From NCBI GenBank assembly GCA_003282865.1, contig QBYK01000007.1, forward strand, positions 1-63,418: DNA of 63,418 nt, written 5' to 3'. Numbering within the stretch: position 1 is the first letter of the stretch; each line of letters starts with the position of its first letter. Source of the DNA: SAR116 cluster bacterium AG-325-I21. Lineage in GTDB: Bacteria; Pseudomonadota; Alphaproteobacteria; Puniceispirillales; Puniceispirillaceae. The position numbers and the translations under genes are program-made. Under the pieces are notes generated by a model that was not told the DNA's origin, ran no database searches, and saw nothing but the letters and a program-made list of their open reading frames with translations. Below are positions 1 through 63,418 of the stretch, one piece after another.

Positions 1-319
1 CAAAAACGAATATTATGAGAGGTTTTACCGAGATCGCCAGTCGATGCGAGATCGCAACCTTGATGCGCTAATCATGGGCAATCCCTCCAATATCAACTGG
101 CTCACTGGCTATGAGAGCGATGTTTATGACCTATCACCCCGCGCGCTCTGGGAGCTCCAAAAAGGATTGTCAACAGCCAGATGGGTAGACGCTGATTTAT
201 TAGTTAACTGGGCACGTCGTGTTAAAAGTAAAGCTGAGATTAGCGTGATGAGGGAGGCAGCGCAAATTGCTGAAATTGCGATGCAAATTGCTTGGGATGG
301 TGTTCGCCCGGGTGTATGA
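1..319 (+). pseudogene. M24 peptidase / ectoine-hydrolase-like remnant (5' end outside window)
   Basis: The reading frame is open from base 2, so the gene begins before the window. It reads like the N-terminal creatinase-type domain of M24 family proteins, including the phrase PSNINWLTGYES, followed by a segment ending in NWARRVKSKAEISVMREAA, which normally joins that domain to the catalytic pita-bread domain. Two things are missing. The middle of the N-domain appears deleted between GYESDVY and DLSPRALWEL, and the whole metal-binding catalytic domain is absent because the frame stops just after RPGV. Wording resembles ectoine hydrolase (DoeA) and Xaa-Pro dipeptidase relatives. I infer a non-functional remnant; the exact parent enzyme is uncertain. 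Confidence 0.7.
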
Positions 320-327
320 CAATGTGA

Positions 328-861
328 CTTTATGACAGAGCGCTGGTTGGTGTTGCCATCATACTGGGTGCACCAGCTTTAAATGGGCAGTTAATAGGTA
401 TTAGTTTAGTTCTATCAGGTTCATTTTTGCATACGCTTGGGCAGGTTCTCATCGGGCGGTTGGGTGGAGGAGCTGTAACTGGTTTGCAACTAACTGCTTG
501 GATTGGCGTTATGGGATGCCCGCAAATGCTGCTAGCGTCCTGGATTATATACGGAAATCCCGTCTCTAGCATTTTGGCTGCCCCGATTGAGGCATGGCTT
601 ACGGTTGCCTATCTTGGTGTGGTAATGACCGTAATCGGCTATTCAGCTTGGTATCATGTGCTCGCCCGTTATCCGGTGCCAATGGTAATGCCTGTTTTAC
701 TGCTATTGCCGGTTGCGGCTATTTTCGGTGCGATAACGCTTCTTGGCGAAATTCCTGATCCCAGGGTGCTTATCGCTGGTGCAATAGTGATTTTTGGCGT
801 TGGAACAGTGATTACCGAACCTTCATATCTTATCAATTGGTGGCGCAAGAAAACCGGTTAG
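328..861 (+). pseudogene. EamA/DMT transporter, C-terminal half only
   Basis: The frame is open from the stop at 325-327 to 861 and encodes about five hydrophobic segments typical of the second EamA repeat of drug/metabolite transporters, ending in a basic tail (NWWRKKTG). The first EamA repeat and any normal start are missing. A TTG at 427 could start a 144-residue product, but hydrophobic transporter sequence continues upstream of it in the same frame, so it is unlikely to be the native start. It lies within 10 bases of the M24 remnant, so a deletion that joined two unrelated genes is the simplest reading. Full-length members are about 290-310 residues. Confidence 0.65.
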
Positions 862-935
862 CTCCGTTTGGTCTGAGGCTTTGACACGCTAACCGGGCTA
901 TGTTTCATAAGTTTCTTGGGCCAATTGACTCGGCA

Positions 936-2129
936 TTAGGTGCCGGTAAAAGCTTGAAGACCTGTTTGTGCACGCCCAAGGATCAATGCATGTACGTCAT
1001 GCGTACCCTCGTAGGTGTTTACCGTCTCAAGATTAATCATGTGTCTCATGATATGATATTCCTCGGCGATCCCGTTACCGCCATGCATATCGCGCGATGT
1101 ACGAGCGATGGTAAGTGCTTTACCGCAATTATTGCGTTTGATGAGTGAAATATTTTCTGGTGCGCAATTATTTTCATCGAGTAGCCGGCCAACCCTTAAT
1201 GCAGCCTGCAGGCCAAGGGTGATCTCAGTTTGCATATCGGCAAGTTTAAGTTGGATCAGCTGATTTGCCGCTAATGGCCGGTTAAATTGCCTTCGATCAA
1301 GCGTATATTGACGCGCCGCGTGCCAGCAGAACTCTGACGCTCCCATAACCCCCCATGCAATGCCGTAACGCGCCTTGTTGAGACATGAAAAAGGGCCTTT
1401 CAGACCGTTTACATTTGGTAGGATATTATCGTCAGAAACAAAGGCATTATCCATCTGGATCGAACCGGTCACTGAAGCGCGTAGAGATAGCTTGCCTTCG
1501 ATCTTTGGTGTGTTGAAACCGTCGCCAGCGGTGGCGCGTTCAATTATGAAACCACGAATAACACCATCAAGCTTGGCCCAAATGATTGCAATATCAGCAT
1601 AAGGCGCGTTTGAAATCCACGTTTTTGACCCAGACAACTGGTAGCCACCATCAATTTTTTCTGCCTTTGTTACCATGCCACCCGGATCTGATCCAAAATC
1701 AGGCTCAGTTAAGCCGAAACATCCAACCATCTCGCCAGTCGCTAATTTTGGCAAAAACTTTTGTCTTTGCTCGTCGTTGCCAAATGAATAGATCGGATGC
1801 ATGACAAGCGATGATTGAACAGACATGGCTGACCGATAGCCGGAATCCACTCGCTCAATCTCACGGGCAGCAAGCCCGTACGCAACATGGTTAACCCCAG
1901 CACCGCCAAATTTTTCGGGAATAGTCGGCCCAAGAAGTCCAACCGCGCCCATCTGTTTCAAGATAGCGGGATCAAAGGACTCGTCACGATAATCACTTAT
2001 CACACGTGGTATCAGAACATCTTCAGCAAATGCTTTTGCCGCATCGCGAACCATTCGCTCTTCATCATTGAGCTGTGTTTCCATGAAAAACGGATCGTTC
2101 CACTGGAACTGAGGTTTGGAAGATGTCAT
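936..2129 (-). CDS. gcdH: Glutaryl-CoA dehydrogenase
   Basis: A 397-residue acyl-CoA dehydrogenase that oxidises and decarboxylates glutaryl-CoA to crotonyl-CoA in lysine/tryptophan catabolism, passing electrons to ETF. The C-terminal [17 protein letters not shown] block carries the catalytic Glu at the position used in glutaryl-CoA dehydrogenases, and [15 protein letters not shown] and [11 protein letters not shown] are the usual FAD/substrate blocks. The ATG at 2129 is preferred over the TTG three bases upstream because the purine-rich stretch AAGGG sits upstream of it. It is a single gene, divergent from rpe. Length and motifs are complete and I see no defect. Confidence 0.9.
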
Positions 2130-2390
2130 CAATATACCCTTCAGGAAAATTTGGATTGGTCATCAAGAAGTTGGTGGAACATTAGCCTACTTTGCTTCGC
2201 TTTGTCATGGGGTTATACATAAATTTTTTCTAAAAATGGATGGTTATTTTGTCACGGGTCTAACTCGTAAAACAGGTCATCTGGGTTGAGTGGGTTGTAA
2301 TTTGGCTTTATTGTCATTAGACAAGTCTGATATTGACTAAAAGAGTGCATGCCAATGGGTGTGTGTACCCTTTGGAAAAAGGTTTGTAGA

Positions 2391-3047
2391 ATGACTGAGG
2401 ACCTGATTGTTGCGCCCTCTATCCTGGCTGCTGATTTTAGTAAAATCGGAGATGAGTTGAAAGCCGTTGATGTTGCAGGTGCTGATTGGATTCATCTTGA
2501 TGTGATGGATGGACATTTCGTTCCTAATTTGACATTTGGGCCGCCCTTGATCAGAGCTCTGCGTCCGCATAGCAAGAAAACTTTTGACACGCATCTCATG
2601 GTGTCAAACCCAGATGCATTGCTTGACGAATATGCTTCTGCTGGATCAGATGTCATCACTGTTCATGCTGAAGCCTGCCCCCACCTTGATCGCACGCTGA
2701 GCCACATTCGTGAGCTTGGATGTAAAGCCGGTGTCTCGCTAAATCCGCATACGCCAATTGATTGTTTGCAACATGTGCTCGATAGGCTGGATTTGATCCT
2801 TGTGATGACGGTTAATCCGGGATTTGGAGGACAAAGCTTCATAAATACGATGCTGGATAAAATTACTGAAGTCAGAGCAATGATAGGTAATCGTCCAATT
2901 GTTATTGAGGTTGATGGTGGGGTAACGGCGGATAATGCTGACAAAATTGTGGCGTCTGGGGCGAAGGCGCTAGTTGCCGGATCATCAATTTTTAAAGGGC
3001 CGTCCTATGCGGATAATATTGCTGCCATCCGCGCTGCTGCCGCTTAA
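2391..3047 (+). CDS. rpe: Ribulose-phosphate 3-epimerase
   Basis: A TIM-barrel enzyme interconverting ribulose-5-phosphate and xylulose-5-phosphate in the pentose phosphate pathway. It has APSILAADF at the N-terminus, the metal-site block HLDVMDGHFVPNLTFGP, VNPGFGGQSF, and the phosphate-binding end VDGGV...AGSSIF. The start at MTEDLIVAPS (2391) gives 218 residues, the usual family length; the upstream ATG at 2349 would add 14 unconserved residues. It is convergent with trhO. Confidence 0.93.
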   Translation: MTEDLIVAPSILAADFSKIGDELKAVDVAGADWIHLDVMDGHFVPNLTFGPPLIRALRPHSKKTFDTHLMVSNPDALLDEYASAGSDVITVHAEACPHLDRTLSHIRELGCKAGVSLNPHTPIDCLQHVLDRLDLILVMTVNPGFGGQSFINTMLDKITEVRAMIGNRPIVIEVDGGVTADNADKIVASGAKALVAGSSIFKGPSYADNIAAIRAAAA

Positions 3048-3160
3048 ACTCATAATCTCCAGAACACGCTACAGCCAATGTTTTTCCAACGCAAAAAATC
3101 GGTGGGTTTATTTATTGGCGGGAAATATTTTAAATGTCTGGTACCGCATGGCCGCATGCG

Positions 3161-4165
3161 CTAGCTTGTCTCCCTTTGGGAAACAGTGCGAGGGTTTCTG
3201 CCAAGATGCGTCTCGCCACGTTCTGCTGCAAGTCGGATTTGCTTTTGGCGTTCAGCCAAACGGGCGGCCCTATCTGGGTTTTGCGTTGGCTTGCAATGAG
3301 GACAACTAATCCCATCCTCAAAATCTGCATGCGTCAGATCACATGCAGCTAGCGGCATGCGGCAGGCATGACACATTGAATAACTCCCCGGCCGTAAATC
3401 ATGATCAACCGCAACCCGCCCGTCAAAAACAAAGCACTCGCCCTGCCATTTACTGTCGGTGGCAGATATATCTTCTAGATATTTTAAAATGCCACCTTTC
3501 AGATGGTAGACCTCGTCAAAGCCCATATCTTGCATCAGCGCGCTGGCTTTCTCGCAGCGGATACCGCCTGTGCAATACATAGCAATTTTCTTGGGACGGC
3601 GATCTTCTCTTTGATTAGCAAGCTCATGTGCCCAATCAGGAAAATCACGAAAATTTTTGGTCATTGGGTCAACTGCTCCATCAAACATGCCAATGGCAGT
3701 CTCATAGGTGTTACGTGTATCAATCAGAACCACATCCGGGTCTGATATCAGGTCGTTCCATGCAGCAGGGTCAACATGGGTGCCTGTACGTTTTGCTGGG
3801 TCAATCTCTGGACGGCCCATTGTCACAATCTCGCGTTTGGGACGCACTTTCATTCGCAGAAACGGTTGGTTTGGGCTATAGGAAAATTTTATGATTAGGT
3901 TATCAAAACGGCCATCCAACTCTAACCATTTGAGGCAGCGTGCCATGCCATTCCTCGGTGCGGCGATAGTCCCGTTAATGCCCTCACTTGCCAGAAGGAT
4001 AGTGCCTAAAGCCTCATTTTTGTCACAGAGTTGCAGCAGTTGCTGGCGTAAAACGTCAAGCTGCTTGAGGCTTACAAACTGATATAACGCAGCGATAACA
4101 TAGCAGTCATCTTCTACATCAAGTCTATCGAGCATTTGATTCATCTCTGCCACAAACATGATCAT
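3161..4165 (-). CDS. trhO: tRNA uridine(34) hydroxylase, rhodanese-fold
   Basis: A 334-residue member of the YceA/TrhO family, which makes the oxygen-dependent 5-hydroxyuridine modification at position 34 of tRNAs. The N-terminal acylphosphatase-like part holds SEGINGTIAAP. The rhodanese domain carries the active-site loop MYCTGGIRCEKASA with the catalytic Cys. The C-terminal Cys-rich region (CHACRMPL, CPHC) is also typical. The start is uncertain among closely spaced ATGs (4165, 4159); I keep the longest. It is convergent with rpe. Confidence 0.9.
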   Translation of the reverse strand: MIMFVAEMNQMLDRLDVEDDCYVIAALYQFVSLKQLDVLRQQLLQLCDKNEALGTILLASEGINGTIAAPRNGMARCLKWLELDGRFDNLIIKFSYSPNQPFLRMKVRPKREIVTMGRPEIDPAKRTGTHVDPAAWNDLISDPDVVLIDTRNTYETAIGMFDGAVDPMTKNFRDFPDWAHELANQREDRRPKKIAMYCTGGIRCEKASALMQDMGFDEVYHLKGGILKYLEDISATDSKWQGECFVFDGRVAVDHDLRPGSYSMCHACRMPLAACDLTHADFEDGISCPHCKPTQNPDRAARLAERQKQIRLAAERGETHLGRNPRTVSQRETS

Positions 4166-4209
4166 TAGTCTCGCTTTTTGACAATATTTTTCAAAATTAT
4201 TGGCAAACT

Positions 4210-4788
4210 AGCACTGCTTCGCGAACAAACCAATATCATTATGTTATTACGCTCGGTGTGCCGCTTGGCATTTATATGGGAGTTTCCCGATTTTGCAAAT
4301 CCTTCTTTGACCCATTGATCGAATTATACAGGCCGGTGCCACCATTAGCTTGGGCGCCACTAATACTCACTATTTTTGGCATTTAGGACGATGGAAAAAT
4401 TTTTCTTCTTTTCATGGTGGCGTTTGCCATCATGGTGATTTCAGCGCGGACAGGTGCTACGGGAGCGCAGTTGTCCAAAATTCGCACTTCTCATTCGTTG
4501 GGAGCAAGCGACCAGCAAATATTGAGACATGTAATTCTGCCTAATGCCCTGCCAGAAATTATGACAGGAGTACGAATCTCAATTGGTGTATGCTGGGGGA
4601 CCCTGGTTGCAGCTGAAATGTTGGCAGGAACTACCGGCTTTGGTTTTATCGAAAATGTAGCGCGGACCGTCTCTGACTATGAATTGATCTGGGTTACGAT
4701 TTTGATCATGGGTTTGCTTGGACTAATTTTTGATTTGATGATGCGTTGGGCTATTGCCCGATTTATACCCTGGCGCGGCAAGGGTTAA
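4210..4788 (+). pseudogene. TauC/SsuC-type ABC permease, broken
   Basis: Reading one frame from about 4210 gives permease sequence (GVPLGIYMGVSRF, LYRPVPPLAWAPL), then an in-frame TAG at 4384-4386 where FGI-x-DDGKIF should continue, then a normal remainder with the cytoplasmic coupling loop (SLGASDQQILRHVILPNALP) and the usual end FIPWRGKG. The first transmembrane segments are missing and there is no plausible start. So the gene is both 5'-truncated and interrupted by a stop. Its closest type is the permease of taurine/sulfonate/nitrate importers. No cognate binding protein or ATPase lies next to it. Confidence 0.8.
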
Positions 4789-4824
4789 GATTTTCGATCG
4801 AACATTATGTACGTGATGTCACAC

Positions 4825-5952
4825 TTAAGCTGCAGCCCAAACATCAGCAAGCCATTTATGTATCATTTGCGTACCACCAAAATCCATCGCCATATTGCGG
4901 GCTTTTGCTCGGGGGCCATCTAATGCCATGATCTTGCTGCTTATCACAGCTTTTTTGAAGATTTTGGAAACTGCTGTTGAACGTTCCTGCGCATAACGGG
5001 ATAATGCATCATCAATACTTTTACCGCCAAGACAGCGCATCAGGCATGCGGCATCTATAAGGCTTTGGCCAGCCCCTTGCGCGAGATTGGGAGGGATGGG
5101 GTGGGCTGCATCTCCAGCCAGCACTGTTCGTCCGCGTCGCCAACAGTTTTGATAGGTTTGCGTTGGTAGTCTGGTGTTTGCCCAGGTTATAGCCTTGCGG
5201 TCACATAATGCCGCTAGCACATCATTGTGACCCAAAAATTCCTTTTGCCAGTCTTCACTCATCTTTTTCGCATCAAGGGTAAGCACTAAATTAACATCTT
5301 TTCCATCATTGATGGGGTAATGCACTAGATGCGCCCCAGACCCAAGCCATAGATTACAAAATGGTAGCGCAAAACTTCTGGGTAAATCGGTGGCTTTCGC
5401 AACCGCACGCATCGCAATTCGGCCATTAATGCATTGTTGCAATTTGGTAGTTTCAAGACCGTTCACATATGTTCGCCCAAAGCCACGGACGCCATCCGCT
5501 GCGATTAGCGCGTCCACCAGGAACGCACTTCTATCATCATTCACAATATGCAAATCCCAATTCTGATCAGGGCCACGCTGAACGGCGTGGGTGATATTGG
5601 TCGTAATGCGTTTGTATCCTCCAATTGCAGTGATTTCAGCTTCGAGTAGGCGGGTGAGGCTGGCACGTGTCATGCTACTATATGCAGATTTTCTGAGGTC
5701 GAGGCTAGCGATTGTGGCGGTGCTGCGCATATCACGAACGGTTATGGCATCTAACTCGGTCGATTCAGCCCTCGCCGCATCACTGACCCCAAGGCGGTTA
5801 AGTGCTTCCCAACCGTTAGGGGCGATCTGGATGCCACCAAGAAGGGCTGTTGCCGGCGTTGATCTGGCAACTAACAATAGTGGTATTTGGTTACGTAGTA
5901 CAGCAAGTCCGGCTGCTAGGCCCGCGATGCCACCCCCACTGACCGCGATCAT
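4825..5952 (-). CDS. FAD-dependent class A monooxygenase (UbiH/salicylate hydroxylase-like)
   Basis: A flavoprotein hydroxylase of about 375 residues. Visible parts are the N-terminal FAD fold (SGGGIAGLAAG), the DG motif region (IAADGVRGFGR) and the GD motif GDAAHPIPPNLAQGAGQ that contacts the flavin. Family members insert one oxygen atom into aromatic or N-heterocyclic substrates using NAD(P)H; the substrate here cannot be read. The ATG at 5952 overlaps the stop of the upstream aminotransferase (TGATG), so the two are translationally coupled and probably serve one pathway. A GTG at 5955 is an alternative start. Confidence 0.8.
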   Translation of the reverse strand: MIAVSGGGIAGLAAGLAVLRNQIPLLLVARSTPATALLGGIQIAPNGWEALNRLGVSDAARAESTELDAITVRDMRSTATIASLDLRKSAYSSMTRASLTRLLEAEITAIGGYKRITTNITHAVQRGPDQNWDLHIVNDDRSAFLVDALIAADGVRGFGRTYVNGLETTKLQQCINGRIAMRAVAKATDLPRSFALPFCNLWLGSGAHLVHYPINDGKDVNLVLTLDAKKMSEDWQKEFLGHNDVLAALCDRKAITWANTRLPTQTYQNCWRRGRTVLAGDAAHPIPPNLAQGAGQSLIDAACLMRCLGGKSIDDALSRYAQERSTAVSKIFKKAVISSKIMALDGPRAKARNMAMDFGGTQMIHKWLADVWAAA

Positions 5953-7277
5953 CACACGCTGGCTTCGAGCGTTTCGTCCAATGTTTTACGGAACTTGTCG
6001 ACAATCTCGTCAATATGTTTGCGCTCGGCAACAAAAGCTGGTGCAACAATAGCATTGTCGCCCGTCCACTTCACGTGAAGTCCGTTCCAGAACATATCTT
6101 TCTGTAATTTGCCTCCACGTCGTCCAGCAACACCGTCAGAATGAACCTCAACACCTGCCATGAGCCCAATTCCTCGAATATCGGCAACTAGTGGGTGGTC
6201 TTGAAGCGTCCAAATAGCCTCAAGAAAATAATCTTCCAGCTCGGCTGACCGCTCAAAGATTCCCTCGCTCTGGTAGATCTTCTGAGTGGCGATGCCCGCC
6301 GCACAAGCTGCCGGATGCGCTGAATAAGTGTAACCGTGGAAGAACTCAATTGCGGCTTCCGGTGAAGCATTTGTAACGGTATCATAAATTTCATCCGTAA
6401 CTGCAACGCCACCCATCGGAATGGCTCCATTAGTCAGAGCTTTTGCCATTGTGACGATATCTGGCTGAACATTGAATTTCTGTGTCGCAAAGGGAGTACC
6501 CATCCGACCAAAACCGGTAATGACCTCATCAAAAACTAGCAAGAATCCATGCCTGTCACAAATTTCGCGGATTTTTTCTAGGTATCCGACCGGCGGGACC
6601 AAAGTGCCGGTAGATCCGGCAACCGGCTCAACAAAGACGGCGGCAAGAGTCGATCCACCAAGGTTTTCGGCAATCCGCTCTAGATCCATCGCAAGTTCGG
6701 CACCAGTTTGGGGTTGGCCTTTAGAGAACCTCTGGTCTTCCTGCCATGTGTGTCGGATTAGTGAAATATTCGGAAGTGTGAGACCAAAAGTTTCGCGATT
6801 GCGAACCATGCCAGCTAATGAAACGCCACCCATATTCACGCCGTGATATGCGCGCTCGCGGCTAACCAAACGGTTGCGTTGCGCTTGTCCGGCAGCTCGC
6901 TGATAAGCAAGAATAACTTTAATGGCTGTCTCAATTGATTCAGATCCAGAATTGGTGAAAAACACATGGTTGAACTGATCAGGAAGTAAGCGGCAAACAC
7001 GCTCGGCTAAATCAAAGGACCCAGGATGTCCCAGCTGAAAATGAGGTGTATAGTCATTTGCTAGCATCTGCTGATAAACTGCTTCAGCAATTTCCCGGCG
7101 TCCATGGCCAAGTGGAGTGCAGAAGAGCGCTGATGACCCATCGATAATCTCGCCACCTTTGTAATCCCACATGTACATGCCTTCGGATTTTACAACAATG
7201 CGCGGTTCTTTTTTAAAGTCGCGATTGGCGGAAAAAGGCATCCAATGTGCTTCGAGTGAATTTACGTCATAAGACAT
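5952..7277 (-). CDS. Omega-amino acid (beta-alanine)--pyruvate aminotransferase, class III
   Basis: A 441-residue PLP enzyme. The N-terminal HWMPFSANRDFKKEPRI closely matches beta-alanine:pyruvate transaminases. NSGSESIETAIK (phosphate cup), VFDEVITGFGR (Asp contacting the pyridine nitrogen) and MAKALTNGAIPMGG (Schiff-base Lys) are all present. It would move an amino group from beta-alanine or a similar omega-amino acid to pyruvate; taurine or a related amine is possible. A divergent MocR regulator lies upstream and a flavin monooxygenase overlaps downstream, which suggests a small inducible amine pathway. Confidence 0.85.
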   Translation of the reverse strand: MSYDVNSLEAHWMPFSANRDFKKEPRIVVKSEGMYMWDYKGGEIIDGSSALFCTPLGHGRREIAEAVYQQMLANDYTPHFQLGHPGSFDLAERVCRLLPDQFNHVFFTNSGSESIETAIKVILAYQRAAGQAQRNRLVSRERAYHGVNMGGVSLAGMVRNRETFGLTLPNISLIRHTWQEDQRFSKGQPQTGAELAMDLERIAENLGGSTLAAVFVEPVAGSTGTLVPPVGYLEKIREICDRHGFLLVFDEVITGFGRMGTPFATQKFNVQPDIVTMAKALTNGAIPMGGVAVTDEIYDTVTNASPEAAIEFFHGYTYSAHPAACAAGIATQKIYQSEGIFERSAELEDYFLEAIWTLQDHPLVADIRGIGLMAGVEVHSDGVAGRRGGKLQKDMFWNGLHVKWTGDNAIVAPAFVAERKHIDEIVDKFRKTLDETLEASV

Positions 7278-7612
7278 TTTAGGGCTCCTTCTATACCTAT
7301 ATGGCGCGGTATTCGTGCCGTAGTGGTGGTTTTGGGCGGAATTTCTTTCAAACTACCCGAGAATTTTCTGCGTCAGATCATTTGGTCTTTGGTCATCAGG
7401 TGTTAATGATACGCCCGGCGCGCATACTGCCACGAATTTGAAAAATACACTGACATCAGGCTTCACTGACGGCAACCCCTGTTTATAGAACCAGTTGTGG
7501 CATTAATTAGTACCAGTTATGATGTGATCTGGATAGTAGTAGGTTGCTAAACAAAACTGTTGGTTTTGATAATGGCTTGAGGTGCTTTGGATTAGGTAGA
7601 GGAGGCGGTCTT
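7278..7612. promoter_or_regulatory. Divergent promoter region with MocR-type direct repeat
   Basis: This non-coding stretch separates the aminotransferase operon from the MocR regulator gene. It holds two direct copies of GWACCAGTT at 7488-7496 and 7510-7518, 22 bases apart, that is two helical turns on the same face. MocR/GabR/TauR-type regulators are known to bind same-orientation repeats with such phasing in divergent promoters. The stretch TTTATA next to the first repeat could be part of a -10 element. The AGGAGG at 7599-7604 is the ribosome site for the regulator. The operator call is inference. Confidence 0.5.
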
Positions 7613-9103
7613 ATGACTGAAAATTTGATAATTTCGTTGGATTCAAGTTCTGGGATTAGCTTGCAAGCGCAAATTCGACAATCGATTGTTGAGCTCATCC
7701 TTAATCATTCTGTTCTTCCGGGTGATAAATTACCATCCAGCCGAATGTTATCGCAACAATTGAAAGTATCACGTAATACTGTAATTTTAGCTTATCAGGC
7801 ATTAGTGAATAATGGGTATTTGCAACCTCGTCAGCGATCTGGCTACGTGGTCAGTTATGATGCACCAACAACACGATTGGTTGATACCCCTGGAGTTAGT
7901 GAAGTGTCATCAAATGTAGTGAGTCGGGGTGTGGTCGATTGGGCTGCTAAGCTTGTGCAATCATGTAGCTACATCCGACCCGTGCAGAAACCAGTGAATT
8001 GGCGGGAATATCACTATCCCTTTGTTTATGGACAGGTTGATGATGAATTATTTTCGCATTCTGAATGGCGTGATTGCGCGCGCCAAGCGCTTGGGATGCG
8101 CAATTTTTCTACAATGGTTGGTGATTTTGGTCAGCATGATGATCCTATGCTGGTTAATTACATTTGTTCTCGCAGTTTGCCGAGGCGTGGCATCAAGGCG
8201 CGACCTGAGGAGATCCTCGTAACCCTTGGGGCGCAAAACGCTCTGTACCTTGTTGCTCAACTCCTTGTCAATTCCAGCAAGCATGTCGTTCTTGAAAGCC
8301 CCACGTACCCTGATTTACGTGACATCTTGCTACAACGCACAAACTCGATCACTGGCTTACCTGTTGATTCCGGGGGACTAATACTTGATGAAGGGGTTTT
8401 ATGTAGTGCGGACTTGGTATTCATTACTCCCTCGCATCAATGCCCAACAACGCATACCATGTCGGCAACACGACGCCGACAATTGTTGGATATGGCGGCA
8501 CGCCATGACCTGCTGATTATTGAGGATGACTATGAATTTGAAATGAATTTTTTGGAATCGCCAACGCCAGCATTAAAGGCACAGGACACGGATGGGCGCG
8601 TTATCTATGTTGGGAGCCTGTCAAAATCAGTTTTTCCGGGGCTTCGGCTCGGTTACATGGTGGCACCTGAAAGTTTGATACAGCAGGCAAGGGCCCTTCG
8701 TCATTTGATTTTACGGCATCCGCCTGGCCATGCTCAGCGGACGCTAGCCTATTTTATGGCGCTTGGTCATTATGACGCACAAATTCGTCGGTTGCGCAGG
8801 CATCTTGCCCAGCGTCGCCGTGTTTTGCAAAGTGCGATTGATGCGGAAGGGTTTTTTTCGCATACTGCAGCGCATTTTGGTGGGACAAGCTTTTGGGTCA
8901 GTGGACCCGATTGGCTTGACTCGCGAATTTTGGCAGAGAGAGCCATGAAGGATGGAGTGCTAATTGAGGCGGGTGATGCTTTTTTTGATGATGAAGCACC
9001 GTTGCTAAATTATTTCCGCCTGGCTTATTCGGCAATTTCATCTGAACGCATACCCGAGGGTGTGGCTCGTCTTGCGGCGGTGATGCGAACCTTAAAGCCC
9101 TAA
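7613..9103 (+). CDS. MocR-family (GntR-HTH + aminotransferase domain) transcription regulator
   Basis: A 496-residue regulator with an N-terminal winged helix (GDKLPSSRMLSQQLKVSRNT) followed by a fold-type I aminotransferase-like domain with a PLP Lys block (GSLSKSVFPGLRLGYM). MocR proteins sense PLP or an amino compound. The start ATG at 7613 is fixed by a strong AGGAGG ribosome site 9 bases upstream; the longer ATG-less extension to 7544 is not needed. It is divergent from the aminotransferase, whose expression it probably controls, as TauR or GabR do for their targets. Confidence 0.88.
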   Translation: MTENLIISLDSSSGISLQAQIRQSIVELILNHSVLPGDKLPSSRMLSQQLKVSRNTVILAYQALVNNGYLQPRQRSGYVVSYDAPTTRLVDTPGVSEVSSNVVSRGVVDWAAKLVQSCSYIRPVQKPVNWREYHYPFVYGQVDDELFSHSEWRDCARQALGMRNFSTMVGDFGQHDDPMLVNYICSRSLPRRGIKARPEEILVTLGAQNALYLVAQLLVNSSKHVVLESPTYPDLRDILLQRTNSITGLPVDSGGLILDEGVLCSADLVFITPSHQCPTTHTMSATRRRQLLDMAARHDLLIIEDDYEFEMNFLESPTPALKAQDTDGRVIYVGSLSKSVFPGLRLGYMVAPESLIQQARALRHLILRHPPGHAQRTLAYFMALGHYDAQIRRLRRHLAQRRRVLQSAIDAEGFFSHTAAHFGGTSFWVSGPDWLDSRILAERAMKDGVLIEAGDAFFDDEAPLLNYFRLAYSAISSERIPEGVARLAAVMRTLKP

Positions 9104-9387
9104 ACAGGCAATGACATGTGGCTCAAGATAAATCTTCTTAGCCCATAACTTGTGGTGCTCATAAGTTGGCTATCCTTTGAATTTTCATGTTGTTTTATAT
9201 GGATCGCCTACTGCTTCCAATAAACACTTTAAGAACAGTGGTTAATATGGCATATAATATCAGGGTGAGTTGCCGGCATAGCCCTAATTTAACCTGATTT
9301 CATCATGGCCTTTTTGAGGTTTGCAACAAAAGCTCTGCCAACGGATAATTTTTTGCCGCTTTTTAAGGTGGCTGCGATAGGAAAATA
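9104..9387. other. Intergenic stretch, no clear gene
   Basis: AT-rich spacer of 284 bases between the MocR gene and the phosphate acyltransferase. I see no complete gene, RNA or strong hairpin. A short minus-strand reading near 9295-9358 looks like a decayed protein C-terminus, but it is too short to name. Confidence 0.4.
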
Positions 9388-10347
9388 ATGGCAATCAGCA
9401 TTGAGACTGGAAGCGCAAAGCCAAGCAGCTTTCTCGCCACCATCGCAATGACATGTCCGCCAGACCTATTGGTTTTAGCAACGTCATCGACTCCAAAGTC
9501 ATTTGCCTTCGTTCGCGCCATTGGGACTGCAACCCTACAAACAGCTTGGGACGCAGCTAAAGCTGGCGTTGTTCTCCCCATTCTTGTGGGCGAGCCGGAA
9601 ATTATTGCAAATGATGCTGCGGCGATTGGCTGGGATCTCTCCGGTGTTGAAATTATACCAGCCACTGGGGAGAGAGAGGCAATTGATAAGGCGATTGCCC
9701 TATTTGCTGCCGGTCGAGTTGCGGGGCTTGCCAAAGGCCAGTTGCATACAGATGTATTTATGGGTGGTATTGTTAGACGCACAGCTGGCATTCGGACCGG
9801 CAATCGGCTAATGCATATTTTTGCGATGTTGCCTCCTGATGGTGGTCGGCCGCTATTAATTAGTGATGCGGCGGTAAATGTTGCACCAGATATCGACACC
9901 CGCGTTGAGGCGGCTTTGTATGTTGCTGAAATGAGCCGCCGGCTGGGCCAGCCGCGTCCGCGCATTGCGATTTTATCGGCAACAGAATCGGTACTGACAG
10001 CAATGCCTTCAAGTGGCGAGGCGGCTGAGATTGCATCGCGTGCTGCGGCTCTTGATCCGCAGGCTGAATTTGCTGGCCCATTATCTTTTGACTTGGCAAT
10101 TTCTCCGGAGGCGGCTGCAATTAAACAGTTCGAGGGACCGGTTTCTGGCATGGCAGATGGTCTTGTTGTGCCAGATATTGTATCTGGTAATATTTTGTTT
10201 AAGTCGATTGTTTGGTTTAGTGGTGGGCTTGCAGCTGGAGTGGTGCTCGGTGGAGCAATTCCAATTGTTTTAACAAGCCGGTCTGATCCACCTGCGGCGC
10301 GCCTAGCTTCACTAGCTATGGCCGCTATTTACAATCAAAAAATCTAG
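9388..10347 (+). CDS. Phosphate acetyl/butyryltransferase family protein
   Basis: A 319-residue single-domain PTA_PTB enzyme. Such proteins exchange acyl groups between CoA and phosphate (acetyl-CoA + Pi to acetyl phosphate). ARAIGTA-like N-terminus, LAKGQLHTDVFMG, LISDAAVNVAPD and the C-terminal GGAIPIVLTSRSD all match the family. In alphaproteobacteria short Pta proteins often recycle the acetyl phosphate made by sulfoacetaldehyde acetyltransferase (Xsc), but no xsc is in the window, so that role is only a possibility. It is a single gene with no close partner downstream. The precise acyl substrate is not readable. Confidence 0.82.
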   Translation: MAISIETGSAKPSSFLATIAMTCPPDLLVLATSSTPKSFAFVRAIGTATLQTAWDAAKAGVVLPILVGEPEIIANDAAAIGWDLSGVEIIPATGEREAIDKAIALFAAGRVAGLAKGQLHTDVFMGGIVRRTAGIRTGNRLMHIFAMLPPDGGRPLLISDAAVNVAPDIDTRVEAALYVAEMSRRLGQPRPRIAILSATESVLTAMPSSGEAAEIASRAAALDPQAEFAGPLSFDLAISPEAAAIKQFEGPVSGMADGLVVPDIVSGNILFKSIVWFSGGLAAGVVLGGAIPIVLTSRSDPPAARLASLAMAAIYNQKI

Positions 10348-10401
10348 TTATCTAAATCACAAAAGCTCCATTTTCATTTTAACTGGCTATATTAAAAGTG
10401 A

Positions 10402-11529
10402 TCATATGAGTTGGTTATAAAATCTTCGAGAACAGATCTTTGCAACAGTGTTTTTTCTGATGCTAAAGTTATAATCAGAAACTGAGAACTCTTGACCTTC
10501 AATTGCATAACTCACCTCGACATGAGCAATAGCTATTGTTTTGTTTAACCATTCAGATCTAGCAAAGCTACGTATCACACCGTTCACTTTACCGTCAATC
10601 AACAGCTGTTCGTTTCCTCGAAGCAAACTTGGGGGAGAAATAAGCATCCCGACTGTCTTTATCTTTGGTTTTTTTCTGTTTGCCAAAAATGCTGATTTAC
10701 CCCTGAAATTGTGATTATTACAGTCAACAGTGAAATTCAATCCGAGCTCTGTTGGAGTTTCGTTACCGGTCATATCTTGACCAAAGAATAAAAGACCAGC
10801 CTCTATTCTTGCAATGTTAAGGGCTTCAAAACCAACTGGATTAGCTCCCATTTCAACTAATTGAGAAAAAATTTTTGAAGCTCTTGAGTCTCTTACAAAT
10901 AATTCAAATCCATCATCACCGGAATAACTGTTTCGTGATATCAGCGTTTTGTATCCGTCAAATTCAGACATTACATGTTGAAACTTTGCAGGCACTCGCG
11001 TTGGTGACTGGGAAAGGATTGACACGAGTATACCATGCGCTTTTGGCCCCTGAACCAATAGGCAAACCAAACCTTCATCGTAATAAATATTTAGCTTCTT
11101 TTTTTTTGTTTGCGTTTGAATGTATTGGGATCCGAGACCAGCACCCAGACAAATCAACCATTCTGCTCTAAAATAGTTCTTGGCCTGTTCGTCCAAATGA
11201 AAAACGACGGCATCGTCAATCACTTTCCCAACATTATTCAAGAGAACAGTATAAACTGCATTTCCCGGAGAGACCTCTGACAAATTTCTGGTCACCGTGT
11301 GATTGAGGAAATCAAAAGCATCACTCCCTGAAAGAAAGATTTTATGGATTCCAGTCATGTCAGTTAAACCAGCTTTTGTCCTAATCGCGAGGTGTTCAGC
11401 ATTTATCTTCGAGCTGTAACGCGCTGGTACAAACATGTTATTCCAAACTAGCGATACTGCGCCCATACCTTCATGGAGGTGCGCTAAAGGGCTTAAGCGA
11501 GATGGTTGAGGAACAGTGGCTTCTTCCAT
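10402..11529 (-). CDS. GcvT-like aminomethyltransferase / folate-binding C1 protein
   Basis: A 375-residue member of the GcvT fold: N-terminal SPLAHLHEGMGA, the folate-domain phrase GLTDMTGIHKIFLSGSDA and NLSEVSPGNAVYTVLLNNVG, and the later block GFEALNIARIEAGLLFFGQD with TPTELGL. Family members take a methyl or aminomethyl group from a substrate onto tetrahydrofolate. It is not adjacent to gcvH or gcvP, so it is unlikely to be the housekeeping glycine cleavage T protein, and its N-terminus does not match the DMSP demethylase DmdA. The ATG at 11529 is 14 bases after the end of the upstream gene. It is last in a probable importer/exporter operon. A role in C1 transfer with the Fhs/FolD genes is inference. 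Confidence 0.7.
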   Translation of the reverse strand: MEEATVPQPSRLSPLAHLHEGMGAVSLVWNNMFVPARYSSKINAEHLAIRTKAGLTDMTGIHKIFLSGSDAFDFLNHTVTRNLSEVSPGNAVYTVLLNNVGKVIDDAVVFHLDEQAKNYFRAEWLICLGAGLGSQYIQTQTKKKKLNIYYDEGLVCLLVQGPKAHGILVSILSQSPTRVPAKFQHVMSEFDGYKTLISRNSYSGDDGFELFVRDSRASKIFSQLVEMGANPVGFEALNIARIEAGLLFFGQDMTGNETPTELGLNFTVDCNNHNFRGKSAFLANRKKPKIKTVGMLISPPSLLRGNEQLLIDGKVNGVIRSFARSEWLNKTIAIAHVEVSYAIEGQEFSVSDYNFSIRKNTVAKICSRRFYNQLI

Positions 11530-11542
11530 GAGCGCAACAAAG

Positions 11543-14122
11543 TCAATCTTGCGTTTGGCGAAAGCGCCGAACAAACATAAAAAGAACAAGGGTTAATAAT
11601 GGGCCGGATAACAGGTTGATTAAAGTGATATTTTTGAACTTGTTGTTGATGCCCTCACGCATTTTTAGGCGAATTTTGCGCAATTCGCGCTTTATCGGAT
11701 ATGTAGCAGACCGCAAGTCTTTTATCTGGGCCCTTAGAGCTAATGGCAGTTCTTCAATATTTTTTGCACCCGTCATCTCTAATATTTTTGTAATAGTCGC
11801 CTCTGTTTTATTAATACGCGAAGCGTAGTCAGCCTCTCGCTTGTGGTAAGCTTTACGGCTGGCAAGAAGCATGTCCTCAATTGTTGTAAATGTTCGGATA
11901 GGACTTTCCCTTGAACGAATATTTGTGAGGTTAGGGTCACCAGCAATATGCTCAACCATATTTAAAAACAGCTTGTGGTTATCATTTATTGGTCTTGAGA
12001 AGACTCGATCCCCCATCCGTGCGTCAGCTAAGCTGAAGCCGTTATATATCCAATCAACATCAGCAACTGCAAATAACGAAGAGGTGGGTTTAATAATTTC
12101 ACTTTTTGTTGGTGCATAGGGCGAGTCTAATTGTCCAGTTAGATGCAGAGCAATTACTTTATTCATCTCGCTGGTGATTTGAAATTCTGTAGCTAGGGTT
12201 TCAGTAGATTTTTCACGAACATCTCGTTTGCTGAGCAAGTTTGTCTCGTTACTGGTAAGAACTATTGGCTGAGTTTTGATATTTTTTTTGTTTGTCTCGA
12301 AAAAACCAGCTTCAGCAAACAAAAGTTCTTTTAATTTGTCAGAGACAATATGTGCCCTCGAAATATTTTTGTCTTTAATTTGCAACCAGTATGGGTATGA
12401 AAAGTTCCTTCCTGTAGCAGATTCGACTGTGGCTGCACTCTTAAAATCCCCAATGACTGTACTATTTGAAAAATTCAAGCCATAGAATCTTAATAAATCA
12501 TTGATTGTATTGATTTGCTCATTTTTTGATGGTTTGATCGAAAGCGCGGCATTAGCGCTGTTCATCCGTTGGAAAGGGTCCAGCATTATGATTGCTCCCT
12601 TTCCACTTTGTATATGAAGGTCAATGTCTCGAAGTGTTTTTTTTCTGATAACCGGCGCATCAAATACAATCAAAACATCATATGCGTCCGTTAAGCCATC
12701 AGAGAAATAAGGTATGATAGATACATCATATTGGCTTTTGAGTTCTTCTAAAATTGATAATCCAGGATGCGGTGTTTCTGCATTAGCTGGTTTTAACACC
12801 GACGATAAAATACCAATATGTGGGGTTTTTTTTCTTGATAAATTGCTCAATTGAAGAGCTAAATCATATTCAAGAGAGGTCGCCCGATTAACATCGAAAT
12901 AGCTTGTTACCAAATTTTTATCACCTGACTTAAAAACAGCACCAAAATATAATCTGTCGCCAGAACTCATTGGTATTTTTCTAATACCTGCTAATTCTGC
13001 TGCCTCCGCAAAATCAGTGTCCGGCTGTAAAAATACGGACTTAGAGTTGATACGACCCTCGCTCTGCTTTGTCAGATTCGAAATTGCCCGAGAAACCCGA
13101 TCAATATGTTGGACGATTGGTGGTGGTATTGGACTTTTGTCTTCACTGACATATAGAGTGATTTGGGTATTATTTGGGCTATTTTTTGCAATTTCTAAAG
13201 TCCCCTGTCTGAGCGTGTATTCCTTGTGCTCAGTAACATCAATTTTCAAATCAAGATTCTCGATAGCACGTGCCGCACTGCCAACGAATGCGGCAGACAG
13301 AAGCAAGCCAACCACGCCCAAAATAGGCAGCACAAAAGGGTGTTTGAGTGATGAATAATACCCACACATTTGTTGACAGGCTAACGATAATACTAGAGAC
13401 GTCAGTAGTATAAAATATATTACCGCTGACAAGCTAATTTGACCGGTGGATAATTCATCCATCCAATGTTTTGGGCTCATCACAAAAAGATAATGGCTCA
13501 CATGCTTGAGCCATTCAGGGACTAATGAAGTTTGCAGGGCATTTACATCTGTAAAGAGAAGAACAAAAATCAAACTTGAGCCAAGTAAAAAAGAACTCAC
13601 TTCTTCTTTACATATTACCGCTGCGAGCAGCGCTACTGAATAAAGTAAAGATAGGGTGAGAAAGGCACCCAGATAGCCTGATGCTAAAATCCCTAAATCA
13701 GGTGTGCCAATTGACGTGACTGTTATCAAAAATGGAAAAGTCAGGATCAAAGCGCAAAACATTAATATCATTCCAGCGAGCCATTTCCCAATAATGGAAG
13801 AATATGCCGGAATTGGGTAGGAGAGTATCAACCCAATTTCCCCATAGTTTTTTCCCTGAAAGCTTCTCATTGCTAAAGCGGGTAAAAAAACTGCCGAGAT
13901 CCAAGGCAAGAATTGCCATTGCAACGATAACGTTGCCAAATTAGTGTCTAAGAAATCTCCAACCAAAAAAATACATCCGGAGAGAAAAAAGAGAAACCCA
14001 GCCAAAAAAATTGCTGTTGATAAGTTAAAGATACGCTGTCGTAATTCATGATGAAAAACAGTTCTTATTCCAGTCCAAGGCGCAATTTTTGAACTGGCAG
14101 TGTTTGCGGCTTCTGTTTTCAT
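11543..14122 (-). CDS. ABC-2 permease fused to GldG-like auxiliary domain
   Basis: An 859-residue membrane protein. Roughly residues 20-290 form an ABC-2 type permease with about seven hydrophobic segments. After that comes a long soluble region with the GldG/ABC_transp_aux look (IGILSSVLKPANAETPHPG, DAYDVLIVFDAPVI, KGAIIMLDPFQRMNSANAAL), then a C-terminal transmembrane helix. In other bacteria these are two genes (gldF and gldG types). The ATG at 14122 has AGGA 8 bases upstream. It pairs with the ATPase 21 bases upstream. Substrate unknown; gliding is not implied. Confidence 0.8.
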   Translation of the reverse strand: MKTEAANTASSKIAPWTGIRTVFHHELRQRIFNLSTAIFLAGFLFFLSGCIFLVGDFLDTNLATLSLQWQFLPWISAVFLPALAMRSFQGKNYGEIGLILSYPIPAYSSIIGKWLAGMILMFCALILTFPFLITVTSIGTPDLGILASGYLGAFLTLSLLYSVALLAAVICKEEVSSFLLGSSLIFVLLFTDVNALQTSLVPEWLKHVSHYLFVMSPKHWMDELSTGQISLSAVIYFILLTSLVLSLACQQMCGYYSSLKHPFVLPILGVVGLLLSAAFVGSAARAIENLDLKIDVTEHKEYTLRQGTLEIAKNSPNNTQITLYVSEDKSPIPPPIVQHIDRVSRAISNLTKQSEGRINSKSVFLQPDTDFAEAAELAGIRKIPMSSGDRLYFGAVFKSGDKNLVTSYFDVNRATSLEYDLALQLSNLSRKKTPHIGILSSVLKPANAETPHPGLSILEELKSQYDVSIIPYFSDGLTDAYDVLIVFDAPVIRKKTLRDIDLHIQSGKGAIIMLDPFQRMNSANAALSIKPSKNEQINTINDLLRFYGLNFSNSTVIGDFKSAATVESATGRNFSYPYWLQIKDKNISRAHIVSDKLKELLFAEAGFFETNKKNIKTQPIVLTSNETNLLSKRDVREKSTETLATEFQITSEMNKVIALHLTGQLDSPYAPTKSEIIKPTSSLFAVADVDWIYNGFSLADARMGDRVFSRPINDNHKLFLNMVEHIAGDPNLTNIRSRESPIRTFTTIEDMLLASRKAYHKREADYASRINKTEATITKILEMTGAKNIEELPLALRAQIKDLRSATYPIKRELRKIRLKMREGINNKFKNITLINLLSGPLLTLVLFMFVRRFRQTQD

Positions 14123-14143
14123 ATTAATTTCCTGATTAACTCT

Positions 14144-14854
14144 TTAGCCTGCAAAAACTTTAATGCTTTCTTCCAGACGGCCTTGTTTATCAACTAATGA
14201 TGATGTTGGGCTATCTTTAATCAACCTTCCACTGTTTATTATCAAGACGCGGTCACATATGGCCTCTGCCTCCTCTAAAATGTGAGTCGACATCAAAATT
14301 ATTTTATTTTTTGACAGCGTTTTAATATGGTTGCGGATAGCAACCTTCTGAATTGGGTCAAAACCATCAGTGGGCTCATCAAGAAATAATATCTCAGGGT
14401 TGTGAATTAAAGACTGTCCAAGCCAAGCTCGTTGGCGCCAGCCTTTTGATAAATCTGAAAGCTTTTGATATTTTACCTCACCTAGATTTAGTTCTTCACA
14501 GACCCTGATGATAGCCGAACGCATGGCGCTTCCAAAAATTCCGTGTGCGTTGGCTGAAAATGATAGAAATTCGTATACAGTTATGTCGTCAAAACCGCCT
14601 GTTACTTCGGGCAAATATCCAATTTTACCCTGCGCTTCTCTTCTTTCTTTCCTGATTGAATATCCATTTAGAATAGCGTCACCAGTTTCAGGTTTTAATA
14701 CGCCAGCAAGTACCTTTATCAAAGTTGACTTGCCAGCACCGTTGGCGCCGAGGATGCCAATTAACTCGCCATCCGATGCAGAAAACGAGCAATGTATCAA
14801 AGCGCTTTTGTTGGGATAAGATTTAGAAAGGTTGATTGCTTCTAGGTGGGGCAT
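14144..14854 (-). CDS. ABC transporter ATPase (GldA/CcmA-like), ABC-2 type partner
   Basis: A 236-residue ATPase with Walker A GANGAGKST, signature LSKGWRQR (a variant common in ABC-2 exporter ATPases), Walker B ILFLDEPTDGFDP and switch His in STHILEEAE. It drives the fused permease/GldG protein that follows. Its upstream neighbour is a small two-helix membrane protein. Together they form an exporter or membrane-remodelling module of unknown substrate. Confidence 0.85.
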   Translation of the reverse strand: MPHLEAINLSKSYPNKSALIHCSFSASDGELIGILGANGAGKSTLIKVLAGVLKPETGDAILNGYSIRKERREAQGKIGYLPEVTGGFDDITVYEFLSFSANAHGIFGSAMRSAIIRVCEELNLGEVKYQKLSDLSKGWRQRAWLGQSLIHNPEILFLDEPTDGFDPIQKVAIRNHIKTLSKNKIILMSTHILEEAEAICDRVLIINSGRLIKDSPTSSLVDKQGRLEESIKVFAG

Positions 14855-14876
14855 AGAATGGCATCCGGTGTTGATG

Positions 14877-15128
14877 TTATTTTAGATCAACAATAAAACC
14901 TGCGATTATAAAAAGAGTAATGCTTAACCCAACAAAGGCATAACCAACTCTTATAAGAAACTTTTCAAGAGCTTGAGCTAAAAGTTTTTGCTTATGATCG
15001 CTCTCAGGATTTTGCTTTCGCTCTACCCATTTGCTGACCTGAGGAGCGATAGTAACAAGAGCAGCTCCCAGCAAAGCAAGAGCCACCACGTTTTTTTTTG
15101 CTGAGATCCAGAACAAAAATTCTAACAT
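14877..15128 (-). CDS. Small membrane protein, two helices
   Basis: About 83 residues with one hydrophobic helix near the N-terminus (VVALALLGAALVTIAP), a charged loop (WVERKQNPESDHKQK) and a second helix at the C-terminus (AFVGLSITLFIIAG). I do not recognise the family. The start is uncertain: ATG at 15128 or GTG at 15149. It sits between the importer ATPase and the ABC-2 module in the same direction with short gaps, so it is probably part of the latter. Confidence 0.5.
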   Translation of the reverse strand: MLEFLFWISAKKNVVALALLGAALVTIAPQVSKWVERKQNPESDHKQKLLAQALEKFLIRVGYAFVGLSITLFIIAGFIVDLK

Positions 15129-15196
15129 TCGGGTCTGTCCCAGTACCACCGATTTTTAATTAATCTTGTTCTACAAATTGTTCTAACCGAGATTGA

Positions 15197-16042
15197 TTAT
15201 TTAAGAACTGCGAAGCTCTTCATTGCTTCACCATGTAATAGATCCATAGCCTGACGCTTGTATTTAAATGCCTTTGCTGTGGTTAACATTTTATAATTAC
15301 GGGGCCTTGGCAGATCAATCTTAATCACTGTCTGAACGGTAGTGGGTTTATTTGAGAGAATAACTAAGTTGTCTGCCAAGAAAATAGCTTCATCTATTTC
15401 CGATGTCACAAAAATATTAGTTTTTTGGTTTTCTTCAAACAGCTCGAGGAAAAATTCTTGCATCAAACTACGAGACATTGCATCAAGACCACGAAAAGGT
15501 TCGTCCATAAGCATAACGGTTGGTTCATTTATCAGCGCTCTTGCTAGCTCAGCTCTTCGTTGCATGCCACCTGAGAGTTGGATTGGGAATTTATTCATAA
15601 ACTCACCAAGACCAACCTTAATCAACAGGTCCTCTGCTTCTTTTTGCAGCGCTGCTCCTTTTTTATCTCCACGCATTTTTGGGCCAAAGGTAACATTTTC
15701 AACTGTTGTTTGCCAAGGTATGAGGGCTGTCTCTTGGAAAACCACCATCCGATCTTTTGCGGGTCCCGTTATCGGTGTTCCGTCGACGAGCACTTGCCCT
15801 GTATCGGGGCTCTCAAACCCAGCAAGCAAATTAACGAGTGTTGACTTACCACAGCCTGAAGGTCCGACAATTACCGTTAATTCACCAGCAGGAAAATCGA
15901 CAGAGACATCTCTAAGGACGTCGTCTGATTGCCATTCTTCACCGTAAGACTTGCTCACGCCTTGCAAGGAAACTGAAGAACTGTTGGCTTTTTTGGAACG
16001 CGCTGCGTTTGTCTCCTTCTTTTTTGATTTTGTTGTTGCCAT
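15197..16042 (-). CDS. Importer ATPase B (Tau/Ssu/nitrate type) with altered H-loop
   Basis: A 281-residue ATPase with a basic N-terminal extension, Walker A GPSGCGKST, canonical signature LSGGMQRRAE and Walker B VMLMDEPFRGLD. The switch loop reads FVTSEIDEAIFL where the family normally has VTHD/VTHE, so the switch His is replaced by Ser. The ATG at 16042 is chosen because GGAG lies 8 bases upstream; the ORF could extend to 16063. Together with ATPase A, whose signature is altered instead, it would build one good and one degenerate ATP site. It serves the two permeases upstream. Confidence 0.87.
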   Translation of the reverse strand: MATTKSKKKETNAARSKKANSSSVSLQGVSKSYGEEWQSDDVLRDVSVDFPAGELTVIVGPSGCGKSTLVNLLAGFESPDTGQVLVDGTPITGPAKDRMVVFQETALIPWQTTVENVTFGPKMRGDKKGAALQKEAEDLLIKVGLGEFMNKFPIQLSGGMQRRAELARALINEPTVMLMDEPFRGLDAMSRSLMQEFFLELFEENQKTNIFVTSEIDEAIFLADNLVILSNKPTTVQTVIKIDLPRPRNYKMLTTAKAFKYKRQAMDLLHGEAMKSFAVLK

Positions 16043-16105
16043 GAGATTTCTCCGGTGATTCAAATTCAGAATGTTTTAGGTTTTTGATTTGAGTTCGAGT
16101 TCGAG

Positions 16106-16919
16106 TTAAAATAAACGTCGCCAAGGCATGAAGTAATAGCCGATCTTTCTTATCGCGCTTGACGATAGATAGCCGGCAATGCCAATGGAAATCATTCCTA
16201 CAACTATTTGTTCCAAGGAACCGCCCATATAAGAGTTCCAGATAAAAAAGCCAAGGCCACCCCCCCCCCTGTGTTCCACCGCCTGAAATCATCTCGGCTG
16301 CAAGTACAACTTCCCATGTTATACCCATGCCAACTGCTGCTCCGGTAAATATTGACGGAAGCGTGCCAGGTAATACTATTTTCCAGAAGAGATCAAGCTG
16401 ACTTGCACCCATTGACTGGGCTGCTCTCAGATAGCTGATGTCTATACTGCGGGCTCCGCCCAAAACATTGATAACAATTGTAAAAAATGCGCCTAGGAAG
16501 GTTACAAAGGCGATTGACATTTCATTGGTAGGCCAAAATATCAGGGACGCAGGCACCCAAGCAAGCGGCGGTATGGGTCTTAAGATTTCAAATGGAGGAA
16601 AAAAGACGCCTCTAAAGTATCGGTTAACTGCCAGTAACAGCCCGAATGGTATTCCAATAACCATCGCAACCAAGAAACCTGTAATGACTCGGCCGAAGCT
16701 TGCAACCCAACTCATCCAGTAGCCGTGCAACGGTATGACTTCAAGAAAGGCTGCAAAAACATCCCCGGGCGGCGGCACGAGGCCGATACCAAGCAAATCG
16801 TATCCGGTCCACTCATCAAGCTGTGATCCAATGTGCCAAAGTATCACAAAAATAATGATCGCTCCTACACCGCGACGGGTGGTCGTGTTGTTGAAAAGCG
16901 TCTGCAGAAAATTCGTCAT
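16106..16919 (-). CDS. Importer permease 2 (TauC/SsuC/NrtB type), frameshifted in a G10 run
   Basis: From ATG 16919 the sequence is a normal permease through the coupling loop (YLRAAQSMGASQLDLFWKIV) and LAAEMISGGGTQ. At plus-strand 16260-16269 there is a run of ten C (ten G in the gene). Read as found, the frame continues as low-complexity charged sequence to 15939, inside the next gene. With nine G, the frame gives GLGFFIWNSYMGG, a last membrane helix and the family-type end YFMPWRRLF, stopping at 16106-16108 after about 270 residues, the normal size, 63 bases before the ATPase start. So this is either a sequencing error, a true mutation or a slippage switch. Confidence 0.85.
16260..16269. 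repeat. Homopolymer of ten C/G inside permease gene
   Basis: Ten consecutive C on the plus strand, ten G in the coding direction. It is exactly where the permease reading frame shifts; removing one base restores the family-typical C-terminus. Such tracts are prone both to sequencing error and to replication slippage. Confidence 0.95.
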
Positions 16920-16979
16920 TGTTGCCTCTGTCGTATTTCTAATTGCTTCCCATAGGGAATTGCATCGTTTCTAGATTTC

Positions 16980-17828
16980 TTATGCCATTTCTCTTTCACC
17001 GGCCTTAAAGGCCTTGACAGCTTCTTCGTGAACAGCGTCATTAACTTCTTCAAGCAGCTTTCTAAACTTTTCAGATGACTGTGTTTCGTAGGACCTCGGA
17101 CGTGGTATTTTTACCTCTACAGTCTTTTTTAGTTGGCAGGGGCGAGTTGTCACAATGTGGACTTTGTCACCGAGGAATATTGCCTCCTCCAAATCGTGGG
17201 TAATAAAAAAGATTGTCACTCCAGTACGATCGTATGTTTCAAGGAGCGACTCGTGCATAATTTGTTTGGTCAGAGCATCCATCGCACGGTATGGTTCGTC
17301 CAACAAAAGCACCTTGGGGTTGTTGATCAAGGCTCTCACAATTTCAGCGCGCCGAGCCATGCCTGACGATACTTCGCCGGGGTATTTTTTGAGAAAGTTA
17401 CCCAACCCAGCTTCTGCGAGCATTTGTCCAGCTTTTTCTGTGGCTTGTGCGGGAGACAAAACTTTTTGAACGGTTGGGCCATAGGCCACATTTTCCTGCA
17501 AAGTTTTCCATGGAAAAAGTGCACCATGTTGAAACACAACCATACGCTCAGCACTTTGATCAGCTTTTGGCTTTCCTGGCCCACACAGCAATTCACCATC
17601 CAGGTGAATGGTTCCCTCTGTAATTGAATGAAAACCCGCGATACCGTTTAGCAAAGTAGTCTTACCGCATCCAGACGGTCCAACAATCATGCATACTTCG
17701 CCGCCAGCTATTTCCATGGAACAATCATCAACAGCCATCACATTTACGCCACTTGGATCATAAATTTTTGTGACGTTTTTAATGCTTAGGGCACCTTTTT
17801 TTCCCACTTTTGAGGTGTTTTTAGCCAT
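16980..17828 (-). CDS. Importer ATPase A (Tau/Ssu/nitrate type) with altered signature
   Basis: A 282-residue ATPase with Walker A GPSGCGKTT, Q-loop VFQHGALFPW, Walker B VLLLDEPYRAMD and a canonical switch His (ITHDLEEAIFL). The signature motif, normally LSGGM or LSGGQ, reads VSSGMARRAE, so one of the two conserved glycines is Ser, and the D-loop is AMD rather than ALD/GLD. It is followed by permease 2 and preceded by permease 1, as expected for an importer with two different permeases. Its defects complement those of ATPase B. Confidence 0.88.
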   Translation of the reverse strand: MAKNTSKVGKKGALSIKNVTKIYDPSGVNVMAVDDCSMEIAGGEVCMIVGPSGCGKTTLLNGIAGFHSITEGTIHLDGELLCGPGKPKADQSAERMVVFQHGALFPWKTLQENVAYGPTVQKVLSPAQATEKAGQMLAEAGLGNFLKKYPGEVSSGMARRAEIVRALINNPKVLLLDEPYRAMDALTKQIMHESLLETYDRTGVTIFFITHDLEEAIFLGDKVHIVTTRPCQLKKTVEVKIPRPRSYETQSSEKFRKLLEEVNDAVHEEAVKAFKAGEREMA

Positions 17829-17881
17829 TTATCTAACTTCCATGTCCATTTTGTTTTGAAGGTTGAGTCGCCCGCATCTTA

Positions 17882-18754
17882 TTAGCGCCCTTGCTGGGCT
17901 AGCTCTTTAACGTGCCAAGCCATAAGCCTGTTACCGAGAGCGCGCACACAAGCAGAGCTGAAATAACCAATGAAACCGAGAGTGATCATCGCAATCACCA
18001 TGGGCACTGTTACATTATTCATGTATGCATCAACAATCAGGTAGCCTAAACCCAAGTCGCCGGAGACCATTTCGGCAGCAACTAATGAGAACCAAGCAAC
18101 GCCGATAGATATTTGGAGTCCAGTAAAAATGAATGGTAATGCGCCTGGAACAACAACATTTTTAAATACATCCCAGCGGGATGAGCCTAAACACCCGGCA
18201 GCTCTAAAATATTCTTCATCAATTGAGTCGACCCCAAGCATGGCATTAAGTGTAGTGACAAAAAATGATGCCAGAGTTGCGAGGAAAATTACCGGTCCTT
18301 CAAAACCGGGCAGCAGTAAAATGGAGAGTGGCACCCATGCGAGGATGGGAATTGGGCGAAGCAGCTCAATGATGGGAAAGATATAATCCCTAATTGATCT
18401 GGACCATCCCATAAACAGTCCCAAGGGGACTCCAAGACCAGTGGCAATACCAAAAGCGATCAAAATGCGCTTGCAACTTACATAAATGTGATCGTAATAC
18501 TCTTGTGTAAAAATTGAGATACCTTGGAATGGTGTTGTGGAAAACCAATCCTTGGAGATTGCTACCGGTCCCGGCAATTTGGTAAAGCGCCAAATTTGAA
18601 GTCCCTCGCACAGGACCCAGTACGCAAATAGCCATAAAAACACACCGGCGACGGTCAAATAAGGGTCAGGGCCACTAAAATGCTTTTTGGTACGGTATAG
18701 GAATAGATTAAAACCTTCGGGTGCAACCGTATTTGATTCTGCTGTTGAATTCAT
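17882..18754 (-). CDS. Importer permease 1 (TauC/SsuC/NrtB type)
   Basis: A permease of 290 residues with about six hydrophobic segments, LGVPLGLFMGWSRS, LLRPIPILAWVPL, and a coupling loop YFRAAGCLGSSRWDVFKNVV. The end is RLMAWHVKELAQQGR. The ATG at 18754 is preferred over the ORF start at 18805 because GGAG lies 8-11 bases upstream. It lies after the binding-protein gene, separated by a strong hairpin at 18866-18901. With permease 2 it probably forms a heterodimeric channel for an oxyanion or sulfonate. Confidence 0.88.
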   Translation of the reverse strand: MNSTAESNTVAPEGFNLFLYRTKKHFSGPDPYLTVAGVFLWLFAYWVLCEGLQIWRFTKLPGPVAISKDWFSTTPFQGISIFTQEYYDHIYVSCKRILIAFGIATGLGVPLGLFMGWSRSIRDYIFPIIELLRPIPILAWVPLSILLLPGFEGPVIFLATLASFFVTTLNAMLGVDSIDEEYFRAAGCLGSSRWDVFKNVVVPGALPFIFTGLQISIGVAWFSLVAAEMVSGDLGLGYLIVDAYMNNVTVPMVIAMITLGFIGYFSSACVRALGNRLMAWHVKELAQQGR

Positions 18755-18865
18755 TTCTTCGCTCCAGTACCGATACTGTGAATTTGCTCGCCTGTGTGAC
18801 CACAAGGGCGTGTCTCATGCTTAATCTTTAAAACATAATCTAAATGAATGAATGAATGAATTAAT

Positions 18866-18901
18866 AAAACCAAGGCCCATTTTAAGGAGGGCCTTGGTTT
18901 T
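18866..18901 (-). terminator. Hairpin between binding-protein gene and permease gene
   Basis: Perfect 13-base inverted repeat (18866-18878 with 18889-18901) with a 10-base loop. On the minus strand it follows the binding-protein stop and is followed by TTTTATT. In ABC importer operons such hairpins stop most transcripts after the binding protein, making that protein more abundant than the membrane parts. Confidence 0.8.
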
Positions 18902-18914
18902 GTATTTCAACCGG

Positions 18915-20021
18915 TTATTTAGCTACGATGCGTCCAACCGGAGTTTTCAAGCCACGCTTTTCGAGCACGCGCTCCGCAAACTGGCCCATTACGCCTTCTG
19001 GACGAATTTGTGGTGCAGCAGCTGGCTTCTTCTTTAAGCTGTAAAGAAATGCTGTTGCATCGCGAAGCAATGATTTTGCGTCGTCGCTGATTGTGAAATC
19101 GAGCTGCAATTTGGTTGTGCCTGACATCGGTGAGTCGTAAAGACTTGCTTTGAGCACTGACTGATCAATTTTTTCCGTTTGGGCCTCAGCCATTGCTGCA
19201 ATCGCATCTGCGTTACCCGGGTTTGCAACAAACTCTTGAGCATCGAGCTCCGCTTCTAGCCAACCCATAACAGCATCAGGACGCTGTGAGATTAGGTCAT
19301 TTAGCATCACCATGAAAGCACCATCTTGAAGACCAAAATCTTCACCAGATGCGGCGCGACGAGCAATGCCTGACTTTACCATCTTAGTAGCTGTTGGTTC
19401 CCAAATGGCTGCCGCATCTAGCTTTCCAGCGCGGAAGTTAGTCGTGATAACCTCAATGTTCTGATTGAGATATTTGGCTGGCTTAACGCCCGCTGACCTG
19501 AAAGCGGCCTGAGCAAACCTGTCAGTGCAAGCGCCATGAGGGGCTGATGTGATTTTTCCATCCATCCACTTAACTGCTGCAACCCCGTCAGCAAATTTCG
19601 GGGCATCATTTTTTACGAGAAAGATATTGCATTGCTGCTTTGATGTACCAAGTGCAGCAACAATACGAATGTCTGTGCCACCACGCTCTGGTAGATATTT
19701 AAAGGTAGAAGCGATCGCAGGCATGTCACCCATGTAACCAATGTGCTGCTTCTCTCCTGCCATTGCATTCACGATAACTGAGCCCTGAAGTCCAACCTGA
19801 AACTCGGCGGTAGAGCCAGCCGGAAGGTGTTTTTTCCAGAAGCCTTTCCCGTTGTTCACGACACCTGTCCATGACTCAGTGTAGTATGGCTGATAGCCGA
19901 TCACCAAATTTACAGCCTCGCCCCTTTTTCCAAAATCAACGCCAGCGTTGGCGGCTGATGCCCCCATCATGACAGCGCCCATTGCCGCCATCTTGACGGA
20001 TGTTTTCATAATACTACTCAT
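18915..20021 (-). CDS. Periplasmic substrate-binding protein, nitrate/sulfonate/taurine class
   Basis: A 368-residue exported protein of the SsuA/TauA/NMT1 type. The N-terminus is a signal peptide with likely cleavage after ASAANA. Then come IGYQPYYTESW, GSVIVNAMAGEKQHIGYMGD, GKITSAPHGACTDRF and AAIWEPTATKMV, all placed as in the family. The ATG at 20021 has GGGAGGA directly upstream, a very strong ribosome site. It is the first gene of the minus-strand operon and divergent from the Rieske operon. The ligand is probably the oxygenase substrate, which I propose is methanesulfonate; the sequence alone does not prove it. Confidence 0.87.
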   Translation of the reverse strand: MSSIMKTSVKMAAMGAVMMGASAANAGVDFGKRGEAVNLVIGYQPYYTESWTGVVNNGKGFWKKHLPAGSTAEFQVGLQGSVIVNAMAGEKQHIGYMGDMPAIASTFKYLPERGGTDIRIVAALGTSKQQCNIFLVKNDAPKFADGVAAVKWMDGKITSAPHGACTDRFAQAAFRSAGVKPAKYLNQNIEVITTNFRAGKLDAAAIWEPTATKMVKSGIARRAASGEDFGLQDGAFMVMLNDLISQRPDAVMGWLEAELDAQEFVANPGNADAIAAMAEAQTEKIDQSVLKASLYDSPMSGTTKLQLDFTISDDAKSLLRDATAFLYSLKKKPAAAPQIRPEGVMGQFAERVLEKRGLKTPVGRIVAK

Positions 20022-20334
20022 TCTTTCCTCCCAATTGGTTTGGGGCTATTTTGCTGCTAATTTTGTTATCAACACAAGTAAATTCTTACGAGCGTTGTAA
20101 AATTGAGCTATAACCACCAAAATTTTCTTCTTATCTTATCAAGGGCAGTATCGCCGTATTTTGTCTGATACTCCGCGCCCATATTAAAATTTAAATGCGA
20201 TTTTTTGGAACTATCAAGACATTTGATTATTCATATAAACGATCAAGTGATAGTGTGCCGCAATCGAATCAGCGGTTGTCATGAGCAACGCCTAAGATAA
20301 AAATGCAAGGGATGATATTTATTAAGGTGTTCAA
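20022..20334. promoter_or_regulatory. Divergent control region of importer and Rieske operons
   Basis: A 313-base gap between two divergent operons. It contains an inverted repeat ACTATCA at 20210-20216 and TGATAGT at 20248-20254. Inside it, ATCAAG occurs twice (20213-20218 and 20242-20247) with TTTGATTATTCATATAAAC (20222-20240) between. Similar wording, TTTGATT then TATTCACAAAAAC, occurs upstream of the LysR gene at 27164-27187. I infer an operator for the nearby LysR regulator; there is no direct proof. AAGGTG at 20324-20329 is the probable ribosome site of the oxygenase gene. Confidence 0.45.
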
Positions 20335-22725
20335 ATGGATTTTGTAGAAAACAAGCCCAACGGCTCAATCGACAGTGATCATGTGACTATCTCTGAAAAA
20401 GTCGCAGCAAAGGCGTTAGACCAAGCTTTCATTGAGGAACAAAAAAGGATTTTTAAGAATTCTTGGGTTCCCGTGTGCCATGAGTCAGAGCTGCCTGAGC
20501 CATATGATTTTCGTACATCAAGCATCGGTAATGAAAATGTTATTGTCTGCCGAGCGCCAGATGGAAAAATAAACGCGCTCTTGAATGTATGTCCCCACAG
20601 GGGGATGCTTATTGAGCGCCGTCCGCAGGGCAGCTTTCTTGAAGGGCAGGCGTCCGGTAATCCAAAACGAATCACTTGCATGTTTCACGCATGGCAATTT
20701 GATATGAGGGGCAACTGCGTTTACGTTGCGCGCGAAAAAGAGGGCTATCAGGATAGGTTTTGCAAGGATGACGCTGGCCTGAGAAGATTGCGTTGCGAGG
20801 TAAATTTTGGTGGGTTTGTGTGGGTGAATATGAATGATCAGCCAGCCGTGTTCCTGGAGGAATGGGCTGGTGCGGCGTTTTCATCGATTCAATCTCAAAT
20901 TAGTTCTGAGCCGCTTGAGGTGGTTCATTACCACAAAGAAGTTGTCGAAACAGGGTATCAGGAGTTAATGTCTCAGGGCCTATCGTCAATTGATAATGAT
21001 ACTGATGCAACCATTTTTGACTATGGGCATCTCGTGACGACACAAGGCAGCGCAGACAACCAAGATGCAAAAAAGGGTAAATCTTTTCCGTCCCCAAATG
21101 CGGCGTCATGTACAAGCGTTAGGATTTTTCCTGGTTTCGCGTTTAACCTTGATGGACCCACCCTACATGTGTCGACGATTACACCATTAAACGACAAACA
21201 AGTGATGATCGAGCATCGAGGGCTTGCGCCTCAGGCAGATAATAAGGAAGCAAGACACCTTCGGTCAAAATATTATAACGAAAAGTTTGGACCCTTCCGG
21301 CTGCAGGAGCTATCTGAACCTGAACAAAATGAGTTAGACTCGGTTAAGGCGAATAGCTGGTATACTCACTACTACGACGAGTGGTTGCGTTGGATGGATA
21401 AACATCCAAATGGAGAGACACGTATAGTAGATCTGCCAACCTCACGTTCCAAAAACGGTGAAGTTGACGAGCATAGCGGGCTTTCTGGGCCACATATAGT
21501 GGTCGTTGGTGCGAGTCATGCTGGCGTGGCTTTTGTTGACAAGGTCCGAAAAAATGGTTTTGTCGGTCGTCTGACTGTCTTTGACCGTCAGGTCGGTGGG
21601 CCAATGGAGCGACCACCTCTTTCGAAAGGTTTCTTATTGGGCGGTGGGGAGACCGTTGAGTCAAAGTCTTTGTTAAGACAGAAGAAGTGGTACAAAAATA
21701 ATAGGATTAAGCTAAAAACACAGTCTAATGTTGAAACGATTGACACAAAGAAAAAGACCGTAACAGTTAGTAGTGGAGACGTCATAAACTACGACAATTT
21801 GGTAATTGCCAGCGGCGCGATCCCGCGTGAACTGCCTGACACCCAAGGGATGGGTAACGCATTCACATTGCGTCAGCCGTCAGATGCGAATGCGATTCGC
21901 CAGGCCGCAAACAATTCTGACACCGTGGTCATTATTGGTGGTGGCTACATTGGTCTTGAAGTTGCAGCCTCACTGCGAAAAAAAGAAATGACAGTTACCG
22001 TGATAGAAGCTGCCGAGAGAATTTTGGCGAGAGTTGCGAGTAAACCATTAGCGGATCGCTTGACGAAATTGCATGAGGATAATGGGGTTCAAGTGCTCAC
22101 AGGCGTTGGCGTTGATAGCATTAATGCTGAAGCAGGTATTTTTGAGAGTGTCACTCTCACTAGCGGTGAAAAAATTGTTGGAGACATGCTCATCACTGGC
22201 ATTGGTGTTTTTCCCGATAGTACGCTGGCGGCTAGTGCTGGCATCGAAACTCAGCGAAAAGATGGTGGGGCTATTCTTGTGGACGAGGCTATGAGGACAA
22301 GTGAAAAAGACGTATTTGCCGTCGGTGATGTTGCGTTGCGCCGTGACCAACTGTTGGCGATTGAGTCCGTCCATAACGCTCAGGAGACAGCGGCTGTAGC
22401 AGCAGCGGCAGTTACAGGGTCAATAGCGCCAACTATACAAACTCCGTGGTTTTGGTCCGACCAATACGACGTAAAATTGCAATCAGTTGGCGTAGTCCCG
22501 ATTAATGATGACGATGTGTATCAGGTCGCTCGACCTGGTAAACGCGAAGGTGCGGTGTCTTTTTGGAGCTACAGAGGTGATGACTTGGTAGCAGTCGAGG
22601 TTGTAAATGACCCTGCAACATATATGGAGGCTCGGCAGTGCCTTGACACAAAACAATCTCCAGATCCAGAACAGATATCAAACCCGTCTTTCTCACCCAT
22701 AGATAGTGGTGGAGCGAGATCCTAG
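20335..22725 (+). CDS. Rieske-only oxygenase alpha paralogue fused to FAD ferredoxin reductase
   Basis: 796 residues in two parts. Residues 1 to about 370 are a Rieske oxygenase alpha subunit. The cluster ligands are C86, H88, C115, H118, spaced CxH-x26-CxxH; most families have 15-17 residues there, and the long spacer is what I recall for methanesulfonate monooxygenase MsmA. The catalytic half is recognisable (VVHYHKEVVETGY, RIFPGFAFNLDG, KFGPF), but relative to the paralogue at 24990 it has a 16-residue deletion exactly where the two iron-binding His should be, and the late Asp is replaced (FRLQELSEP). Residues about 385-796 are a putidaredoxin-reductase-type domain: FAD fold VVVGASHAG, NAD fold IIGGGYIGLEVAA, and second FAD block VFAVGDVA. 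Inferred job: take electrons from NAD(P)H and present them on a Rieske cluster to a partner subunit. Confidence 0.88.
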   Translation: MDFVENKPNGSIDSDHVTISEKVAAKALDQAFIEEQKRIFKNSWVPVCHESELPEPYDFRTSSIGNENVIVCRAPDGKINALLNVCPHRGMLIERRPQGSFLEGQASGNPKRITCMFHAWQFDMRGNCVYVAREKEGYQDRFCKDDAGLRRLRCEVNFGGFVWVNMNDQPAVFLEEWAGAAFSSIQSQISSEPLEVVHYHKEVVETGYQELMSQGLSSIDNDTDATIFDYGHLVTTQGSADNQDAKKGKSFPSPNAASCTSVRIFPGFAFNLDGPTLHVSTITPLNDKQVMIEHRGLAPQADNKEARHLRSKYYNEKFGPFRLQELSEPEQNELDSVKANSWYTHYYDEWLRWMDKHPNGETRIVDLPTSRSKNGEVDEHSGLSGPHIVVVGASHAGVAFVDKVRKNGFVGRLTVFDRQVGGPMERPPLSKGFLLGGGETVESKSLLRQKKWYKNNRIKLKTQSNVETIDTKKKTVTVSSGDVINYDNLVIASGAIPRELPDTQGMGNAFTLRQPSDANAIRQAANNSDTVVIIGGGYIGLEVAASLRKKEMTVTVIEAAERILARVASKPLADRLTKLHEDNGVQVLTGVGVDSINAEAGIFESVTLTSGEKIVGDMLITGIGVFPDSTLAASAGIETQRKDGGAILVDEAMRTSEKDVFAVGDVALRRDQLLAIESVHNAQETAAVAAAAVTGSIAPTIQTPWFWSDQYDVKLQSVGVVPINDDDVYQVARPGKREGAVSFWSYRGDDLVAVEVVNDPATYMEARQCLDTKQSPDPEQISNPSFSPIDSGGARS

Positions 22726-22809
22726 AGAGGATTTAAATAGTTTTCTTTGACCTGTATGGTCAACAAGCGAACATTTTTGTATGCGCAGGCTTGATACTAA
22801 ATCTCAAAC

Positions 22810-23331
22810 ATGGACTCAGAAAGTAATGATATGGAAAATAATTCTTCAGCAGACATTGAAAGAAAGATTGAGAAAACAATTTATCAGGCTGCACTGGCCC
22901 TAGATAAAAACAACTGGGCTGATTGGTTCAAGCTTTGTGATGACTCATTTTTCTATTCGATAACGTCTTTTAGCCCAGAAATTAGCAAAGATATGACCTA
23001 TTTTAGCGGCGATAAAAAAGAGCTAATTGGCCTCATGGAAATGCTACCTAAGCATAATACCGACCACTCGCCGCTGCATAGGCATACGTCTGTTTATACC
23101 ATAGATGTGTCTGACGATGGTAAAACAGCGGAATCCGTCAGCTCGGTTGTAATCTACCAAAATATGCTCGATGGGATCAACTCTCACTTAGACTCTGGGG
23201 AAAGCAGACTTTTTGTGATTGGAAAGTACCATGACAAATTTTTGATAAACGACGGTGTGCCTAAGTTTATTAACCGCGAAACAAAAATAGATAATAGGCG
23301 CCTTGATAAAGGCTCGCATTGGCCTCTCTAG
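22810..23331 (+). CDS. Rieske oxygenase small (beta) subunit, MsmB-like
   Basis: 173 residues with the SnoaL/NTF2-like look of ring-hydroxylase beta subunits: an N-terminal helix (IYQAALALDKNNWADWFKLC), a His-rich middle (DHSPLHRHTSVY) and the typical end RETKIDNRRLDKGSHWPL. Beta subunits mainly hold the alpha oligomer together. It lies 84 bases after the alpha/reductase gene and 52 before the ferredoxin gene, in the same direction. The presence of a beta subunit supports a true oxygenase rather than two orphan electron carriers. The start at 22810 is followed by a second ATG at 22831. Confidence 0.8.
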   Translation: MDSESNDMENNSSADIERKIEKTIYQAALALDKNNWADWFKLCDDSFFYSITSFSPEISKDMTYFSGDKKELIGLMEMLPKHNTDHSPLHRHTSVYTIDVSDDGKTAESVSSVVIYQNMLDGINSHLDSGESRLFVIGKYHDKFLINDGVPKFINRETKIDNRRLDKGSHWPL

Positions 23332-23383
23332 TTGAAAACTGCGGTGTTTGGACTGAGAATAAATTTGCAAAGAAAGTAAAAAC

Positions 23384-23788
23384 ATGACTTGGACAAAAGT
23401 CTGTGAGAAAAGTGACATACCCGAGGGTTCAATAAAAAAAGTTTGGGCACGGATCGGTGGCGGTATTCCAATTGCTGTTGCTCACCATAAAAGAGGTTTT
23501 GTTGCGATACCTCCAGTTTGTCCTCATCTAGAGGAACCATTAGAAGAGTCTGGCCTAGTAATGGGATGTAAACTCACGTGCACTAAGCACCTATGGTCAT
23601 GGGACTTGGAGACGTTAGAGTTGCAGGACGAAGCAGAATTGCCACTCAAAACGTACGACGTAAAAGTCGAGGGTAGCAACATCATGGTTTATGTTACCGA
23701 ACAACTTGAATACAATTTTGACGAAGATGAAGACATTGATGAAAACACTTTTTTTGACGACGATGATGACGATGATGACGAGTGGTAG
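23384..23788 (+). CDS. Rieske ferredoxin, MsmC-like, with poly-Asp tail
   Basis: 134 residues. Residues 1-110 form a small Rieske ferredoxin with ligands C46, H48, C66, H69 (CPHL and CTKHLW, 17 residues between). It resembles the soluble ferredoxins of toluene monooxygenase (T4moC) and of methanesulfonate monooxygenase (MsmC). The last 25 residues are almost wholly Asp/Glu, ending in eight Asp in a row before EW, coded by GAC/GAT repeats at 23757-23780. It should carry electrons from the FAD domain to the Rieske alpha subunit. The acidic tail is not a usual part of such ferredoxins and may steer docking. Confidence 0.88.
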   Translation: MTWTKVCEKSDIPEGSIKKVWARIGGGIPIAVAHHKRGFVAIPPVCPHLEEPLEESGLVMGCKLTCTKHLWSWDLETLELQDEAELPLKTYDVKVEGSNIMVYVTEQLEYNFDEDEDIDENTFFDDDDDDDDEW

Positions 23789-23941
23789 GCAAAAGCAATC
23801 ATAAGGAATATTTTGACTAAATTTCACAGCAATCGAGATTGTGGCGTAAGGTCAACAAAATGATTTATAAATTTGCTTACTTAAATAATACCAACATTTG
23901 ATAGCGCGCTGAACACTTCAGCCAAAATCTGATGGAACTGA

Positions 23942-24787
23942 TTGAGAGAGAATTTGTTGGACGATTCAAGTCAATGGCCGCCTGTAAACATTTTTGACAC
24001 CAGCCATTTTAGACAAGCAAGAATTGAAGCGCATAACGCTCTATTCTGGATGGCTCGGGGAACTAATAGTTTCTTGGACTCGACGCCGGATAATGGGCAC
24101 TTAAGCTTATTTTGGCACACGGCTTCGGGCAATTTTCGAACGAGATCTTTCGATGGGGATCTTCAAATTGGCCTAAGTTTTCCCGATTTGGAGTTGTATT
24201 TTTGTGAAGGTGGTCAAAAGGTGCCTCACAGCTTTTGGTTGGATGATCGAACACCCGCATTTGCAGAGGCGTGGTATTTAGTTGAATTGCTGCACAGAGA
24301 TCGCGACCAATCTAAATTTTCTACTGACCTGCCTTTTTCCTCACCGTATATGCTAATGGGGGACACTGAAGACCACAACGCTTCGGCTTACAAACCACAG
24401 CTAAATGCTTTGAATGGGTGCGTGTTGAAGGCAAACGAAATATTGCGGAGTGTATCTCATGCAGTTGCTCAGCAACCTCAATTTACAAAATGCCGACAAT
24501 GGATAACATTAGAACCAGAGTCATTTGCTTTAGTTCTCAATGTTGTCGTAGACAACGAGTCAGTCAAATTGCCATTAATCGGAATGTGTCTGGGTGATCA
24601 TTTACGCCCGGCACCGTTTTTCTTTGTAAAAGCTAGTGAAGCGAGAGTTGGATTCAAAACTCATCTACTTGATTACGACCCCAGAACGTTGTTGTCATTA
24701 AAGTCTATTGTTAATGAAAGCATGACTGACGGCGAACTTGTCGAGAATCTTGTTGGTAAGTTTATTGACGCCAATCATCCAAAATAA
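23942..24787 (+). CDS. Conserved-looking protein of unknown function inside the Rieske operon
   Basis: 281 residues that I do not recognise. There is no signal peptide, no clear membrane helix and no Cys cluster. It is rich in aromatic and acidic residues, with blocks such as EAHNALFWMARGTNSF, GHLSLFWHTASGNFRTRSF and LGDHLRPAPFFFVKASEARVG. The start is uncertain: TTG at 23942, or TTG at 23957 with GAGAGA 7 bases before; no in-frame ATG fits. It lies between the ferredoxin gene and the catalytic alpha paralogue, co-directional, so it may be an assembly factor or an extra subunit. That is inference from position only. Confidence 0.7.
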   Translation: MRENLLDDSSQWPPVNIFDTSHFRQARIEAHNALFWMARGTNSFLDSTPDNGHLSLFWHTASGNFRTRSFDGDLQIGLSFPDLELYFCEGGQKVPHSFWLDDRTPAFAEAWYLVELLHRDRDQSKFSTDLPFSSPYMLMGDTEDHNASAYKPQLNALNGCVLKANEILRSVSHAVAQQPQFTKCRQWITLEPESFALVLNVVVDNESVKLPLIGMCLGDHLRPAPFFFVKASEARVGFKTHLLDYDPRTLLSLKSIVNESMTDGELVENLVGKFIDANHPK

Positions 24788-24989
24788 TGTTCGGTGTGGT
24801 GACAAATTTAGGTAGCCAGGCGAAAACTTGCAATGATATTAGATTTTAACTATTAGCCGTTTATTTTTGTTTTCGAAGATCTTCGTTGACATCGGCCTCG
24901 GCAAAGTGGAAAATTCACACCTATTTGGCCATTCAGCCCGCAAGAATATGCACAGAACGGCATCAATTTAATTGCGATGGGAGTGCAAA

Positions 24990-26078
24990 ATGCCACCAAG
25001 AAACCACAAAAATTGGTTAAAAGTTCCAAAGATCGAACATATTTCAAGCGCGTGTTACAACAATCATAGCATCTACGAGCAGGAAATTGAGCACATCTTC
25101 GCGAAAGTGTGGGTCCCTATGTGTCATTTTAGCGAAATGTCCAATGATGGTGACTATCGTTCGACGCAAATTGCTCACCAAAATGTGGTCGCGGTGAACA
25201 CCAAGGGTATTGTCAAAGTGTTTCTCTGCCCGTCGATTGACCGGCCTGCCGGTAACGGGTTCGACACATCCGGATTAAAAGAGTTACACAGCGAACTGAA
25301 ACACGGCGGTATGGTTTGGACGACTCTTGACCCAAACCCAACCCAGAGCGTTGAAGAGTGGACTTGCGGGGCATTTGACTGCATTGCAGATGCCATTGAT
25401 TCCGAAGATATGGAGGTTTTTCATTATCACAAGGCAGTTATCGACACTAATTACAAGTTATGGCATGACACAAATAGTGAATTCTATCATGATTTTATGC
25501 ATTATTTTAACCGAGTGTCTGGGTTCAATGATGAGTATTTCGCGAGAAAAAACATCCCGTTTGATAATGGTCACGTAAACGTAAGTAGCTTCACGGTAAA
25601 CTACGAAGAATATGATGGGTTTGAAGATCGTGGGGAGCTATCCTTTCCAAATTTGCCACCAAACCAGTGGTATATGGTAGATCTTTTCCCGGGGTTTAAC
25701 TTTAACCTTCGCGGTAGTGCTTACAGAAGTGACACTGTCACCCCGCTGGGGCCAAACAAGGTGCTTATTGAGTTTAGGGGCTATGGGCTTAAAAAAGATA
25801 CTCCAGAAGAGCGCCAGACGCGCATAAAACACCACAATTCCATTTGGGGACCATTTGGCCGTAACCTCCATGAGGATTTGATTGGCGTTGCGGGCCAAGG
25901 GACTACAATGCGAGAAGGCACAGAAGCTCGGAATATCTTGCATGGTCGGCATGAAAATTCAACGATACATGACGAAGTTGGCATGAGACACTATTATGAA
26001 GCTTGGGGAAAATTCCTCGGGGTGTCGCCGGCTAATCCTCTCGGTCTGGCGACTGACGATATGATCGCTGCTGAGTGA
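24990..26078 (+). CDS. Catalytic-only Rieske oxygenase alpha paralogue lacking its Rieske centre
   Basis: 362 residues, clearly a paralogue of the alpha part of the 20335 gene (shared WVP-C-H, EVFHYHKAV, DLFPGFNFNLRG, IWGPFG). The Rieske ligands are gone: C80 survives, but the following His is Ser (CPS), and about 46 residues covering the second CxxH are deleted. The iron site is kept: E164, H167 and H171 in SEFYHDFMHYF, and D296 in GRNLHEDLIG, which fit the 2-His-1-carboxylate triad. The ATG at 24990 has GGGAG 8 bases upstream, so it is chosen over the TTG at 24972. Inferred job: bind substrate and oxygen, and receive electrons from the Rieske cluster of the other paralogue. A strong terminator follows. 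Confidence 0.88.
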   Translation: MPPRNHKNWLKVPKIEHISSACYNNHSIYEQEIEHIFAKVWVPMCHFSEMSNDGDYRSTQIAHQNVVAVNTKGIVKVFLCPSIDRPAGNGFDTSGLKELHSELKHGGMVWTTLDPNPTQSVEEWTCGAFDCIADAIDSEDMEVFHYHKAVIDTNYKLWHDTNSEFYHDFMHYFNRVSGFNDEYFARKNIPFDNGHVNVSSFTVNYEEYDGFEDRGELSFPNLPPNQWYMVDLFPGFNFNLRGSAYRSDTVTPLGPNKVLIEFRGYGLKKDTPEERQTRIKHHNSIWGPFGRNLHEDLIGVAGQGTTMREGTEARNILHGRHENSTIHDEVGMRHYYEAWGKFLGVSPANPLGLATDDMIAAE

Positions 26079-26101
26079 CAGTAAATTAGGCATGTATTAA
26101 C

Positions 26102-26136
26102 AAAGGGCAAACATAATCTTATGTTTGCCCTTTTTA
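26102..26136 (+). terminator. Rho-independent terminator of the Rieske operon
   Basis: Perfect 15-base inverted repeat, 26102-26116 with 26119-26133, GC-rich at the base (AAAGGGC) and followed by a T-rich run. It lies 24 bases after the alpha-paralogue stop and before the convergent LysR gene, and can act in both directions. Confidence 0.9.
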
Positions 26137-26171
26137 TTTGTCATGGGTCCGACGGTGAGGTTGATCAGGTG

Positions 26172-27116
26172 TTAGCCCGCTGATGTGGTTGATTTATGAT
26201 AAAGAAAATTTTGCAGTTCACTGTTCTTCGCAAGCGCACGCCCAACCTCCTCAGTTATTTTTGTTATTGGAATGGTTGTTTCACTTTTGACCCAGAATAG
26301 CCCTATTCCTTTTCGTATTATTGGGTCTTTTAGCAAAAGCGCTTTAGTTCCTGTGTAGAGCCCCGGCATTCGAGTATAGTGTGAGGGAATAACCGTACAA
26401 AGTTCTGTAAACTGAGTTTGAAACATTAAATGCAGAATTGACTCCGATTCAATTTTTGGTACGACACTCCTCCCCGCAGCGGTGAACGTTTGATCGATCA
26501 CTGAACGCTCGTACATCGATTTTCGCAGTAATGCCAGTGGGAGGTCTGCAGCCTCTTCCCAGGTAATATCACTCATATTTTCAAATTTAAACGAATCCGG
26601 CACCAACAAGCTCCAAGTTTCCTCGAAAACTGGTAATGCTTCACACCAAGGCATTTCATCAGATTGGTCTATGTACGTTATTGCACAATCAATCGAATAA
26701 TTGTCCAAACTGGTTTTAAGCTCGTTATTCCCAACAAACCTTACGTCGACAGACACTAGCGGGTAGGCTTTTCTTATACGTTGTAAAATAATTGGCAGTA
26801 CTGGGGACATTGAGGGAATTGCGCCAAGGCGAATGGTTCCACTCAAACTGTCCTGCATTTCTGCTATATTGTCACGCATTGCAGTGCAGTTGGCCAAGAT
26901 TAATCGAGCCCAATAAGCAACACGCTCTCCCTCTTCTGTAATTCCATAGAGGCGTTGGCCGCGTCCCCTCTTAAATAAGGTAACTCCTAATTCAAATTCT
27001 AATTGCTTTATGCCATTTGATAAGCTGGGCTGTTTCACATTACAACGAGCCGCTGCTCTTCCAAAATGGTCTTCTTCAATTACAGCGATAAGATATTCAA
27101 GCTGTTTAAGAAACAT
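26172..27116 (-). CDS. LysR-family transcription regulator
   Basis: 314 residues with the N-terminal helix-turn-helix (HFGRAAARCNVKQPSLSNGI) and a periplasmic-binding-like sensor domain (GTIRLGAIPSM). The ATG at 27116 starts the standard MFLKQLEYL opening; the longer ORF adds MKGNG. It is divergent from a TSUP exporter gene and convergent with the Rieske operon, so it is the best candidate for control of the sulfonate cluster. It resembles CbbR/CysB-like members in general shape, but the inducer cannot be read. Confidence 0.85.
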   Translation of the reverse strand: MFLKQLEYLIAVIEEDHFGRAAARCNVKQPSLSNGIKQLEFELGVTLFKRGRGQRLYGITEEGERVAYWARLILANCTAMRDNIAEMQDSLSGTIRLGAIPSMSPVLPIILQRIRKAYPLVSVDVRFVGNNELKTSLDNYSIDCAITYIDQSDEMPWCEALPVFEETWSLLVPDSFKFENMSDITWEEAADLPLALLRKSMYERSVIDQTFTAAGRSVVPKIESESILHLMFQTQFTELCTVIPSHYTRMPGLYTGTKALLLKDPIIRKGIGLFWVKSETTIPITKITEEVGRALAKNSELQNFLYHKSTTSAG

Positions 27117-27278
27117 CCCATTGCCTTTCACGTTTGCATTTTGATTTTAGCACACAAAATAGCTTTGATTCGTTTATTCACAAAAACCGGGCTTTTGGTC
27201 CATCAAAACCTTAGGAATATAACACATTATCACCTATGTTTGAATCCTCCGAGTTAATAATACCGTGTTTTTTTGTGA

Positions 27279-28037
27279 TTGTTTGGGATAGCAGTGTCAT
27301 TCATTTTTGTTTTTTTGTGCGGTCTTTTTTCGGGTGCTCTGATAGGAGCTGCGGGGATTGGTGGTGTGGTATTGGTGCCACTACTTGTATACGGTGCAGG
27401 TTATAGCATTCATATTAGCATCGCAGCAGCAGTGTCATCTTTTATTTTTTCTGGGTTGATTGGAACATTTGCGTATGCGCGGCGGGGTGAGGTCAACTGG
27501 CTCCAACTAACTTATTTGACGGCCGGTGCGATTCCGGGAGCCTTATTGGGCACACATACGCTCGCAAAAATTAATGCCGACACTCTTAAACTATTTATTG
27601 CTATCGTTTTAATTTTTGCAGCGTGCAGACAGATTGCTAATTTAAAGGCTGCGCGTCATCATAGCCGATCAACTCCCTCAAATATAAGCCTGTTGTTAGT
27701 TGGTTTTTTAACTGCGGGCCTGTCTGTGCTCAGTGGGACTGGTGGGCCGCTTGTTTTAGTTCCAATATTAACCTTTTTGTCAATGCCATTGCTCGCAGTG
27801 ATTGGTTTATCACAGGCCATTCAGATACCAATTGCTGTATTTGCTACGATCGGGAATGAATGGTCAGGAATAATCCAGTGGGAAATTGTGGCTCTTTTGT
27901 CACCAGGTCTGGTTTTGGGAACATTTCTGGGTGCAAAAGCCTCTGAACGCTTGCCAGTTGATAAGATAAGGAATTTAGTTGCTTTTTTGTTGCTTGGATC
28001 TGGTATTTACATGCTGATAAACGTAATTTTCGTCTAG
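27279..28037 (+). CDS. TSUP (TauE/SafE) family anion exporter, short form
   Basis: 252 residues with about eight hydrophobic segments and two family repeats: GAAGIGGVVLVPLLV near the N-terminus and LSGTGGPLVLVPIL in the second half. TSUP proteins export sulfite, sulfoacetate and similar anions after sulfonate breakdown. It lies between LysR and the C1 genes. A second, longer TSUP gene is at 32118. A role in sulfite release is inferred from context. The start codon is not ATG-clear and the N-terminus may differ by a few residues. Confidence 0.82.
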   Translation: MFGIAVSFIFVFLCGLFSGALIGAAGIGGVVLVPLLVYGAGYSIHISIAAAVSSFIFSGLIGTFAYARRGEVNWLQLTYLTAGAIPGALLGTHTLAKINADTLKLFIAIVLIFAACRQIANLKAARHHSRSTPSNISLLLVGFLTAGLSVLSGTGGPLVLVPILTFLSMPLLAVIGLSQAIQIPIAVFATIGNEWSGIIQWEIVALLSPGLVLGTFLGAKASERLPVDKIRNLVAFLLLGSGIYMLINVIFV

Positions 28038-28204
28038 GCGAAGGAGCTTTGATCAACCATGAGAAAATAGACATTACGATAGAGCTAATAGCCAAGAGAG
28101 ATTTTATTTCGCAGTAATAATGTTAGTTAATGGTGTAAATTATCAAAGCTAAAGCTACGCTATTCAAATTAATAATATTTATATCAAATTAGTGGGAGGA
28201 AAAA

Positions 28205-29092
28205 ATGAGTGACGCCAAGCCGAGAAGAAAAGTTACTTTTAAGACACTACAAAAGAAAATGGCAGCCGGTGAGCCAATCACTCAATTGGCAGCGTATGAT
28301 TACAGGACTGCGGTTGTTGCTGACCGTTTAGGTATGGATATATTGTGTGTTTCAGACACCGGCGGAATGATCTTGTTTGGGCACCAGAGTACGACGGCTG
28401 TTAGCTTTGATGAAGTGATGATGATGTCGAAAGCGATTGATCGCGGATCTCAGTATGGATTGAGAATGGTTGATATGCCTTATTGCAGTTTTCACGTCTC
28501 AAAAGAGCAGGCTGTTGAAAATGCCGGTCGGTTTGTTCACGAAGCGAATGCTGAAGTGATGAAATGTGAGGGGAACCGTCACCATGTTCCGGCTATTGAA
28601 GCAATTGTTAGTGCTGGAATACCTGTTCAGGGCCATATTGGCATAACACCGATGCGAATGCCCCAACTGGGCGGATTTATTGCTCAGGGTAAAACAGCAG
28701 ATCGCGCGAAAGAATTAATTGACGACGCTAAAGCAATGTATGATGCCGGCTGCTTCTCGATACTCTGTGAGGTTACAACATCGGAAGTCGCCGAATATTT
28801 GGCTGAAATCCTTCCAGTCCCGGTAATTAGCTTGGGTGCTGGCAACTGCGCCGATGGTGTCCATATTATCTCGTCAGACTTATTCCATTTGTGGGAGGAG
28901 CACGTGCCGAAGCACTCTCGTATATACACAGATTTGATTCCGATAATGGAAGATGTAATTACTCGGTACATGGATGACGTAAAAACCAGGAATTACCCGG
29001 GTCCTGAAAACACGATAAAAATGCCCGAGGATGAGCTGCGGAAGTTTGCTGAAGATATGAAGTGGGAGCGTAAGCTTGATGAGCTTGGGTGA
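28205..29092 (+). CDS. PanB-like ketoacid hydroxymethyltransferase paralogue
   Basis: 295 residues of the ketopantoate hydroxymethyltransferase fold, which adds a hydroxymethyl group from 5,10-methylene-tetrahydrofolate to a 2-keto acid. The catalytic positions of PanB are kept: D51 and D90 (metal), K120 and E122 (VMKCEG), H144 (GHIGITP) and E189 (ILCEV). Several family blocks are altered, such as SDTGGM for GDSLGM and GAGNCADGVHII for GAGxxCDGQVLV. panC is not adjacent. Strong ribosome site GGGAGGA. It is followed by fhs and folD, so it may use the same methylene-THF pool for a reaction other than pantothenate synthesis. Confidence 0.8.
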   Translation: MSDAKPRRKVTFKTLQKKMAAGEPITQLAAYDYRTAVVADRLGMDILCVSDTGGMILFGHQSTTAVSFDEVMMMSKAIDRGSQYGLRMVDMPYCSFHVSKEQAVENAGRFVHEANAEVMKCEGNRHHVPAIEAIVSAGIPVQGHIGITPMRMPQLGGFIAQGKTADRAKELIDDAKAMYDAGCFSILCEVTTSEVAEYLAEILPVPVISLGAGNCADGVHIISSDLFHLWEEHVPKHSRIYTDLIPIMEDVITRYMDDVKTRNYPGPENTIKMPEDELRKFAEDMKWERKLDELG

Positions 29093-29366
29093 TTGTCTGC
29101 GATGAATTTTACCTTGGACGGCGGTGCTGTCAGCCCAACAAGTGGCTTTGGGAAGCGCCTCCGTCAAGGTGAAGTTTTTTTGCTTTAAGGACATAAAACA
29201 AGGAATTGCATCAATAAACACTGGGTTTTTGAGATTTTTGTAATTAGTGAGCATTTATCCAACCCGTCTATATTTTCAAAACAGCCCAATTTCTTAGGGT
29301 CAATTTAGCAGCCTAGCCCTGCAAGGGGTGTGGGCATTTTAGTATCAAATTTTCCGGGAGAATTTT

Positions 29367-31034
29367 ATGAGCGACATTGAAATTGCACGTGCGGCGCAGA
29401 AAAAACCAATTTTTGAAATTGGCGATGTTTTGGGCATACCGTCATCGGAGTTAGTTCCGTTTGGCCATGATAAAGCCAAGATAAGTCAGAATTTTATCAA
29501 CTCTGTACAGAATAATGCGGATGGTAAACTAATATTAGTTACCGCGATCAACCCAACACCAGCGGGCGAGGGCAAGACGACAACAACCGTTGGCCTTGGC
29601 GACGGCTTAAACCGCATCGGCAAGAATGCAATGATTTGTATCCGCGAGGCTTCTCTTGGGCCAAACTTTGGCATGAAGGGGGGAGCTGCCGGAGGCGGAT
29701 ATGCCCAGATTGTGCCAATGGAAGAAATGAATTTGCATTTTACTGGCGATTTTCATGCTATCACTTCAGCGCATTCGTTGCTTTCCGCAATGATTGATAA
29801 TCATATATATTGGGGCAATGAGCTAGATATTGATACACGTCGCGTCGTTTGGAGGCGGGTTGTCGATATGAATGATAGAGCACTGCGCCAAATTACCGCG
29901 TCACTCGGCGGAGTCTCGAATGGTTTCCCGCGTGAGGCTGGTTTTGACATTACTGTGGCATCTGAAGTTATGGCGATATTATGTTTGGCAGAAGATCTCG
30001 CTGACTTGCAAAAGCGCCTTGGTGACATGATTGTAGCATATCGTCGTGACCGGTCACCTGTCTTTTGCCGCGATATAAAGGCTGATGGCGCGATGACTGT
30101 ATTATTGAAAGATGCAATTCAGCCTAATCTGTTGCAAACTCTTGAAAATAATCCTGCATTCGTTCACGGCGGCCCTTTTGCCAATATTGCTCATGGCTGC
30201 AACTCCGTGATTGCCACTAAAACAGCGTTGAAGCTAACGGATTATGTTGTGACGGAGGCAGGTTTTGGAGCGGATTTAGGTGCGGAAAAATTCCTAAACA
30301 TTAAATGCCGAAAGGCGGGCTTGTCTCCATCGGCTATTGTTCTAGTCGCCACAGTACGTGCAATGAAGATGAATGGTGGAGTCGCAAAAAGTGATTTGAA
30401 CGATGAAAATGTTGCGGCTGTAAAGGCCGGTTGCCCAAATCTTGGCCGGCATATAGAGAACTTGAGATCATTTGGCGTGCCTGTGCTAGTCGCAATTAAT
30501 CACTTTGTTAAAGACACCGATGCTGAGGTTCAGGCCGTGCAGGATTATTGCAGTGAAATGGGTGCAGAGGCAATCGTGTCAAAGCACTGGGCTGATGGGT
30601 CTACTGGTTCTGAAAATTTGGCGAAGAGAGTAGCTGAGGTTGCTGATGCGGGCGAAGCCAATTTCTCCCCAACTTATGCAGATGACATGCCTCTTGCAGA
30701 TAAGATTCAAAACATTTGCAAGAATATCTATCGGGCTGATGAGGCGGTGATGGATAAAAAGATCTCAGATCAGTTAAGAGATTGGGAAGCTCAAGGTTAT
30801 GGTCATTTGCCTGTCTGTATGGCGAAGACGCAGTATAGTTTCTCGACTGATCCTAACTTGCGTGGTGCACCAACCGGACATGTTATACCAGTTCGCGAAG
30901 TAAGGATCAGCGCGGGCGCAGGCTTCATTGTTGCCGTTTGTGGTGAGATCATGACAATGCCCGGTTTACCTAGGCACCCGGCTGCCGAGACTATTTGTAT
31001 AAATGACCAGGGTGAGATTGAGGGTTTGTTTTAG
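29367..31034 (+). CDS. fhs: Formate--tetrahydrofolate ligase
   Basis: 555 residues, the normal size. It joins formate to tetrahydrofolate with ATP, giving 10-formyl-THF. Visible motifs: the P-loop [50 protein letters not shown] and the later [14 protein letters not shown]. Ribosome site GGGAGAA before the ATG. With folD 81 bases downstream it forms the standard C1-folate pair that links formate to methylene-THF. In this setting it would handle carbon released by oxygenation of a methyl sulfonate. Confidence 0.96.
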
Positions 31035-31115
31035 AAGCGAACTATTCATATAAATTGAGGGCTTGTTATTAGGCGGACGCGTGACTTTCGCCAAGATGAA
31101 AGGATGTTAGTGAGG

Positions 31116-32009
31116 ATGTCAGCAAATATAATCGACGGGAAAGCCTTTGCCGCCACTGTAAGAGAGAAGGTGGCTTCTAAGGTTGCTGATCTGAAAAACG
31201 GCCATAACATCACCCCGGGGCTTGCCGTTGTTTTAGTTGGGGAAGACCCTGCATCACAAGTTTATGTGAGATCTAAGGGTAAGCAAACTCTTGAAGCCGG
31301 TATGAATTCATTCGAACATAAACTGGATCCGGACACCGCAGAAGAGGTGTTGTTGGCTTTGATCGACCAACTAAACTCTGACCCAGCAGTCCATGGCATT
31401 TTGGTACAATTACCGTTACCCAGTCATCTAAATGAAACCTTGGTTATAAACCGCATTCTCCCAGAGAAAGATGTTGATGGTTTTCACATTTCAAACGTTG
31501 GGCTTTTGGCTACAAGTCAGAAATCAATGGTTCCGTGCACACCGCTAGGGTGCTTGCTAATGTTGCGTGATTATCATGGCTCATTATCTGGAAAAAATGC
31601 TGTGATTGTTGGTCGTTCAAACATTGTTGGAAAGCCGATGGCCCAATTGCTCTTAAACGAAAGCTGCACCGTGACCATCGCTCACTCACGAACGTTGGAT
31701 CTACCAGATGTTGTGCGCAACGCTGATATTGTTGTTGCAGCCGTTGGCCAACCTGAGATGGTGCCTGGTGATTGGATTAAACCTGGAGCGACTGTTGTTG
31801 ATGTTGGTATAAACCGTATCAGCTTGGATAATGGGAAAACAAAACTAGTTGGTGACGCTGAGTATGCGAGTTGCGCAGCCGTTGCAGGCGCCATAACTCC
31901 TGTGCCTGGTGGTGTTGGCCCCATGACGATTGCCTGTTTGCTGGCGAATACCGTTACGGCCTGTTGTAGAATTAACAACCTTCCTAACGAGGACAGTTTT
32001 CTTCAGTGA
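31116..32009 (+). CDS. folD: Methylene-THF dehydrogenase / methenyl-THF cyclohydrolase
   Basis: 297 residues. It interconverts 10-formyl-THF, methenyl-THF and methylene-THF with NADP. Markers: the [13 protein letters not shown] opening with the active-site Lys, [17 protein letters not shown], the nucleotide site [15 protein letters not shown] and [10 protein letters not shown] near the end. I take ATG 31116 (MSANIIDGK) as the start; 31104 is possible. It works with Fhs directly upstream. Confidence 0.95.
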
Positions 32010-32117
32010 AGATTACAGTTCAAATTCAGCCGCCTTGGTCTATTGACTTAGAGTCTCTAACATACACATCAACTATATCCCGCAAGCAAAAACGATAAGT
32101 AGTCTAGAATAAGTGAC

Positions 32118-33122
32118 ATGATGATCTCAAAACGTCTACCTGAACTTCAGCTTTTAATTTTATGTACCATTGGTTGTTACATATTTCTTGAACTATTCGT
32201 AGCTTCGGCTGCGCTGGATGGGCTTTTTGGGTTCACCGGTGTTGACATAATATTCATCTCTTTTTTATTAAGTTTTTTTGTCGCGATCATATCTGTAATT
32301 GCGGGTGTTGGGGGTGGTGTAATATTTACGCCGTTGATGTTAGCGTTCACGTCGGTGGATACCCTTATAATCAGGTCCACTGGTCTTGTTGTGGCAATGT
32401 TTAGCGGGTTAGTTGCATCGGGCCCCTTTATGCGAAAGGGTTTAGCAGACATCAAGTTAGTATTCCTAGGCGCACTGCCAATTTTGGTTGGTGGATTTGT
32501 TGGGTCAATGGCCGCGGTAAGTTTGTCCCAACATTTGGGTGAGGCTGGTGATTCAATCGTCCGTATAGCTTTGGGAGTGTTGTTGGCTGCAATTGCATTA
32601 ATATTTATCGTTGGGGGTGCTTCTACCGAATATCCTGAACATGGGCAACGAAGCAAGCTCGCGACTAAACTCAAGTTGCGTCATATGTATTGGGAGGACA
32701 CATTACAAAAACCGGTAAAATATAATGTTCACAACGTCAAGGTAGCGGTGATATTATTATTTGCTGTCGGATTTACCGGTGGATTCTTTGGCTTAGGCGG
32801 GGGATGGGCGGTTGTTCCTGTTCTTAACCTTGTTATGAGTGTGCCTTTAAAGGTTTCAGCAGCGACAAGTGGTGTATTGCTGGCCATGGGAAATTCAGCA
32901 GCAATATGGCCCTATATAAATGCTGGCGCTTTAATTGGCGTAGTTGCCGCACCTTGGATGCTTGGGCAGATAATTGGTGGAATAGTTGGCGCCCACGTTT
33001 TATCTGGTATAAAAGCGGCGTTTGTACGAAAGCTTTTAATAGTGATGCTTTTTCTGACCAGCCTCAAACTTTTGAGCCGTGGCATTGAAGGGCTTTTTAA
33101 TATTTCAATTCCTTTTATCTGA
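32118..33122 (+). CDS. TSUP (TauE/SafE) family anion exporter, long form
   Basis: 334 residues with two glycine-rich family repeats, AGVGGGVIFTPLML and FGLGGGWAVVPVLN, and a central cytoplasmic loop (about residues 170-205) absent from the short TSUP at 27279. It is followed 10 bases later by a small four-helix membrane protein, a pairing known for some TSUP exporters with DUF1634-like partners. Located between the C1 genes and the sulfite dehydrogenase, it probably moves sulfite or a related anion. Confidence 0.82.
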   Translation: MMISKRLPELQLLILCTIGCYIFLELFVASAALDGLFGFTGVDIIFISFLLSFFVAIISVIAGVGGGVIFTPLMLAFTSVDTLIIRSTGLVVAMFSGLVASGPFMRKGLADIKLVFLGALPILVGGFVGSMAAVSLSQHLGEAGDSIVRIALGVLLAAIALIFIVGGASTEYPEHGQRSKLATKLKLRHMYWEDTLQKPVKYNVHNVKVAVILLFAVGFTGGFFGLGGGWAVVPVLNLVMSVPLKVSAATSGVLLAMGNSAAIWPYINAGALIGVVAAPWMLGQIIGGIVGAHVLSGIKAAFVRKLLIVMLFLTSLKLLSRGIEGLFNISIPFI

Positions 33123-33132
33123 AAGTTAGAAC

Positions 33133-33558
33133 ATGAATAAGCGAAAAAAACCACCTATCCCAATATCAGGTGTTGTTTACGGTGAAATTATCTATTGGTG
33201 TACATGCGTTTCGGCGTTGGTTGTTTTATATGGAACCATAAAAAGCTTTCTGGAAGTTGACCAAACAATCCCGGTTGAGTACCTGCTAAACGCAGTCTTC
33301 GAGGGACGTTCGGTGGAGGCTGTGTGGACTGGGTCCGCGCTTCAAAAGTCGCCTGACGCTCTAACTTATTTGGCAATCTTAAATTCGGGCGAAGCCATCA
33401 CAGTGGCAGGCATAGCCTTTGGTGTGTTGAGCGTTGGGCCGGCTATCTTTTTTTCTGCGGCTTTCATGTGGCGGTCACACAATGAGTTTTTTGCAGTGAC
33501 TGCGCTATTATCAGGCGCTTTTGCTGTCATTGCCCCATTTGTTTTCTTCCTTTTGTAG
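33133..33558 (+). CDS. Small membrane protein, DUF1634-like, TSUP partner
   Basis: 141 residues with about three hydrophobic helices (YWCTCVSALVVLYGTI, AGIAFGVLSVGPAIFFSAAF and the C-terminal AFAVIAPFVFFLL). It resembles the DUF1634 membrane proteins often coded beside TauE/SafE genes. Spacing from the TSUP gene is 10 bases, so they are one transcript. Function unknown; a transporter accessory role is inferred from the pairing. Confidence 0.6.
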   Translation: MNKRKKPPIPISGVVYGEIIYWCTCVSALVVLYGTIKSFLEVDQTIPVEYLLNAVFEGRSVEAVWTGSALQKSPDALTYLAILNSGEAITVAGIAFGVLSVGPAIFFSAAFMWRSHNEFFAVTALLSGAFAVIAPFVFFLL

Positions 33559-33598
33559 CCCTCGTAATAATTATCCTTATACAATGTTAATTTCTCTC

Positions 33599-34492
33599 TC
33601 ATGAGATAATTACACTGTCGTTGATCATGTTTGTAAATGCCTTTTCTGCACTGCTAAGCGCTCGTTTCTTTCGTAATAACATGGTGTAGCTTCTCGGTGG
33701 TAAGTCCATGGCTACAGATCTAAGCAGTCCACTTTCAATTGACAAGTTGACAACCTGCTGAGAAATTAATGTGACGCCAGATCCCGCAATCACTGCCTCT
33801 CTAACTGCTTCATTACTGGGCAGCTCCAGAATTATATCAAGACTATCCCAGTTGAGATTATTTTGGACAATCAAATCTTCAAGTACGCGTCGAGTGCCAG
33901 AGCCTTTTTCACGGACAATCCATGGTAAATTGCCAATATTACCCTCCTTGATAGAGGATCGAACGATCGGCCATTTTTTGGGTGACACCACTAGTGTAGG
34001 TTGGTCTTGATCTACTTTTAAAAGGCGTAAGCCGTTGGCGTTTACCTTACCTTCAACGAAGCCAATATCAGCTTTGCCCTCCAAAACCGCAGACTCAACA
34101 CCGCGCGTATTGGACATCGCTACATTTATTGCAACGGCAGGGTTACGATTGTTAAACGCTGCAAGTCTACGTGGGAGCCAGTAGCTGGCGATCGTTTGAC
34201 TCGCTGCAATTTGGAGGCTGCCTGAAGTCTTTTCGCTGAGAATACGTAACATTTTTGTTGCGTTCTTAGCGCTTGCAATGGCGCTTTGTGCTTCAGGCAA
34301 AAAACGCCGTCCTAAATCTGAGAGAAAAACTGAACGGCCAACTCTATCAAAAAGTTTGACTTGATATATGTCTTCAATAGTTGCAATCGCTGCTGAGGCT
34401 GCAGATTGAGAAATGCCAAGTTCCTTTGAGGCCTTGGTGACGTTGCCAAGTTCGGCGACTGCGATAAAAATTCTTAGTTGAGCTAAGGTCAT
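33599..34492 (-). CDS. LysR-family transcription regulator, divergent from sulfite dehydrogenase
   Basis: 297 residues: helix-turn-helix VTKASKELGISQSAASAAI and a sensor domain with GSLQIAASQTIASYWLP and EKGSGTRRVLEDLI, a block frequent in CysB/CbbR/YeiE-like regulators of sulfur or carbon genes. It is transcribed away from the soeABC-like operon, with a 141-base AT-rich control region between. It likely senses sulfite or a related metabolite, by context only. Confidence 0.86.
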   Translation of the reverse strand: MTLAQLRIFIAVAELGNVTKASKELGISQSAASAAIATIEDIYQVKLFDRVGRSVFLSDLGRRFLPEAQSAIASAKNATKMLRILSEKTSGSLQIAASQTIASYWLPRRLAAFNNRNPAVAINVAMSNTRGVESAVLEGKADIGFVEGKVNANGLRLLKVDQDQPTLVVSPKKWPIVRSSIKEGNIGNLPWIVREKGSGTRRVLEDLIVQNNLNWDSLDIILELPSNEAVREAVIAGSGVTLISQQVVNLSIESGLLRSVAMDLPPRSYTMLLRKKRALSSAEKAFTNMINDSVIIS

Positions 34493-34633
34493 TATTATTG
34501 ATAACCTAAATCGATCAAAATTACAATTATAATAAGTTGGAATAATTAATTCTTGAGTTGTATATTAAGGTTGGAGTTAAACAAAACAACTCGCAGTAGA
34601 ACTTAGTCCCGTTTAATTTTTTAGGAAACAGTG
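34493..34633. promoter_or_regulatory. Control region between LysR and sulfite dehydrogenase genes
   Basis: 141-base AT-rich divergent region. It contains the near-palindrome GAATAATTAATTC at 34541-34553 and several T-rich/A-rich blocks of the kind seen in LysR operators (T-N11-A). AGGAAACAG precedes the ATG at 34634. No strong sigma-70 boxes stand out. Confidence 0.35.
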
Positions 34634-37516
34634 ATGGCATTGGAACCGCTTGTTGAGACGTCTCCGGAAGTCTCAGACGAAATAAGGCAAACAACTTGCT
34701 ACATGTGCGCTTGCCGATGTGGGATCAATGTTCATATTCGAGACGACAAAATACGCTACATAGAGGGAAACAGAGACCATCCGATAAATAAAGGTGTTTT
34801 ATGCGCTAAAGGTTCAGCGGGGATAATGCAACATTATTCCCCAGCACGCCTGAAACAACCAATGAAGCGCGTAGGGCCCAGGGGATCAGGTGAATTCGAA
34901 CCAATTAGCTGGGATGAGGCGCTAACGATAGCTACTGATTGGCTTGCCCCTATCCGCGAAAAAGACCCTAAAAAGCTTGCTTTTTTTACTGGGCGTGACC
35001 AGTCCCAGGCTCTCACGAGTTGGTGGGCACAGCAATTTGGTACTCCAAATTTTGCGGCTCATGGTGGTTTTTGTTCAGTCAACATGGCTGCTGGTGGTAT
35101 TTATACTATTGGCGGCGCGTTTTGGGAGTTTGGTGCGCCTGATTGGGATCTAACAGAGATGTTTGTCTTATTTGGTGTTGCTGAGGACCACGACTCTAAT
35201 CCAATAAAAATAGGTCTCGGAAAAGTGAAGGGGCGCGGGAAGAGAGTGGTCTCAGTGAATCCAGTGCAAACAGGTTATGCGGCAATTTCGGATGATTGGT
35301 ATGGTATAACGCCGGGAACTGATGGCCTACTCATCATGTCGTTGATCCGTGAATTGATGAGGTCGGGCAATATTGATGTCGATTACCTTCGACGGTACAC
35401 AAATGCACCTTGGCTTGTTATCCGCAATCCGGGTGCTGACAATGATGGTTTGTTTCTTAGGGGTGCTGATGGGGAACCCCAGGTTATAGACCGCCTCAGT
35501 GGTGCAGTGATTTCACACAAAACAAAAAATGTAAGTGTCGCCATGCATGGCGAGGTCCCGCTAGACTCGGGTGGTGTGGCAACCCCGGTTTTTGTGTTGA
35601 TGACGGAAACCTATATGACTGACGCTTATTCCCCAGATACTGTGGCGAGTACAGTTGGCATTTCCGCAGCGCGTATTCGCCAATTTGCCGCAGACTTGGC
35701 TGATGCTGCCTTTGCCAAAGAGGTTGTTATCAACCAGCCATGGACTGACTGGAAGGGCGAAAAACACGATACAATGGTTGGCCGGCCTGTCTCCATGCAT
35801 TCTATGCGCGGTATTTCGGCTCATTCAAATGGCTTTCAGACCTGCCGCGCCCTTCACGTTCTTCAACTCATGCTTGGATCAATAGAGGTGCCTGGTGGTT
35901 GGCGTTTTAAGCCTCCATATCCAAAGCCACCGGAGGCACACCCAAAGCCGGCGGGAAAGCCAGATCAAATTCAAGCTGGCATGCCACTTACAGGAGCACC
36001 ACTAGGCTATGTTTTAGGACCTGATGACCTGCTCCTTAATTCTGAAGGTGAGCCTCAGAGAATTGATAAGGCATACAGCTGGGATGCGCCCATGGCGGCG
36101 CATGGTCTGATGCACATGGTCATTTCAAACGCTGTCGCTGGCGATCCTTATCACGTTGACGTGCTGTTCATGTACATGGCCAACATGGCGTGGAATTCCT
36201 CGATGAATACACGTGGTGTGATGGATATGTTAACCGAAAAAAATCCAGATACTGGTGAGTATAAAATCCCCAAGCTAATCTACTCTGATGCATATTCATC
36301 TGAAATGGTAGCTTACGCAGATCTAATACTTCCTGATACAACATATCTTGAGCGCCACGATGCGATCTCATTATTGGACAGACCAATTTGCGAGGCAGAC
36401 GCAGTAGCAGACGCTATTAGATGGCCGGTGTTTCCACCAGACCGAGACGTGAGAGGATTTCAGTCAGTTTTAATTGATTTGGGCGCTAGATTGGGGTTGC
36501 CTGGCATGGTGGAGGAGGATGGATCACCCAAGTATGCAGACTATGAGGACTATATAATAAACCATGAACGTAAGCCAGGTATTGGCCCGCTGGCTGGGTT
36601 TAGAGGGAATGGTGAAAAATCAGGTCGCGGTGAACCTAATCCTGGGCAGATTGAAGCATACAAAGCCAATGGAGCATTCTGGCATAAAGATATACCAGAG
36701 GAAGGTAGATACTATAAAATGGCGAATATGGCATACCAAGAATTTGCCGTTGAAATGGGTATCTGCGACACACCTCAGCCATACGCTTTCCAGATTTATA
36801 GTGAGACGCTGCAGAAATTTCATTTGGCTGCGGAAGGTCACGGAGAAATTCAACCACCTGAACATTTGCGGCCCCGTGTAAAAACTTGTTTTACCCCTTT
36901 GCCGACATGGTATGCGCCATTTGAGGGCGAAGCAGTTTCTGACGAAGAATACCCAATACACGCCCTCACTCAGCGACCGATGGCAATGTACCACTCGTGG
37001 GGCTCACAAAATCCCTGGCTGAGACAGATCCATGGTCACAACCCAATGTTTATTCCTCGAGGGCTTGCAGATGATCATGGTCTTTCGGACGGGGATTGGA
37101 TTTGGGTGACATCGCACCATGGCAAAATACGGGTTCCCGTAGCGATAATGGCAGGCCTGAATGAAAAAACGATATGGACGTGGAATGCCATTGGTAAGCG
37201 AAAGGGCGCTTGGCAACTTGAAGAAGATGCGCCTGAAGCTAAAAAAGGATTTCTTCTAAATCACCTTATTAAAGAACTTTTACCGGCGCAAGCTGATGGG
37301 CAACGATGGTCAAATTCGGATCCGATCACAGGGCAGGCTGCTTGGTTTGATTTAAAAGTCAAAATAGAGAAAGTGGACCCGACCGAGCCAGCAGTGGCAT
37401 TCCCCCAGTTTCCAGCCTTACCGCGAATGAATGCTGTCAATACTGAACCGGTCAAGACCCTTCGATATGGATTACAGTGGACTGTAAAAGATAAAAGAGC
37501 GTGGTGGAAAAAGTAA
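34634..37516 (+). CDS. soeA: Sulfite dehydrogenase molybdopterin subunit, SoeA-like
   Basis: 960 residues of the DMSO-reductase superfamily. An N-terminal [4Fe-4S] site is formed by C22, C25, C29 and C57. C147 in HGGFCSVNMAAGG is a candidate molybdenum ligand, as in polysulfide/thiosulfate reductase relatives. There is no Tat signal, so the enzyme works in the cytoplasm, as known for SoeA. Gene order catalytic subunit, four-cluster ferredoxin, DmsC-like anchor matches soeABC, which oxidises sulfite to sulfate and feeds electrons to quinone. ATG 34634 is preferred over GTG 34631. Alternative: another oxidoreductase of this family; the sulfonate context favours sulfite. Confidence 0.8.
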   Translation: MALEPLVETSPEVSDEIRQTTCYMCACRCGINVHIRDDKIRYIEGNRDHPINKGVLCAKGSAGIMQHYSPARLKQPMKRVGPRGSGEFEPISWDEALTIATDWLAPIREKDPKKLAFFTGRDQSQALTSWWAQQFGTPNFAAHGGFCSVNMAAGGIYTIGGAFWEFGAPDWDLTEMFVLFGVAEDHDSNPIKIGLGKVKGRGKRVVSVNPVQTGYAAISDDWYGITPGTDGLLIMSLIRELMRSGNIDVDYLRRYTNAPWLVIRNPGADNDGLFLRGADGEPQVIDRLSGAVISHKTKNVSVAMHGEVPLDSGGVATPVFVLMTETYMTDAYSPDTVASTVGISAARIRQFAADLADAAFAKEVVINQPWTDWKGEKHDTMVGRPVSMHSMRGISAHSNGFQTCRALHVLQLMLGSIEVPGGWRFKPPYPKPPEAHPKPAGKPDQIQAGMPLTGAPLGYVLGPDDLLLNSEGEPQRIDKAYSWDAPMAAHGLMHMVISNAVAGDPYHVDVLFMYMANMAWNSSMNTRGVMDMLTEKNPDTGEYKIPKLIYSDAYSSEMVAYADLILPDTTYLERHDAISLLDRPICEADAVADAIRWPVFPPDRDVRGFQSVLIDLGARLGLPGMVEEDGSPKYADYEDYIINHERKPGIGPLAGFRGNGEKSGRGEPNPGQIEAYKANGAFWHKDIPEEGRYYKMANMAYQEFAVEMGICDTPQPYAFQIYSETLQKFHLAAEGHGEIQPPEHLRPRVKTCFTPLPTWYAPFEGEAVSDEEYPIHALTQRPMAMYHSWGSQNPWLRQIHGHNPMFIPRGLADDHGLSDGDWIWVTSHHGKIRVPVAIMAGLNEKTIWTWNAIGKRKGAWQLEEDAPEAKKGFLLNHLIKELLPAQADGQRWSNSDPITGQAAWFDLKVKIEKVDPTEPAVAFPQFPALPRMNAVNTEPVKTLRYGLQWTVKDKRAWWKK

Positions 37517-38259
37517 TGACAAGCTTACCAGAACCCTCTGCAATAAAACTTGGCCTGGTGATTGACCTTGATATCTGTGTTGGGTGTCAAGCTTGCGTCG
37601 TAAATTGTAAAGAATGGAATACGTCTGGCTATGGTGCGCCGTTAAGCGATGAAAGCGCGTATGGCGCCCAGCCTAGTGGCTCCTGGCTAAATAGAGTGCA
37701 CGCGTTTGAAGCTGGGGTGGGGGAAGACGCAAAAACCGTGCATTTTCCAAAGTCCTGTCTGCACTGCGAGGATGCTCCTTGTGTGACGGCATGCCCAACA
37801 GGGGCATCTTTTAAGCGCGCGGAAGACGGAATAGTTTTGGTCAATGAAGACTGGTGTATTGGATGTGGTTTATGTGCATGGTCGTGTCCTTACGGGGCCC
37901 GAGAAATGGATCCAGCGGAAGGTGTTATGAAAAAATGCACGCTTTGTGTTGATCGCATTTATAATGAAAATCTTCCTGAGGAAGATAGAGTGCCAGCGTG
38001 CGTGAGAACGTGTCCAACGAACGCTCGACATTTTGGTGATTTTGGAGATCCAAATTCTGACGTGAGCATTATGGTAGCCGAACGTGGCGGTTACGATTTG
38101 TTGCCAGAGCAGGGTACAAAACCAGTAAATAAGTACTTGCCGCCAAGACCCCGACGCAAATCAAATGATGAGTCGATGTCATTACTTGCAATGGCTGATG
38201 CAGCCACGCCAAAAGGCTTCTGGCAGTGGATGGATAATACACTTGAAAAGTTAGGGTGA
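37516..38259 (+). CDS. soeB: Sulfite dehydrogenase iron-sulfur subunit, SoeB-like
   Basis: 247 residues with four Cys clusters for four [4Fe-4S] centres: CVGCQACVVNC, CLHCEDAPCVTACP, CIGCGLCAWSCPYGA, and CTLC paired with CVRTCPTNA. It carries electrons from SoeA to the membrane anchor. The ATG at 37516 overlaps the soeA stop (TAATG), so translation is coupled. The ORF upstream to 37501 lies within soeA and is not needed. Confidence 0.86.
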   Translation: MTSLPEPSAIKLGLVIDLDICVGCQACVVNCKEWNTSGYGAPLSDESAYGAQPSGSWLNRVHAFEAGVGEDAKTVHFPKSCLHCEDAPCVTACPTGASFKRAEDGIVLVNEDWCIGCGLCAWSCPYGAREMDPAEGVMKKCTLCVDRIYNENLPEEDRVPACVRTCPTNARHFGDFGDPNSDVSIMVAERGGYDLLPEQGTKPVNKYLPPRPRRKSNDESMSLLAMADAATPKGFWQWMDNTLEKLG

Positions 38260-38263
38260 GCTG

Positions 38264-39193
38264 ATGCATCCCGCGTGGTCAATCATTTTCTTTACATCGA
38301 TATCTGGGCTAGGCCTCGGGCTTTCCGGACTGATCGTTTTAGGTCTTCTGGATCTCAGCCGTTTTTTACACTTGTTCGTGGCAAGCTCAGCTGTTTTTGG
38401 GTTGATAAGCGCCGGGTTACTTAGCTCAACATTACACCTAGGCCATCCCGAACGTGCGTGGAGAGCATTAAGTCAATGGCGTTCCAGTTGGTTGTCAAGA
38501 GAAGGGGTGCTAGCGGTACTTGTCCTCGCTTCATTGGGTTGTTGGTTTGCCTGGAACTTCTTTTTTGGGCCGCCACCGCTATGGTGTGGTATTTTGATAC
38601 TGGTTCTGATCGTCGCAACAGTCTACGCGACTTCGATGATATACGGATCATTAAAGACTGTGGCTTGCTGGCATCACCCATTGACGCCAGTTTGTTATTT
38701 GATGTTCTCAGCATGCGGTGGCTCACTTGCTTTCTTATCGATGCTGGCTTTGTTTGGTCAACCTATTCTTGGTATTCTTAAAGACATTACTCTTGCTTTA
38801 CTCATTGGAGCCTGGACCCTGAAATATGCATGGTGGTGGGCTTTGGACAATAGAGGTTCAGCCAGCAGCTTAGAAACAGCAACAGGCTTAGGAACGATCG
38901 GAAAAGTCCGTTCACTAATGCCACCTCATACCTCGGAGAATTACTTACAAAAAGAGATGGGCTTCGTTGTTGCGAGACGTCACGCTATCAAATTGAGGTA
39001 TATTTCCATTTTTTTTGGAGCGTTGCTTCCGATCATCTGCGTTATTTTCAATGGATCATCAGCTGTTTTGCTAGGCATGGCTACCATTTTTCACATAACA
39101 GGAATATTCGTTGAGCGTTGGCTATTCTTTGCCGAAGCAAAACACGTTGTTACTCTCTATTATGGCGACGAGCAATTAAGCATCGCAAGCTAG
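38264..39193 (+). CDS. soeC: Sulfite dehydrogenase membrane anchor, SoeC/DmsC-like
   Basis: 309 residues with about eight hydrophobic helices, of the DmsC type that anchors the complex and passes electrons to quinone. Notable block: HLGHPERAWRALSQWRSSWL, typical of the family. It starts 4 bases after soeB. The end ERWLFFAEAKHVVTLYYG is also family-like. The three genes form one tight operon. Confidence 0.83.
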   Translation: MHPAWSIIFFTSISGLGLGLSGLIVLGLLDLSRFLHLFVASSAVFGLISAGLLSSTLHLGHPERAWRALSQWRSSWLSREGVLAVLVLASLGCWFAWNFFFGPPPLWCGILILVLIVATVYATSMIYGSLKTVACWHHPLTPVCYLMFSACGGSLAFLSMLALFGQPILGILKDITLALLIGAWTLKYAWWWALDNRGSASSLETATGLGTIGKVRSLMPPHTSENYLQKEMGFVVARRHAIKLRYISIFFGALLPIICVIFNGSSAVLLGMATIFHITGIFVERWLFFAEAKHVVTLYYGDEQLSIAS

Positions 39194-39522
39194 CACAAAG
39201 TTAGTGTGTCCATCTTCCTGTTCTTGAGCAAAAAGAAATGGACTGATTAGAGTAACGCTTTTATGTAGTGATGCCTCAAAATCGTTGAGGTTTGGTGGTA
39301 CCCCTAGTAGACCTGAGTCAGTGACACTGGCTTAAGCAGAACGCACATTGTTTTAAGAACAATTTCTATGCTTTTGGGTATAACAAAAAGAACAGCCAAA
39401 TTTTGGGCGGCACTGAGCGTAATTATCGAATATTGTTGCCTGATCTAATATTCGAGTTGTCAGTCCGAAAAAAGCCAGCTCTGCTTCCAGAGGTGGGCTA
39501 ACAATTTATTAAACACACATCT
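39194..39522. other. Intergenic region between convergent soeC and hppA
   Basis: 329 bases without a credible gene. It contains a perfect 9-base inverted repeat TCGAATATT / AATATTCGA (39426-39434 and 39447-39455, 12-base spacer) and a weaker ATTGTT / AACAAT pair near 39347-39363. Neither is followed by a clear T run. Confidence 0.5.
39426..39455. repeat. Perfect 9-base inverted repeat
   Basis: TCGAATATT then, after 12 bases, AATATTCGA. Lying between two convergent genes, it could form an mRNA 3' hairpin or bind a dimeric regulator. There is no poly-T tail, so it is not a standard terminator. Confidence 0.5.
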
Positions 39523-41532
39523 TTATATTAATAGTGGCGCTATCACGAGACTGACAATAGCCATAACGTTGATCAAGATATTCATCGCTGGTCCTGACGT
39601 GTCTTTAAGCGGGTCGCCAACAGTATCGCCAACAACAGCTGCTTTATGGACATCTGACCCCTTACCGCCAAGGTTACCTTTTTCGACATATTTCTTTGCA
39701 TTGTCCCAAGCGCCACCAGCGTTTGCCATCATTAATGCCATCATCACACAGCAAACTAATGCGCCAGCCAACATTCCGCCCAGCGCGTTTGGCCCGAGAC
39801 CAAAACCTATTACTACTGGTGCCAAAACAGCCATTGAGCCTGGCAAAATCATCTTCCGAAGTGCGGCACGAGTCGCGATGTCAACACAACGAGCAGTATC
39901 TGGTTTTGCTGTTCCCTCCAGAAGGCCCGGGATTTCTTTAAACTGACGGCGCACTTCGACGATCATATCAAAGGCGGCATCGCCAACTGCAGTCATTGTC
40001 ATCGCGCTTACAAGGAACGGGAATATACCGCCAATAAACATCCCACAAAGAACCATTGGGTCGTTAATAGCGAGAACAAAGTCAGGATTCCCATTACTGA
40101 TTTTCGCTATGTAAGCGCTGATTAAAGCGAGTGCCGCAAGGGCGGCGGCGCTGATGGCAAAGCCTTTACCAATCGCTGCCGTAGAGTTACCAACTTCGTC
40201 CAATGAGTCAGTAATTTCGCGGGTTTCTTTTCCCATGTTTGCCATTTCTGCTATGCCGCCAGCGTTGTCTGCGACTGGGCCGTAGGCATCAATCGCCATG
40301 GTAATACCAACGGTTGACAACATGCCAACAGCTGCGAGTCCAACACCATATAGTCCTGCGGCCTCATTCGCACAATAAATAATTGCCGCTATTGTTAAAA
40401 CGGGTATTGCGACTGATTGCATGCCTGTAGCCAAGCCTGAAATCATTACCGTCGCAGGACCTGTTTCCCCATCCTTTGCTATTTTGCGGACTGGTGTACC
40501 GCCGGTGTAATATTCTGTGACAAGGCCAACAACGATACCTCCAATCGCCCCAACCAAAACGGCAACCCAAATGCCATTCGATGCTCCCATTGATTGGATC
40601 AAGAAATAAGCCGCAACGATGAAGATCACTGCCGACCCAATTGTACCAAACCTCAGGGCAACATCTGCGCTTTTGCTAGAAAACAGTTTGACTGCAAAGA
40701 TGCCAGCAAGTGAGCAAACCAAGCCAAGTGATGCCAATGCCAAAGGCATAAACTGAAGAACGGTCTGATCACCCCCTAGTTTGGCGATATTTTCGATAGA
40801 CATCGACGCTGCAAGCGCAATAGACGCAATCATTGCGCCACAATACGACTCAAAAATATCTGAACCCATACCGGCAACATCTCCAACGTTGTCCCCAACA
40901 TTGTCAGCAATGACGGCCGGGTTACGGGGATCGTCTTCGGGAATACCAGCTTCAACCTTGCCAACAAGGTCAGCGCCTACGTCAGCGCTTTTAGTAAAAA
41001 TGCCTCCCCCAACGCGGCTAAATAACGCAACGGATGACCCACCCATTGCAAAGCCTTCAATGGCTTCAATGCCATGCGCCGTTCCGCCCATGAAATGGTA
41101 TAATAATCCAATGCCAAGCAAGCCCATTGAAGCCACAGTCAAACCCATGATTGACCCGCCAAAAAAAGCTACGTTAAGGGCTGCTGCTGCTCCTTTTGTG
41201 TTGGCTGCAACTGCTGTCCTTACATTGGCTTTTGTTGCTGAGTACATCCCAATATAGCCGGCAGTGCCAGAACAGAGTGCACCGAGGGTAAAGGCTATTG
41301 CGGTGTCAACTCCAAGGCTAGCATACAGCGCGACAATACATATAAGACAAAAGATTGCTAGACGTTTGTACTCGCTGGCCATGAATACCATGGCACCGAG
41401 ATGAATTTCGTCGGCAATTTCTTTCACCCTGCCTTCGCCGGATGGTGTTTTTACAATGTTGGCGTAGATCATAAAGGCAGCGACCATACCGAATGCACCA
41501 AAGGCGATTGGCAGAATTGCGTTTGTAAGCAT
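39523..41532 (-). CDS. hppA: Membrane-bound ion-translocating pyrophosphatase
   Basis: 669 residues with about 16 hydrophobic helices. It splits pyrophosphate and pumps H+ or Na+ across the membrane. The signature GGGIFTKSADVGADLVGKVE and ADNVGDNVGDVAGMGSD hold the Mg-pyrophosphate Asp residues, and the C-terminal GDTVGDPLKDTSGPA is intact. The block GNSTAAIGKGFAI has Ala where K+-independent enzymes have Lys, so it should be a K+-dependent form. It is a single gene, convergent with soeC. Confidence 0.95.
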   Translation of the reverse strand: MLTNAILPIAFGAFGMVAAFMIYANIVKTPSGEGRVKEIADEIHLGAMVFMASEYKRLAIFCLICIVALYASLGVDTAIAFTLGALCSGTAGYIGMYSATKANVRTAVAANTKGAAAALNVAFFGGSIMGLTVASMGLLGIGLLYHFMGGTAHGIEAIEGFAMGGSSVALFSRVGGGIFTKSADVGADLVGKVEAGIPEDDPRNPAVIADNVGDNVGDVAGMGSDIFESYCGAMIASIALAASMSIENIAKLGGDQTVLQFMPLALASLGLVCSLAGIFAVKLFSSKSADVALRFGTIGSAVIFIVAAYFLIQSMGASNGIWVAVLVGAIGGIVVGLVTEYYTGGTPVRKIAKDGETGPATVMISGLATGMQSVAIPVLTIAAIIYCANEAAGLYGVGLAAVGMLSTVGITMAIDAYGPVADNAGGIAEMANMGKETREITDSLDEVGNSTAAIGKGFAISAAALAALALISAYIAKISNGNPDFVLAINDPMVLCGMFIGGIFPFLVSAMTMTAVGDAAFDMIVEVRRQFKEIPGLLEGTAKPDTARCVDIATRAALRKMILPGSMAVLAPVVIGFGLGPNALGGMLAGALVCCVMMALMMANAGGAWDNAKKYVEKGNLGGKGSDVHKAAVVGDTVGDPLKDTSGPAMNILINVMAIVSLVIAPLLI

Positions 41533-41799
41533 AAAGATATCCTCTTAATTGAAAAAAAAGCGCTTTACTCGGTAAAAAAGAGAGGCACAAAACCGTCGCG
41601 TTTATAGCGGCTATAGGGCATAGTGTAAACCCAAGAATATCGGGGCTTTATTAGGCTTTGGCTCGGCGGAAATTGTATGTATTAGATACCATATTTTTAG
41701 ACATTATTTATGCCGAACAAATATTGGTTATTTCGGGAGAGTGATTTAATTAGAGTGGTCAACAAGCCTTTAGTTAGAAAATTTGTATAGGGTGATGGT

Positions 41800-42840
41800 A
41801 TGAAACACTTATCTATTTGCCGCCCAGATGACTGGCATCTGCACCTCCGTGATGGGAAAATGCTTGCGGCGGTAATTGATGATACCTCTCGCCACTTTGG
41901 CCGAGCGATTATTATGCCAAATTTGATTCCGCCAGTTGTGACTGGTGCTGATGCAGCGGCTTATCGTGATCGCATTCTGTTCTGTCTTAACCCCGAACAT
42001 CATTTTACCCCGCTCATGACACTATACCTGACCGAAACCACTCAACCTCATGACGTGGCTGACGCGGCAAAGCGAGGGCTTGTTCATGCGGTCAAATTAT
42101 ATCCGGCGGGGGCAACTACAAATTCAGCATCAGGTGTACGTGACTTGGAAAAGGTGATACCGGTCCTTGAAATGATGGCTAGCATTGGGGTTCCGCTTTG
42201 TGTACATGGCGAGGTAACCGACCCGGAGGTTGATATTTTTGATCGGGAGTTGGTCTTTATTGAGACAGTTCTTGACCCCTTGCGTCGCCGCATTCCAGAA
42301 TTACGAGTTGTGCTAGAACATGTAACTACCAGTGACGGCGTTGGATATGTCAAAAACGGCGGTCAAACAATTGCCGCTACAATCACTACGCACCACTTAT
42401 TTATTAATCGTAATCATATTCTTGCCGGTGGGATCAGGCCGCATTATTATTGCCTCCCAGTAGCCAAGCGAGAAAGTCATCGTCGTGCTCTTGTTCGAGC
42501 AGCAGTATCTGGTGATCGAAGTTTTTTCCTTGGCACGGATAGTGCTCCGCATTTGGACACAACAAAACTGATGGCGTGTGGCTGCGCGGGTATTTACACA
42601 TCGCCAAACACAATGTCCTGCCTCGCCCATATATTTGAAGGGGAAAGTGCACTTGATCGCCTGGAGGGCTTCACATCATTGCACGGGCCGGCCTTTTACC
42701 AATTACCAGTTAATAAGGAGCAAATAACTCTTGTAAAACAAAGTGAGCCTGTGACTTATCCCAAAAGTCGGGTTACCCCAGAAGGTGCGTTGACAATTTT
42801 TGATTGCGGATTTCCACTTTTTTGGGCTGTTAAATCTTAG
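41800..42840 (+). CDS. pyrC: Dihydroorotase, class II
   Basis: 346 residues. It closes carbamoyl-aspartate to dihydroorotate in pyrimidine synthesis. The metal motif WHLHLRDG is near the N-terminus, the carbamylated Lys is in [12 protein letters not shown], and later His and Asp ligands are in [15 protein letters not shown] and GTDSAPH. Length matches E. coli PyrC (348). It has its own promoter region, with no operon partner in the same direction. Confidence 0.95.
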
Positions 42841-42857
42841 TTATTCATCCGAAGGTG

Positions 42858-43778
42858 CTACAACTTTGTCTCACGAAGGCCGGCATTGGGGCGTATCGAC
42901 TCTTTCGCTTTTGCTTCTCGTTGAGTGATGTAAACGGTTGAGGCAAAAATCACTGTCCCTCCAACCCAGGTCCACAAACCGGGCCATTCTGCAAAAACGA
43001 TCCACGCCAGAAAAACTGCAAACGGCAATTTGATAAATTCCAATGGTTGCAGGGCGGTAATATCAACAAGCCGAAATGCGCGGGTAAAACATAGATGTGC
43101 AATCGTTGCAGTCAATGCCATCGCCCACAAATAGATCCAAGCCTCGAGCGTTGGCCATTGCCAAACGCTGATTGCTGGTATCAAGGCTAGCGGCGATTGC
43201 ATGACAACCATCCATGTCACGATCGCCTCGGGTGTTTCGGTGGCTGTCAGCTTTTTTACAATCAGTGAAGCCATGGCAATCGAGAGGGTGCTAGCAAGGG
43301 CCATCATTGCGCCAAATGAAATTTCGGTAAAACCCGGTTGTAGAATTATGATCGTGCCGAAAAAACCAACGATAATTCCGGCAATCCGGCGTGCGCGAAT
43401 GACCTCTCCAAGAAACAGAACCGCGCCAATGGTTACGAACAACGGTCCAGTAAAGCTTAGCGCGGTCACCTGAGCTAGGGGTATCAAGGTCAATGCGGTA
43501 AAGCCGGCAAACATACCACCTACATTGATTAGTGCTCTTAAGAAAAATAATTTTGGCTTATTCATGCGCACGCTAGACCAACCAGTATGCATGATTAACG
43601 GCATTAGTAACACGACCGCAAGCGCATTTCTGAAAAAAACTACTTCTACAACTGGCAGGCTGTTAGTAGAGAGACGAATAAAAACACTCATGCAAGCAAA
43701 CAAAAACAAAGCCACAATCATAAGGATTGTTGCGCGCATTTGAGGTTTAAGGTTTTCAAAGGACGATGATAGTTTCAT
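42858..43778 (-). CDS. EamA/DMT family transporter
   Basis: 306 residues, ten hydrophobic segments in two EamA repeats (SVFIRLSTNSLPVVEVVFFR and later FTRAFRLVDITALQPLEFIK). Members export metabolites or amino acids; the substrate cannot be read. It is convergent with pyrC and is intact, unlike the fragment at 328. Confidence 0.82.
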   Translation of the reverse strand: MKLSSSFENLKPQMRATILMIVALFLFACMSVFIRLSTNSLPVVEVVFFRNALAVVLLMPLIMHTGWSSVRMNKPKLFFLRALINVGGMFAGFTALTLIPLAQVTALSFTGPLFVTIGAVLFLGEVIRARRIAGIIVGFFGTIIILQPGFTEISFGAMMALASTLSIAMASLIVKKLTATETPEAIVTWMVVMQSPLALIPAISVWQWPTLEAWIYLWAMALTATIAHLCFTRAFRLVDITALQPLEFIKLPFAVFLAWIVFAEWPGLWTWVGGTVIFASTVYITQREAKAKESIRPNAGLRETKL

Positions 43779-43898
43779 GTATTACCAATGGCGATGCTGA
43801 TAAGCAACATATGGGTTTTTCGGCACTGGACTTGAATGCGAATTCACATTGAGACTAGGCGTGAAATGAGATTTACGTCAATGGGTGCTGATGCGAGA

Positions 43899-44552
43899 TC
43901 ATGTTTCGTTGCATTTTGTCGCCGCCCATTTTTCTAATGCGGCCACATAATCATCGTACTCATCGCCAACTGACGAATGTGCGACTAGTGCTCTCTCATA
44001 AACCCCAAGGGGTGTGGGTAGTTCAAAACTAAACCCAAGCAAGCCGTGCAAACAGCGCAAAATGGCAAAGGTGGGCGCAAAACCACAATCAGCAAGACAA
44101 AGTTGGTTTCCCATTAAAAGTGGGGATGGCTCAATCATCTGGCTAAACTGATCAAAGCGCTTTTGCAACAATGTGGCATTTTGGGCGATGAAGTTAGCAC
44201 TGCGACTAGCCGGAGCAACCTGCGCAAAATAAGCTCGTAGAACAGGCTCGATACGAGTGTCGTGAAAGCGAGACAGCGCGCGTATGGTGGCTCGGTTTTG
44301 AATGTCTTTTGGCAGCATTGCTGGCTGGGGGTGGAGATCATTTATGTATTCGGCAATCGCGTCAGACTCCGCAAGGGTGAAGCCATCATGCACCAGAGCT
44401 GGAATGGTACCGGATGGGACAATGTTGCAATAGGCTGAACTGCCATAACCATCGGGTGGAGAAAGGGTAGTCCATTTCAGTCCCTTGTGACGGAGAAGAA
44501 TGCGCGTTTTGCAGCCATAACTACTGACAGCAAGATCATATAGGAAGAGCAT
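43899..44552 (-). CDS. Glutathione S-transferase-like protein
   Basis: 217 residues. The N-terminal thioredoxin-like domain has GTIPALVHDGFTLAESDAIAEYI, the glutathione-binding stretch, and the helical C-domain holds CLADCGFAPTFAIL. The catalytic residue near the N-terminus could be the Ser in LAVSSYGCKTRI. Substrate unknown. It is followed in the same direction, with an 87-base gap before it, by the amino-acid binding protein gene, whose terminator separates them. Confidence 0.8.
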   Translation of the reverse strand: MLFLYDLAVSSYGCKTRILLRHKGLKWTTLSPPDGYGSSAYCNIVPSGTIPALVHDGFTLAESDAIAEYINDLHPQPAMLPKDIQNRATIRALSRFHDTRIEPVLRAYFAQVAPASRSANFIAQNATLLQKRFDQFSQMIEPSPLLMGNQLCLADCGFAPTFAILRCLHGLLGFSFELPTPLGVYERALVAHSSVGDEYDDYVAALEKWAATKCNET

Positions 44553-44589
44553 TGTGATGTATCTCCAACAAGTGTGAGATTAAACAAAA

Positions 44590-44616
44590 AAAGAGAGGCA
44601 AAATGTGCCTCTCTTT
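44590..44616 (-). terminator. Terminator after amino-acid binding protein gene
   Basis: Perfect 11-base inverted repeat AAAGAGAGGCA / TGCCTCTCTTT with a 5-base loop, followed on the minus strand by a T run (plus-strand A run 44585-44592). Confidence 0.85.
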
Positions 44617-44640
44617 CGCAGATAACGACAGTGTGACCAA

Positions 44641-45429
44641 TCAATTAGAAAGTTGCCATTTACGTCCAAGTTCGTCAAAAAAGCCGCGTTCGGTTTTCAA
44701 AGTGATCCAAGTGTTTACATAGTTAATCCATACCTGGTCGCCCTGTGGCAAAAGCATGGCAATCGGCGTTGGAGCCTTTGGAGCTGACACTGGAACAACC
44801 ATCATTTGGGGATATTTCGCGACTAGCTTGTACGCTTCGACATTTGATGTGATATGAGCATCAGCGCGCCCTGCGAGTACTTCTTGAAAATCTCGGGCTG
44901 GAGCTTCCACGATTTTATATTTTGCATTTGGAAAAAACTGTTTGACCTGTTTTTCCTGTGTTGTTCCGAGGGTAGCGGCGACGGTTACAGTTTCTTTGTC
45001 CAAGTCACTCCAATCGGCATATTTGCCCGAATTCTTTTTCAGGGTCAGCGGCACTGTTGCCAAAGAAAAATAGCTATTTGAATACCCAGCCGCTTTGGCA
45101 CGGCTTGGTGAAATTGAAGCTGAACCAGTCATGTGATATTTGCCAGAAGTTACACCACTGACCAATGTTTTCCAATCAGTTGGGACAAATTCAACTTTCA
45201 CGCCAAGGTCTGTTGCAAGCGCGGTCATCACATCGATGTCGTATCCTGTATAGCTGTTATTCGCAGGGTCCTTCATTGTCATTGGGTTCCAATCACCAGT
45301 AGTGCCAACTTTCAGCACACCTCCAGACAGTATTTCACTCAGAACACTTGCAGCATTAGAGGGCACACTTATCGCAAAGATTGCAGTGGCCATGGTAAAG
45401 AACGCGGTCATCATTTTTATAAAGCGCAT
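44641..45429 (-). CDS. Amino-acid-type ABC substrate-binding protein (SBP family 3)
   Basis: 262 residues with a signal peptide ending near VPSNA and then LKVGTTGDWNPMTM, GYDIDVMTALATDLGV and GSASISPSRA, typical for family 3 binding proteins and close to the PheC (cyclohexadienyl dehydratase) subgroup. Strong AAGGAG ribosome site. Divergent from the ATPase/permease pair at 45678-47217, which is the likely membrane part of the same importer. A catalytic PheC-like role cannot be excluded. Confidence 0.83.
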   Translation of the reverse strand: MRFIKMMTAFFTMATAIFAISVPSNAASVLSEILSGGVLKVGTTGDWNPMTMKDPANNSYTGYDIDVMTALATDLGVKVEFVPTDWKTLVSGVTSGKYHMTGSASISPSRAKAAGYSNSYFSLATVPLTLKKNSGKYADWSDLDKETVTVAATLGTTQEKQVKQFFPNAKYKIVEAPARDFQEVLAGRADAHITSNVEAYKLVAKYPQMMVVPVSAPKAPTPIAMLLPQGDQVWINYVNTWITLKTERGFFDELGRKWQLSN

Positions 45430-45677
45430 CGACAGTCTCCTTGGACTAGCTTATTTTGTTAGAGGTCTTTTCGACTATTCTGACTCTTAGATAAGCGATT
45501 GCTTCTGTAATGCAAGGTTTGAAGCAGGGTTACTACATCAATCTTATTGGGGGCTAGTCGCTGGCAGAGGAATCGGCTAAAAAACGAGACGTGATAACAG
45601 CGTTTAAAGATTAATTTTGTGATCTTGCTAAACAATAGCTTACCCGAGGAACATTATTTTTACAGGTAAACCCCGAT

Positions 45678-46430
45678 ATGACCAAACCGTCTACTCAGCC
45701 ATTCATTCAGATCCAAAATGTGTCGAAATATTTTGACCAGTTCTGCGCACTTGACACGGTATCGCTTGATATAGCGCTGGGACAGAAGTTGGTTATTTGT
45801 GGTCCATCTGGGTCAGGAAAATCTACTCTGATTCGCTGTATCAATCGTCTGGAAATTCATGAAAAAGGTGAAATTTTTATCGATGGCAAAATTGTTGACG
45901 GTAGCCCGGCAGGCCGAAATGTGCTGCGCAATAATGTTGGTATGGTATTCCAGCAATTTAACCTATTTCCTCATTTGACCATTATTGAGAATCTAATGCT
46001 TGGGCCGTTACGGGCCCGTCATCTTCCTGAATCCGAAGCCCGCGATCTTGCTATGCAATATCTTGAGCGGGTTCGCATTCCAGAACAGCTTGATAAATAC
46101 CCAGCTCAGTTATCAGGCGGCCAACAACAGCGGGTGGCGATTGCCCGTGCACTCTGTATGATGCCAAAGATTATGTTATTTGATGAACCAACATCAGCGC
46201 TTGATCCGGAAATGATTGCCGAGGTTCTGGATGTGATAGAAGAACTGGCAGATAGTGGCATGACAATGATTTGTGTAACCCATGAAATGGGCTTTGCGCG
46301 TCAGGTTGCAGATATGATGTTGTTCATGGACCATGGGAAGATTGTTGAGACCGGGCCACCAAAAACATTCTTTACCACGCCAAAAAGTGATCGTTGTAAA
46401 TTATTCCTAAGTCAAATTCTAAGACATTAA
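45678..46430 (+). CDS. Polar amino-acid ABC importer ATPase (GlnQ type)
   Basis: 250 residues. Walker A GPSGSGKST, Q-loop VFQQFNLFPHLT, signature LSGGQQQRV, Walker B IMLFDEPTSALDPE and switch His VTHEMGFARQV are all canonical. Followed by its permease 19 bases later. Unlike the two ATPases of the sulfonate importer, no motif is altered. Confidence 0.92.
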   Translation: MTKPSTQPFIQIQNVSKYFDQFCALDTVSLDIALGQKLVICGPSGSGKSTLIRCINRLEIHEKGEIFIDGKIVDGSPAGRNVLRNNVGMVFQQFNLFPHLTIIENLMLGPLRARHLPESEARDLAMQYLERVRIPEQLDKYPAQLSGGQQQRVAIARALCMMPKIMLFDEPTSALDPEMIAEVLDVIEELADSGMTMICVTHEMGFARQVADMMLFMDHGKIVETGPPKTFFTTPKSDRCKLFLSQILRH

Positions 46431-46449
46431 AGGCGGTGAGGCTCTGCAT

Positions 46450-47217
46450 ATGAATTTGATAAAATCTCGTCTTTTCCAGTCAACATTCTGGTTTCGCCTT
46501 GCCGCGCTATTCAGCCTTTTCTTGCTTGGTGGGTGTGCTGATAATTGGGGATGGTATGTTGTGAATCCAGCAACCGAGACCGGCAGACAAAACCTGGCAT
46601 TTCTGATTGATGGGCTATATTACACAATGGCTTTGTCAGTTACTGCCATTTCCATTTCAATATGTCTTGGCCTGATTGTAGCCTTGCCGGGCCTTTCGGT
46701 GCGGCGCATGCCAAAGACGATTAACCGCGTCTTTGTTGAACTTGTGCGAGCCATTCCTATCCTAGTGCTAATTTTGTGGGTCTATTATGGGCTGCCACAA
46801 GTTGCTGGTATTTCGATTTCGGTGTTCTGGGCGGGTGTGCTGGCTTTGGCCATTTCTGATAGTGCATTCCAGGCTGAAATTTTTCGGGCTGGCATTCAGT
46901 CGATTGATCGTGGGCAATATGAAGCGGCGCAATCAATCTCGCTTAATTACCGCAATACTATGCGTTATGTAATCTTGCCGCAGGCGATCAAGCGTATTTT
47001 GCCTGCTCTTGGTAACCAGCTTGTCTACATGCTGAAAATGTCGTCCCTAGTGTCAGTGATTGGAATGCAGGAACTTACCCGCCGTGCGAATGAACTGGTC
47101 GTTACTGAATATCGGCCATTGGAAATCTATACCATTCTTGTCCTTGAATATTTGGTGGTGATATTGATTGTCTCAGCTGGAGTGCGCTGGCTTGAGCGAC
47201 GTCTTGATACAAGCTAG
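46450..47217 (+). CDS. Polar amino-acid ABC importer permease (HisM/GlnP type)
   Basis: 255 residues with an N-terminal hydrophobic stretch ending in LLGGCADN (it looks like a lipobox by chance, since the rest is a permease), then LIDGLYYTMALSVTAISISI and the coupling loop EAAQSISLNYRNTMRYVILP. Probably works as a homodimer with the ATPase upstream and the divergent binding protein. Confidence 0.88.
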   Translation: MNLIKSRLFQSTFWFRLAALFSLFLLGGCADNWGWYVVNPATETGRQNLAFLIDGLYYTMALSVTAISISICLGLIVALPGLSVRRMPKTINRVFVELVRAIPILVLILWVYYGLPQVAGISISVFWAGVLALAISDSAFQAEIFRAGIQSIDRGQYEAAQSISLNYRNTMRYVILPQAIKRILPALGNQLVYMLKMSSLVSVIGMQELTRRANELVVTEYRPLEIYTILVLEYLVVILIVSAGVRWLERRLDTS

Positions 47218-47320
47218 TAATGATAAAAAACTTCTATTAGGTTTCACAGTTGTCTTTCCCACAAAATTTGAGTTGAATGGTCTTACTTAACGAAGCGAAA
47301 CTAATATTCGGAAAAATCGC

Positions 47321-48106
47321 ATGGATGATTTGCTGCAAATAACGCATGAGCCGCACGGTATTTTGAGGTTGACGCTAAATGATCCGGCGCGGCGTAATGC
47401 CTTGTCTGAGGCTATGCTTGATCATTTGTGGGATGCTATTCAATTGGCAAGTAATGATGCCAGCGTGCGGGCTGTCATAATTGCGGCAAATGGCCCGGCA
47501 TTTTGCGCTGGCCATGATTTAAAAGAGCTTACCGCAGCCCGTGCCAATGATGATAAGGGCAAGGCCTACTTTAATAAGCTGATGACCCGTTGTTCTTCGG
47601 TGATGCATGCCATTCTTCAGACGCCAAAACCGGTGATTGCTGAAGTGACCGCAACGGCAACAGCCGCGGGCTGCCAGCTTGTTGCTAGCTGTGATCTTGC
47701 CTTTGCGTCACCAAGCGCAAAATTTGCTACGCCCGGAGTTCATATCGGCTTATTCTGTTCAACGCCAATGGTGGCGTTGTCGCGCAATGTTGCGGCCAAA
47801 CATGCGATGGAGATGCTTTTGACAGGTGACATGATAACCGCCGAGCGTGCCGCAGATATGGGATTGTTGAATGCGGTGATTGCTTCGGCTGACCTTGGAA
47901 ATCATGTGACCAAAGTGGCGACAAAGATTGCCAGTAAATCAGCGGTTACACTGGCAACTGGTAAGGCTGCCTTCTACGCGCAGCGAGAATTATCAGTTGC
48001 TGATGCTTATGATTATGCAGCGCGGGTGATGGTTGAAAACATGCTGCATCGTGATGCCGCCGAAGGAATTACCGCCTTTATCGAAAAGCGTGATCCGAAA
48101 TGGTAA
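47321..48106 (+). CDS. Enoyl-CoA hydratase/isomerase family protein lacking both usual Glu
   Basis: 261 residues of the crotonase fold: NDPARRNALSEAM, the oxyanion block FCAGHDLKEL, and VTATATAAGCQLVASCDLAFAS. The two acid residues of true enoyl-CoA hydratases are absent: the first position is Gln (Q119 in GCQL), and the second, usually in GQPE, is Gly (ATPGVHIG). It therefore resembles ECHDC3-like members of unclear reaction. It precedes an acyl-CoA ligase by 34 bases and is probably co-transcribed with it. Confidence 0.82.
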   Translation: MDDLLQITHEPHGILRLTLNDPARRNALSEAMLDHLWDAIQLASNDASVRAVIIAANGPAFCAGHDLKELTAARANDDKGKAYFNKLMTRCSSVMHAILQTPKPVIAEVTATATAAGCQLVASCDLAFASPSAKFATPGVHIGLFCSTPMVALSRNVAAKHAMEMLLTGDMITAERAADMGLLNAVIASADLGNHVTKVATKIASKSAVTLATGKAAFYAQRELSVADAYDYAARVMVENMLHRDAAEGITAFIEKRDPKW

Positions 48107-48140
48107 AGTGAATGGCTGTTTTTTTAGGGGGTAAATACGA

Positions 48141-49766
48141 ATGACCAATCCATATGATGTTGGACTCGACCAAAATCCGGCCAACTATCAACCTCTGACG
48201 CCGCTTACATTTTTGGAACGCGCAGCCCTTGTGTTCCCAGAACATACGGCCATTATTCATGGTGACTTGCGGCGTGATTATGCGGGTCTTTATTCACGGT
48301 GCCGCCAATTTGCCAGTGTGCTTGATAGCGCTGGTCTGGGGCCTGGCGACACGGTGTCTGTGATGCTGCTCAATACGCCAGCCATGATCGAGGCGCACTA
48401 CGGAGTACCCATGGCGGGGACGGTTCTGCATTCGTTGAATACACGGCTTGACGCGGCCACTATTGCATTTCAATTGGATCACGCCGAAGCCAAAATTGTG
48501 ATCACCGATGTTGCGCTATTGCCCCGGATGCGAGAAGCATTAGCAAGGGCTGAGGGTGCTCCGCGCCTGATTGTATACGATGATAAGGAGTATGATGGGC
48601 CGAGACCAGCCTACGATGAAACTGAATATGAAGCCTTTTTAGCTCATGGTGATGCTGGTTTTGAATGGAAAATGCCGGCCAATGAATGGGATGCAATCTC
48701 CATCAATTACACATCTGGCACAACTGGTGATCCCAAAGGCGTAGTGTATCATCACCGTGGTGCCTACTTGCTGGCACAAGGAAATGCCCTCACCGCCTCA
48801 ATGAAAAAACAGGCTATTTATCTTTGGACTTTGCCAATGTTCCATTGTAATGGATGGTGCTTTCCCTGGACGATTTCAGCCCTTTCCGGCACGCATGTTT
48901 GCCTTCGTGATGTGCGCGCCGACGATATTTGGAAAGCGATTCTGGAACACCATGTTAGCCATATGTGCGGAGCACCAATCGTGATGTCGATGGTAGTATC
49001 AGGCAAGCCTGAAAACGCTAAGCTGGATTATGAGGTTGAGTTTTTCACCGCCGCTGCCCCGCCCCCCGAAGCGGTATTGGCCGCGATGAAGGATGCTGGA
49101 TTTAACGTCACGCACCTATATGGTTTGACTGAAACTTACGGTCCATCAGTGGTCAACGACTGGGATCCAAACTGGGATACGCTGGATAATGGACAACAGG
49201 CTGCCTTGAAAGCTCGGCAGGGGGTTCGCTACCTAGCGCTAGAAGGGCTTGATGTCGTTGATCCGCAAAGCTTGGCACCGGTTCCACGTGATGGAGCCAG
49301 CATTGGTGAGGTTGTGATGCGCGGTAATGTCGTCATGAAGGGCTATTTTAAAAATGCTGCCTCGACCAAACGTGCGTTCGCTGGGGGTTGGTTTCATTCA
49401 GGTGATCTTGGCGTTGTGCATCCTGACGGCTATATCCAGTTGAAAGACAGATCCAAAGACATCATCATTTCAGGTGGTGAAAATATCTCATCCATCGAGG
49501 TAGAGGACGCGCTTTACAAACATCCAGTGGTGGACGCGGTTGCCGTCGTGGCTATGCCACATGAAAAATGGGGTGAAACGCCATGCGCCTTCATTGAATG
49601 TGTCAATGGAGAAAGCACGACTGGTGATGAACTGCGCGAATGGTGTCGGCAAAACCTAGCTGGCTTCAAGGTGCCAAGTGAATTTCGCTTTGAGCCAATT
49701 CCAAAAACCTCGACCGGAAAAGTGCAAAAATTTGCCCTTCGTCAGCGGATTCTAGACAAAGGTTAG
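48141..49766 (+). CDS. Acyl-CoA synthetase (AMP-forming), DmdB-like
   Basis: 541 residues. The ATP loop YTSGTTGDPKGVVYHHRGAY, the A5 block HLYGLTETYGPS, GWFHSGDLGVVHPDGYI and the C-terminal Lys block KTSTGKVQKF are complete. Overall wording resembles the medium-chain/methylmercaptopropionate CoA ligases (DmdB) of marine bacteria, which act in DMSP demethylation. dmdA, dmdC and dmdD are not in the window, so only the general ligase activity is safe. Confidence 0.87.
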   Translation: MTNPYDVGLDQNPANYQPLTPLTFLERAALVFPEHTAIIHGDLRRDYAGLYSRCRQFASVLDSAGLGPGDTVSVMLLNTPAMIEAHYGVPMAGTVLHSLNTRLDAATIAFQLDHAEAKIVITDVALLPRMREALARAEGAPRLIVYDDKEYDGPRPAYDETEYEAFLAHGDAGFEWKMPANEWDAISINYTSGTTGDPKGVVYHHRGAYLLAQGNALTASMKKQAIYLWTLPMFHCNGWCFPWTISALSGTHVCLRDVRADDIWKAILEHHVSHMCGAPIVMSMVVSGKPENAKLDYEVEFFTAAAPPPEAVLAAMKDAGFNVTHLYGLTETYGPSVVNDWDPNWDTLDNGQQAALKARQGVRYLALEGLDVVDPQSLAPVPRDGASIGEVVMRGNVVMKGYFKNAASTKRAFAGGWFHSGDLGVVHPDGYIQLKDRSKDIIISGGENISSIEVEDALYKHPVVDAVAVVAMPHEKWGETPCAFIECVNGESTTGDELREWCRQNLAGFKVPSEFRFEPIPKTSTGKVQKFALRQRILDKG

Positions 49767-49906
49767 TCGCGTTAGGCTGTTCGCTCTGACGACTCGAAGT
49801 AAATGATTGATTTCGTATTAACTGGCTCCCTTGTTTTTGTTTGGGACAGCACCCATATCCGATCAGCGCGTTAATAGGTTAGGTGTTCGTTAACTTTGGG
49901 ATGGCG

Positions 49907-51352
49907 ATGTCAGGTCCTATTCATATTCACTGGTTTCGTCAGGACCTAAGACTTGCTGATAATCCAGCTTTATCGGAAGCGGCGTCAGTTGGTGAGGTGC
50001 TTCCGGTTTATATTCTTGATGACATTCATTCAGGCAAGCACCGTATGGGCACCGCAAGCCGTTGGTGGCTGCATCATTCCTTGATTGCGCTAGATCGGGC
50101 CCTAGGCGGCAAGTTAGTAGTATTGGCCGGTGATCCTGCCAAAATCCTTCCCAATCTCGCCGTGGCCGCCTCTGCCACAGCCATTTACTGGAACCGTTCG
50201 TATGAGCCGTGGCGTATCACGCGTGATGCCAGGATCAAGGCGCAATGCGCGGACCGAGGGCTGAAGGTTCAAAGTCATAATGGGTCGCTCTTATGGGAGC
50301 CTTGGGAGGTGCTGAAAAAGGATAGAACGCCTTATAAGGTTTTTACTCCCTTTTATCGGCGTGGCTGTCTTGCAGCCGCTCTGCCACGTCGCCCATTGCC
50401 AGTTCCGCCTCGTCTAAATATCGCGGAACTGGATAACCATATTGAGGGTGCAAGAGCCATTAACAAGCTGGCATTATTACCGAAAAATGATTGGAAAGAT
50501 GGGCTTGCCGCGACTTGGTGCATTGGCGAGACGGCAGCTCATGACCGGCTACACGCCTTTCTCGACGATGGGCTGCATGGCTACAGGAATGACCGCAATT
50601 ATCCAGCCAAGCAAAGTGTATCGCGCCTATCTGCTTATTTGCATTGGGGTGAAATTTCGCCCAATAGCGTTTGGTACGCCGTTAAGGACCGAATGGATGC
50701 AGGCTTTGGTCACGATGGTGACTGTGATCATTTTTTGTCTGAACTTGGCTGGCGTGAATTTTCTTACTCCCTTTTATATCACTTTCCGAAGCTGCCCAGC
50801 AAAAACCTAAACCCGCGGTTTGATAGCTTTGACTGGTGTGATGATCCGATGCTCCTAGATTGTTGGCAAAAGGGACGAACTGGCTACCCAATTGTTGACG
50901 CTGGCATGCGTGAGTTGTGGCAAACCGGCTATATGCATAACCGCGTGAGGATGATTGTTGGATCATTTCTGGTAAAAAATCTGCGTTTGCACTGGCATCA
51001 CGGTGAAGCATGGTTTTGGGATTGCCTAGTTGACGCTGACCTGGCGAATAATAGTGCTGGCTGGCAGTGGATTGCTGGTTGCGGTGCGGATGCCGCTCCT
51101 TACTTTCGCATTTTCAACCCAATTACCCAAGGCATAAAATTTGATGCTGATGGTGATTATATTCGGCGTTACCTTCCCGAACTTGCCAATCTTCCCGATG
51201 CCTATCTATGCAAACCTTGGGAGGCGCCGAGCGATATATTGGCGAACGCTGGAGTACGAATCGGTGAGACTTATCCAAAGCCTGTTGTAGATGTAAAGGC
51301 ATCGCGAGAGGAAGCATTGGCAGCTTTTTCGGCATTACGTAACGGATCATGA
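49907..51352 (+). CDS. phrB: Cyclobutane pyrimidine dimer photolyase, class I
   Basis: 481 residues. N-terminal antenna domain (IHIHWFRQDLRLADNPAL), FAD domain with WREFSYSLLYHFP, MRELWQTGYMHNRVRMIVGS and DADLANNSAGWQWIAGCG. It repairs UV dimers using blue light. The start is uncertain (ATG 49901 or 49907; GGGA precedes the second). It overlaps the next photolyase gene by four bases (ATGA). Confidence 0.93.
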   Translation: MSGPIHIHWFRQDLRLADNPALSEAASVGEVLPVYILDDIHSGKHRMGTASRWWLHHSLIALDRALGGKLVVLAGDPAKILPNLAVAASATAIYWNRSYEPWRITRDARIKAQCADRGLKVQSHNGSLLWEPWEVLKKDRTPYKVFTPFYRRGCLAAALPRRPLPVPPRLNIAELDNHIEGARAINKLALLPKNDWKDGLAATWCIGETAAHDRLHAFLDDGLHGYRNDRNYPAKQSVSRLSAYLHWGEISPNSVWYAVKDRMDAGFGHDGDCDHFLSELGWREFSYSLLYHFPKLPSKNLNPRFDSFDWCDDPMLLDCWQKGRTGYPIVDAGMRELWQTGYMHNRVRMIVGSFLVKNLRLHWHHGEAWFWDCLVDADLANNSAGWQWIAGCGADAAPYFRIFNPITQGIKFDADGDYIRRYLPELANLPDAYLCKPWEAPSDILANAGVRIGETYPKPVVDVKASREEALAAFSALRNGS

Positions 51353-52872
51353 AAACGCTTCGCCTTATTCTCGGGGACCAGTTGAGTTTCAATCTGCCAA
51401 CATTGCGGGATATTGACCCTGCAAAGGATATTGTGCTGATGGCCGAGGTAATGGCTGAAGTCACCTACGTTAAACACCACAAACGTAAGATTGCCTTTGT
51501 GTTCTCAGCAATGCGCCATTTTGCCAAATCGCTTGAGGATAATGGATTAAAGGTTTCCTATAGGCAGCTTGATGATTCTGAAAATGCTGGGAGCCTTGCA
51601 GGTGAAGTTGCGGTTGCAATTGATGTTTTTGGCCTTGATCGCATTGTTGTAACCGCGCCCGGTGAGTATCGGCTGGCGGAAGACATGGCTGGCTGGCAAA
51701 AACAGTTCAATCTGCCTGTTATAATCCTGCCAGATACGCGGTTTTTATGCAGCCTTGATGAATTTGCGATTTGGGCTGATGGTCGCAAATCCCTGCGGAT
51801 GGAGTTTTTTTACCGGGAAATGCGGCGTCGTTATGATATTCTTATGGAGGGCGATGCACCCATTGGCGGCAAGTGGAATTACGATTCTGATAACCGGCAG
51901 CCACCAAAAGCCGGATTACACATTCCACCCCCAAGCCATTTCAAACCAGATGCTATCACAGACGAAGTTTTGGAGCTTGTTCAGACAAAGTGCGTTGACC
52001 ACTTTGGCAAGCTTGCAGGATTTGATTTTGCAGTTACCCGTGATCATGCTCTTGCGGTCTTAAACAGATTCATCACTGAAAAGCTTCCACAGTTCGGCAC
52101 CTATCAAGATGCCATGATTACTGATGAGCCGTGGATGTACCACAGCCATATCGGTATTTATATTAATGCGGGTATGCTGGAGCCGCTTGAGGTGATTGCG
52201 GCTGCCGAATCTGCCTATCACAGTGGCGCTGCACCACTGAATGCGGTAGAAGGATTTATCCGGCAAATTCTTGGTTGGCGCGAATTTGTACGCGGCCTTT
52301 ACTGGCTAAAAATGCCATCCTATGCGACGGCGAACTTCCTAGACGCTAACCGACCCCTCCCAGATTTCTTCTGGAGTGGTAAAACTGATATGAAATGCCT
52401 TGCCCAATCTATTCAGCAAACTGATGCGCTATCTTATGCGCACCACATCCAACGACTTATGGTGTTGGGGAATTTTGCGCTCCTTGCTGGCCTGTCGCCA
52501 AAAGAGGTGAATGAATGGTTTTTGATTGTTTACGCCGATGCCTATGAATGGGTTGTGCTGCCAAATGTGTCGGGCATGGCATTATTTGCCGATGGCGGGC
52601 TTCTGGCCAGTAAGCCTTATGCGGCAGGGGGTGCCTATATCAACCGCATGTCGGATTATTGTAAAGATTGTCACTACAAGGTGGCAGAAAAAGCCGGTCA
52701 AGATGCCTGCCCGTTCAACTATCTGTATTGGAATTTTCTTGCTCGAAATCGTAAGAAAATTGGCGATAATCCTCGACTTGGGATGATTTACCGGACATAT
52801 GACCGGATGAGCCCGGAAAAAAAGGCGTCTGTCACGATAGATGCCGATCGGTTTTTGACCGGATTAGCCTGA
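51349..52872 (+). CDS. FeS-type bacterial cryptochrome/(6-4) photolyase
   Basis: 507 residues of the deoxyribodipyrimidine photolyase-related (FeS-BCP) family. The opening LRLILGDQLSFNLPTL is standard. Cys residues in DMKCLAQS, DYCKDCHYK and DACPFNYLYWNF fit the four [4Fe-4S] ligands of PhrB-like (6-4) photolyases. Translationally coupled to the class I enzyme, so one operon covers both main UV lesions. Confidence 0.92.
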   Translation: MKTLRLILGDQLSFNLPTLRDIDPAKDIVLMAEVMAEVTYVKHHKRKIAFVFSAMRHFAKSLEDNGLKVSYRQLDDSENAGSLAGEVAVAIDVFGLDRIVVTAPGEYRLAEDMAGWQKQFNLPVIILPDTRFLCSLDEFAIWADGRKSLRMEFFYREMRRRYDILMEGDAPIGGKWNYDSDNRQPPKAGLHIPPPSHFKPDAITDEVLELVQTKCVDHFGKLAGFDFAVTRDHALAVLNRFITEKLPQFGTYQDAMITDEPWMYHSHIGIYINAGMLEPLEVIAAAESAYHSGAAPLNAVEGFIRQILGWREFVRGLYWLKMPSYATANFLDANRPLPDFFWSGKTDMKCLAQSIQQTDALSYAHHIQRLMVLGNFALLAGLSPKEVNEWFLIVYADAYEWVVLPNVSGMALFADGGLLASKPYAAGGAYINRMSDYCKDCHYKVAEKAGQDACPFNYLYWNFLARNRKKIGDNPRLGMIYRTYDRMSPEKKASVTIDADRFLTGLA

Positions 52873-52970
52873 CCAGGGATGTTTACACTAACTTGTTAGG
52901 CAATTGTAACAAATATGGTTTTTGATTACGTTACACGATTTTAAAATAGATGAGATGGCGGGGTATCAAG

Positions 52971-53621
52971 ATGAGGCGCGGACAAAGACCAACAGTGGTC
53001 GGAGTATTAGGTAAAGGATTATTAAGATTATTGCTTGCCGCGGGTGTTCTAATTACATTGTTTGCTGGACTCTCTGCCTGCACCAAAAGAGATGTCACGC
53101 ATCTCGCAGAACGGAGACCTACCCTCGCTCTGGAACAGTTCTTTGAGGGAGAGAGTGTTGCTTATGGTATTTTTGAAGATCGCTTTGGCAATTTGCGACG
53201 TCAGTTCCGGGTAAACTTGCAGGGCACCGTTACCGGCAATCGATTAGTTCTTGACGAACAATTTCTATATGAGGATGGCGAAAAGGCCCAGCGTGTCTGG
53301 ACCATTGATAAGCTTGATTCCGGTGATGATGGCACAGTCCGATATGAGGGACAGGCTAGCGATGTTGAAGGGCGGGCCAATGGGCGCGTTTCGGGCAATG
53401 GTTTGAACTGGCGCTATGATGTGGTTCTTAAGATGGATGGACGAGAATTAGAGGTTCATTTTGATGATTGGATCTATCGGCAAAGTGACGATGTTGCTAT
53501 TAATCGAGCTTACGTAAGCAAATTCGGCGTTGAAATTGGTTCAGTCACAATTGTATTTTTGCGTGGCAAAGCAGCCGCCGCGGTTGCCCCGCTTAACCTT
53601 GATCAATGGGCTTCGCAGTAG
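52971..53621 (+). CDS. DUF3833 family lipoprotein
   Basis: 216 residues. A basic N-terminus and hydrophobic stretch lead to the lipobox LSAC. The mature part has FEDRFGNLRRQFRVNLQG, QRVWTIDKLDSGDDGTVRYE and FDDWIYRQSDDVAINRAYVS, as in DUF3833 proteins. Function unknown. These are common in photolyase and stress operons of marine proteobacteria, which fits the position here. ATG 52971 is chosen; 52950 is possible. Confidence 0.8.
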   Translation: MRRGQRPTVVGVLGKGLLRLLLAAGVLITLFAGLSACTKRDVTHLAERRPTLALEQFFEGESVAYGIFEDRFGNLRRQFRVNLQGTVTGNRLVLDEQFLYEDGEKAQRVWTIDKLDSGDDGTVRYEGQASDVEGRANGRVSGNGLNWRYDVVLKMDGRELEVHFDDWIYRQSDDVAINRAYVSKFGVEIGSVTIVFLRGKAAAAVAPLNLDQWASQ

Positions 53622-53636
53622 GAGATTTTTTGGCAA

Positions 53637-54209
53637 ATGGCATCCTATCCGCGCATGAAGCTTTTGTCGTTTTTTCTGGAAATTATGCCCCTTGCCGGAT
53701 TTTTTGTGGGGTTTGAGCTTTATGGCCTGTTTGCTGCTGCGGTGATCTCTGTAGTGCTTGGCGTGATCGTTATGGGCGTGAACTGGATCAAAACAGGCCG
53801 GCTTGCCAGATTTGCGTTATTTTCAATCGTCATGTCGGCCGGGTTTACGTTTGCTGCCCTCTATTTTAACGCCGCTATTTTCATTAAAGTCCAACCAACG
53901 ATTTTTAACGGACTTTTTGCGGCTGTCCTGCTGGGAGGATTGCTTGTAAGGAAAGCCATGATGCGCGAATTTTTTGGCACACAATTCCAGCTCACGCCGC
54001 CAACATGGTTCTTGCTTAGTCGCCGTTGGGGGTTGTTTTTCTTTTGTCTTGCCATTGCAAATGAGCTTGTCTGGCGCAACGCAAGTGATGCTGATTGGGT
54101 GGCGTTTAAAACCTTTATTGCGGCTCCCGCCAGCGTGCTGTTCATGATGGCACAATTGCCTCTAACCCTGAGAGGCAGGATTACGAATGATAGACCCGTT
54201 CAGGAATAG
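53637..54209 (+). CDS. yciB: YciB/septation protein A family inner membrane protein
   Basis: 190 residues with five or six hydrophobic helices. FFLEIMPLAGFFVGFELYGL near the N-terminus and FIKVQPTIFNGLFA in the middle match YciB (IspZ). Family members affect septation and envelope synthesis. Starts 15 bases after the DUF3833 gene. Confidence 0.78.
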   Translation: MASYPRMKLLSFFLEIMPLAGFFVGFELYGLFAAAVISVVLGVIVMGVNWIKTGRLARFALFSIVMSAGFTFAALYFNAAIFIKVQPTIFNGLFAAVLLGGLLVRKAMMREFFGTQFQLTPPTWFLLSRRWGLFFFCLAIANELVWRNASDADWVAFKTFIAAPASVLFMMAQLPLTLRGRITNDRPVQE

Positions 54210-54232
54210 CCTTCGGGTTTGGAAAGGCGCAG

Positions 54233-54967
54233 TTAGAAGTCGATAGGCTTCCCGTCATAGGCAAAAAAGCCGCCACTATCCCTTGCTGATAAGCGGTTAA
54301 GAACAGCCCATAGCTGGTCAGCGCTTTCATCCGCGCGTTTCAATTGCCCGTCGGCAACCTGCGAACGATATGGTTTTGATAGATCGGTTTCAACCGTGCC
54401 TGGATGCAAGGTCACAATTTTTGCCTGATCATTATAGCGTGCTAACTCGATAGAAAGGGTGCGCATATATTGATTTAACGCCGCCTTGCTGGCCCGATAA
54501 CTATACCAGCCTCCGAGCTGGTTATCGGAAATTGAGCCAACGCGGGCTGATAGGCTAGCCACGGTTACTGGATGAGCCCGGCGCAGCAAAGGCCACAGTG
54601 ATTTTAGAAATAGCACCGGTCCCATTGCATTGATTTGATAGAGATGCAACATTGCTTCTGCTTCCAACGCACCAACCCGCTTTTCGGGTTGAATTTCTCC
54701 GTCATGCAAAACGCCAGCTGTTACGATAACACGATCGATATGCGGTGCGGCAGCAAGAATGGCCTCGCCGGTACTGGCAATTTGATCTGAGTTCAAAAAA
54801 TCCACGTTAAACCATTGGATGTTTGCTGATGGTGGGAGTTGGCGAAAACCTTTACAATCTTGTGAATTGCGTGCAGTAAGATACAGTTTTGTTGCGCCAG
54901 CGCGGAGGGCGTGATGTGCGAAAGCAAGCCCGAGGCCGCGGCCAGCTCCTTGAATGACAATATGCAT
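54233..54967 (-). CDS. Short-chain dehydrogenase/reductase (CsgA-like)
   Basis: 244 residues. The nucleotide motif GAGRGLGLAFA and the catalytic set, Ser in SLSARVGSI and Tyr/Lys in YSYRASK, are all present. Resembles C-factor/CsgA-type SDRs. Substrate unknown. Convergent with yciB. Confidence 0.85.
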   Translation of the reverse strand: MHIVIQGAGRGLGLAFAHHALRAGATKLYLTARNSQDCKGFRQLPPSANIQWFNVDFLNSDQIASTGEAILAAAPHIDRVIVTAGVLHDGEIQPEKRVGALEAEAMLHLYQINAMGPVLFLKSLWPLLRRAHPVTVASLSARVGSISDNQLGGWYSYRASKAALNQYMRTLSIELARYNDQAKIVTLHPGTVETDLSKPYRSQVADGQLKRADESADQLWAVLNRLSARDSGGFFAYDGKPIDF

Positions 54968-55087
54968 CGGCAGTTCTATCCTTAGTGTCGACTGTAACGA
55001 ATTGAGGCGTCATGTCGCAGTTGTTTGGTTAGAGATAAGTCACCACATCTCGATATGCAACAACAAGAGTCCAGAACGGATTGGAAA

Positions 55088-55588
55088 ATGAAGAACAAAC
55101 GATATTTTCGAAGAGGGGTTTTAGCGGTGATGGGTTGGCTTGTTTGCGCTTCGGCATTTGCAGGCGATCTTGTGATGCCAGATCCGTCTATAGCCCCCGC
55201 CGAGGTTGTTGCTATCCAACTTATGGGGCTTAAGAATAACGATCTTGTTGAGACGGATTTTGGAATTCGCCAGACATGGAATTTTGCGCATCCCAAAAAT
55301 CGTAACTTTACCGGTCCGTTTCCTCGCTTTGCTCAGATGCTAAAAGGTCCAGGTTATTCCGTGCTGTTAAATCATAAATCGCATGAGGTTCGGAATGGCT
55401 CGGGGGCATCAAAAGGCAAAACAAGTGATGAAGAGACCAGAAGGCAATTTGATGTATTTATGGAAACTGCGAAAGGTGATATTTTGTATCTGTCTTGGAT
55501 CGTGCAAAAGGTTGCGACGGGCCAATTTAAAGATTGTTGGATGACTGTTTCCGTTTCCGCACCGCGGCCTTTAGGCCAATCAGGATAG
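55088..55588 (+). CDS. Secreted DUF4864-like protein of unknown function
   Basis: About 166 residues with a signal peptide (RGVLAVMGWLVCASAFAG). The mature part has SIAPAEVVAIQLMGLKNND, GIRQTWNFAHPKNRNFTGPF and MLKGPGYSVLLNH, a pattern I know from small exported proteins, also common in cyanobacteria. No enzyme motif seen. The start at 55088 gives a normal signal peptide; the ORF can extend to 55025. Confidence 0.65.
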   Translation: MKNKRYFRRGVLAVMGWLVCASAFAGDLVMPDPSIAPAEVVAIQLMGLKNNDLVETDFGIRQTWNFAHPKNRNFTGPFPRFAQMLKGPGYSVLLNHKSHEVRNGSGASKGKTSDEETRRQFDVFMETAKGDILYLSWIVQKVATGQFKDCWMTVSVSAPRPLGQSG

Positions 55589-55590
55589 TG

Positions 55591-56466
55591 TTAAGAATGG
55601 TCTAATTCGGCCTGACGTGATCGTCGCAATGCAAATAATCCCGATCCCACAATTATGACACCACCGATAATAAGCATCGGATCCAGTTCATCGGCAAAAA
55701 TAAAAATGCCGATGCTGGATGAAAAAACCAGTTGCAAATAAGTGAAGGGTTGGATCGTTGTCGCCTTTGTAGAATCCAGTGCTCTAATCAAAAGGTAATG
55801 CCCCCCAGTTCCAGTAAGGCATAATAGGCCCATCAAGACCCAATCCATGCCAACTGGTGGGTGCCAGAAAAATGGGCCAACACATATCATCGCAAGACCG
55901 CCAGCAATGGCAGTCCAGAAAAAGCTGGTGAGGGCCGGATCATTGCGCGCGGCAAATCGGGTCATTAGGCCATATGATGCCATCATGAAAGCGGCTAGTA
56001 CGGGCATGATGCTAGCACCACTAAACATCCCCGACCCAGGACGTAAAATTAACAACACGCCAGAAAATCCAACAAGAACAGAGATCCATCGTCGCCAACC
56101 AACCGCCTCTCCGAGGATAGGCACTGCAAGGGCCATAATCATCAGCGGATAGCTGGCAAATATTGCATGAAAATGAACCAGGCCAACCATGGTAAAGCTG
56201 AAAATGGCAACACATATTTGGGCAACGAGTACTACTCCCCGTCCAATTTGCAGTAGAATTTGATTAGTGCTTGCAATGGCTCTGATACCGCCTTTCTGGT
56301 TGGCGCTATAAGCAAGCACAAAACACATGAAAAAAATGTAACGGATTGTGACCACAGTGATCACATTACAACTTTCCGCTAGATAGCGTGAAAGTCCGTC
56401 CTGAATTGCAAAAACAACTGTTGTGGCTATCATCAGCAGTATGCCAAGGCGCGGATTGTCTTGCAT
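55591..56466 (-). CDS. EamA/DMT family transporter
   Basis: 291 residues, ten hydrophobic segments, two EamA repeats (FAIQDGLSRYLAESCN; GHYLLIRALDSTKATTIQP). Second intact EamA transporter of the window. Substrate unknown. Convergent with the DUF4864-like gene, two bases apart. Confidence 0.82.
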   Translation of the reverse strand: MQDNPRLGILLMIATTVVFAIQDGLSRYLAESCNVITVVTIRYIFFMCFVLAYSANQKGGIRAIASTNQILLQIGRGVVLVAQICVAIFSFTMVGLVHFHAIFASYPLMIMALAVPILGEAVGWRRWISVLVGFSGVLLILRPGSGMFSGASIMPVLAAFMMASYGLMTRFAARNDPALTSFFWTAIAGGLAMICVGPFFWHPPVGMDWVLMGLLCLTGTGGHYLLIRALDSTKATTIQPFTYLQLVFSSSIGIFIFADELDPMLIIGGVIIVGSGLFALRRSRQAELDHS

Positions 56467-56640
56467 GAAATTATGTTACCTTTTTTCTCAATCAGATCCA
56501 GCCGTTGCGTTTCGTTTCAGGGGCCCAAACACAGGGCGGGCAAAAGAAGCTCTGGAGAGATGTATAAACAAGTTAACTTATAATAAATATGAGGTTTTGG
56601 ACCTTTAAAACGTTGCCAGCCTTTTAGGCTTTTATCTTTT

Positions 56641-57315
56641 TTATAAAGACCATTTAATTGGTGGTATGTTGTGACTTACCAAATAATCATTGGCCTTAGA
56701 AAACGGCTTGCTGCCAAAAAAACCATTATGCGCTGATAATGGCGATGGATGCGCTGACATTATGATCCTGTGCCGGTGTGGGTCAACTCTCGAGCATTTT
56801 TGTTGGGCTTTTTTACCCCAAAGAAGAAACACAAGATTATCACACGCGCTATTCAATTGGCTAATTGCTGCATCCGTAAAGCATTCCCATCCTTTTCCGA
56901 CATGTGCACCAGCCTTCCCATGCTCAACCGTAAGTATACTATTCAGCATTAAAACACCCTGCTTTGCCCAAGTTTCAAGATTACCATGACAAGGCGGAGG
57001 CGTTCCGAGATCAGCGCTCATCTCCTTGTAAATGTTTTGCAATGATGGAGGTGGAGAAATGCCGTCGCGAACTGAAAAGCTTAACCCGTGTGCTTGGTTA
57101 GGGCCGTGATAAGGATCTTGCCCTAGGATTACTACTTTCACCGCATTGAAGGGCGTTAAATTAAATGCTGAGAAAATGTCAGCGCCGGCCGGGTAGATCA
57201 ATTTACCAGCAGCTTTTTCTTCACGCAGGAATTGGCTCAAGGTTGCCATGTATTCGGCTGCAAATTCCTTTGCAAGCATTTCTTTCCAACTCGTCTCAAT
57301 CGATACTTCGCGCAC
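56641..57315 (-). CDS. ung: Uracil-DNA glycosylase, family 1
   Basis: 224 residues. The catalytic water-activating block VILGQDPYHGPNQAHG, LLLNSILTVE-like block VLMLNSILTVEHGKAG, and HPSPLSAHNGFFG with the catalytic His are all present. Removes uracil from DNA. Stands alone. Confidence 0.95.
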   Translation of the reverse strand: MREVSIETSWKEMLAKEFAAEYMATLSQFLREEKAAGKLIYPAGADIFSAFNLTPFNAVKVVILGQDPYHGPNQAHGLSFSVRDGISPPPSLQNIYKEMSADLGTPPPCHGNLETWAKQGVLMLNSILTVEHGKAGAHVGKGWECFTDAAISQLNSACDNLVFLLWGKKAQQKCSRVDPHRHRIIMSAHPSPLSAHNGFFGSKPFSKANDYLVSHNIPPIKWSL

Positions 57316-57428
57316 ACGTTAACCCCATCATAGACGGACCGCTTCAGGTAATCAGAAAATTTTTTTGTCCATACAGGGGTGAAGCAACGTCGCCTACTGG
57401 CTGATGTGTTATTGCCCTTCGAAGGTGT

Positions 57429-58064
57429 CTACTCTGCGGCGGCCGAAATGTTTTGTGAAGTAACGTGTTGGCAAATGGACTTAATTTTGTCGTGAGCTGC
57501 GGCAAGTTTTACAGTTTTTTCGTCAGCAAGGCCAGTCGCGTCAACGATGTTGATTTCCGAGCAGCCAAGAAATGCAAGAATGTGCTGTAAAAACCCCGTA
57601 GCAAATTCATCGCTAGCTCCAGCTAACGTGTGATTAGATGTCAGAATTACAAGCGCCTGCTTACGATATGTTGGTTTCGGCATTGATAGTGCGGTTGCTC
57701 CGTCAACATTATTGCGACAAACCATGTCAACCCATGCTTTCAGGGCTGCAGGGATGCTAAAGTTGTAAATGGGAACGGCGAACACAACGATATCAGCGCG
57801 CTCTACTTCGGTCTTGAGGGCGTCTGACTGCGCTAAAATTGCGCGATCTTCAGAAGAGCGGGAGCTTGTGGTCTCAAGACTTGCCTCACGCCAAGCACTG
57901 TTGACATGCCCAACACCCGCCTTTAAGTCACGCAAAATAATCTCAGCATCGGGAATGCCAGCGTGCAACTGTGCTATCGCCTCATCCGCGAGGAGGCGGC
58001 TAACTGAACCCGTCTGTCGCATACTAGAATCGATGCGTAAAATTACTAGCTGATCGTCATTCAT
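57429..58064 (-). CDS. azoR: FMN-dependent NADH-azoreductase family
   Basis: 211 residues with flavodoxin-like fold: ILRIDSSMRQTGSVSR (phosphate loop), VVFAVPIYNFSIPAALKAWVDM and the flavin block ILTSNHTLAG. Reduces quinones or azo compounds. ATG 58064 gives the family start; the ORF runs on to 58148. Divergent from a LysR gene that probably controls it. Confidence 0.86.
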   Translation of the reverse strand: MNDDQLVILRIDSSMRQTGSVSRLLADEAIAQLHAGIPDAEIILRDLKAGVGHVNSAWREASLETTSSRSSEDRAILAQSDALKTEVERADIVVFAVPIYNFSIPAALKAWVDMVCRNNVDGATALSMPKPTYRKQALVILTSNHTLAGASDEFATGFLQHILAFLGCSEINIVDATGLADEKTVKLAAAHDKIKSICQHVTSQNISAAAE

Positions 58065-58174
58065 ATTGCAATCTCTACCGCCCACAATCACTCTATTCGT
58101 AGAGTAGGCCCGGAAAATAATGGCTGTGGAAGGGGGGAGGTCTTCCACAGCCTTCTCGTTTTATTCTTCCACAC

Positions 58175-58215
58175 ATTAGAAATAAAGAGCTAATCAAGAA
58201 AAATATATTTCTAAT
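58175..58215. promoter_or_regulatory. Inverted-repeat operator between azoR and LysR gene
   Basis: Perfect 10-base inverted repeat ATTAGAAATA (58175-58184) and TATTTCTAAT (58206-58215), centres 31 bases apart, about three helical turns, inside the divergent promoter. Placement and symmetry suit a LysR-type operator. Confidence 0.6.
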
Positions 58216-58243
58216 TAATGGAAAAATAAACTATGGTCTTTTT

Positions 58244-59173
58244 ATGAGCCAGATTGAAGAATTGCGAGCATTTGTGCTTATTGTCGAGACGGGCAGCTTA
58301 ACCCAAGCTGCTGATCGTATGGGAATTGCCGTGTCTGCGGTAAGCCGGCGCCTGCGTGACCTTGAACTGCGGCTCGGCGCCGCCTTGATACAACGCTCTA
58401 CTCGGCGTCTTTTTTTGAACGAAACAGGCCAGCAATTTTATGAACGAGCAAAAAGTATTCTGCTATCGCTAGAGGATGCGGAACAGGAAGTACAAAATGC
58501 TGGTGGGGCACTAAGTGGCGTTTTACGCGTGAGTGCACCTCTCTCCTTTGGCATTGCCCATATGTCGACAGCGATGGCGCAGTTCATGCATACACACCCA
58601 GAAATTCATATCGAAATGGACTTGAGTGATAAACGTGTTGATATGATCGCCGAGGGGTTTGATGTTGCCATCCGTATTGGAAACCTGACAGATTCGAGCC
58701 TTATTGCTAAAAAGATTTCTTCAGTAAGCGTTGTGCCAACTGCCGCTCCGGGCCTAATTGCCCAATGGCCGCAATTGGAGCACCCTGATGATTTGGTGAA
58801 GATGCCAGCCCTAGCTTATGGTAATGATAGAAGTCAGCATGATTGGTATTATACGGGGCCAGATGGTGAGTCTGGCAGCCTAAATATTACCCCGCGCATG
58901 TCTGCAAATAATGGTGATGTGCTGCGAGATCTCGCAATTGCCGGCTTGGGAATGGTCTCATTACCAACGTTTTTGCATTATGAGGCTATTAATAAGGGTT
59001 TGTTGAAGCCGCTATTTCCCGCTTATCAATGGAGTGGGTTTGATATTTTCATTGTATATCCTAAAACAACCATCTTGCCAAAACGCACCCGAGTATTTGT
59101 TGATTTTATTGCTGGTCTTTATGGTAAGACGCCCTATTGGGAGGATATCAATGGACTAGCTCTAACGGGATAA
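58244..59173 (+). CDS. LysR-family transcription regulator
   Basis: 309 residues. Helix-turn-helix LTQAADRMGIAVSAVSRRLR and a sensor domain with SGVLRVSAPLSFGIAHM. The wording is of the AaeR/DsdC-like large LysR subgroup that often stands opposite quinone reductase or azoreductase genes. Likely regulates azoR through the repeat at 58175-58215. Confidence 0.87.
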   Translation: MSQIEELRAFVLIVETGSLTQAADRMGIAVSAVSRRLRDLELRLGAALIQRSTRRLFLNETGQQFYERAKSILLSLEDAEQEVQNAGGALSGVLRVSAPLSFGIAHMSTAMAQFMHTHPEIHIEMDLSDKRVDMIAEGFDVAIRIGNLTDSSLIAKKISSVSVVPTAAPGLIAQWPQLEHPDDLVKMPALAYGNDRSQHDWYYTGPDGESGSLNITPRMSANNGDVLRDLAIAGLGMVSLPTFLHYEAINKGLLKPLFPAYQWSGFDIFIVYPKTTILPKRTRVFVDFIAGLYGKTPYWEDINGLALTG

Positions 59174-59236
59174 TTTTTTCACAATCGCGCGGCATTTCGT
59201 TGACAAATGACTGTCAGCAAGTAATTGGTCTCACCC

Positions 59237-61132
59237 ATGCTAAAAATTCGAAATTTATCCTTTTCCAGTGGAGGCAAACCACTTTTCGAAAACGCCTCTG
59301 CGGTTATTCCTACCGGACACAAGGTCGGTATTGTTGGGCGAAATGGCACAGGCAAAACGTCTTTGTTTCGCCTGATTCGAGGCGAATGGGTAGCCGACTC
59401 AGGTGAGATTGATTATCCACCGCACTTCCGAGTTAGTGGAGTTGATCAAGAAGCCCCTGCGAATGATGTCAGTCTTTTAGATACAGTGCTGACCGCCGAT
59501 ATTGAGCGCAGTCATTTAATGGCCCAAGCTGAAACTGCAACAGAACCCGACCGCATTGCTGATATTCACACACGTCTTGCTGATATCGATGCCTATTCAG
59601 CCGAGTCAAGAGCTGCTTCAATTCTATCTGGACTTGGTTTTAACGCCTTGGCTCAAGTTAGGGCTTGTCACGAATTTTCGGGCGGCTGGCGGATGCGTGT
59701 GGCCCTTGCGGCTGTATTGTTTTCCCAGCCCGACTTGCTGTTGCTTGATGAGCCCACTAACTATCTTGATCTGGAGGGTGTGGTTTGGCTTGAAGCGTTT
59801 TTGGCCAAATATCGGCATACCGCTCTTGTGATTTCTCACGATCGACAATTATTAAATCGATCAGTGACTGGTATCCTGCATTTGACCAATTTTAAACTTA
59901 CCCATTATAAGGGCAGCTATGACCAGTTTGACACCGAACGCCGGATTAAGCTTGAACAGCAACAATCAATGGCGCTCAAACAAGAATCGCAGCGCAAACA
60001 TATCAAATCTTTTGTTGACCGTTTTCGTTACAAAGCGTCAAAGGCACGCCAGGCACAGTCACGTTTAAAGCAATTGGAAAAGATGAAGCCTATCCTTGCG
60101 TTGTCTGAACAGGCTGTGGCCCCTTTCCGCTTCCCGGCCCCTCAAGAGTTACCGCCGCCGTTATTGGTGCTTGAGAACGTGGATGTTGGATATGACAAAA
60201 AACCAGTTCTGCGCAAATTAGATTTGCGCCTCGATACTGATGACCGAATTGCCCTTCTGGGGGCCAATGGTGAGGGCAAATCCACCCTATCAAAGCTATT
60301 CGCCGGCCGGCTCCAACCTCTATCCGGAAACATTGTGAAATCCAGCAAATTACGAATTGGTTTTTTTGCCCAGCACCAATTGGATGAACTTGTCGCTGGT
60401 GAGAGCCCTTATCAGCACATGCAGCGCCTGCGTCCGAAAGAATTGCCAACGCAGCTGCGGGCCCGACTAGGCGGTGCAGGGTTTGATGCTGATATTATTG
60501 ATAATCCGGTTGAGCGCCTGTCAGGTGGACAAAAGGCTCGCTTGTTGATGGTTATGGCCACCATTGATGCGCCGCACATTCTAGTTTTTGATGAGCCAAC
60601 AAACCATTTGGATATCGAGAGCCGTGAGGCACTAATCCATGCGTTGAATGCTTATGAAGGAACGATAATCCTGGTCAGCCACGACTCCCACCTTGTTGAA
60701 ACTGTGGCTGATCAGTTATGGATTGTTCAGGATGGGTTGGTGACGCCATTTGACGGAGATATGGCTGATTATCAGCGGCAATTATTAGCTAGGCCTGCGA
60801 TCGATATAGTTGCTGGCCAGCGTAAAAAATCTAAATCGATGAGGTTGGACGCTAAATTGCAATCTTCAGGGCGCGAGCGCCGTCAGGATCTAAGCCAATT
60901 GCGAGCCAAGGTTAAAAGCGTAGAAAAGGCACTGGGGGTGCTGGAAACTGAGAAAAAACAGACCGAAGTTGATATGGCCAAACCTGGATTTTACGATAGC
61001 GAAAACTCTCAGAAAATTGCCGAGGTCTCGATCAAGCTTGCCAAAATTGAGGCCGCTATTATTCAAGCTGAACAAGACTGGCTGGTCGCAGAAGAAGCGC
61101 TTGATACCGCGCATCAGGCTCTTTTACAATGA
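59237..61132 (+). CDS. ABC-F family ATPase (Uup/YheS-like)
   Basis: 631 residues with two ATPase domains and no membrane part: Walker A GRNGTGKTS and GANGEGKST, signatures FSGGWRMRV and LSGGQKARL, Walker B LLLDEPTNYLD and LVFDEPTNHLD. The linker rich in Arg/Lys/Gln between them and a C-terminal coiled coil fit ABC-F proteins, which act on ribosomes. Start at ATG 59237; the TTG at 59225 is not needed. Confidence 0.93.
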   Translation: MLKIRNLSFSSGGKPLFENASAVIPTGHKVGIVGRNGTGKTSLFRLIRGEWVADSGEIDYPPHFRVSGVDQEAPANDVSLLDTVLTADIERSHLMAQAETATEPDRIADIHTRLADIDAYSAESRAASILSGLGFNALAQVRACHEFSGGWRMRVALAAVLFSQPDLLLLDEPTNYLDLEGVVWLEAFLAKYRHTALVISHDRQLLNRSVTGILHLTNFKLTHYKGSYDQFDTERRIKLEQQQSMALKQESQRKHIKSFVDRFRYKASKARQAQSRLKQLEKMKPILALSEQAVAPFRFPAPQELPPPLLVLENVDVGYDKKPVLRKLDLRLDTDDRIALLGANGEGKSTLSKLFAGRLQPLSGNIVKSSKLRIGFFAQHQLDELVAGESPYQHMQRLRPKELPTQLRARLGGAGFDADIIDNPVERLSGGQKARLLMVMATIDAPHILVFDEPTNHLDIESREALIHALNAYEGTIILVSHDSHLVETVADQLWIVQDGLVTPFDGDMADYQRQLLARPAIDIVAGQRKKSKSMRLDAKLQSSGRERRQDLSQLRAKVKSVEKALGVLETEKKQTEVDMAKPGFYDSENSQKIAEVSIKLAKIEAAIIQAEQDWLVAEEALDTAHQALLQ

Positions 61133-61176
61133 GTCCTTCCCAAACAAAGCTTGTTTTATAATTCGACGATCAGATT

Positions 61177-62541
61177 TTGGATAAAATGAAATTTTCAATC
61201 AGCAACATACGTCTCAGCTTCTTGTGTATAGCATGGATTGCCGCAGTGGTGCAGGTTGTTGGTGGCACGCCATCGACAAATGCTCAATCTATTAATTTTT
61301 CAAATATCGGTGTAATAAATCTGGGGGTATTTGCCTTTGTTGGCTTCGCAATTCTTACAGTTAGCCGCTTACGACATGACTCAATGCTTATTATAGCATT
61401 GTTAATTTTTGTTTGCTGGGCGCTTCTTGATCATTTTCCCGATAGGAATGAGTGGCTAGAGGGTGGCCGCTACGTGCTAATTTTTACGGCGCTTTTACCA
61501 ACAATGGCCTTGGTGAGGGCAACGGCATCGCTTATGCCGTCGGTTCATCGCACGCAAAAGGCGTTAGCCCAATTACCGGCCTCTGCGACATCAGGGGGGT
61601 TCCATTTGGCAGCGAATATTTTTGGCGGGGTTATAAACACGGGTGCGCTTGCTCTACTTTCGACAGCTGTGCCAAAAAATGCCAGCAAGGCGCGTCGCAA
61701 GATTGCAGCTGAAGCTGCCCTCCGTGGCATGGTCACGGCGGCGGCGTGGTCGCCTTTTTTTATTGCCTTTGCGATTGGACAAGGCTTTGTTGGTAAACAG
61801 GATTCATGGACGGCTATTGCCATTGGTGGATTCACTGCCATTCTGTTTGCAGCGGTTTCTCTTCCGGTATTTAATCGGTCTTTTTCCTTCGCACAACTCA
61901 GGATGACATTTCACTGTCTAAAGCCGATTTTATTAAGGCTCTTGATCGTACTGGGAGTCGTGCTTTTGTCGGCATTTTTGTTTAATTTTACTGCGCTTTC
62001 GGCAGTGGTCGTAATGATGCCAATCCTGGTAGCGTTGCAGTTTATCCGTTATCCTGCACAAATTAAACTTATAATTGGTGAAACTGCGACCAATATGAGA
62101 ACGATTGCTGATGATATTTTGATAATAAGTATGGCAATGCTAATTGGATATTTTGCCACACGTACGGGTGCATTTACCGCACTTTTTGTCAGTTTATATG
62201 GCGGTACTATCTCAGGCTGGTTCGCATTGATTGCGACGCCTCTCGGGATGATGCTTGCATCAATTTTTGGAGTTCATCCTGTAATTAGCAGTACTGTGTT
62301 TTTGGCAGTCTTCAGCAGTGGTCATGCCGATGTTCACCCCGCCCTATTGATGCAGGCGCATCTAATTGGGTGGGGAGCGGGCACGATGAGTTCTGTTGCC
62401 TCACTTTCAGTTATCATGGGAGCGAGTTTATTTCGAGTGCGATCGCGCGATTTGGTTTTAGGTGTGAATTTATTCGCGGCATTCTGCTATGCACTAGTTG
62501 GTGGCATTGCATTGAGCTTTATCAACATAATGATCTTTTAA
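61177..62541 (+). CDS. Polytopic membrane protein, probable transporter
   Basis: 454 residues with about 12 hydrophobic segments. No family could be fixed with certainty. The repeated glycine/small-residue motifs (GGFHLAANIFGGVINTGA and GWGAGTMSSVASLSVIMGAS) placed in the two halves resemble ion-transporter-superfamily antiporter-like permeases. It precedes a DadA-like oxidase by 52 bases and may carry its substrate. Confidence 0.6.
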   Translation: MDKMKFSISNIRLSFLCIAWIAAVVQVVGGTPSTNAQSINFSNIGVINLGVFAFVGFAILTVSRLRHDSMLIIALLIFVCWALLDHFPDRNEWLEGGRYVLIFTALLPTMALVRATASLMPSVHRTQKALAQLPASATSGGFHLAANIFGGVINTGALALLSTAVPKNASKARRKIAAEAALRGMVTAAAWSPFFIAFAIGQGFVGKQDSWTAIAIGGFTAILFAAVSLPVFNRSFSFAQLRMTFHCLKPILLRLLIVLGVVLLSAFLFNFTALSAVVVMMPILVALQFIRYPAQIKLIIGETATNMRTIADDILIISMAMLIGYFATRTGAFTALFVSLYGGTISGWFALIATPLGMMLASIFGVHPVISSTVFLAVFSSGHADVHPALLMQAHLIGWGAGTMSSVASLSVIMGASLFRVRSRDLVLGVNLFAAFCYALVGGIALSFINIMIF

Positions 62542-62593
62542 TAGTTATTATAATTGAAGACATTGAGCAGTGGAAATTAGGGAAATCTCAAAT

Positions 62594-63418
62594 ATGACCA
62601 ATCAGCCTTCTAAGATAAAAAAATCAATTACTGTGATTGGCGGTGGCATTGTTGGCGTTGCGGCAGCTTTAAAATTGCAGCTTGATGGCCACAAAGTTCG
62701 TTTAATCGATCGCAAGGAGCCTGGCCGTGAAACTTCTTATGGCAACGCTGGCGTACTTTCAGACTCGTCGGTTTATGTGTTAAATAATCCGGGCCTTTTG
62801 AAGGCGTTACCTCGTCTGCTACTTAACCAATCAAATGGGCTGCGTTACAATCCACTTTTTGTCCTCAAAAGGCTCGGCTGGGTGGTGAGGTTCCTCTCAC
62901 ATTGCCTCCCATCACATGCACGCCACGCCGCTGTATCTTTGCGCTCCTTGTTGGTTTTATCATTGGATCAGCATAAAAAATGGATCAAGGATGCCGATGT
63001 CGGTCATTTACTGCGCCAAGGTGGCGGATGGTTAAAGTTGTTTCGTAGTAAAGAATCTTTTGCCAGATATAATACTGAAATGAGCGTTATGCGAGATGTT
63101 GGGGTAAAATTCACGGTCTTTGGTCGAGAACAAATCCGACAGATTGAGCCTAGCCTAGCCCCCATCTACTACAAAGGTGTTCTGATGGATGAAACCTGTT
63201 CGGTCTCCAGTCCCGCTGATTTAACCGATGCATACTTGGCCATGTTTGTTGCTTCGGGAGGTGCTGTGGAACGAGCCCGTGTAATTGGTCTCTCACACGA
63301 TGATGGTGGCTGGCAAGTGCGATGTGAGAATGGGCTGCATCAAAGTGAAAATGTGGTGTTGGCGGCTGGCGCCTGGTCTGCTGAAATCGCTGGTTGGCTT
63401 GGATATGATATTCCGATG
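62594..63418 (+). CDS. FAD-dependent D-amino-acid dehydrogenase-like oxidase (3' end outside window)
   Basis: 275 residues are visible before the window ends. The N-terminal FAD fold SITVIGGGIVGVAAALKLQ, ETSYGNAGVLSDSSVY and VVLAAGAWSAEIAGWLG match the DadA/glycine-oxidase (DAO) family. It would deaminate a D-amino acid or another amine. The frame is open to the last base. Gene symbol withheld because the catalytic half is not visible. Confidence 0.85.
   Translation, partial: MTNQPSKIKKSITVIGGGIVGVAAALKLQLDGHKVRLIDRKEPGRETSYGNAGVLSDSSVYVLNNPGLLKALPRLLLNQSNGLRYNPLFVLKRLGWVVRFLSHCLPSHARHAAVSLRSLLVLSLDQHKKWIKDADVGHLLRQGGGWLKLFRSKESFARYNTEMSVMRDVGVKFTVFGREQIRQIEPSLAPIYYKGVLMDETCSVSSPADLTDAYLAMFVASGGAVERARVIGLSHDDGGWQVRCENGLHQSENVVLAAGAWSAEIAGWLGYDIPM

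Follow-up and report, generated by a model that had tools for sequence, protein, structure and literature searches.

Reciprocal loss of metal sites in two alpha proteins of an MsmABCD-like operon from a SAR116 bacterium

Can two alpha-like proteins, one with the Rieske ligands and the other with the iron site, do the work of a single methanesulfonate monooxygenase alpha subunit (MsmA)? The question is raised by an operon on contig QBYK01000007.1 of SAR116 cluster bacterium AG-325-I21, of which a stretch of 63,418 nucleotides (the window) was analysed. A preliminary description of this DNA had reported a Rieske oxygenase alpha subunit split into two reciprocal half-active paralogues, here named alpha1 and alpha2, and both open reading frames were located where it had placed them (Table 1). 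In this work the two proteins were compared with canonical MsmA, with their relatives in other genomes and with homologues from phages.

Metal sites of alpha1 and alpha2

Canonical MsmA (about 420 aa) carries both metal sites in one chain in all 70 sequences of the ligand census. The alpha1 protein was rightly described as active in its Rieske half only, but the ferredoxin reductase fused to it had been overlooked; the top NCBIfam match of this domain is an HcaD-type reductase, under the curated cut-off. The ligands C86, H88, C115 and H118 were verified in alpha1 together with the 26-residue spacer of MsmA. Among 13 non-redundant alpha1 sequences (excluding G012, with a broken frame, and G006, present as fragments at contig ends) the Rieske ligands are complete and the MsmA-type motif CxH-x26-CxxH is present in 13/13, and the iron set is found in 0/13 (by column: E164 0, H167 0, H171 1, D296 0). 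The 16-residue gap over the iron helix consists of 10 + 6 residues in the comparison with alpha2, and the third iron ligand is missing, the segment with D296 being absent. The alpha1 of G020 has part of the iron helix with the ligands replaced and, on its alignment, looks like an intermediate.

The mirror image is found in alpha2. All four iron-site residues (E164, H167, H171 and D296) remain in 15/15 host alpha2 sequences, in which the Rieske set is absent and the CxH-x26-CxxH motif occurs in 0/15; the 110 non-redundant phage homologues likewise have the iron site only, without the Rieske set (110/110). The deletion in the cluster region of alpha2 is real, but its net size in the alignment is 49 residues, not about 46 as first estimated. 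Host alpha2 retains a Cys-Pro (C80-P81), which may be the old C86-P87, depending on the alignment, but none of the three remaining Rieske ligands. Translation of alpha2 could start at 24990 from ATG or at 24972 from an upstream TTG.

The same division is seen over the 196 columns with a conservation of 95% or more among canonical MsmA sequences. Of these invariant columns alpha1 retains 80% in the Rieske domain (89% in the cluster core) and 33% in the catalytic domain, and alpha2 retains 37% and 94%, respectively, with 94-95% of the catalytic columns kept across host and viral alpha2. Because of this retention the chemistry of alpha2 is probably unchanged from that of canonical MsmA. The AlphaFold2 (AF2) model of alpha2 (pLDDT 82.9) has a confident N-terminal domain without the cluster subdomain, and its 50 best matches listed from the PDB are all Rieske oxygenase alphas (prob 1.00, TMq 0.65-0.72). 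The full-length alpha1 model is poor (pLDDT 58.1, pTM 0.44); within it, residues 151-320 reach pLDDT 66-90 per block of ten, with one block at 46. The reciprocal loss, each paralogue lacking what the other keeps, is thus confirmed in 13/13 alpha1 and 15/15 host alpha2 aligned with 70 canonical MsmA, and is stronger than the preliminary description put it. Judged by sequence, neither alpha1 nor alpha2 alone is a complete MsmA, and the pair together holds both sites.

Table 1. Features of the operon and its flanks (positions in the window)
Feature	Position	Strand	Evidence
Divergent sulfonate-binding protein, MsmE/SsuA-like	18915..20021	-	TIGR01728 E 3.8e-24, under cut-off
alpha1-reductase fusion of 796 aa with Rieske half, catalytic relic and MsmD-like ferredoxin reductase	20335..22725	+	ORF; Pfam Rieske 43-132, Pyr_redox_2 387-686, Reductase_C 705-786
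Rieske domain of alpha1 (C86, H88, C115, H118; CxH-x26-CxxH)	20461..20730	+	Pfam; ligands in 13/13 alpha1
Catalytic relic in alpha1, roughly residues 184-345, iron site absent	20884..21369	+	Alignments; 33% of the catalytic columns invariant in canonical MsmA retained
Fused FAD/NAD(P)H ferredoxin reductase domain	21493..22692	+	PF07992 387-686, PF14759 705-786
Beta subunit, MsmB-like, SnoaL-like fold	22810..23331	+	PF13577 E 2.4e-5
Rieske-type ferredoxin, MsmC-like	23384..23788	+	PF00355 E 1e-10
orfX, conserved msm-cluster protein	23942..24787	+	Homologues in split-system loci
alpha2, Rieske-less catalytic alpha, 362 aa	24990..26078	+	PF00848 139-342; no Rieske set
Place of missing [2Fe-2S] cluster subdomain (about residues 82-95 of alpha2)	25233..25274	+	Alignments
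Bridging Glu and iron His of alpha2 (E164, H167, H171)	25479..25502	+	15/15 host alpha2, 110/110 viral
Third iron ligand of alpha2, D296 (GRNLHEDL)	25875..25877	+	15/15 host, 110/110 viral
LysR-type regulator	26172..27131	-	Domain match
TauE/SafE-type sulfite exporter	27279..28037	+	PF01925 E 1.1e-40

Operon, co-occurrence and proposed electron path

The operon resembles MsmABCD in the Rieske spacer of alpha1, in the catalytic residues and conserved columns of alpha2, in its beta, ferredoxin and reductase, and in the sulfonate-binding protein and sulfite exporter close by. It differs in having the two sites on separate proteins and the reductase joined to the Rieske half, whereas msmD is a separate gene in the systems treated in passages of PMC4433239. 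No Pfam or NCBIfam match was obtained for orfX, which has homologues (27-38% in BLAST) in 14/70 canonical loci. A homologue of the sulfonate-binding protein adjoins alpha1 in 8/12 relative stretches fetched, the remaining stretches being short or cut.

The genome loci cover 80 relatives, the best of the 98 that were confirmed. Among 61 genomes of the window's family both genes are present in 12, neither in 49 and one alone in 0, in keeping with the expected co-occurrence of the paralogues; the counts weigh less than they suggest, as the genomes are related and both genes lie in one cluster. A complete alpha subunit elsewhere in the same genome had been named as speaking against the split, and none was found among the 12 two-gene genomes, where the other matches at E <= 1e-10 are 25-32% identical; this absence rests mainly on the four genomes that are 98-100% complete, the other eight being at 57-80%. 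A hidden complete MsmA was rejected for the 12 genomes, mainly on the strength of these four. Of the Rieske-domain matches of the window's genome, two lie in the operon and the others on C106 and C11, one each.

Comparison of the close pair formed by the window and G014 gave dN/dS of 0.01 for the alpha2 catalytic domain, 0.06 for the alpha1 Rieske domain, 0.03 for the reductase domain and 0.22 for the relic catalytic domain of alpha1, which shows that both alpha1 and alpha2 are under purifying selection. Could the operon nevertheless be dying, or be a product of assembly error or annotation? The window's genome is a draft (79.7% complete), and the alpha1 reading frame is split in two in G012, 1 of the 12 genomes with both genes, but the same architectures recur in 13 + 15 non-redundant sequences, drawn from several assemblies that include a single-contig genome, and dN/dS is low; we regard this explanation as having next to no chance. 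Pseudogene decay was ruled out by the ligand census and the low dN/dS.

We consider it likely that alpha1 and alpha2 form a hetero-alpha methanesulfonate monooxygenase in which the alpha1 cluster reduces the alpha2 iron across the subunit interface; here we infer the complex, the electron path and its direction, the substrate and the subunit ratio. Electrons from NADH would enter alpha1 at its fused FAD domain, would be passed to the [2Fe-2S] cluster of alpha1, probably via the MsmC-like ferredoxin, and would cross the interface through E164 of a neighbouring alpha2 to the non-haem iron (H167, H171, D296), where methanesulfonate would be hydroxylated to give formaldehyde and sulfite. The passage of electrons between neighbouring alphas, assumed in the preliminary description, is supported by the transfer between subunits via a bridging Glu that is reported for a relative, CntA (E205; abstract and passages of PMC7948474), and E164 of alpha2 lies at the same place. 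With a catalytic domain left as a relic in alpha1 and the base of the Rieske domain closed up in alpha2, both could still fit into one ring with a common beta. The geometrical argument that a three-fold ring cannot alternate two kinds of alpha evenly, and hence that the stoichiometry should be unusual, is sound; a mixed three-ring of 2:1 or 1:2 would contain exactly one alpha1-to-alpha2 contact in the productive sense.

The census, the co-occurrence, the lack of a canonical MsmA among the matches in the 12 genomes, the dN/dS values, the intermediate-looking alpha1 of G020, the alpha2 model, the CntA precedent and the neighbouring genes for sulfonate uptake, sulfite export, beta and ferredoxin speak for the hetero-alpha enzyme. 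The poor full-length model of alpha1, its broken frame in G012, the phage copies of alpha2 that have no alpha1 nearby and the conceivable direct reduction of alpha2 by the Rieske ferredoxin count against it. In the last case alpha2 would form its own ring, with its iron reduced by the MsmC-like protein, and alpha1 would be no more than a reductase carrying an alpha-like vestige. The operon does encode a separate Rieske ferredoxin, and the catalytic-like half of alpha1 is degenerate, but the four cluster ligands in 13/13 alpha1, the retained cluster core and the low dN/dS of the Rieske domain are not expected of a useless extension, and canonical systems pair the ferredoxin with a full alpha (msmABCD, passages of PMC4433239). 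We therefore find this arrangement improbable.

Phage homologues and origin of the two halves

The "MsmA" of phage HMO-2011 is 73% identical to alpha2. Viral loci were taken from 80 stretches, the best of 379 confirmed among the matches listed, and from all 64 stretches of a second query, which yielded 137 full-length ORFs; nine ORFs below 340 aa were left out (six with the iron motif, three without, all lacking the Rieske motif). Removal of copies identical in the last 300 residues reduced the 137, in which HMO-2011 occurs twice (L118, L210), to the 110 of the census. The Rieske-less tandem copy of family f33 gave no match when used as a query against viral sequences. All 137 phage ORFs stand without alpha1 nearby, and no homologue of beta, ferredoxin, reductase or alpha1 was found beside them in the fetched stretches, up to 6 kb on each side (BLAST E <= 1e-8). 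As phages bear alpha2 in this way, it must at times be made with no alpha1 beside it. Neither gene occurs alone in the 61 family genomes, but homologues of one paralogue regularly found without the other, which the preliminary description had named as speaking against the split, do occur outside cells.

The absence of other recognisable msm genes near the phage copies would also fit a Rieske-independent role for alpha2 (other iron chemistry, a regulator or a decoy) no longer served by alpha1. We think such a role more improbable still, as E164 and the iron ligands are invariant in host and virus and the catalytic columns are retained, including the Glu that in CntA is reported to carry the cross-subunit transfer from the Rieske cluster.

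A first FastTree run did not resolve the deep order (supports 0.29-0.79; as rooted, phage proteins and alpha2 were not one group) and was replaced by IQ-TREE analyses of subsets (23/70 canonical and 17/110 viral sequences in a quick tree, 25/70 and 35/110 in a second tree). In the second tree host alpha2 is a single clade (100/99) nested within the phage sequences (99/94, 99/99), and the branch leading to alpha2 plus phages is long (0.58). A main phage clade that excludes host alpha2 was rejected (AU p 0.0097), as was one origin of Rieske loss shared with a second phage group (AU p 0.00018), the groups in both tests having been named after a tree had been seen; the Rieske centre thus appears to have been lost separately in the second group. 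It is alpha1, not alpha2, that clusters with canonical SAR116 MsmA (SH-aLRT 87, not starred, quick tree). The two halves seem to differ in origin, with alpha1 coming from the host MsmA side and host alpha2 placed among phage proteins. The preliminary description therefore holds for the two reciprocal half-active paralogues but not as a simple split of one alpha, since the halves appear separate in origin.

Hosts are the usual source of phage metabolic genes, and alpha2 may instead have arisen in hosts by duplication and cluster loss and then been acquired by phages; unsampled host lineages could carry a deeper alpha2, and the long branch and the late naming of the tested groups leave room for this. 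The nesting of host alpha2 inside phage sequences, the two AU rejections with the separate Rieske loss, and the grouping of SAR116 MsmA with alpha1 argue the other way, and we regard a host origin of alpha2 as unlikely. Taken together, the data are compatible with an enzyme half viral in origin, for and against which we see the chances as evenly balanced: marine phages would have evolved, at least twice, a Rieske-less subunit that functions only when plugged into the host alpha ring and fed by host Rieske centres; SAR116 would have captured one such subunit, after which its own MsmA would have lost the iron site and been fused to the reductase, becoming a dedicated donor in an obligate host and phage enzyme.

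Related systems and significance

The statement that no enzyme built this way has been described is not supported. In passages of PMC4408171 the Rieske domain of NdmC/NdmD is separated from the oxygenase and fused to a reductase, and a 2015 paper noted that IMCC1322 and phage HMO-2011 have a second MsmA that is Rieske-less (passages of PMC4433239). The literature passages on these systems mention neither the reciprocal loss nor a phage origin. The caffeine N7-demethylase NdmC/NdmD/NdmE of Pseudomonas putida CBB5 has, in the same passages of PMC4408171, a catalytic subunit without Rieske centre and the Rieske domain on a reductase fusion, for which alpha2 and alpha1 are the counterparts; it differs in the FMN and extra [2Fe-2S] cluster of NdmD and in the participation of the GST-like NdmE. 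No GST-like domain is among the listed Pfam/NCBIfam matches of the eight proteins scanned here, and the alpha1/alpha2 system has a relic alpha chain on its Rieske half, a Pyr_redox_2-type reductase and a beta. By analogy it would work like NdmCDE, and it is not filed as a member. The HMO-2011 "MsmA" and its viral-contig homologues share the Rieske-less, iron-intact state of alpha2, but differ in standing without homologues of the partner proteins.

Assemblies that combine two types of alpha also exist among alpha3alpha'3 Rieske oxygenases, of which we take NdmA/NdmB to be an example. Passages of PMC12445004 name the alpha3alpha'3 form; in NdmA/NdmB, however, each alpha bears both sites (passages of PMC4408171).

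Rieske oxygenases are the textbook example of electron passage from one subunit to an adjacent one, usually of the same kind. In a natural enzyme that has donor and acceptor on separate chains, the productive interface would be fixed and the transfer step could be tested chain by chain. The pair also clearly illustrates how two proteins may degenerate reciprocally following a possible viral gene capture. Our results suggest that the marine phage "methanesulfonate monooxygenase" genes, until now taken as putative MsmA, encode the acceptor half only and depend on host partners, and surveys that count either half as "msmA" could misjudge which organisms are able to use methanesulfonate.

Metal sites and gene setting of the proposed split enzyme

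The preliminary description proposed that the alpha subunit of a Rieske oxygenase is divided between two reciprocal half-active paralogues, the Rieske-bearing alpha1 and the iron-site-bearing alpha2, and this observation was upheld by comparison with canonical methanesulfonate monooxygenase alpha subunits (MsmA), which hold both metal sites in one chain. In the alignment, alpha1 of the window possesses C86, H88, C115 and H118 with a 26-residue spacer, a length regarded as MsmA-specific (PMC4433239), and lacks the iron helix and the third-ligand stretch; alpha2 is its mirror image in ligand content, both in the alignment and in the ligand census. The non-redundant census found all Rieske and iron ligands in 70/70 canonical MsmA, the Rieske set in 13/13 and the iron set in 0/13 alpha1 sequences (one has His at the H171 column, alpha2 numbering), and the iron set in 15/15 and the Rieske set in 0/15 host alpha2 proteins, in which a persisting Cys-Pro may be the former first Rieske Cys. 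Site retention is complementary as well: across the 196 columns in which canonical MsmA sequences show 95% conservation or more (78 in the Rieske domain and 118 in the catalytic domain), alpha1 retains 80% of the Rieske-domain and 33% of the catalytic columns, and alpha2 37% and 94%, respectively. A conserved N-terminal block (N5, W9, P13, S20, Y23, alpha2 numbering) is mostly gone from alpha1 but persists in host alpha2 and in almost all of the phage proteins. In the alpha1 of genome G020, which looks like an INTERMEDIATE, the iron helix is largely there with its ligands substituted (E to K, H to Q, H to K); G020 is the earliest alpha1 branch in the quick tree (a branch flagged as long), and loss of the iron ligands in alpha1 seems to have preceded the deletion.

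Open reading frames of the split oxygenase operon
Feature	Position	Basis
alpha1-reductase fusion, 796 aa	20335-22725	ORF reading
beta subunit	22810-23331	ORF reading
Rieske ferredoxin	23384-23788	ORF reading
orfX	23942-24787	ORF reading; no family match
alpha2	24990-26078	ORF reading

Pfam places a Rieske domain at alpha1 residues 43-132, followed by a complete FAD/NAD(P)H reductase (PF07992, 387-686; PF14759, 705-786), and the PF00848 catalytic domain is the sole match in alpha2. Upstream of the operon, on the opposite strand, lies a sulfonate-binding-protein homologue (TIGR01728, score below cut-off), and past it are what we take from the translations to be ABC permeases and ATPases. A LysR regulator and a TauE/SafE-type exporter (Pfam) are located 3' of the operon, and the ORFs beyond the exporter are presumably PanB, formate-THF ligase and FolD. 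The setting is similar to that of the Filomicrobium msm operons, which have a sulfite exporter and 3-methyl-2-oxobutanoate hydroxymethyltransferase close by (PMC4433239). The orfX gene accompanies the split enzyme, is present in 14/70 canonical msm loci at 27-38% identity, and is a candidate assembly or accessory factor. The window's genome also encodes a separate, unrelated Rieske protein, VanA-like by eye (G000:C106:1255-1503, stretch L002; 368-aa open frame).

Distribution and selection

The window's family is represented by 61 genomes, 12 of which carry alpha2. With the alpha-half of alpha1 as query, matches at E <= 1e-12 were obtained in 33/61; alpha1 proper (at least 62% identity; an 83% fragment in G006) occurs in exactly the 12 alpha2 genomes, and the matches in the remaining 21 (at most 41% identity, chiefly across the Rieske part) are taken to be other oxygenases. 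Co-occurrence of the paralogues was thereby confirmed, with both genes in 12 genomes, neither in 49 and one alone in none, in a set that does not represent independent trials since the genomes are related and the genes clustered. A 385-genome sample of the class contained alpha2 in three genomes, every one in the window's family. Named-genome loci detected with the alpha1 profile (best 80 of 98 fetched) comprise 70 canonical MsmA and 10 fusions; alpha2 is present in eight of the fusion loci. Of the remaining two, one is a contig of 3.5 kb and one a truncated stretch, from genomes matched to G035 and G002, both of which hold alpha2. No Rieske-less copy was found in the 70 canonical loci (fetched at 3.5-21 kb). 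Nor did a complete alpha subunit come to light elsewhere in the same genomes: canonical MsmA was not found in any of the 12, matches at E <= 1e-10 other than alpha1 and alpha2 being 25-32% identical, and this includes the window genome (79.7% complete) and G002, G010, G011 and G020 (98-100% complete).

The dN/dS ratios, quoted for the window and G014 only because synonymous sites are saturated in most more distant pairs, were 0.01 for the alpha2 catalytic part, 0.06 for the alpha1 Rieske part, 0.03 for the reductase and 0.22 for the alpha1 relic catalytic part, which is relaxed yet still maintained.

Several loci depart from the usual arrangement. In G012 the alpha1 fusion is split into two overlapping frames (L035, 15956-16978 and 16900-18372), real or an assembly error, and its first part has the same Rieske-plus, iron-minus pattern in the alignment. 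G002 contains two copies of the split system (L033, L034); in each, some 11 kb separates alpha1 from alpha2, and the two genes are on different strands. Two MAGs, labelled Planktomarina (L113) and Marinovum (L114), have split systems that fall close to one sequence from SAR116 (L112) in the trees and are either mis-binned contigs or recent transfers.

Predicted assembly and parallel cases

The AlphaFold2 model of alpha2 (37 sequences) has a pLDDT of 82.9, and ten-residue blocks over 21-140 average 90-97, so the model predicts that the base of the Rieske domain closes up even though the cluster subdomain is missing. Its 50 listed PDB matches are all Rieske oxygenase alpha subunits, with terephthalate dioxygenase, salicylate 5-hydroxylase and CntA among the top ones. 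The full-length alpha1 model is poor (pLDDT 58.1), and within it the relic catalytic domain (151-320) has blocks of 66-90, with one exception at 46. In CntA the cluster-iron distance is 44 angstrom within a chain and 12.2 angstrom between neighbours, and mutation of E205 abolishes activity (PMC7948474); the equivalent position in alpha2, next to the iron ligands, is also a Glu (E164). In the simplest arrangement, a mixed ring, the alpha1 cluster would face the alpha2 iron, and having the reductase and the Rieske half in one chain would make the route of the electrons shorter. By geometric reasoning, a 2:1 or 1:2 three-membered ring has exactly one contact in which an alpha1 cluster faces an alpha2 iron, and so one working site; even-numbered rings are possible, though unlike the C3-symmetric assemblies of structurally characterised systems (PMC12445004). 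The proposed reading as a two-part enzyme is well supported at the sequence level.

The earlier statement that no described enzyme is built this way needs correction, as NdmC/NdmD, with a Rieske domain separate from the oxygenase and joined to the reductase (PMC4408171), is a precedent and the nearest working analogue, and Rieske-less MsmA has been remarked upon (PMC4433239): two IMCC1322 proteins bear the MsmA annotation, with the Rieske motif in just one, and the motif is missing from many GOS, virome and phage HMO-2011 copies. The available parts of PMC8547437 and PMC12262181 report msmA in SAR116 and leave the split unmentioned, and no description of the reciprocal arrangement or of a phage origin was found in the accessible open-licence literature. 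In family f33 of the class, an intact alpha adjoins a second one whose Rieske motif is incomplete or absent but whose iron site is retained (DLYHEFMH and GRNVPEDA), in G243, G113 and G417 (L264-L267); in a fourth case, G465 (L268), the second alpha is apparently at a contig end. The change is graded, the cluster region being mutated in G113 (one His lost) and missing in G243 and G417. Rieske-less partners next to Rieske-bearing alphas therefore seem to recur.

Phage relatives and origin of the halves

A tblastn search of 50,697 phage records gave two matches to alpha2, both HMO-2011 (73% identical), whose host is Ca. P. marinum IMCC1322; the phage gene has been described as a putative MsmA with a speculated role in initial methanesulfonate oxidation (PMC4928673). 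IMG/VR contains at least 379 stretches with confirmed relatives of alpha2; the best 80, together with 64 from the alpha1 profile and HMO-2011, yielded 137 full-length ORFs. Homologues regularly found without the other paralogue were to count against the pairing, and phage alpha2 is of this kind outside cells, with no alpha1 found in the fetched stretches (at most 6 kb each side). The Rieske motif is missing from all 137 ORFs, all of which retain E..H...H and GRNLHEDL. The alpha1-profile viral search used two patterns, one of them the Rieske motif VCPHRGM, and could therefore have brought up a complete MsmA of alphaproteobacterial type from viruses, but the motif was present in none of the viral ORFs read; gammaproteobacterial MsmA deviates at both patterns (VCPHRGN, W[TM]PVCHE in examples), and a full viral copy of that type may have been missed. 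Homologues of beta, ferredoxin, reductase, orfX or the binding protein were not detected in the viral stretches (E <= 1e-8, up to 6 kb each side; a divergent beta could escape). In three examples the adjacent genes are of phage type: L147 has terminase and endolysin, L218 has PhoH, exonuclease, single-strand-binding and tape-measure proteins, and L260 has endolysin together with a structural protein of the virion. The motif EFYHDYLH marks a second phage group, which makes up 10/110 non-redundant viral sequences (L207, L218, L223, L224, L227, L242, L244, L246, L252, L260).

In the quick tree of shared columns, alpha1 forms a clade (13 rows, support 99) and groups with the canonical MsmA of SAR116 MED-G04 (support 87, under the starred level). 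In the careful tree (IQ-TREE), host alpha2 (15 rows) is one clade (100/99) inside phage sequences, nested in a 31-row (99/94) and a 23-row clade (99/99). The main phage group as a clade excluding host alpha2 was rejected (AU p 0.0097). All Rieske-less sequences as a single clade were also rejected (p 0.00018), because the second phage group (8 sequences on the tree) sits among gamma- and deltaproteobacterial canonical MsmA (100/99); as judged from these placements, phages lost the Rieske centre independently in this group. One versus two origins of that group gave p 0.333. Cut positions are alike and filler sequences unlike between the phage groups in the alignment, the pattern to be expected if a single structural subdomain was excised separately in each. 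Since the groups compared were named after the first tree had been seen, the branch to alpha2 and the phages is long (0.58), and an earlier FastTree run left the deep order of these groups unresolved, passage of alpha2 from phage to host is considered fairly likely rather than certain. The probable viral source of one half of the enzyme is the most surprising part of these results.
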